This document shows positions 1 through 25,068 of a stretch of DNA of 25,068 bases, piece by piece (the stretch's first letter is position 1; every line of letters begins with the position of its first letter). The translations under genes and the position numbers were made by a program. Origin of the DNA: Porticoccus sp. (GTDB taxonomy: Bacteria > Pseudomonadota > Gammaproteobacteria > Pseudomonadales > Porticoccaceae); NCBI GenBank assembly GCA_002685455.1, contig NYXF01000036.1, forward strand, positions 8,549-33,616, read 5' to 3'. Below the pieces are notes generated by a model. That model was not told the DNA's origin, made no database searches, and saw only the letters and a program-made list of their open reading frames with translations.

Positions 1-89
1 TAATGGATTGTCCAGTTGGTACAGTAAGGTCAAGAATCTTTCGTGCACGTGAAGCATTAGAAGAAAAAATAAAGGAAATGGAAAACTAA
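1..89 (+). CDS. rpoE: RNA polymerase sigma-E factor, C-terminal end (partial)
   Basis: Only the last 28 full codons are in the window; the reading frame enters at base 3 and stops at TAA 87-89. The peptide begins MDCPVGTVRSRIFRARE, the end of the region 4 helix-turn-helix of ECF sigma factors. The PVGTVRSRIFRAR stretch is characteristic of RpoE, which contacts the -35 element of envelope-stress promoters. The next gene is the cognate anti-sigma factor rseA, the standard arrangement in gammaproteobacteria. The identification is safe despite the truncation; nothing can be said of the N-terminal part. Confidence 0.9.
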   Translation, partial: MDCPVGTVRSRIFRAREALEEKIKEMEN

Positions 90-166
90 TATTAAAAAGT
101 TGAACCTTTAGAGTTTTTGTTGGTCATATGTTGTAATAATATTAAAGGTATAAATTGGTTATTATT

Positions 167-208
167 ATGAGTGCAAATAGGAATGATATGAGTACAAATA
201 GAGATAAC
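167..208 (+). repeat. 21-bp imperfect tandem repeat at the rseA start
   Basis: Two adjacent 21-base units, 167-187 and 188-208, match at 16 of 21 positions, and all five differences are transitions. Each begins with ATG and encodes a seven-residue unit, MSANRND and then MSTNRDN. The first unit contains the AGGA that can act as ribosome-binding site for the second ATG. It looks like a duplication of the translation start. Confidence 0.8.
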
Positions 209-802
209 TTAAAAGAATCTTTATCAGCAATGTTCGATGGCGAAGCAAAAGAAATTGAAGTACATAGAGTGCTTAAAAAATTGTCTGGAAACATGCTCCT
301 TCGAGATTCTTGGCGTCGTTATCAAATATCTTCAGCAATTATTAAAGGTAATCTTCCCGATCAAATTCAAGATTTTTCTTCTAATATCAGATGTGCAATA
401 GAGCTTGAAAAAACTTACAACAATAAAGGTGTTACCGAATACTTTATAAAGCCCTTAGGAAGATTCGCTGTAGCCGCTTCCGTTGCTATAGTTGCGTTAC
501 TAGGAATGCAGGAGTATAAAACTACAGATACATATGAGTCTTCATTAGTTACGACAGATAATATTCATGTAAATCTTGCCTCTTCCAGTGTTCGTACATC
601 TGCTGAATTTGGTATACCTCCTGCACTCGCCAGAAATGTTGCAACTTCGAATCTTGCACAAGAAAGAAAATCGTCGTCTGACGAAATTTTATTTCAAAAT
701 GATGAATCAAATAGCGATCTCACCCGCGAACAGGTTCAAAGGTATCTTGATGGCCTTCTAAATCGCTATAATCAAAATGAAGGTAGATCAGTCTCAAAAT
801 AA
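188..802 (+). CDS. rseA: anti-sigma-E factor RseA
   Basis: Inner-membrane anti-sigma factor that sequesters RpoE until regulated proteolysis releases it. From this start the protein has 204 residues. It has an N-terminal cytoplasmic RseA domain (LSAMFDGEA, then RDSWRRYQISSAI), one membrane segment at about residues 91-107 (RFAVAASVAIVALLGM), and a low-complexity periplasmic tail. Three starts compete: TTG at 155 with AAAGG six bases upstream, ATG at 167 without a good ribosome site, and ATG at 188 with AGGA five bases upstream. I prefer 188 because it best matches the family N-terminus. The ambiguity comes from a 21-bp imperfect tandem duplication at 167-208. No rseB or mucD follows; lepA is next. 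Family assignment is firm; the exact start is not. Confidence 0.85.
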   Translation: MSTNRDNLKESLSAMFDGEAKEIEVHRVLKKLSGNMLLRDSWRRYQISSAIIKGNLPDQIQDFSSNIRCAIELEKTYNNKGVTEYFIKPLGRFAVAASVAIVALLGMQEYKTTDTYESSLVTTDNIHVNLASSSVRTSAEFGIPPALARNVATSNLAQERKSSSDEILFQNDESNSDLTREQVQRYLDGLLNRYNQNEGRSVSK

Positions 803-945
803 ATCGATATAAAATCATACAATTTATTTTTATTACATGTTTATTGATCCAATCTATTCATGGCGTCATGTAATCAAATAAGATAAAATATTCATTGTTA
901 AAAATACCCGCTAATAACTACTCATAACAACAAAAATTTAACCCA
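803..945. other. rseA-lepA intergenic region with an inverted repeat
   Basis: A 143-bp AT-rich gap without a plausible gene. It holds an 8-bp perfect inverted repeat, ATTACATG at 832-839 and CATGTAAT at 867-874. The repeat extends outward by three more pairs after one mismatch, with a 27-base loop. No T-run follows the right arm, so it does not look like an intrinsic terminator. An operator or chance are both possible. The lepA promoter presumably lies here, but I see no convincing -35/-10 pair. Confidence 0.4.
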
Positions 946-2745
946 GTGTCTAATTTAAGCCATATAAGAAATTTCTCTATTATCGCGCATATCGATCACG
1001 GTAAGTCGACAATTGCCGATAGATTTATTCAATATTGTGGTGGACTTGAGTCAAGGGAAATGTCTGCGCAAGTACTAGATTCTATGGATATTGAACGCGA
1101 GAGAGGCATTACAATTAAAGCTCAAAGTGTAACCTTAGATTTTAAAGCTAGAGACGGCAAAACTTATCAATTGAACTTTATAGACACACCTGGTCATGTA
1201 GACTTTTCTTATGAAGTTTCGAGGTCGTTAGCTGCGTGTGAGGGTGCACTACTTGTAGTGGATGCAGGCCAGGGAGTAGAAGCTCAATCGGTTGCAAATT
1301 GCTATACAGCAATTGAGCAAGATCTTGAGGTAATTCCAGTTTTAAATAAAATGGATTTGCCTCAAGCAGATCCTAGTCGTGTCATCGATGAAATCGAAAA
1401 TATAATTGGTATAGACGCAGAAGATGCCGTCCACTGTAGTGCTAAAACTGGATTAGGTATCGAAGATATCCTTGAGCGGCTAGTTCTAAAAATCCCAGCA
1501 CCAGTTGGCGAAATAGATGCTCCACTTCAAGCTTTAATCATCGATTCTTGGTTCGACGCATATTTAGGAGTAGTATCACTTGTTAGGGTTATTGCTGGAA
1601 AATTAAAATCAAAAGATAAAATCATCACCAAATCGATTGGCAAACCACATAATGTCGATACCATTGGTATATTTACCCCAAAAAGAAGAGAAACAGGCAT
1701 CCTTAAAGCTGGAGAAGTTGGATTCGTAGTTGCTGGAATCAAAGATATACTTGGTGCGCCAGTTGGAGACACATTCACTCATTTTAAGACACCCGATACA
1801 GACTCTTTACCTGGCTTTAAAAATATTAAACCGCAAGTTTATGCTGGTTTGTTTCCTGTAAGTTCAGACGATTTCGAAGACTTTAGAGAAGCGCTGGCAA
1901 AACTTACATTAAACGATGCGTCATTGTTCTTCGAACCTGAAAATTCAGATGCATTAGGATTTGGTTTTCGCTGCGGTTTTCTCGGTCTATTGCATATGGA
2001 AATTATACAGGAACGCCTGGAACGAGAATATAACTTAAATCTAATAACTACAGCGCCAACAGTAGTTTATGAAATTTTAAAAACAGATGGAACGATCATT
2101 CATATATCAAACCCTACGGATCTGCCTGACTCAGCACAAATAAGTGAGATGCGGGAACCTTTATGTACAGCAAATATTTTAGTACCAAAGGAGCATGTTG
2201 GGAATGTCATAACTCTATGTATTGAAAAAAGAGGGGCCCAAAGAGACTTTCAATTTGTTGGTGAACAGGCTTCTCTATCATATGATATACCTATGAGTGA
2301 AGTTGTAATGGATTTCTTTGATAGATTGAAATCTGTAAGTCGCGGCTTTGCATCACTAGATTACAGTTTCACAAGATTTGAAGTTGCTCCTTTGGTGAGA
2401 TTGGATGTTTTAATTAATGCTGATAAAGTTGATGCGTTAGCACTTATTATGCATCGAGAAAATTCAAAGAGAACTGGGAGACAGCTAACAGAAAAAATGA
2501 AAGAACTGATACCAAGACAAATGTTTGACATTGCAATACAAGCCGCTGTAGGAGGGCATATTATTGCAAGAACAACGGTCAAGGCTCTAAGAAAAAATGT
2601 TACCGCAAAATGTTACGGTGGTGACATATCACGTAAGAAAAAATTACTCCAAAAACAAAAAGAGGGTAAAAAAAGAATGAAAAGGGTTGGAAATGTGGAG
2701 ATACCGCAAGAAGCTTTTTTAGCTGTTTTAAAAACTGATAATTGA
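946..2745 (+). CDS. lepA: elongation factor 4 (LepA), ribosome back-translocating GTPase
   Basis: Translation GTPase that acts on stalled or mis-translocated ribosomes and affects initiation and ribosome biogenesis. It has 599 residues, the normal LepA length. The sequence shows the GTPase motifs in order: AHIDHGKS (P-loop, residues 14-21), RERGITIK (switch I), DTPGHVDF (switch II) and NKMDLP (guanine specificity). EF-G-like domains follow ([16 protein letters not shown]), then the LepA-specific C-terminal domain with its basic tail ([20 protein letters not shown]). The start is GTG at 946; family alignment begins at [16 protein letters not shown], so no other start fits. The ribosome-binding site is weak. 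lepB starts 7 bases after the stop, suggesting one transcript. Confidence 0.97.
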
Positions 2746-2752
2746 GAATTTA

Positions 2753-3502
2753 ATGGATATTAATTTCCCTCTAGTACTCACACTGCTTGTATTTATAAGT
2801 GGATTCTCTGTAATAATCGCTAGGATAAGATTTTGCTCAACAGAGCGATCTCAAAAAATCTTAAAATTTTTTGCATATATCGGCTCTTTTTTTCCAGTTC
2901 TAATATTTGTTTTTATACTTAGATCATTTATTTTTGAGCCTTTTCAGATCCCTTCTGGATCTATGATACCAACCTTAAAAATAGGTGATTATATTTTAGT
3001 CAATAAGTTCAGTTATGGTTTAAGATTGCCTGTAATTAGATCGAAGTTTTTTGATGTTGGAAATCCAAAAAGAGGAGATGTAATGGTTTTTACACCGCCG
3101 CATGATAAAAGATATTTTATCAAACGAGTGATTGGCTTACCTGGCGATAAAATTAGTATAAAAAATAATATAATATATATCAATGATATAGAGATGGAAT
3201 ATACAGTAATTTCTGATACTAAAGAGAACCCAAATTATGTTATCGAGAGAGAGAGCCTAGATGAAATAGAACACCTCGTAAGAAAAAAGAAAACAGCTGG
3301 CAAACTAGGAAAAGACTACAATATTACTATTCCAACGGGACAATATTTTATGGTGGGAGATAATCGTGATAATAGTAGTGATAGTAGAGTCTGGGGGCCC
3401 GTTCCAGAAACTAATATAGTGGGTAAAGCAATCTTAGTTTGGATGCACTGGAGATCCATTTCAGACATACCAAGTTTCAAAAATACAGGGGTGATTAAAT
3501 GA
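2753..3502 (+). CDS. lepB: signal peptidase I
   Basis: Membrane serine protease that removes signal peptides from exported proteins on the periplasmic face. It has 249 residues, shorter than the 324 of E. coli LepB but within the bacterial range. Two N-terminal membrane segments lie near residues 5-23 and 46-62. The catalytic Ser is S70 in IPSGSMIPTL and the general-base Lys is K124 in FIKRVIGLPGDK. The conserved GDNRDNSSDSRVWGPVP box is at about 202-218. Between them is a charged, probably lineage-specific loop (about 155-190). ATG 2753 follows a TGAGAA ribosome site. It sits between lepA and rnc, the classical arrangement. Confidence 0.96.
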   Translation: MDINFPLVLTLLVFISGFSVIIARIRFCSTERSQKILKFFAYIGSFFPVLIFVFILRSFIFEPFQIPSGSMIPTLKIGDYILVNKFSYGLRLPVIRSKFFDVGNPKRGDVMVFTPPHDKRYFIKRVIGLPGDKISIKNNIIYINDIEMEYTVISDTKENPNYVIERESLDEIEHLVRKKKTAGKLGKDYNITIPTGQYFMVGDNRDNSSDSRVWGPVPETNIVGKAILVWMHWRSISDIPSFKNTGVIK

Positions 3503-3518
3503 TAGATATAATTATTTT

Positions 3519-4196
3519 ATGAAGATAGATCTTAATCAAATTTCCAAGAGAATCGGCTATAATTTTAAAGATGAGTTTCTGTTGCGGTTAGCGCTTACAC
3601 ACAGAAGTTTAGGGTCTACTAATAATGAAAGATTAGAGTTTTTGGGTGACTCCGCTCTTAATTTTATAATTGGGCATGCAGTTTATGATTTGCTGCCAAA
3701 CAGTAAAGAGGGTGAACTTAGCAGATACAGGGCAAATTTAGTAAAAGGTAAGACGCTTTCTGAGATAGCTATTGAGTTAAATATTGGTGAATTTTTGGTT
3801 TTAGGAAAAGGAGAGCTAAGTAGTGGTGGGCGTCACAGATGCTCTATACTTGCAAATTCGGTTGAGGCGATAATCGGAGCAATTTTTTTAGACGGCGGGA
3901 TAATCCCATGCAAGGATTGTATCTTAAAATGGTATAATTCAAGGTTAAAAAACCTAAATCAGAGCTGCCGAAAGGATCCAAAAACTGAACTTCAAGAGCT
4001 TATGCAATCAAGATCAAAACCTTTACCAATATATCAAATTATTGCTATATCAGGTGAGCCGCACCAACAAAAATTTACGACTGAGTGTAATGCTAGTGGA
4101 CTTAAAATTCCCACAAAAGGTTTTGGTGATTCCAGAAGAGAAGCAGAAAAAAAAGCAGCCGAAAAAGCCTTAGTGGAGCTATTAAGTGATAGCTAA
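3519..4196 (+). CDS. rnc: ribonuclease III
   Basis: Double-strand-specific endoribonuclease for rRNA precursor and mRNA processing. It has 225 residues, standard length. The N-terminal RNase III domain carries the signature NERLEFLGDSALNF with acidic residues E37, E40 and D44. The second metal-binding segment reads ILANSVEAIIGAIFLDGG. There E116 is kept, but the position that is Asp in E. coli (D114) is Asn (N113). The C-terminal double-stranded-RNA-binding domain starts near DPKTELQELMQ and ends GDSRREAEKKAAEKALVEL. The 3' end overlaps era by 11 bases. There is no strong ribosome site upstream of ATG 3519. The Asn is, from memory, a variant found in other bacterial RNase III proteins, so loss of activity is not implied. 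Confidence 0.96.
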   Translation: MKIDLNQISKRIGYNFKDEFLLRLALTHRSLGSTNNERLEFLGDSALNFIIGHAVYDLLPNSKEGELSRYRANLVKGKTLSEIAIELNIGEFLVLGKGELSSGGRHRCSILANSVEAIIGAIFLDGGIIPCKDCILKWYNSRLKNLNQSCRKDPKTELQELMQSRSKPLPIYQIIAISGEPHQQKFTTECNASGLKIPTKGFGDSRREAEKKAAEKALVELLSDS

Positions 4197-5091
4197 CAAT
4201 AATTCTAAAAAGTGTGGCTTTGTAGCAATAGTTGGGCGACCAAATGTCGGTAAATCTACGTTACTCAACCATCTAATAGGTACGAAGTTAAGTATAACAT
4301 CCAGAAAACCACAAACTACAAGACATAATCTTATTGGAATTAAGACTACAAGTGATGCACAAATAATTTTTGTAGATACGCCCGGCATTCACTTTGATCA
4401 AAAAAAAGCGCTTAACAGATATATGAATTATGAAGCTGAAAGTGCTCTAAAAGATGTAGATTTAATAATTTTTGTAGTGGATCGTGATGTATGGAATAAA
4501 ACAGATATAAGATTAGCAAAAGTAGTATTTAGTATAAAAAAAATTCCTGTAATCATCGCTGTTAATAAGTTTGATAAACTATCCGCAGAAAACAATATGG
4601 TCAAACATATACAGCATATATCTGCCCATTATCCCGAAGCTAAGATTATTCCGATATCCGCCTTAACAGGACAGCAACTTAATCTGCTTGAATCAGAAAT
4701 AAGGGATAATATTCCTTATAGAGACTACTGTTTTCCTGATGACCAAATTACTGATAAAAGTGAGAAGTTCTTAGTAGCGGAGTTGATTAGAGAAAAAATA
4801 GTACGCCAGTTAGGGGCGGAGCTCCCATATGAGACTACAGTGAAAATAGAAAAGTTTGATTACGAAAAAGATATTATCCACATAAACGCTCTTATACTTA
4901 CAGAAAGAGAGGGTCAAAAAAAGATTATGATTGGGGATCGCGGCGAAAGATTGAAACGGATAGGGCAGGAATCTCGAATTGATATGGAGAAACTCCTCCA
5001 AAATAAGGTGATGTTGACTTTATGGGTCAAGGTAAAACGGGGCTGGTCTGATGACCAAAAATCGCTGACAAATCTAGGGTACAGACATTAG
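4186..5091 (+). CDS. era: GTPase Era, 16S rRNA/30S maturation factor
   Basis: Essential GTPase that binds the 3' end of 16S rRNA and assists 30S subunit assembly. It has 301 residues, the usual length. P-loop GRPNVGKS at 17-24, switch I region KPQTTRHNLIGI at about 41-52, DTPG at 64-67, NKFD for guanine specificity, and a C-terminal KH domain containing IMIGDRGERLKRIGQESR. The start is GTG at 4186, inside the end of rnc, with GTGGAG about seven bases upstream. The 11-base overlap implies translational coupling. The KH domain and switch motifs look intact, so function is expected to be normal. Confidence 0.96.
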   Translation: MIANNNSKKCGFVAIVGRPNVGKSTLLNHLIGTKLSITSRKPQTTRHNLIGIKTTSDAQIIFVDTPGIHFDQKKALNRYMNYEAESALKDVDLIIFVVDRDVWNKTDIRLAKVVFSIKKIPVIIAVNKFDKLSAENNMVKHIQHISAHYPEAKIIPISALTGQQLNLLESEIRDNIPYRDYCFPDDQITDKSEKFLVAELIREKIVRQLGAELPYETTVKIEKFDYEKDIIHINALILTEREGQKKIMIGDRGERLKRIGQESRIDMEKLLQNKVMLTLWVKVKRGWSDDQKSLTNLGYRH

Positions 5092-5107
5092 GAAAAATTT
5101 TGTTTTT

Positions 5108-5803
5108 ATGAAATCTGAACTAGCATTTGTGCTTCATACCAGACCTTTTAGAGAAACAAGTCTTCTTGTTGACTTGTTCACGAGGTCATATGGAAGATTG
5201 CGCGCTGTATCAAAAGGTTCAAGAGGAAGAAAAAGAGCTGTGCAGCTAAATGCATACACGCAGTTTCTCGTTAGCTGGTCAGGTAAATCCGACCTTAAAA
5301 CACTTACTCATGTTGAACAATCTTCGGTTCCAATATTACTTGAGGGCGATAGTCTTTTTTGTGGATTTTATCTAAACGAAATACTAATAAGACTTCTAGC
5401 TGAAAACGATCCGCACGAAATAATTTATGATAATTATATAAACGTTCTAAGCCAACTAGCAGGTAAATCACCAATAACTGGCAGTTTGAGAAATTTTGAA
5501 TTTTCTCTTCTTGAAGAGTTAGGCTACGGAATTAATTTAACTACTGATGCTGAACTTAATGAACCTATTGTTAATGACAAGGAATACTTTTACATGCCTA
5601 ATCTTGGTTTTCAAACAAAAAAAAATGGTAATGCAGCATATTCGCAAAAATATCTCTTCAGAGGATCAGATATACTAGCGTTTAGAAATGGTGATTTTTT
5701 TTCAGCTCCATTAGCTGCAAAAAAGCTTTCTCGGCTTGCGTTAGAGCCACATCTGGGAGAAAAGCCTATACTAAGTAGAAGTTTTTTTAACAAAAAGTCT
5801 TGA
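5108..5803 (+). CDS. recO: DNA repair protein RecO
   Basis: Recombination mediator of the RecFOR pathway that helps load RecA on SSB-coated gaps. It has 231 residues, typical. The N-terminal OB-fold region shows the family pattern FVLHTRPFRETSLLVDLFTRSYGRLRAVSKGSRG at about residues 7-40, followed by the helical domain (FCGFYLNEILIRLL). The C-terminal half is poorly conserved, as usual for RecO. It follows era by 16 bases and was probably co-transcribed. In most gammaproteobacteria pdxJ comes next; here it is absent and acpS follows. Confidence 0.92.
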   Translation: MKSELAFVLHTRPFRETSLLVDLFTRSYGRLRAVSKGSRGRKRAVQLNAYTQFLVSWSGKSDLKTLTHVEQSSVPILLEGDSLFCGFYLNEILIRLLAENDPHEIIYDNYINVLSQLAGKSPITGSLRNFEFSLLEELGYGINLTTDAELNEPIVNDKEYFYMPNLGFQTKKNGNAAYSQKYLFRGSDILAFRNGDFFSAPLAAKKLSRLALEPHLGEKPILSRSFFNKKS

Positions 5804-5866
5804 AAAAATTACTTTACAGAAAAAAATTTATTATGATTTATTTTAATGGATTATCGAGGCTTGTAA

Positions 5867-6238
5867 ATGATAATTGGTGTAGGAACAGATATCTTAAAGA
5901 TTTCAAGAATTAAAGATACTTTTGGCAAATATGGGGATAGATTTGCCAAAAAAATACTTTGTGTAGCTGAACTAGATATTTTCAACGATAAGAATAAATC
6001 AATAAGTTTCTTAGCCAAGCGTTTTTCAGCAAAAGAGGCGGCTAGTAAAGCGCTAGGTACAGGTATAAGAGGAGTATCATGGCATGATTTCGAGATAAAA
6101 AATAATAATATTGGTGCTCCCGAATTAATTTTAACTGGGGAAGCAAAAATAAGAATGGGGGAAATAGGGGCAAGAAAAACACTTATTAGTTTGTCTGACG
6201 AGTCTGATTATGTGCTATCGTTCGTAGTGCTTTTTTGA
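5867..6238 (+). CDS. acpS: holo-[acyl-carrier-protein] synthase
   Basis: Transfers 4'-phosphopantetheine from CoA to the serine of acyl carrier protein, activating fatty-acid synthesis in the cytoplasm. It has 123 residues, normal for the small trimeric AcpS family. Motifs: IIGVGTDILKISRI at the N-terminus (metal-binding Asp in GTD) and KRFSAKEAASKALGTGIRG in the middle, with the conserved KEA. ATG 5867 has GAGG about nine bases upstream (CGAGGCTTGTAA). It ends the lepA-to-acpS block; a 152-bp gap follows. Confidence 0.95.
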   Translation: MIIGVGTDILKISRIKDTFGKYGDRFAKKILCVAELDIFNDKNKSISFLAKRFSAKEAASKALGTGIRGVSWHDFEIKNNNIGAPELILTGEAKIRMGEIGARKTLISLSDESDYVLSFVVLF

Positions 6239-6390
6239 GTTTCAGTTTTATCTATTTTATTTTCAAACATTAGCAATAAAAATTTTCTCGTAATGAAAGA
6301 TACGCTACACTCAGATATTAATAATGATTTGTAAAAAACTATATAATCGTACTTAATAATCTAGTAAATGTTATCTAAGGGTAGAGTTTT
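6239..6390. promoter_or_regulatory. acpS-cysM gap with candidate cysM -10 element
   Basis: A 152-bp AT-rich gap without an ORF. A perfect TATAAT lies at 6342-6347, 43 bases before the cysM ATG. No good -35 element is present at 16-18 bases, so this is only a candidate promoter. No terminator hairpin for acpS is evident. Confidence 0.3.
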
Positions 6391-7278
6391 ATGCCATATC
6401 CAACTATCGAATCCTGTATAGGGAAAACTCCGCTTGTAGCTCTCCAGCGTCTACCCGGAAAAACTTCTAATACCATCCTTGTTAAGTTAGAGGGTAATAA
6501 TCCAGCCGGGTCAGTAAAGGACAGACCTGCTATGAGCATGATACAGCGTGCAGAAATTCGAGGAGAAATCAAGCCAGGGGATGTGCTAATTGAGGCTACG
6601 TCAGGTAATACAGGGATCGCATTGGCTATGGCAGCAGCTATAAAAGGTTATAAAATGATACTAATCATGCCAGAGAATAATACTGAAGAGAGAAAAGCAG
6701 CCATGCGTGCTTATGGGGCAGACTTAATATTAGTATCAAAAGAATCTAGTATGGAGGGAGCTAGGGATCTAGCCAAATCAATGGAGTTAGAGGGCAAAGG
6801 AAGGGTTTTAGATCAATTTGGTAACACTGATAACCCTCTTGCACACTTTGAGAACACCGGCCCCGAGATTTGGGAACAAAGTAAAGGAAAAATAACACAT
6901 TTTGTAAGCTCAATGGGTACAACTGGCACAATTATGGGTGTTTCACGTTACCTTAAATCAAAAAATCCAAATATAAAAATTATTGGATTACAGCCTGAGG
7001 AAGGATCAAGTATACCTGGCATAAGGCGATGGCCAGAAAAATATCTTCCAAGTATCTATAGGTCCTCGCAAGTCGATCAGATAATAGATATAGGACAGGA
7101 AGAGGCCGAAGAGGCTATGAGAATGATGGCCACAAAAGAAGGCATATTCTGTGGCGTTTCATCGGGAGGATCAGTTGCTACAGCTCTAAGACTTTCTAAA
7201 ACACTAAATGATGCAGTAATAGTTGCTATTGTATGTGATAGGGGAGATCGGTATCTATCGTCAGGTATTTATGCCTAA
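6391..7278 (+). CDS. cysM: cysteine synthase B (O-acetylserine sulfhydrylase)
   Basis: PLP enzyme that makes cysteine from O-acetylserine with sulfide or thiosulfate. It has 295 residues. The PLP lysine lies in KLEGNNPAGSVKDRPA, the phosphate and substrate loops in EATSGNTGIALAM and SSMGTTGTI. The stretches LQPEEGSSIPGIRRWP and EGIFCGVSSGGSVA are diagnostic of CysM rather than CysK. The C-terminus ends soon after CDRGDRYLSSGIY, somewhat shorter than E. coli CysM. ATG 6391 follows a GGGTAGAG ribosome site. The 3' end overlaps mazG by 8 bases. In pseudomonads cysM is followed by rlmD, relA and mazG; here the middle two are missing. Confidence 0.95.
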   Translation: MPYPTIESCIGKTPLVALQRLPGKTSNTILVKLEGNNPAGSVKDRPAMSMIQRAEIRGEIKPGDVLIEATSGNTGIALAMAAAIKGYKMILIMPENNTEERKAAMRAYGADLILVSKESSMEGARDLAKSMELEGKGRVLDQFGNTDNPLAHFENTGPEIWEQSKGKITHFVSSMGTTGTIMGVSRYLKSKNPNIKIIGLQPEEGSSIPGIRRWPEKYLPSIYRSSQVDQIIDIGQEEAEEAMRMMATKEGIFCGVSSGGSVATALRLSKTLNDAVIVAIVCDRGDRYLSSGIYA

Positions 7279-8089
7279 TAAAAAATTTTCAATAAATGAT
7301 CTCGTGTTTCTTATGAAAAGACTGAGGGATCCAATTTCAGGTTGTCCTTGGGATGCTAAGCAGACATTTAAGTCAATCACTCCTTATACACTTGAGGAGG
7401 TCCATGAGGTTATTGATGCTATTGAAACCGGAAATTTTCTCCATCTAAAGGAAGAGTTGGGAGATTTGCTTTTTCAGATTATATTTTATTGCAGATTAGC
7501 GGAAGAGGAGGGTTACTTTGGATTCAATGATGTGATTTCCAGTTTAGCAATAAAGCTCATAAATAGGCATCCACACGTTTTTCCAGACGGTACACTTCAG
7601 AGCAAACCCTCAAATTCAAAAAAAATATTAACCACATCAGACATTAAAAAACAATGGGAAGAAATAAAATCTACCGAAAGAGAGAGGAAAGGACAAGACT
7701 CGGTTTTAGCAGACATATCTGCAACACTACCCTCATTAATGAGAGCTCAAAAAATCCAAAAACGTACAGCAAGCGTTGGATTTGACTGGAACACAACTGA
7801 AGAAATTTTCAAAAAGATTGATGAAGGAAAAATTGAGCTTCAAGAGGCTATAAGTGCTGATGATACAGACAGTATAAGCGAGGAACTTGGCGATTTAATG
7901 TTCACAATCGTAAATTTGTGTAGATATTTAGATATTGATGCAGAAATTTCCCTTAGAGCTGCATCTAACAAATTCGAAACTAGGTTCAATTATGTCGAAA
8001 CCAAGCTTCGTGAGAGCAAACAAGAGGGATCGTATGTTGATGCTGATTCACTTGATTCCCTTTGGCGCCAAGTAAAAAAGAAAAATTAG
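7271..8089 (+). CDS. mazG: nucleoside triphosphate pyrophosphohydrolase MazG
   Basis: Hydrolyses NTPs and dNTPs to monophosphates, a house-cleaning and stress-modulating enzyme. It has 272 residues from ATG 7271 (MPNKKFSINDL). An in-frame start at 7223 lies well inside cysM and would add an unconserved 16-residue leader, so I reject it. The first MazG domain has the metal-binding pattern LEEVHEVIDAI...KEELGDLLFQIIF; the second repeats it less perfectly (DSISEELGDLMFTIVNL). The N-terminal LRDPISGCPWDAKQTF is the classic MazG opening. It overlaps the cysM stop by 8 bases, indicating co-translation. Confidence 0.94.
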   Translation: MPNKKFSINDLVFLMKRLRDPISGCPWDAKQTFKSITPYTLEEVHEVIDAIETGNFLHLKEELGDLLFQIIFYCRLAEEEGYFGFNDVISSLAIKLINRHPHVFPDGTLQSKPSNSKKILTTSDIKKQWEEIKSTERERKGQDSVLADISATLPSLMRAQKIQKRTASVGFDWNTTEEIFKKIDEGKIELQEAISADDTDSISEELGDLMFTIVNLCRYLDIDAEISLRAASNKFETRFNYVETKLRESKQEGSYVDADSLDSLWRQVKKKN

Positions 8090-8202
8090 CCAACAATAAA
8101 CACTTGTTTTCTTGTGATCATTGTAATTTATGTGTAATGTTTGGTTCATAAAATATTTACAAGCTTGCAATCGCATTTTGCCTTTTAAAATGGAGATGTT
8201 AA

Positions 8203-8856
<654 letters not shown>

Positions 8857-8877
8857 TTTTATTATATTGAGCAATGC

Positions 8878-8904
8878 AAAATGGGCTCATAGGGCCCATT
8901 TTTT
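8878..8904 (+). terminator. intrinsic terminator after adk
   Basis: Stem AAAATGGGC (8878-8886) pairs with GCCCATTTT (8894-8902) around a 7-base loop, and the run of T continues to 8904. It lies 21 bases after the adk stop and before hemH. Confidence 0.85.
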
Positions 8905-8932
8905 ATTTTAAAAACGAAGTTGATATTTTATT

Positions 8933-9955
8933 ATGAAAAAAACTGCCATTATTCTCGTAAACCTTGGTACACCCGAGACTCCATCTCCAAAAGGCGTATC
9001 TAATTTTCTGAAACTTTTTCTTGCTGATCGACGTGTTGTTGAACTACCTAAACTAATCTGGTGGCCCATATTAAGATTAATTGTAATTCCTCTTAGAGCA
9101 AAAAAAGTAGCAAGGGCATACCAAGAAATATGGTGGGAAGGTTGTAACGCAAAACAATGTGATAAGTTTGAAAAAGATAAATGTCAGGGATCTCCGATAA
9201 GAGTCATCACTGCTCGTCAAGTAAAATTGCTATATAAAGAACTTCAGTTTAGGCACAGTACCATGGCGCCTTTAGTCGTTAGTGCAGTCACCTATGGAGC
9301 CCCATCGATTAAGGCTGTTCTAGATAACTTAAGATCAAAAAATATTGAAAAATTTATTATTTTACCGATGTATCCTCAATATTCGGGGTCCACAACCGGC
9401 GCAATTTATGATCAAATTTCTAACATAATTAAGGAATCTAGAGATGTTCCTGATATCTCAATCGTTAAGTCGTACTCAACACACTCCGGTTATATAGATT
9501 CTCTGGCCAATAAAATAAAAAATCACTGGGATAAATATGGTAAAAATGAAAAGCTTTTAATGTCTTTCCATGGAATTCCACAAGAATACACGGATAAGGG
9601 TGATCCCTACGGTTCACATTGTTTATCTACAGCAGAAGCGCTAGCTGAAAAACTTTCACTAAAAGATACTGAATGGTCAATGGGTTTTCAGTCTAGGTTT
9701 GGACCAAAAAAATGGCTACAACCTTATATAGACGATCAACTAAATGATTGTATAAAAGAAGGTATAAAATCTATAGATATCATAAGTCCAGCATTTACAG
9801 CAGACTGTCTCGAAACGCTTGAAGAGCTAAATATTGGTTATCGAGAGCTATTTTTGAGCGCTGGAGGTGAAAATTACAGTTATATTCCATGTGTTAACGA
9901 CTCTTCATTATTCATAAAAGCGTTAGCAGATATCATAGATACAAGACTGTACTAA
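8933..9955 (+). CDS. hemH: ferrochelatase, with a cysteine-bearing insertion
   Basis: Inserts ferrous iron into protoporphyrin IX, the last step of heme synthesis, at the inner membrane. It has 340 residues. Family motifs: VNLGTPETPSP, FLADRRVVELP, YPQYSGSTTGA, the active-site His H213 in SFHGIPQEYTDKGDPYG, FQSRFGPKKWLQPY and FTADCLETLEEL. Where E. coli HemH reads ASVWMEGGSPL, this protein carries about 15 extra residues between EG and GSP (about 71-85), with Cys at 71, 76 and 84. The insertion is not part of the ferrochelatase core I know; its role is unknown. hemH and tsaB are one base apart, implying coupling. Confidence 0.94.
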   Translation: MKKTAIILVNLGTPETPSPKGVSNFLKLFLADRRVVELPKLIWWPILRLIVIPLRAKKVARAYQEIWWEGCNAKQCDKFEKDKCQGSPIRVITARQVKLLYKELQFRHSTMAPLVVSAVTYGAPSIKAVLDNLRSKNIEKFIILPMYPQYSGSTTGAIYDQISNIIKESRDVPDISIVKSYSTHSGYIDSLANKIKNHWDKYGKNEKLLMSFHGIPQEYTDKGDPYGSHCLSTAEALAEKLSLKDTEWSMGFQSRFGPKKWLQPYIDDQLNDCIKEGIKSIDIISPAFTADCLETLEELNIGYRELFLSAGGENYSYIPCVNDSSLFIKALADIIDTRLY

Positions 9956-9956
9956 G

Positions 9957-10652
9957 ATGACTAATATTCTTGCTGTTGATACGACAACATCATTATGCTC
10001 CGCAGCTCTGCATATAGACAATAAATTAATTAAAAAATATGTGCTAGCAGAAAAAAATCATACAAAGTTAATCCTTCCAATGATCGATGAAATTTTAAGC
10101 GAAAGTGGACTAAACTTAAAACAAATAAACTATATCGCTTTTACAGCAGGACCGGGATCATTTACGGGAATAAGAATAGGATTTGGTATCGTTCAAGGTT
10201 TAGCGTTTGGAGCTGATATACCGGTTTTACCCGTATCTAGCTTGGAAACACTTGCCTACACGGCTATAAGAAAACTAAAGATAAAAGATAATTTGAGCAT
10301 AATTCCAACTATTGATGCTCGAATGAATGAAATATACTGGGCAAAGTTTACTCTTAAGTCTGGTGTATTAGAGAGGGTTGAACCAGATCGGGTGTCGGCA
10401 CTGGAAGAGCTTCGGGCTGCAATAGAAATACCAGGAATAGTAGTTGGGAATGGCGTAGAACACCATGATCAGACGTTAATTGATGTACTGGATTCAGGCT
10501 GTACCCCCATGTTTCCTGAAGCAGAGGATATCTTTAATATAGCACAATTGCAGATTGATAAAGGCTATGAGATCGATGTTATAAATGCTAGGCCAGTCTA
10601 CGTAAGAAATACTCTCACATGGAAAAAAAGAAAAAAATTAAGAAGTACATAG
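9957..10652 (+). CDS. tsaB: tRNA threonylcarbamoyladenosine biosynthesis protein TsaB
   Basis: Non-catalytic partner of TsaD and TsaE in making the t6A modification at position 37 of ANN-decoding tRNAs. It has 231 residues, typical. It shows the ASKHA fold N-terminus ILAVDTTTSLCSAAL and the family signature TAGPGSFTGIRIGFGIVQGLAFG at about residues 63-85. The ATG lies one base after the hemH stop. An adk-tsaB neighbourhood is known in pseudomonads; here hemH sits between them. Confidence 0.94.
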   Translation: MTNILAVDTTTSLCSAALHIDNKLIKKYVLAEKNHTKLILPMIDEILSESGLNLKQINYIAFTAGPGSFTGIRIGFGIVQGLAFGADIPVLPVSSLETLAYTAIRKLKIKDNLSIIPTIDARMNEIYWAKFTLKSGVLERVEPDRVSALEELRAAIEIPGIVVGNGVEHHDQTLIDVLDSGCTPMFPEAEDIFNIAQLQIDKGYEIDVINARPVYVRNTLTWKKRKKLRST

Positions 10653-10667
10653 GAAAAGGCTGAAAAA

Positions 10668-11468
10668 GTGGATCTACTACACCTAATAGTTTTATCTCTG
10701 ATACAGGGTTTAACTGAATTTTTACCTATATCTAGTTCTGCTCATTTAATTTTACCAACCCTTTTGCTGGGCTGGGAAGACCAAGGGTTAATTTTTGACA
10801 TCACAGCTCATCTAGGCTCCTTATTAGCAGTAATAATCTATATGCGAGCTGAAATAAAGAAATTATCGATAGCTTGGTTATATAGTTTAACTTCTCGAGT
10901 CCATACTCCGGAGAGTAGGCTATCTTGGTGTATCATTTTATCTACAATTCCTGCTGGATTAGCTGGTCTTTTTTTTGGAAATCTCATCGAACAACACCTT
11001 AGAACTATACATGTCATAGCAATAACCACTATAGTTTTTGGTTTAATTCTGGGTATTGCAGATTTTAAAGCCCTTAGAACAAAGAATATAAATGAATTTA
11101 CTTGGAAGGCCGCTCTTTTTGTAGGATTTGCCCAAACTCTAGCTCTGATACCTGGTACATCAAGATCTGGTATAACCATCACAGCCGCTTTATTATTGGG
11201 ATTCAAAAGAACTGCCGCCGCAAAGTTTTCATTTCTTCTTGCTATACCGATCATTCTACTGAGTGGTCTTTATAAAATTACCAAATTAACTAGCGATAAT
11301 AATATCAATTGGGAAGAGCTCGGATTAGCCACTGCAGTATCTTTCGTTACAGCTTATGTCTGCTTAAACTTTTTCATTTCAGTAATCAATAAAATAGGTA
11401 TGATTCCATTCGTTATTTATAGATTGGTTTTGGGAATAACACTACTTATATTATCGACCAATATTTAG
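10668..11468 (+). CDS. uppP: undecaprenyl-diphosphatase UppP (BacA)
   Basis: Integral membrane phosphatase that recycles undecaprenyl diphosphate to the lipid carrier for peptidoglycan and O-antigen; it also gives bacitracin tolerance. It has 266 residues, the usual length. The active-site motifs are QGLTEFLPISSSAHLIL at about 13-29 and PGTSRSGITITAALLLGFKR at about 162-181. Several hydrophobic helices follow. The start is GTG 10668 with AGGAAAAGG about nine bases upstream; family alignment starts at the same place. It lies 15 bases after tsaB. Confidence 0.96.
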   Translation: MDLLHLIVLSLIQGLTEFLPISSSAHLILPTLLLGWEDQGLIFDITAHLGSLLAVIIYMRAEIKKLSIAWLYSLTSRVHTPESRLSWCIILSTIPAGLAGLFFGNLIEQHLRTIHVIAITTIVFGLILGIADFKALRTKNINEFTWKAALFVGFAQTLALIPGTSRSGITITAALLLGFKRTAAAKFSFLLAIPIILLSGLYKITKLTSDNNINWEELGLATAVSFVTAYVCLNFFISVINKIGMIPFVIYRLVLGITLLILSTNI

Positions 11469-11496
11469 TATAGTAAATTGACCTGAGATATACATC

Positions 11497-12801
11497 ATGA
11501 AATACAGTAAGTACAACAATCAAATGATTGATTTTATTAAAAAATCACCAACTCCTTTTCATGCGGTTTCTAATATAGCGCATCTTTTAAGCTCAAAAGG
11601 TTTTGTATGTCTAAAAGAAAATGAAGCATGGCAACTTAAAAGAGGTGAAGGATATTATGTTATACGAAATGATTCATCCATTATTGCGTTTATTATCGGT
11701 GAGAATGATCCAATAAAAACTGGTATTCGTTTTGTAGGCGCACATACCGATAGTCCCTGTATAAAAATAAAACCTAGCCCAGAAATTTTTAAAAATTCTT
11801 ATTATCAATTAGGAACTGAAATATATGGAGGGGTACTTTTAAGTACTTGGTTTGATCGTGATTTATCTATAGCTGGTAAAGTTATTTTTAAAACAAGCAA
11901 AAATAAACTTCATGAGGCATTAGTCGATATAAGGAAACCTGTTGCTATTATTCCTAGTCTAGCAATCCATTTGGATGAAAATGCTAACAAAGGCCATACA
12001 ATTAACCCAGAAAAAGAAATACTCCCAATATTATTCGAGTGCAAAGATTATGGAGAAAATTTTAGAGAGATTTTAGCTGCTGAGCTAATTAATCAGTCGC
12101 CATCGTTAGCTGATTCAGGCAATTTGATAATAATAGATTACGATCTATCTTTTTATGATGCTCAAGCACCAGCAATTGTTGGACTTAAAGGAGACTTTAT
12201 ATCTGGAGCTAGATTGGATAATCTTTTAAGTTGTTTTGCTGGAACTCAGGCAATGATTCAATCTAATAGAACTATAACTAGTATATTCGCTTGTTATGAC
12301 CACGAAGAGGTAGGAAGTACCTCTGCTATAGGTGCCAATAGTGTCTTTATGGAGTCAATACTCAATCGACTCTTTGAGAAAAACGAAACACAATCTAGAG
12401 TATTAGCTAACTCCATGTTTGTATCTACCGACAATGCTCATGGTATTCATCCTAACTTCCCGGATAAGCACGACAAAAAGCATGCTCCCATTTTAAATCA
12501 TGGGCTTGTTATAAAAGTTAATGCCAATCAACGCTATGCAACAAATTTTTTAACTTCGTCAATAATAAAAAATCTATGTGATGATATTGATATTCCAACT
12601 CAATATTTCTCAAATAGAGCTGACATGTCCTGTGGTAGCACAATAGGACCAATGTCAGCAGCAAATATTGGTATAAAAACAATCGACATAGGTGTGCCTA
12701 CATTTGCAATGCATTCTATTCGAGAAACCGCTGGAGCAAAAGATGCTTTTTATTTATCTAAAATGCTTAAGAACTTCTTTGATGTGAAAGAACTATCATA
12801 A
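11497..12801 (+). CDS. apeB: M18 family aminopeptidase (aspartyl aminopeptidase type)
   Basis: Cytoplasmic dinuclear-zinc aminopeptidase that removes N-terminal, often acidic, residues in peptide turnover. It has 434 residues, normal for bacterial M18. Metal ligands and catalytic residues are visible in GAHTDSPCIKIKP (H83), SGARLDNLLSCFAG, DHEEVGSTSAIGA, VSTDNAHGIHPN and the C-terminal FAMHSIRE. The N-terminal FIKKSPTPFHAVSNIA is the common M18 opening. It lies 28 bases after uppP. The exact substrate preference is not readable from sequence, so the symbol is by family convention. Confidence 0.93.
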   Translation: MKYSKYNNQMIDFIKKSPTPFHAVSNIAHLLSSKGFVCLKENEAWQLKRGEGYYVIRNDSSIIAFIIGENDPIKTGIRFVGAHTDSPCIKIKPSPEIFKNSYYQLGTEIYGGVLLSTWFDRDLSIAGKVIFKTSKNKLHEALVDIRKPVAIIPSLAIHLDENANKGHTINPEKEILPILFECKDYGENFREILAAELINQSPSLADSGNLIIIDYDLSFYDAQAPAIVGLKGDFISGARLDNLLSCFAGTQAMIQSNRTITSIFACYDHEEVGSTSAIGANSVFMESILNRLFEKNETQSRVLANSMFVSTDNAHGIHPNFPDKHDKKHAPILNHGLVIKVNANQRYATNFLTSSIIKNLCDDIDIPTQYFSNRADMSCGSTIGPMSAANIGIKTIDIGVPTFAMHSIRETAGAKDAFYLSKMLKNFFDVKELS

Positions 12802-12948
12802 AGCTGTAAAAAACTTTATATGTTCATAAAGAATAATAACAACACAAAAAAATCGAGTCCTATAAATTATCCTCCAATCGAAATAAAAAGTTATAATCAT
12901 AATTATCTATATTTTTTATGTGTTGTAAAAAAAATAAAAAGGTTTCAG

Positions 12949-13983
12949 ATGGAAATTAAATTAAAAAATACTCGGGAGAGAGTTCTAACAGGTATAACTA
13001 CAACGGGTACACCTCATCTGGGTAATTATGTAGGTGCCATTCGGCCAGCAATTGAGGCAAGTAAAAAAGTAAATGTTGATAGTTTTTTCTTTCTTGCTGA
13101 TCTGCATGCGATGATAAAATGCCATGACCCAAAAGTTGTACATCAATCTACCAAAGAAATTGCAGCAACCTGGTTAGCTGTTGGGCTAGATCCTGATAAT
13201 GTAACATTTTATAGGCAATCTGATATTCCAGAGATTTCTCAATTATGCTGGTATTTAACCTGTCTAGCACCAAAAGGACTTATGAACAGAGCGCATGCAT
13301 ACAAGGATGCGGTGAAAAAAAATATTGATGCTGAAGAAGATAACGATTTTGCGGTGACTATGGGGCTATTCTCATATCCAATTCTTATGGCAGCAGATAT
13401 TTTAATGTTTAATGCGACTAAAGTTCCAGTTGGAAAGGACCAAATACAGCACATAGAGATGGCTAGGGATATAGCCCAACGCTTTAATTATCTATATGGC
13501 AAACAGTTTACTTTGCCAGAAGCTATAGTAGATGACCAAGTCTCAATTCTAAAGGGGGTAGACGGTAGAAAAATGAGTAAGACCTATGGAAATACCATTC
13601 CTCTATTTTTAGCTGAAAAACAACTAAAAAAACAAATTAATAAAATTAAAACAAATCTTCTGGAGCCAGGAGAACCAAAAGACACAGAGACATCAATTAT
13701 ATTTCAAATATGGAAAGCATTCGCTTCAAAAGATCAGATTAACTATATGCGCAAAGAATATGAAAATGGGATTGCTTGGGGCGAAGCAAAAAAACAACTT
13801 TTTGAACTCATAAATGAAGAACTTAAAAACCCCAGAAACTTATATAATCAATTATTAGAATCCCCTGATTATATAGAATCTGTGCTGTGCGAGGGATCCA
13901 AAAAAGCTAGAAATCATAGCTCAAAATTTCTTGAAAAAATCAACAAGAGCATAGGCCTTAAGTCACTTGAAATATCAAGCTAG
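12949..13983 (+). CDS. trpS: tryptophanyl-tRNA synthetase
   Basis: Class I aminoacyl-tRNA synthetase that charges tRNA-Trp. It has 344 residues from ATG 12949. The ATP-binding HIGH-like motif is HLGN at 23-26 (TTTGTPHLGNYVGAI) and the KMSKS-like loop is GRKMSKTYGN. The frame stays open upstream to 12820, but that extension is Lys/Asn-rich and unconserved. AAAAGG sits about six bases before ATG 12949, so I choose this start. The 147-bp gap after the aminopeptidase gene probably holds the promoter; I see no clear Trp-leader peptide. It converges on bioA with only 37 bases between. Confidence 0.95.
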   Translation: MEIKLKNTRERVLTGITTTGTPHLGNYVGAIRPAIEASKKVNVDSFFFLADLHAMIKCHDPKVVHQSTKEIAATWLAVGLDPDNVTFYRQSDIPEISQLCWYLTCLAPKGLMNRAHAYKDAVKKNIDAEEDNDFAVTMGLFSYPILMAADILMFNATKVPVGKDQIQHIEMARDIAQRFNYLYGKQFTLPEAIVDDQVSILKGVDGRKMSKTYGNTIPLFLAEKQLKKQINKIKTNLLEPGEPKDTETSIIFQIWKAFASKDQINYMRKEYENGIAWGEAKKQLFELINEELKNPRNLYNQLLESPDYIESVLCEGSKKARNHSSKFLEKINKSIGLKSLEISS

Positions 13984-14020
13984 CCTATCTCAAGTGTAAT
14001 CATAATTATCTTTAACAGGG

Positions 14021-15325
14021 TCAAAAGAACCTATAAATTACTTTTATTATTCCATTTGTTAATATTCTGAGATCTGCAGATGTAATATTGTAAGGTGGCA
14101 TTAAGTATATTTTTTTATCAAAAGGTCTCACCCATATCCCTTCAGAAACAAACTCTTTTTGGATTTTACCAATATCAATTTCTTCATACATTTCAATAAC
14201 ACCAACAGCACCCAAACATCTAACATCCTTGACACGCGGATGAGAAGCAAGTTCTGCTAATTGATCATTAATTTGAACGCCTAGGTCACAAATAGTTGCT
14301 TGCCAGTCAGAACCTAAAAGTAAATCAATGCTGGCGTTTGCGATAGAGCAAGCTAGAGGATTACCCATATAGGTTGGTCCATGCATAAAAATACCCGGAT
14401 TACCAGAACATATCACGCTGCTTACTTCAGTGGTGCATAATGTAGCAGCTAGTGACATGTATCCGCCTGTCAGTGCTTTACCAAGACACATTATATCAGG
14501 AGTTATATTTGACCACTCACATGCAAATAATTTTCCCGTACGACCAAAACCTGTAGCAATCTCATCTGTAATTAGCAAAACATCAAAGTTATCACATAAC
14601 TCACGAATTTCTCTTAGATAAGAAGGAGAATAAAAATTTAGGCCGCCAGCTCCCTGCATTATCGGCTCAATAATAACTGCAGCGATATTTTCTGAGTTCT
14701 CTCTTAATTTAAGCTTAAAGTCGGATATATAATGATCCTCCCACTCATCATGGAACCCACATGATGGAGCTTCTGCAAAAATCTGTTTATCAAGAGTATT
14801 TTTAAAAATTGAGTGCATTCCGTTAACTGGATCACAAACAGACATAGCTCCAAATGTATCACCATGATAGCCTTTCTTGAAGCTAAGAAATTTTGTCTTC
14901 TCGAAACGCCCCTGAGAAGACCAAAATTGAAGAGCCATCTTCAGAGCTACCTCCACACTTACTGATCCAGAATCTGAGAGAAATACCTTTTCTAATCCGT
15001 CAGGAGTAATATCAACCAAAGTCTTACAGAGAATAGCAGCTGGCTCATGTGTAATCCCCCCAAACATGACATGGGAAACTTTCTCCATCTGTTTAGTCAT
15101 TGCCTTATTTAAAACAGGATGGTTGTAACCATGTATAGCAGACCACCATGAGGACATGCCATCTATCAGTTCTTTTCCACCAATTAATTTTAATCGAACA
15201 CCAGAAGCGCTTATCACTTGATATGTCGGTATGGGGTCCACTAACGAAGAATACGGATGCCAAATATGATTTTTATCGATAATAGCAACTTGCTCAGGTG
15301 TCAAAGAATTTATCATAGTAGGCAC
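14021..15325 (-). CDS. bioA: adenosylmethionine-8-amino-7-oxononanoate aminotransferase
   Basis: PLP aminotransferase of biotin synthesis; converts KAPA to DAPA with S-adenosylmethionine as amino donor. It has 434 residues. Diagnostic stretches: HIWHPYSSL, DGMSSWWSAIHGYNHP, SHVMFGGITHEPA, SDSGSVSVEVALKMALQ, YHGDTFGAMSVCDPVNGMHS, DEIATGFGRTGKLFACE and the PLP lysine in CLGKALTGG. The long frame starts at GTG 15325; ATG 15316, three codons in, is an equally good start, and neither has a clear ribosome site. No other bio gene is in the window, so bioA stands alone here. It lies downstream of pyrE on the same strand. Confidence 0.96.
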   Translation of the reverse strand: MPTMINSLTPEQVAIIDKNHIWHPYSSLVDPIPTYQVISASGVRLKLIGGKELIDGMSSWWSAIHGYNHPVLNKAMTKQMEKVSHVMFGGITHEPAAILCKTLVDITPDGLEKVFLSDSGSVSVEVALKMALQFWSSQGRFEKTKFLSFKKGYHGDTFGAMSVCDPVNGMHSIFKNTLDKQIFAEAPSCGFHDEWEDHYISDFKLKLRENSENIAAVIIEPIMQGAGGLNFYSPSYLREIRELCDNFDVLLITDEIATGFGRTGKLFACEWSNITPDIMCLGKALTGGYMSLAATLCTTEVSSVICSGNPGIFMHGPTYMGNPLACSIANASIDLLLGSDWQATICDLGVQINDQLAELASHPRVKDVRCLGAVGVIEMYEEIDIGKIQKEFVSEGIWVRPFDKKIYLMPPYNITSADLRILTNGIIKVIYRFF

Positions 15326-15396
15326 TAGTTTTATAAAATTTATTTAAGAAAAAAGAAGAAATTAAAGTAAAAAAATTTCAAAAGTATAACAATGGT

Positions 15397-16077
15397 TTAT
15401 TTACCTCTATTCATTTTAGACCATGCATCGGGATCAATTAAAAATTCCTCAATTTTTGATATTGAGGATTTATCTATATAGTTGTTATCCTTACATACAG
15501 ACAACACATCCTTCCAAGTTGTAAGATAATGTAATTTTATTTCACTCGCGGCCAATATTTCTTGTGTATTAGGAAAAATATCGTAAAAAAAGAGAACGAA
15601 GGTATCGGTAACCTCTGCACCTGCCTCCCTAAGTGCGTTACAAAATTTAATTTTACTACCACCATCAGTAGTTAGATCTTCTACTAAAAGAACTCTGGAG
15701 CCTTCTTTAATTAGACCTTCTATTTGAGCATCTTTTCCAAACCCTTTTGGTTTTTTTCTTACGTATTGCATTGGTAGAGAAAGCCTTTCTGATAGCCAGG
15801 CAGCAAAGGGTATACCAGCTGTTTCTCCACCCGCTATAGCATCAATTGATTCAAATCCGATATCTCTGAGCACTATTGAGGCACCAAAATCCATGAGAGC
15901 TGACCTTACTCTAGGAAAGGATATTATTTTTCTACAATCGATATAAACTGGACTGACCTTGCCAGATGTCAGCACAAAAGGGTCACTTGGCCTAAAGTTA
16001 ATTGCACCTATTTCTAGAAGCATTTTAGCGCTTAAAGAAGCTATAATTTTTTTATCAGGGAAACTATTAAAAGACAT
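15397..16077 (-). CDS. pyrE: orotate phosphoribosyltransferase, alphaproteobacterial-like form
   Basis: Joins orotate to PRPP to give OMP in pyrimidine synthesis. It has 226 residues from the ATG at 16077 ([10 protein letters not shown]), which has TTGGAGCA just upstream. The open frame extends to 16137, but that leader is unconserved. The PRPP-binding loop is [14 protein letters not shown] at about 129-142, and [25 protein letters not shown] is at about 34-58. These stretches, [17 protein letters not shown] and the C-terminal FLIDPDAW resemble alphaproteobacterial PyrE more than the 213-residue E. coli type, judged from memory. It is divergent from the rhodopsin gene. Confidence 0.94.
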
Positions 16078-16160
16078 TACTGCTCCAAATAATGTGTTTA
16101 AAAAATAATTAAACTTCATATTGCCAGAATAGGGCAATTTTATCTATGCATTGATATTAA

Positions 16161-16291
16161 GTTGATAATTAAAATTAATTGTATGTTTTAGATGATAATG
16201 ATTACCATTTGTATTAAAATGAATGGGTTTACTGGACTTGAGGTCAAAAAATTAAAAGAAAAATAACTATTTAATTACATTAATTATCAAC
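16161..16291. repeat. 12-bp inverted repeat flanking the Fur-box-like site
   Basis: GTTGATAATTAA at 16161-16172 is repeated exactly in inverse orientation as TTAATTATCAAC at 16280-16291. The arms enclose 107 bases containing the Fur-like site. Possibly paired operator half-sites for a looping regulator; the arms are AT-rich, so chance is not excluded. Confidence 0.45.
16193..16207. promoter_or_regulatory. Fur-box-like site
   Basis: TGATAATGATTACCA matches the 15-base 7-1-7 Fur consensus TGATAATGATTATCA at 14 of 15 positions. It lies 116 bases upstream of the chosen pyrE start and about 297 bases upstream of the first rhodopsin gene. No iron gene is adjacent, so the target is unclear: pyrE, the rhodopsin, or an unseen small RNA. 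Chance is possible in AT-rich DNA, but the match is close. Confidence 0.5.
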
Positions 16292-16491
16292 TATATGTGA
16301 TTTTATATTAGTTTTTTAGTAAAAATCTATTGACTAAAGCGACTTCATTGTTCAAATTAGACAGGTGCTTCCTTTAAGCAAGTATAAAAACTTGTAAAGT
16401 AAGGCTCATTTAAATAGTAATTTGAAGCAGGCGATAAGACTTGCAAGCTTTAATATTTATATTGATGTGAAAATAAAACTTAAATAAGTAA

Positions 16492-16499
16492 AAGGAGAG
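16492..16499 (+). promoter_or_regulatory. strong ribosome-binding site of the first rhodopsin gene
   Basis: AAGGAGAG ends four bases before ATG 16504. It is one of the best Shine-Dalgarno matches in the window. It fixes the start of the first rhodopsin without the signal peptide seen in SAR86 proteorhodopsins. Confidence 0.75.
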
Positions 16500-16503
16500 A
16501 AAC

Positions 16504-17199
16504 ATGGAAACGACAGGTTTGAATCCTAATGATTATGTAGGAGTCAGTTTCTGGATTATATCCGCAGCAATGGTTGCGGCAACATATTTTTTCACTGTTG
16601 AACGTGATCGCGCAGAAGGCAAGTGGAAAACATCTTTAACCGTTGCCGCTATGGTTACTGGTATCGCAGCGATTCATTACTTCTATATGAGAGGAGTCTG
16701 GATTAATACAGGCGCAAGCCCAACAGTATTCCGCTACGTTGATTGGCTACTAACTGTGCCACTACAAATCGTCGAGTTCTTCTTGATTCTTGCTGCTATT
16801 GCTGTAGTTCGTGCTGCCTTGTTCTGGAAGCTATTGATTGCATCAGTTGTGATGTTAGTCGGTGGATATCTTGGAGAAACAGGAGCTATGGATATCTGGT
16901 TAGCATTTATCATCGGTATGGCTGGATGGATTTATATCATCTATGAGATATTTGTTGGTGAAGCTAGTCAAATCAGTGCAGCTCAGGGTACTGAAGCTAG
17001 TAAAACAGCATTCAATGCGCTTCGCTTGATTGTGACTGTTGGTTGGTCAATCTATCCAATAGGTTACGTTCTAGGTATTGGCTCAGAAGGTTCAGCGGCT
17101 AACCTTAACCTAGTATACAACCTTGCAGATTTTGTTAACAAAATCGCATTTGGTGTTGTTATTTGGGTAGCAGCTACTTCCTCGTCTAAATCAGCCTAA
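16504..17199 (+). CDS. proteorhodopsin, predicted blue-absorbing proton pump
   Basis: Seven-helix retinal protein of the inner membrane that pumps protons outward in light. It has 231 residues. Relative to green proteorhodopsin: proton acceptor D80 (D97), T84 (T101) and donor E91 (E108) in RYVDWLLTVPLQIVEF; H58 (H75); retinal Schiff-base K213 (K231) in LADFVNKIAFG. The tuning position (L/Q105) is Q88, which in this family shifts absorption to blue. Regions such as YVGVSFWIIS, FTVERDR and YMRGVW are typical of marine gammaproteobacterial proteorhodopsins. No N-terminal signal peptide is encoded. Its codon use looks richer in G/C than the crt genes, consistent with high expression. It is followed by its own terminator. 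Confidence 0.96.
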   Translation: METTGLNPNDYVGVSFWIISAAMVAATYFFTVERDRAEGKWKTSLTVAAMVTGIAAIHYFYMRGVWINTGASPTVFRYVDWLLTVPLQIVEFFLILAAIAVVRAALFWKLLIASVVMLVGGYLGETGAMDIWLAFIIGMAGWIYIIYEIFVGEASQISAAQGTEASKTAFNALRLIVTVGWSIYPIGYVLGIGSEGSAANLNLVYNLADFVNKIAFGVVIWVAATSSSKSA

Positions 17200-17227
17200 A
17201 ACTGAGATTCGAGTTTAAGTAATAAAT

Positions 17228-17267
17228 TTGGCGTTATGGGATATTTAATCCTGTAGCGCCAATTTTT
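17228..17267 (+). terminator. intrinsic terminator between the two rhodopsin genes
   Basis: Left arm TTGGCGTTATGGGA (17228-17241) pairs with TCCTGTAGCGCCAA (17249-17262): 14 pairs including three G-U, loop TATTTAA, followed by TTTTT (17263-17267). It starts 28 bases after the first rhodopsin stop. Confidence 0.85.
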
Positions 17268-17288
17268 ATAATACTTTTAAAAAATTAT

Positions 17289-17317
17289 TTGTTCCGATCA
17301 ATAGAAGGTTTTATAAA
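17289..17317 (+). promoter_or_regulatory. candidate promoter of the second rhodopsin gene
   Basis: TTGTTC (17289-17294), a 17-base spacer, then TATAAA (17312-17317). It lies between the preceding terminator and the GAGGAG ribosome site at 17332-17337. The -10 is good (5 of 6) and the -35 only partial (3 of 6). Position argues for it more than sequence does. Confidence 0.4.
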
Positions 17318-17346
17318 AATTTTATTTTCTTGAGGAGAATTAAAAA

Positions 17347-18096
17347 ATGGATTTAAGTGTAGGGGATTATAACCTCGTTTTTAATTCATTATCCTTTGCA
17401 ATTGCAACGTTTGGGGCAGCTACAGTATTTATGTTTGCTCAGCGAAGTCAAGTTGCACCAGCATATAAAACAGCACTTACATTATCAGGCTTGGTATGCT
17501 TAATAGCTTTCTATCATTACGTTAGAATGTTTGAGAGCTTTGAACATGCATATATACTTAAAAATGGAGTAGTAACAGCGACAGGTGCGGCGTTTAATGA
17601 CGCATATCGTTATGTAGACTGGCTGCTAACTGTACCATTACTCTTACTGGAGCTAGTCTTGGTAATGAGGCTTAGCAAGGAAGATACCTATTCAAAGGGC
17701 ACGAAGCTTGCAATCGCTTCAGCACTAATGGTTATTTTAGGTTACCCTGGCGAAGTGGCCGCAACAGGCAATGAACGTTGGTTTTGGTGGATTGCTGCAA
17801 TGATTCCCTTCATTTATATAATAAAGGAATTGGTTGGAGGTTTAAGTGCCTCGATTGATTCTCAACCAGTAAATGTTAAGGGATTGGTTGCTAATGCTCG
17901 AACCTTAACTATTCTGTCATGGTGCTTCTATCCAATAGTGTTTATTCTACCAATGCTTGGTATTGGAGGTTTAGAGCTTGGCAAGATCAATGCTGCTGTT
18001 CAAGTTGGATATACTGTTGCAGATGTAGTTGCTAAAGCTGGTTTTGGTATTATGATTTATATGATTGCTCAACGAAAATCTGATGCTGGCGCTTAA
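17347..18096 (+). CDS. xanthorhodopsin-like proton pump, predicted green-absorbing
   Basis: Second seven-helix retinal proton pump. It has 249 residues. Stretches such as GDYNLVFNSLSFAIAT, AFNDAYRYVDWLLTVPLLLLELVLVM, LGYPGEV and QVGYTVADVVAKAGFGIMIY match xanthorhodopsin much better than proteorhodopsin. Pump residues: H57, D91, T95, E102 and Schiff-base K230. The tuning residue is L99, predicting green absorption. The residue aligned with xanthorhodopsin G156, whose smallness opens a window for a carotenoid antenna, is W148 here, so antenna binding is not expected. ATG 17347 follows GAGGAG with nine bases between. It lies 147 bp after the first rhodopsin and is only distantly related to it, so it was acquired rather than duplicated. 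Confidence 0.95.
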   Translation: MDLSVGDYNLVFNSLSFAIATFGAATVFMFAQRSQVAPAYKTALTLSGLVCLIAFYHYVRMFESFEHAYILKNGVVTATGAAFNDAYRYVDWLLTVPLLLLELVLVMRLSKEDTYSKGTKLAIASALMVILGYPGEVAATGNERWFWWIAAMIPFIYIIKELVGGLSASIDSQPVNVKGLVANARTLTILSWCFYPIVFILPMLGIGGLELGKINAAVQVGYTVADVVAKAGFGIMIYMIAQRKSDAGA

Positions 18097-18117
18097 TAAA
18101 TAAGAGCAAAAAGCTCG

Positions 18118-18148
18118 AAAAAAACGTGCCCTAATGGCGCGTTTTTTT
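18118..18148 (+). terminator. strong intrinsic terminator between the second rhodopsin and crtE
   Basis: AAAAAAACGTGCC (18118-18130) pairs with GGCGCGTTTTTTT (18136-18148) around loop CTAAT: 13 pairs with one G-U, ending in seven T. A smaller hairpin GAGC/GCTC (18104-18116) precedes it. It ends 24 bases before the crtE start, so crtE transcription depends on read-through or on a promoter inside this short stretch. Confidence 0.85.
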
Positions 18149-18172
18149 ATATTTGTCTATATGAGAGTGTCT

Positions 18173-19111
18173 ATGAAGTATTATATGCCACCAGAGGCAG
18201 ATGAATTCCTCCATATCGTTAAAGAAGAGTTCGCTAGAAGTTTTGATGTGAAAGAATCATTTATATCTGATTGGCTTAAACATCACAATAAGTCTAAGGG
18301 TAAATGGATGAGAGCTCGCTTAGCTCTCGCTTCTGGTGGGTTACTTGGGCTTTCGAATCAAACATTTATAAAATGGGCCGTAGTATGCGAGCTGATTCAT
18401 AGTGCTTCACTTTTGCATGACGATATATGTGATGAAGACTCAATGAGGCGAGGAAAAAAGTCTCTATGGAAAGAATTCGGAATACCTGCAGCAGTTTGCA
18501 CTGGTGATTACTTAATTGCAGAATCCTTTAGAAAGCTCACTGAAATTGAACAAGGTTGGCATCAAAATATACTACTAAAGCTTTTATCATGCTCAGTAAA
18601 AGAAATTATATTTGGCCAGTCGTTAGATGTAAGTTTAAACCATCTGACGCTAACCAGAGAGCAATGTCGAAAGATAGCTATTGATAAGACGGGTCCGCTG
18701 ATAGCGTTACCTATGATGGGTATGTTTCGTTGTAAAGAGCTTACGGAAGATGAATGCTCCGCACTAAAAGAAATATCCAATGAATTAGGCTTTGCTTATC
18801 AATATTTAAATGATGTAGAAAATATTATTGGCGCCGAGCAGGAGATCTCTTCAGATTTTCTGAAGGGACACCCAAATTTCATGGTTATACGTATACTGGA
18901 AGGTCTATCAAACTCAGAGAAAAAAATTATATTTAGTCAGCCAGAAAGATTTAATGATTTTATATCAAGAAAAAATTTCATCCGATCACAGGATGAGATA
19001 ACTGCTATACTTAATAAAGCAATAATGGATAATCATCGATTACCTATAATTATTCAACCAATCATCCAGTCACTTAAAGATGAAATTATTAAAAGGCTTT
19101 GCATGATATGA
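18173..19111 (+). CDS. crtE: geranylgeranyl diphosphate synthase (carotenoid type)
   Basis: Makes GGPP from shorter prenyl diphosphates, the first step toward retinal. It has 312 residues from ATG 18173, which has GAGAG five bases upstream. The frame extends to ATG 18134, but that start lies inside the terminator hairpin. The first Asp-rich motif is intact (LLHDDICDED, D83/D84/D87). The second, normally DDxxD, reads NDVEN (213-217), keeping only the middle Asp. KTGPLIALP (172-180) is conserved. Product length is inferred from context and the small residues before the first motif. Its stop overlaps crtI by 4 bases (ATGA). Confidence 0.9.
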   Translation: MKYYMPPEADEFLHIVKEEFARSFDVKESFISDWLKHHNKSKGKWMRARLALASGGLLGLSNQTFIKWAVVCELIHSASLLHDDICDEDSMRRGKKSLWKEFGIPAAVCTGDYLIAESFRKLTEIEQGWHQNILLKLLSCSVKEIIFGQSLDVSLNHLTLTREQCRKIAIDKTGPLIALPMMGMFRCKELTEDECSALKEISNELGFAYQYLNDVENIIGAEQEISSDFLKGHPNFMVIRILEGLSNSEKKIIFSQPERFNDFISRKNFIRSQDEITAILNKAIMDNHRLPIIIQPIIQSLKDEIIKRLCMI

Positions 19112-20577
19112 AAAGTGTTGCAGTAATAGGTGGAGGATTTGGTGGTATAGCTGCCGCTATTCGACTAAAAGCAAGGGGTAATGAAGTAACTATTTATGAG
19201 CGCTTAGATAAATTAGGGGGAAGAGCTCAAGTATTCAAAAAAGATGGCTATTTGCATGACGCTGGGCCCACAGTAATCACTGCGCCAAATCTATTTTATG
19301 AGCTATTTGAATTATTTGGTGAAAATTTAGAGGATCACCTTGAATTCAAACCACTAAGTACTTGGTATAGATTTCGCTTTAATGATCAAACAGAGTTTGA
19401 TTATGGGTCAGACAAAGAGAAAATGCTCAGCCAAATTGAAGAGCTGTCACCTGAAGATGTCTCAGGTTATTTAAATATGCTTAAAGCGTCGCAAGAAATA
19501 TTTAAACTTGGTTATGAGAAGTTAGCAGGGCATCCATTCAACAGACTGTCCACAATGCTACGTTACGGGCCAGATATTATAAAAATGAGAGGCTATCGTT
19601 CAGTTTATAGCTTCGTATCTAAATATATTAAGCATCCAAATCTACGTCAAGCTTTTTCAATTCAGCCGCTTTTAGTTGGAGGCAATCCTTTTACAACATC
19701 ATCAATATACTCTCTAATTCATGCGCTAGAACAAAAATGGGGTATCTTCTTCTGTATGGGCGGAACAGGAAAACTTGTATTTGAGCTTGAAAAATTAATG
19801 TTAAGAAATGGAATTAAGATAAATTATTCATCTGATGTAACTCATTTTTCTACATCTAATAAATTAATTTCAAGAATCAACTTTTCAAATAATGAGAGTA
19901 GGGCGTTTGATTATTTTATAAGCAACGCTGATCCGATACAGGTGTCAACAGAACTCCTAAAGAATAAAAAAATATCTTTTCATAATCAACTTATTAATAA
20001 ATATGCGAAACACTCAATGGGTTTATTTGTATTATTCTTCGGATCTTCTAAATGTTATGAAAATGTGGCGCATCATACGATATGGATGGGACCAAGATAC
20101 AAAGAGCTACTTGAGGACATATTTGATAATTATCATTTATCAGAAGATTTTTCTATATATCTGCATAGACCTACTTGCACAGATAAATCTTTCGCCCCAA
20201 GCAATCATGACAGCTTCTATGCACTTGTGCCGGTACCTAATCTGAAAGGTGAGCAAGACTGGTCTAAAATTAAAGAAGAATTTTCAAAAAGAATTTTAAA
20301 TGCTCTTGATAAAACAATAATGCCGGGCATTAACATAAACGCTAAAGAAATATTTTGTATGACTCCAGAAGATTTCAAAACCAATTACAGAACACCATTT
20401 GGAAGTGGTTTTTCAATAGCTCCAATTTTAACTCAATCTGCTTGGTTTAGAACTCACAATCAAGATGATATGTATAAAAATTTATTCTATGTGGGGGCAG
20501 GAACTCATCCAGGCGCAGGTGTTCCTGGAGTCATAAATTCCGCAAAAGTAGTAGAAAAAATTATTTACCATGACTAA
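19108..20577 (+). CDS. crtI: phytoene desaturase (lycopene-forming)
   Basis: FAD-dependent membrane-associated enzyme that takes phytoene through successive desaturations to lycopene. It has 489 residues from ATG 19108. An upstream in-frame TTG at 19099 is too close to the AAAAGG at 19091-19096 to be used. N-terminal dinucleotide-binding motif VAVIGGGFGGIAAAIRL, then YERLDKLGGRAQVFKKDGY and DAGPTVITAPN. The C-terminal FAD signature is NLFYVGAGTHPGAGVPGVINSAK. Both are hallmarks of bacterial CrtI. It overlaps crtE by 4 bases and crtB by 8, so the operon is translationally coupled. That it makes lycopene is inferred from the following cyclase. Confidence 0.95.
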   Translation: MKSVAVIGGGFGGIAAAIRLKARGNEVTIYERLDKLGGRAQVFKKDGYLHDAGPTVITAPNLFYELFELFGENLEDHLEFKPLSTWYRFRFNDQTEFDYGSDKEKMLSQIEELSPEDVSGYLNMLKASQEIFKLGYEKLAGHPFNRLSTMLRYGPDIIKMRGYRSVYSFVSKYIKHPNLRQAFSIQPLLVGGNPFTTSSIYSLIHALEQKWGIFFCMGGTGKLVFELEKLMLRNGIKINYSSDVTHFSTSNKLISRINFSNNESRAFDYFISNADPIQVSTELLKNKKISFHNQLINKYAKHSMGLFVLFFGSSKCYENVAHHTIWMGPRYKELLEDIFDNYHLSEDFSIYLHRPTCTDKSFAPSNHDSFYALVPVPNLKGEQDWSKIKEEFSKRILNALDKTIMPGININAKEIFCMTPEDFKTNYRTPFGSGFSIAPILTQSAWFRTHNQDDMYKNLFYVGAGTHPGAGVPGVINSAKVVEKIIYHD

Positions 20578-21457
20578 TTATTCTTACATCATGAAGAATC
20601 ATGGAAAAACTTTTTTTTGGGCAACAGCATTCCTCGAAAAGAGAACAGCTGATGATTTGTACTCAGTTTATGCATTTTGTCGTCGTATTGACGACCTAAT
20701 AGACAACAATCAATCAAATGATACTTCATATGAGGACTTTTTTAAGGTAAAAGATGCATGGGTTGATGATAAATTTACAGGTGCATTTGATGAATTAAAA
20801 AGCATAGATGAGAAGTTCATGCCAAGGGAGAAGGTCCTTAAGGAGTTCCTGAAAGGGCAAACTAGTGATATCTCACACAAACAACCAAAAAATATCAGCG
20901 AACTGCTCATATATTGCTATCAGGTAGCCGGTGCTGTTGGTTTGATGGTTTGCGATGTTATAGGGATCAGAGATCCTCGCTTAAAATATTTTGCTATTGA
21001 TCTAGGTATTGCGATGCAGTTAACAAATATATGTAGAGATATAAAAGAAGATGCTTCGATAAATAGAATTTATTTACCGAAAGATATGATCAACTTGAAG
21101 TTAGAAAGCTATATAAATCCGACAGAAGAAGAGCTAAAAAGAATTAATTTAGCAAGAAACGATTTACTGGATTTAGCAAACAAGTATTATGAAAGTGGTG
21201 AAAAAGGTATAAGTCATCTGCCTTCAAAAACTGCAAGAGCTGTTCTTATTGCATCAAAGCTTTATCAGTATATTGGGACAAAAATCATAAATGGCGAAAT
21301 TTCTTATCAAGCAAATCGTGTTTATCTGAATATATTTGAGAAACTAAAGATAACAACTAAGTTATTATTCAAATTAAACAGGAGAAAAAATATAGAAATA
21401 CATGATGAAATGCTACATTTATCGATCCTAGAACTTCCTGATGCTCATATAAAATGA
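20570..21457 (+). CDS. crtB: phytoene synthase
   Basis: Condenses two GGPP to phytoene, the first committed carotenoid step. It has 295 residues, typical. The two Asp-rich motifs are DDLID (41-45, in YAFCRRIDDLID) and DIKED (157-161, in NICRDIKEDASINRIYLPKD). The KTFFWATAFL opening is usual for the squalene/phytoene synthase family. ATG 20570 lies inside the end of crtI with no evident ribosome site, so translation probably depends on re-initiation. Its stop overlaps crtY by 4 bases (ATGA). Confidence 0.95.
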   Translation: MTNYSYIMKNHGKTFFWATAFLEKRTADDLYSVYAFCRRIDDLIDNNQSNDTSYEDFFKVKDAWVDDKFTGAFDELKSIDEKFMPREKVLKEFLKGQTSDISHKQPKNISELLIYCYQVAGAVGLMVCDVIGIRDPRLKYFAIDLGIAMQLTNICRDIKEDASINRIYLPKDMINLKLESYINPTEEELKRINLARNDLLDLANKYYESGEKGISHLPSKTARAVLIASKLYQYIGTKIINGEISYQANRVYLNIFEKLKITTKLLFKLNRRKNIEIHDEMLHLSILELPDAHIK

Positions 21458-22587
21458 AAAGAACATACGATTTAATAGTGATTGGAGCCGGGCTGTCCAG
21501 CTTGATGTTTTTAAATCAGTATCTAAAGAAAAATAACTATCAATCTATCCTTCTGCTTGAACAAAAAAAAACTGCCAATAATGATCAAACCTTCTGCATA
21601 TGGGAAGGGCCCGGGCTTCCTAATATTACTGAAGAATTTCAACTAAAACCAAAAAAAATATGGAAAAAAATAGTCTTAAATAATTTAAACTATGAAGTTA
21701 AGAAAAATATTTATCCATATAATTATGTTTGTTTTGATGGAAAAGAGGTGTTAGAAAGCCTATTTAAATCGTTTAGTAAAAAGATTACGAATTTAAAAAA
21801 AGAAATAGTAACTAAAGTATACTGCAAGGATGATATCCAGATTGTAACTACGGACAATAGTGTTTACTTTGGTAAAGTTGTCGTTGACAGTAGGAATAAT
21901 TTTCAGAAGCATGAAATAAAATCAGCATTGGTCTGCCAAGCTTTTGTTGGAAGCGAAATAGAATTAACACAAGATAGATTTAAACCTGATGAAGTGACAT
22001 TAATGTCTTTTAAGCAAAATGATGATCAAGTTGAATTTACATACATACTGCCATTTTCAAAACAAAGAGCGCTCGTTGAAACAACAGTTTTTTCAGTAGC
22101 ACCATGCCTTGAGAGTATTGAAAAAATACACAAAGTGGTCCTTGAAAACTTTGGTGCCTATGAAGAGGTAAGGCAGGAAAAAGCAATTTTACCGATGGCT
22201 GTTATTTCCCCAATCGAAGAGAAAAGAATACTCAAAATTGGTATAGGCGGGGGTATGATGAGAGCCTCTTCTGGTTATTCGATGAGAAGGATTGGCAATT
22301 GGGCATTAAGATTAAAATCTGACGAATTAAGTGAGAAAAGTATTTCTATATTTAGATATCGGTCTAATAAGTGCTTGAATTATTTAGATAAAATTTTCTT
22401 AAATGTTATCCTCAAATATCCAGAAAAAGGTCCCTACTTATTTATGAAACTTTTTAGAAGAGCTAAGATTTCATCATTAATTAGATTTTTATCGGACACA
22501 CCAAAAGGCATAGATTTAATCAACATATTACTATGTATGCCCAAAAGGCTAATGCTTAAAGGTTTAATAGAGAAGAAAAATGACTAA
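21454..22587 (+). CDS. crtY: lycopene beta-cyclase (CrtY type)
   Basis: Closes both ends of lycopene to give beta-carotene. It has 377 residues, usual for CrtY. N-terminal NAD(P)/FAD-binding motif DLIVIGAGLSSLMFLNQYL (6-24), the family-specific QTFCIWEGPGL (45-55), CQAFVGSEIEL, and YILPFSKQRALVETTVFS around E209, the probable catalytic acid in this family. IGGGMMRASSGYSMRRIGN corresponds to the conserved GG...PSTGYTFxR stretch. It overlaps crtB by 4 and blh by 8 bases. Strongly Lys/Asn-rich and divergent from cultured homologues, but the motifs are clear. Confidence 0.93.
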   Translation: MKRTYDLIVIGAGLSSLMFLNQYLKKNNYQSILLLEQKKTANNDQTFCIWEGPGLPNITEEFQLKPKKIWKKIVLNNLNYEVKKNIYPYNYVCFDGKEVLESLFKSFSKKITNLKKEIVTKVYCKDDIQIVTTDNSVYFGKVVVDSRNNFQKHEIKSALVCQAFVGSEIELTQDRFKPDEVTLMSFKQNDDQVEFTYILPFSKQRALVETTVFSVAPCLESIEKIHKVVLENFGAYEEVRQEKAILPMAVISPIEEKRILKIGIGGGMMRASSGYSMRRIGNWALRLKSDELSEKSISIFRYRSNKCLNYLDKIFLNVILKYPEKGPYLFMKLFRRAKISSLIRFLSDTPKGIDLINILLCMPKRLMLKGLIEKKND

Positions 22588-23476
22588 AGTTAACTGGCAT
22601 CAAATATTCTTCATTAGCCTTTCCGCAATAATAATTTTGTTATCCACAATTCCTGACTTAACAGGCATGAGTGTATTGGATAAAAAATCGAACATCAGCA
22701 TAATAATGCTTATTTCAATGACTCTCATAGCTACTATTGGTATTGCACACGGTGCTCTTGATGGAAAAATTATATGGGAACACTCAATACATAAAAGCAC
22801 AAAATTAAAATTATATTTACTTTATATGTTTTTTACATCAAGCGGGGCAGTGCTTTGGTTCTTTTATCCATTTGCTGGATTAGTTTTACTTCTGTTGATG
22901 TCGTCGGTTCATTTTGGCGTGTCTGACTTAGAGTTTATAAAAGAAATGCCATTTGTAACAAAGGTTTACTGGGGAATTGTTATGACATACCTCCCGTCAG
23001 TCTTTAGATCGGATCAAGTGGATTCTCTGTTTTTTGATTTAACGCAAGTCCATATCCATCCAGAGGCGTATAATATTATAAAAATTATTGTATTAATTTG
23101 CATAATTAACTTTTTAATAAGCTTGTATAAAATTGCAAAGACTAGAAAGAAAATGGGCAAAATTAATTATGAATTGAAGTTATTAACTATAGAAATGGCG
23201 GTATTAATTTATTTAGCTTATGTTTTAACCCCACTTATCTGGTTTGCTATATATTTTTGTGGGCTACATGGTATTAGAGCTTTAATAGCTGGGAGTTTTA
23301 GAGTATTTCCTGACATACTATGGTTACTATTATTTACATCACCAGTTTCAATAGTAATCTTTTTATTCGAATGGGAATATAATCTAAATAGCTTATTGAT
23401 AGTTTTTCCTATAGTAGCAAGTTTAACCATTGCGCATATGCTTCTGCCAAAGCTTATAAAAATTGTAGGACCATAA
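22580..23476 (+). CDS. blh: beta-carotene 15,15'-dioxygenase, Brp/Blh family
   Basis: Membrane iron enzyme that splits beta-carotene into two retinal molecules, the chromophore for both rhodopsins. It has 298 residues with about seven or eight hydrophobic helices. Conserved histidines: H57 in GIAHGALDGK, H111 in SSVHFGVSD, H230 in YFCGLHGIRA, and H286 in TIAHMLLPK. In the marine clone 66A03 enzyme the third motif is HxxxH, with both His proposed as iron ligands; here the second is A234. GAGAAG lies close before ATG 22580. As the last gene of the crt operon and the only retinal-forming enzyme visible, it is probably functional, with an altered metal site. Confidence 0.9.
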   Translation: MTKVNWHQIFFISLSAIIILLSTIPDLTGMSVLDKKSNISIIMLISMTLIATIGIAHGALDGKIIWEHSIHKSTKLKLYLLYMFFTSSGAVLWFFYPFAGLVLLLLMSSVHFGVSDLEFIKEMPFVTKVYWGIVMTYLPSVFRSDQVDSLFFDLTQVHIHPEAYNIIKIIVLICIINFLISLYKIAKTRKKMGKINYELKLLTIEMAVLIYLAYVLTPLIWFAIYFCGLHGIRALIAGSFRVFPDILWLLLFTSPVSIVIFLFEWEYNLNSLLIVFPIVASLTIAHMLLPKLIKIVGP

Positions 23477-23493
23477 AATAAGCTTGCTCGCAT

Positions 23494-24147
23494 TTATTTT
23501 GGCTGACTAGTAAACCTCAAATAGGATAGTTTTTTTTCAATTGATCCAAATTTTTTCAAGGCGTCTTCATCACTGATAGAGGTTGGAACTATAATGTCCT
23601 GACCTATAACCCAGTTCGCTGGTGTAGCTATGTTATGTTTGTCGGATAGTTGAATAGCATCCAATACTCTTAAAATTTCTGTGAAATTTCTTCCAACTGC
23701 CATTGGATAAGAAAAAGTTAGACGTATTTTTTTATCGGGTCCTATTATAAAAACTGTACGCACAGTAGCACTATGAAACGCTGTTCTTCCATCAGGTAAG
23801 TATGAATCGGCTGGAAACATCTCATAGAGTTTTGAAACAGTCAGAGAGGTATCGTCAATAATAGGAAATGTTACTTCAATAGATGATAATGACTCTATAT
23901 CTTTGATCCAGCCGTGATGTTCATCATTGCCATCTACAGATACTCCTATAACCTTTGTGTTCCTATTTTTAAATTCTTGACTGAGTTTTGCGACAGCTGA
24001 AAATTCAGTGGTACAAACTGGGGTAAAGTCTTTTGGATGTGAAAAAAGAACAGCGTAACTATCGCCTATCCATTTATGGAAATTAATTACACCAACAGTT
24101 GAATCAGATTTAAAGTCTGGAGCAATATCATTTATTAGAAGGGACAT
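23494..24147 (-). CDS. 1-Cys peroxiredoxin (Prx6 type)
   Basis: Thiol peroxidase that reduces hydrogen peroxide and organic hydroperoxides. It has 217 residues, the usual length of the Prx6 group. Peroxidatic C45 sits in HPKDFTPVCTTE, the PVCTTE variant typical of 1-Cys enzymes. There is no other cysteine, so the reductant must be external, possibly glutathione. The C-terminal dimerisation domain is present (IATPANWVIGQDIIVPT). The start has AGAGGAATAAT just upstream. It converges on blh with only 17 bases between, and lies downstream of a glutathione reductase gene on the same strand, a sensible pairing. Confidence 0.94.
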   Translation of the reverse strand: MSLLINDIAPDFKSDSTVGVINFHKWIGDSYAVLFSHPKDFTPVCTTEFSAVAKLSQEFKNRNTKVIGVSVDGNDEHHGWIKDIESLSSIEVTFPIIDDTSLTVSKLYEMFPADSYLPDGRTAFHSATVRTVFIIGPDKKIRLTFSYPMAVGRNFTEILRVLDAIQLSDKHNIATPANWVIGQDIIVPTSISDEDALKKFGSIEKKLSYLRFTSQPK

Positions 24148-24314
24148 ATTATTCCTCTTTAAAAGTTTAATTTGTTTAAAAAACTATGGTATGTGAATTA
24201 TAACAAGAAACCTATAGTGTAACTAATTCAGCATGGTGGAATGATAAAAATATATACAATTTAACATAATATACATTATACGCAATTATATATAACTGGA
24301 AATAACATTTAATG
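24148..24314. promoter_or_regulatory. gor-peroxiredoxin gap with candidate promoter
   Basis: A 167-bp AT-rich gap without a gene. On the minus strand a perfect TATAAT lies at 24202-24197, about 50 bases before the peroxiredoxin start, with only a poor -35 match. It could serve the peroxiredoxin gene. I see no hairpin terminator for gor. Confidence 0.3.
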
Positions 24315-25068
24315 TTACTTTAAGGTTACAAACTCTTCTGCCGCTGTAGGATGTATACCAATAGTATTATCGAAATCTTTTTTTGTAGCTCCAGCTTGTA
24401 TTGCTATGGCCAATCCCTGAATTATTTCTCCAGCGTAATCACCTACCATATGACATCCTACAACCTTATTTGTACTTTTCACGACAATGAGCTTCATGAA
24501 AATTTTGGTTTGGCTGCCACCTAATGTTTGTTTCATAGGTTTAAATTGGCTCTTATAGATCTGTAAATCTTTATTGAACTCTATTATAGCCTCATCTTCC
24601 GTATAACCTACTGAGGCTGAATTAGGAGTACTAAAAATTGCAGTTGGAATATTTTTATAATTTACAAAAGGTTTTTTTCCTTCTGTTAGGTATTTAGTTA
24701 GTACGTTTCCCTCAGCTATTGCAACCGGCGTAAGTTGTTTCTTTCCCACGACATCTCCTATTGCAAAGATGCTTTTTACAGAAGTTCTGTAAAACTCGTC
24801 GACAATAAGTGTGCCATCTTGATTTTTTTCTATTTTTAACTTATCAAGACCTAGTGTATCTAAATTTGGTTTTCTACCTGTTGCAAACATTACTAAATCT
24901 GACTGGATACTGTCACCAGTTTTTGTACTTATTTCATATTTAAATTTATTACTTTTGTCAGATGAATCTACTGGTGGATTTTGCTTAATAGAGTTAACTT
25001 CTTTCGAGAAGTGTATCTTAACACCACGTTTTATATACTCTTCTTTTATTTTTTTTCTTATATCTATA
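24315..25068 (-). CDS. gor: glutathione-disulfide reductase, C-terminal part (partial)
   Basis: FAD/NADPH enzyme that keeps glutathione reduced. The frame is open from the window edge (25068) to TAA at 24315, giving about 251 residues of an expected 450. An internal Met codes at 24888-24890 but is not the start. Visible motifs: IDIRKKIKEEYIKRGVKIHF (NADPH-domain side), VMFATGRKPNLDTLGL, the FAD signature SIFAIGDVVGKKQLTPVAIAEG, and the C-terminal active-site GIHPTAAEEFVTL with the His-Glu pair. The N-terminal half with the redox disulfide is outside the window. HPTAAEEFVT favours glutathione reductase over other members of the family. Confidence 0.92.
   Translation of the reverse strand, partial: IDIRKKIKEEYIKRGVKIHFSKEVNSIKQNPPVDSSDKSNKFKYEISTKTGDSIQSDLVMFATGRKPNLDTLGLDKLKIEKNQDGTLIVDEFYRTSVKSIFAIGDVVGKKQLTPVAIAEGNVLTKYLTEGKKPFVNYKNIPTAIFSTPNSASVGYTEDEAIIEFNKDLQIYKSQFKPMKQTLGGSQTKIFMKLIVVKSTNKVVGCHMVGDYAGEIIQGLAIAIQAGATKKDFDNTIGIHPTAAEEFVTLK

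What the first reader, a model, noticed from the sequence alone, without database searches (positions are those of the whole stretch)
16504..18096. Adjacent blue-tuned and green-tuned rhodopsin pumps from two different clades
Two proton-pump rhodopsins stand side by side. The first is proteorhodopsin-type with Gln88 at the tuning site (blue). The second is xanthorhodopsin-like with Leu99 (green). Both keep Asp/Thr/Glu and the retinal lysine. They are not recent duplicates. One cell could harvest two spectral bands with a shared retinal supply, or switch between them with depth. Dual rhodopsins are known in some freshwater methylotrophs and flavobacteria; this pairing next to a full retinal operon in a gammaproteobacterium-like genome deserves attention.
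Basis: partly seen in the sequence, partly recalled or inferred. Interest (0 to 1): 0.75.

Follow-up and report, generated by a model that had tools for sequence, protein, structure and literature searches.

The report
Intact blue-green rhodopsin pump tandem
A marine-type bacterium carries two different, apparently working light-driven proton pumps side by side, one tuned to blue and one to green light, in a gene cassette that has moved between bacterial classes; in some close relatives of this arrangement the second pump has lost its light-absorbing site.

Summary
Confirmed: 16504-17199 (R1) is a proteorhodopsin with D80/T84/E91/K213 and Gln88 (blue); 17347-18096 (R2) is xanthorhodopsin-like with D91/T95/E102/K230 and Leu99 (green). 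They share 34.5% identity and head a crtE-I-B-Y-blh retinal operon. R2 has Trp148 at the antenna site, so no carotenoid antenna is expected. The host is a Porticoccaceae-type gammaproteobacterium. Only 2 of 112 genomes of that family and 2 of 32 of an alphaproteobacterial family (Emcibacteraceae) hold the same tandem; flanking genes of the alpha copies are native, so the cassette moved horizontally. The gene order is known from Methylophilaceae: freshwater-type pairs are green/green (8 of 8 read), and marine-type pairs join a blue proteorhodopsin to a partner that lost the acceptor Asp and the retinal Lys (13 of 13; the known Rh-noK tandem). In the window and its 4 gamma/alpha relatives both partners are intact. 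In the window a terminator follows each rhodopsin gene. Trees and terminator layout favour separate assembly of the gamma/alpha pair, but AU tests do not settle it. Two-colour pumping is well supported by sequence and unmeasured: a new variant of a known tandem.

The parts
16504..17199 (+). R1: proteorhodopsin, blue-tuned (Gln88); H58, D80, T84, E91, D209, K213; Phe135 at the antenna site
17228..17262 (+). T1: intrinsic terminator between R1 and R2 (15-pair stem, then TTTTT)
   Evidence: such a site in 22 of 23 tandems examined, against 1 of 230 shuffled intergenic sequences
17347..18096 (+). R2: xanthorhodopsin-like pump, green-tuned (Leu99); H57, D91, T95, E102, D226, K230; Trp148 at the antenna site
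18118..18148 (+). T2: intrinsic terminator between R2 and crtE; core like that after the single XR of OM43-type loci
   Evidence: 5 of 5 window/gamma/alpha (0 of 50 shuffles), 9 of 9 single-XR loci examined (3 of 90 shuffles), 1 of 13 blue-group and 0 of 6 green-group loci
18173..19111 (+). crtE, polyprenyl (GGPP-type) synthase; the listed ORF begins at 18134 inside T2, the real start is more likely 18161 or 18173
   Evidence: start by inspection
19108..20577 (+). crtI, phytoene desaturase (listed ORF start TTG 19099; next ATG 19108)
   Evidence: TIGR02734 531.8 bits, cut-off 238.1
20570..21457 (+). crtB, phytoene synthase
   Evidence: PF00494
21454..22587 (+). crtY, lycopene cyclase
   Evidence: PF05834
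22580..23476 (+). blh, beta-carotene 15,15'-dioxygenase (makes retinal)
   Evidence: TIGR03753 134.3 bits, cut-off 95.25

Best explanation
The region is a mobile phototrophy cassette of a marine Porticoccaceae-type gammaproteobacterium: blue-tuned proteorhodopsin, terminator, green-tuned xanthorhodopsin-like pump without antenna, terminator, then crtE-I-B-Y-blh. Shown: gene order, motifs, tuning residues, purifying selection on both rhodopsins, the same cassette in true alphaproteobacterial contexts, and terminator-like sites after each rhodopsin gene. Inferred: both proteins bind the retinal made by the operon and pump protons outward, R1 near 490 nm and R2 near 525-545 nm (recalled values for such residues), so one cell collects two bands. 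Inferred: each terminator lets only part of transcription pass, so that much rhodopsin and less biosynthetic enzyme is made. Inferred, with less confidence: the gamma/alpha tandem arose by placing a Pseudomonadales-type blue proteorhodopsin with its own terminator in front of an OM43-type XR-terminator-crt cassette, and then passed between Porticoccaceae and Emcibacteraceae.
For: Motifs H/D/T/E/K intact in R1 and R2 of the window and of its 4 gamma/alpha relatives, Q in R1 and L in R2 in 5 of 5. dN/dS for window against L002: 0.064 (R1) and 0.075 (R2); against L001: 0.090 and 0.053; L005 against L007: 0.026 and 0.059. Retinal pathway genes present. Synteny of the window with G001 and G002. Alpha contexts are native: the gene upstream of the L005 tandem (glmS by recall) is 62-68% identical in 7 of 11 other genomes of that family (the other 4 gave only short paralogue matches) and at most 48% in the 10 gamma and 4 beta genomes; the gene downstream of the L007 tandem is 87% in G005 and 49-57% in 8 of 10 further genomes of the family (2 without match), against at most 30% in gamma and 32% in beta. 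crt trees place the gamma and alpha cassettes inside the Methylophilaceae cassettes. R2 of gamma/alpha falls with HTCC2181-type single XRs (100/98); R1 falls with marine proteorhodopsins that include single-PR Pseudomonadales (97/92). The layout R2-T2-crt matches single-XR loci, 9 of 9 examined.
Against: No spectra, pumping or expression data. Spectral class rests on one residue each. AU tests do not reject one clade with the blue-group Methylophilaceae tandems (R1 p 0.21; R2 p 0.056; both groups were named after seeing trees). The crt genes are closest to those of two blue-group genomes (G161, G162), not to HTCC2181-type singles as R2 is, so the cassette is a mosaic and its assembly route uncertain. 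The crt trees put the alpha cassettes inside the gamma ones, but the R1 and R2 trees put them beside each other, so the direction between these two is not firm. The concatenated crt tree carries a long-branch warning at its root. In blue-group tandems the XR partner has no retinal site (13 of 13), which shows that a non-pump role of the partner is possible.
Confidence: 0.75

Rival explanations
1. R2 serves mainly as a structural or regulatory partner of R1 in mixed oligomers, as proposed for the retinal-less Rh-noK partners of marine betaproteobacteria; its colour is secondary.
For: The same gene order in blue-group Methylophilaceae has an XR partner lacking Asp and Lys in 13 of 13 genomes, still conserved (dN/dS 0.109 and 0.111 in the two comparisons made). 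PMC10308929 (passages read) reports that Yamauchi et al. 2019 speculated on a regulating multimer. Pairing persists in the green group, where both are green.
Against: In the window and 4 gamma/alpha relatives R2 keeps every pump residue checked, which a purely structural partner need not. Close relatives of R2 work without a proteorhodopsin partner: 8 of 8 single-XR Methylophilaceae genomes searched whole hold only that one rhodopsin.
Confidence: 0.15
2. The tandem is one old unit that spread intact among Methylophilaceae, Porticoccaceae and Emcibacteraceae; singles arose by loss of R1 and the Rh-noK form by decay of R2.
For: Same gene order in the tandems compared; AU tests do not reject grouping gamma/alpha with blue-group Methylophilaceae; crt genes of gamma/alpha are sister to two blue-group genomes.
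Against: R1, R2 and crt genes have different nearest relatives. Terminators differ: blue-group tandems have one after R1 and, in 12 of 13, none after R2; gamma/alpha have one after R2 in 5 of 5 and a different stem after R1. Green-group R1 belongs to another proteorhodopsin clade.
Confidence: 0.3
3. The two pumps are redundant and colour is incidental; the gain is a larger total amount of pump or a different pH or kinetic range.
For: Freshwater-type tandems are green/green in 8 of 8 read and published as such.
Against: Blue/green residues are kept in 5 of 5 gamma/alpha tandems from two classes.
Confidence: 0.2

Closest known systems
'Ca. Methylopumilus' PR + xantho-like rhodopsin tandem (Salcher et al. 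2019, PMC6794327; passages and section 16 read)
   Same: PR, then XR-like with Trp at the antenna site, then retinal genes, in that order; the green-group genomes read here, which fit it, keep D and K in both partners
   Different: Published pair is green/green; its PR is from another clade (58-60% identical to R1); terminator after R1 only; host is a freshwater betaproteobacterium. The paper states that marine OM43 carry only the XR-like gene
Rh-noK beside PR in marine betaproteobacteria (Yamauchi et al. 2019; not held, known here only through PMC10308929)
   Same: Tandem of a PR and an XR-related gene; the blue-group genomes read here, which fit it, have R1 77-80% identical to the window's
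   Different: There the XR partner lacks the retinal Lys and, in the genomes read here, the acceptor Asp (13 of 13); in the window both are present
Single XR-like rhodopsin of OM43-type Methylophilaceae (HTCC2181, KB13 and others)
   Same: R2 74-81% identical, same terminator core after it, same crt order
   Different: No proteorhodopsin gene: one rhodopsin in 8 of 8 genomes searched whole
Dokdonia sp. PRO95 PR + xanthorhodopsin-like protein (PMC3587595, passages read)
   Same: A PR and a second rhodopsin with Leu at the tuning position in one genome
   Different: A flavobacterium; the second protein has 280 residues and other relatives; the passages read describe no tandem
FArhodopsin + PR in streamlined marine bacteria (PMC10308929, passages read)
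   Same: Two type-1 rhodopsins in one small marine genome
   Different: FArhodopsin sits in a separate cluster with a flotillin gene and may bind no retinal; the passages read of that single-cell survey report no PR/XR pump pair

Membership tests
Proteorhodopsin (R1) | Best similarity to PR structures; D/T/E triad, retinal Lys, His | tested here: met
Proteorhodopsin (R1) | Gln at the position-105 equivalent (blue class) | tested here: met
   Q88
Proteorhodopsin (R1) | Light-driven outward proton pumping and absorption near 490 nm | not testable with these tools
   needs expression
Xanthorhodopsin / XR-like (R2) | Best similarity to XR, psXR and Gll0198; D/T/E, Lys, His | tested here: met
Xanthorhodopsin with carotenoid antenna (R2) | Gly at the XR-156 position that opens the antenna site | tested here: not met
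   Trp148; among loci L001-L080, 61 have Trp and 19 Gly
Xanthorhodopsin-like pump (R2) | Light-driven proton pumping with green absorption | not testable with these tools
   needs expression
Methylophilaceae PR-XR-crt tandem | Gene order PR, XR-like, crtE-I-B-Y-blh | tested here: met
Methylophilaceae PR-XR-crt tandem | Terminator between PR and XR | tested here: met
Rh-noK tandem | XR partner lacks the retinal-binding Lys | tested here: not met
   K230 present in the window and 4 of 4 gamma/alpha relatives
FArhodopsin | Flotillin gene next to the second rhodopsin | tested here: not met
   neighbours of R2 are R1 and crtE

The most novel reading that the evidence does not exclude
The intact gamma/alpha tandem is the photoactive counterpart of the Rh-noK tandem: R1 and R2 assemble in mixed blue-green oligomers, so that one complex pumps on two colours and the partner also tunes the proteorhodopsin. 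The tandem was assembled independently at least three times (green-group Methylophilaceae, blue-group Methylophilaceae, gamma/alpha), each time with a different proteorhodopsin and terminator, which points to a selected advantage of the pair itself.
Probability: 0.15. Interest if true: 0.75.

Novelty: new variant of a known kind. Interest (0 to 1): 0.52.

Why it matters
Marine proteorhodopsin cells are usually thought of as tuned to one colour (general knowledge). Here one cell keeps a blue and a green pump with a shared retinal supply, and relatives of the same tandem have either two green pumps or a partner without retinal site. That natural series (green/green, blue/blind, blue/green) lets one ask directly why two rhodopsins are paired at all: colour range, dose, or mixed oligomers. 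It also bears on a question left open by Salcher et al. in 2019, whether marine OM43-type methylotrophs ever carry a proteorhodopsin beside the XR: 13 Methylophilaceae genomes found here do (one on separate contigs), 10 of them with the permease that paper calls unique to the marine lineage. Yamauchi et al. 2019, as told in PMC10308929, had already reported such tandems in marine betaproteobacteria, so that part is not new.

Tried and rejected
Antenna-bearing xanthorhodopsin: rejected on Trp148. FArhodopsin: rejected on neighbours and motifs. Recent duplication: rejected at 34.5% identity. Mis-binned alpha contigs: rejected on flanking genes. The promoter scan around R1 and R2 gave 7 hits against a mean of 8.5 in shuffles, so no promoter is claimed. 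Acidity of proteins as a habitat mark was weak; a permease named by Salcher et al. as unique to marine OM43 was used instead (5 of 5 single-XR genomes given, 10 of 13 blue-group, 1 of 10 green-group). Structure prediction was not run, because solved homologues align through the sites in question.

Rows dropped before counts or trees. R1 trees: hits under 52% identity, under 200 residues or with stops, and duplicate loci were left out; one search also left out P0139 and L104, thinned the outgroups, and added nine loci; only part of the 120 listed R1 homologues was used. R2 trees: hits under 56% identity and most of L041-L080 were left out, then thinned again. crt trees: L159 was left out because its crt frames are broken. 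Only the best 120 of 7852 (R2) and of 7994 (R1) protein hits were listed; only the best 80 of 356 loci were kept. Of the rhodopsin places listed were fetched and compared with R1. Five further tandems or fragments (G229, G232, G233, G238, G239) were not read for residues. L011 was not examined for terminators.

Full report
WHAT IS THERE. The window holds R1 (16504-17199, 231 aa) and R2 (17347-18096, 249 aa), followed by crtE, crtI, crtB, crtY and blh. R1 is a proteorhodopsin by best match to solved structures. R2 is xanthorhodopsin-like. The pump residues checked are present in both, with Gln88 in R1 and Leu99 in R2. The two share 34.5% identity. R2 carries Trp148 where xanthorhodopsin has the glycine that admits its carotenoid antenna (alignment to 3ddl; residue counts; the role of that glycine is also stated in PMC6794327); R1 has Phe135 there. 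So the pair is most likely two plain retinal pumps without antenna.

HOST. Upstream of the cassette lie, in order, rseA, lepA, lepB, rnc, era, recO, acpS, cysM, mazG, adk, hemH, tsaB, uppP, a peptidase, trpS, bioA and pyrE (rseA, trpS, bioA and pyrE supported, the other names recalled from their sequences). The same order, at 58-91% protein identity, lies next to the tandem in G001 (record titled Porticoccus sp.; compared from lepB on) and G002 (titled Cellvibrionales UBA4435; from acpS on). G001 is listed in the family of G002. The name Porticoccaceae for that family is taken from these titles. No whole genome is held for the window itself.

HOW COMMON. In the family of G002, 58 of 112 genomes have a rhodopsin over the cut-off; G001 and G002 alone have two adjacent ones (two others, G039 and G109, have two on different contigs). 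In the family of G007, 2 of 32 genomes have any rhodopsin and both hold the tandem; the two records are titled Emcibacteraceae and Kordiimonadaceae. Even draws from the order of G002 (390 genomes), its class (369) and the class of G007 (385) showed no further adjacent pair; they include G001, G002 or G007 themselves. In the family of HTCC2181, 54 of 187 genomes have a rhodopsin, and by coordinates 24 hold two adjacent genes; besides these, G158 has its two genes at the ends of two contigs, G232 has fragments, and G191 has an odd pair. Many of these genomes may be incomplete.

THREE VERSIONS OF ONE ARRANGEMENT. Residues were read in the window, 2 gamma, 2 alpha, 13 blue-group and 8 green-group Methylophilaceae genomes. 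Window, gamma and alpha: R1 H/D/T/Q/E/K and R2 H/D/T/L/E/K, 5 of 5. Green group: R1 Leu at the tuning site, R2 Leu, D and K present in both, 8 of 8 (one R2 is incomplete at its start). Blue group: R1 intact with Gln in 13 of 13, but R2 has Gly (11) or Ser (2) for the acceptor Asp and Ile (12) or Leu (1) for the retinal Lys, 13 of 13, confirmed in a joint alignment. Among the 120 listed homologues of R2, 9 are of this kind. The green group fits the published Methylopumilus pair. The blue group fits the Rh-noK tandem of marine betaproteobacteria, which I know only through PMC10308929. The genomes of both groups are unnamed. The peptide permease family that Salcher et al. describe as unique to marine OM43 is found in 5 of 5 single-XR genomes given (HTCC2181, KB13, LSUCC0717 and two others), 10 of 13 blue-group and 1 of 10 green-group genomes; so I call the blue group marine-type and the green group freshwater-type. 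For comparison, single proteorhodopsins of the family of G002 are split, 15 Gln and 13 Leu of 28 read.

SELECTION. dN/dS for window against L002 is 0.064 for R1 and 0.075 for R2; against L001 0.090 and 0.053; for the two alpha genomes 0.026 and 0.059. Some comparisons were saturated at silent sites, among them R2 of window against L007. Both genes are under strong constraint. R2 of the blue group, though without retinal site, also shows low dN/dS (0.109 and 0.111 in the two pairs compared), so it too probably has a function.

TRANSFER. The alpha carriers are not mis-binned gamma contigs. The gene upstream of the L005 tandem (glmS by recall) is 62-68% identical in 7 of 11 other genomes of the family (the rest gave only short paralogue matches) and at most 48% in the gamma and beta genomes given. 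The gene downstream of the L007 tandem is 87% identical in G005 and 49-57% in 8 of 10 further genomes of the family, against at most 30% in gamma and 32% in beta. Yet R1 is 89-90% and crtI 87-89% identical between the window and the alpha genomes. In rooted crt trees the gamma and alpha cassettes form one clade inside the Methylophilaceae cassettes, with L001 outermost and the alpha ones beside or inside the rest (the concatenated tree carries a long-branch warning at its root). In the R1 and R2 trees alpha and gamma stand beside each other, so the direction of the last transfer is not firm.

ONE ORIGIN OR SEVERAL. R2 of gamma/alpha groups with HTCC2181-type single XRs (100/98), apart from blue-group R2. 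R1 of gamma/alpha groups with marine proteorhodopsins that include single-PR Pseudomonadales (97/92), apart from blue-group R1. Of 20 Pseudomonadales loci fetched, four carry a proteorhodopsin 80-85% identical to R1 and no R2, three of them with their own divergent crt genes; those four genomes have one rhodopsin each. Green-group R1 is from a different proteorhodopsin clade. Against a clean story, the crt genes of gamma/alpha are sister to two blue-group genomes, and AU tests do not reject a common clade with the blue group (p 0.21 for R1; p 0.056 for R2; groups named after seeing the trees). I favour several assemblies, with modest confidence.

TERMINATORS. A hairpin followed by a T run lies between R1 and R2 in 22 of 23 tandems examined, against 1 of 230 shuffled sequences; the miss, L005, has the hairpin but too few T's. 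After R2 such a site is present in 5 of 5 window/gamma/alpha (0 of 50 shuffles), in 9 of 9 single-XR loci examined (3 of 90 shuffles), in 1 of 13 blue-group and 0 of 6 green-group loci. The stem after R2 in gamma/alpha has nearly the same CGCGCC/GGCGCG core as in single-XR loci; blue-group tandems have a similar core (CGCGTC/GGCGCG) after R1 instead; the stem after R1 in gamma/alpha is of another sequence. This layout is what one expects if a proteorhodopsin with its own terminator was placed in front of a single-XR cassette. It also suggests how expression is graded: much rhodopsin, less enzyme. In the window region the simple scan found 4 terminator-like sites against a mean of 1.4 in shuffles, and no promoter signal above chance.

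LITERATURE. Ten searches were made: PR, XR and SAR86; Methylopumilus and rhodopsin; OM43 and xanthorhodopsin; Porticoccaceae and rhodopsin; blue- and green-absorbing in the same genome (no paper); two rhodopsin genes; fenestration; dual rhodopsin; OM43 and proteorhodopsin from 2016; blue-tuned with green-tuned (15 of 20 listed). By title and start of abstract, none of the listed papers describes an intact blue/green PR-XR tandem in gamma- or alphaproteobacteria. Passages of five papers were read, and one whole section of PMC6794327. The library holds open-licence papers only, so this is weak evidence of absence.

VERDICT. The best reading is two working pumps of different colour in one mobile cassette. 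It is a new variant of a known tandem, most interesting as the intact counterpart of the Rh-noK pair.

Noticed in passing
L155-L167 (R2 genes of blue-group Methylophilaceae): The XR-like partner has lost both the acceptor Asp (Gly/Ser) and the retinal Lys (Ile/Leu) in 13 of 13 genomes, with low dN/dS in the two pairs compared; three also have Gln for Glu102. It fits the Rh-noK family known from the literature.
   Followed up: yes
window 15397-16137 (-): The pyrE beside the cassette is 87% and 81% identical in G002 and G001, but 18 of 18 other genomes of the family searched have only matches of 24-31% or none: it looks like a foreign or replaced pyrE.
   Followed up: partly
L005 3-1571 and L007 261-3292, 10830-11501: The two alphaproteobacterial tandems sit beside different genes (a glmS-like gene; an aminotransferase-like fusion, a small ORF and a methyltransferase-like gene; names by recall), so the cassette was placed or moved more than once in that family.
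   Followed up: partly
L159 7193-10537: In G172 crtI, crtB and crtY match only in pieces, while R1 and R2 are whole; sequencing error or decay.
   Followed up: no
L153 (G191 C15:2592-3281): Another Methylophilaceae genome has a proteorhodopsin next to a very divergent rhodopsin-like gene (29% to R1, Ile at the tuning site, one in-frame TGA).
   Followed up: no
P0125 and P0127-P0136: A group of proteorhodopsins 89-92% identical to R1, on contigs up to 590 kb, falls inside the gamma/alpha R1 clade; whether they are paired with an XR could not be seen.
   Followed up: no
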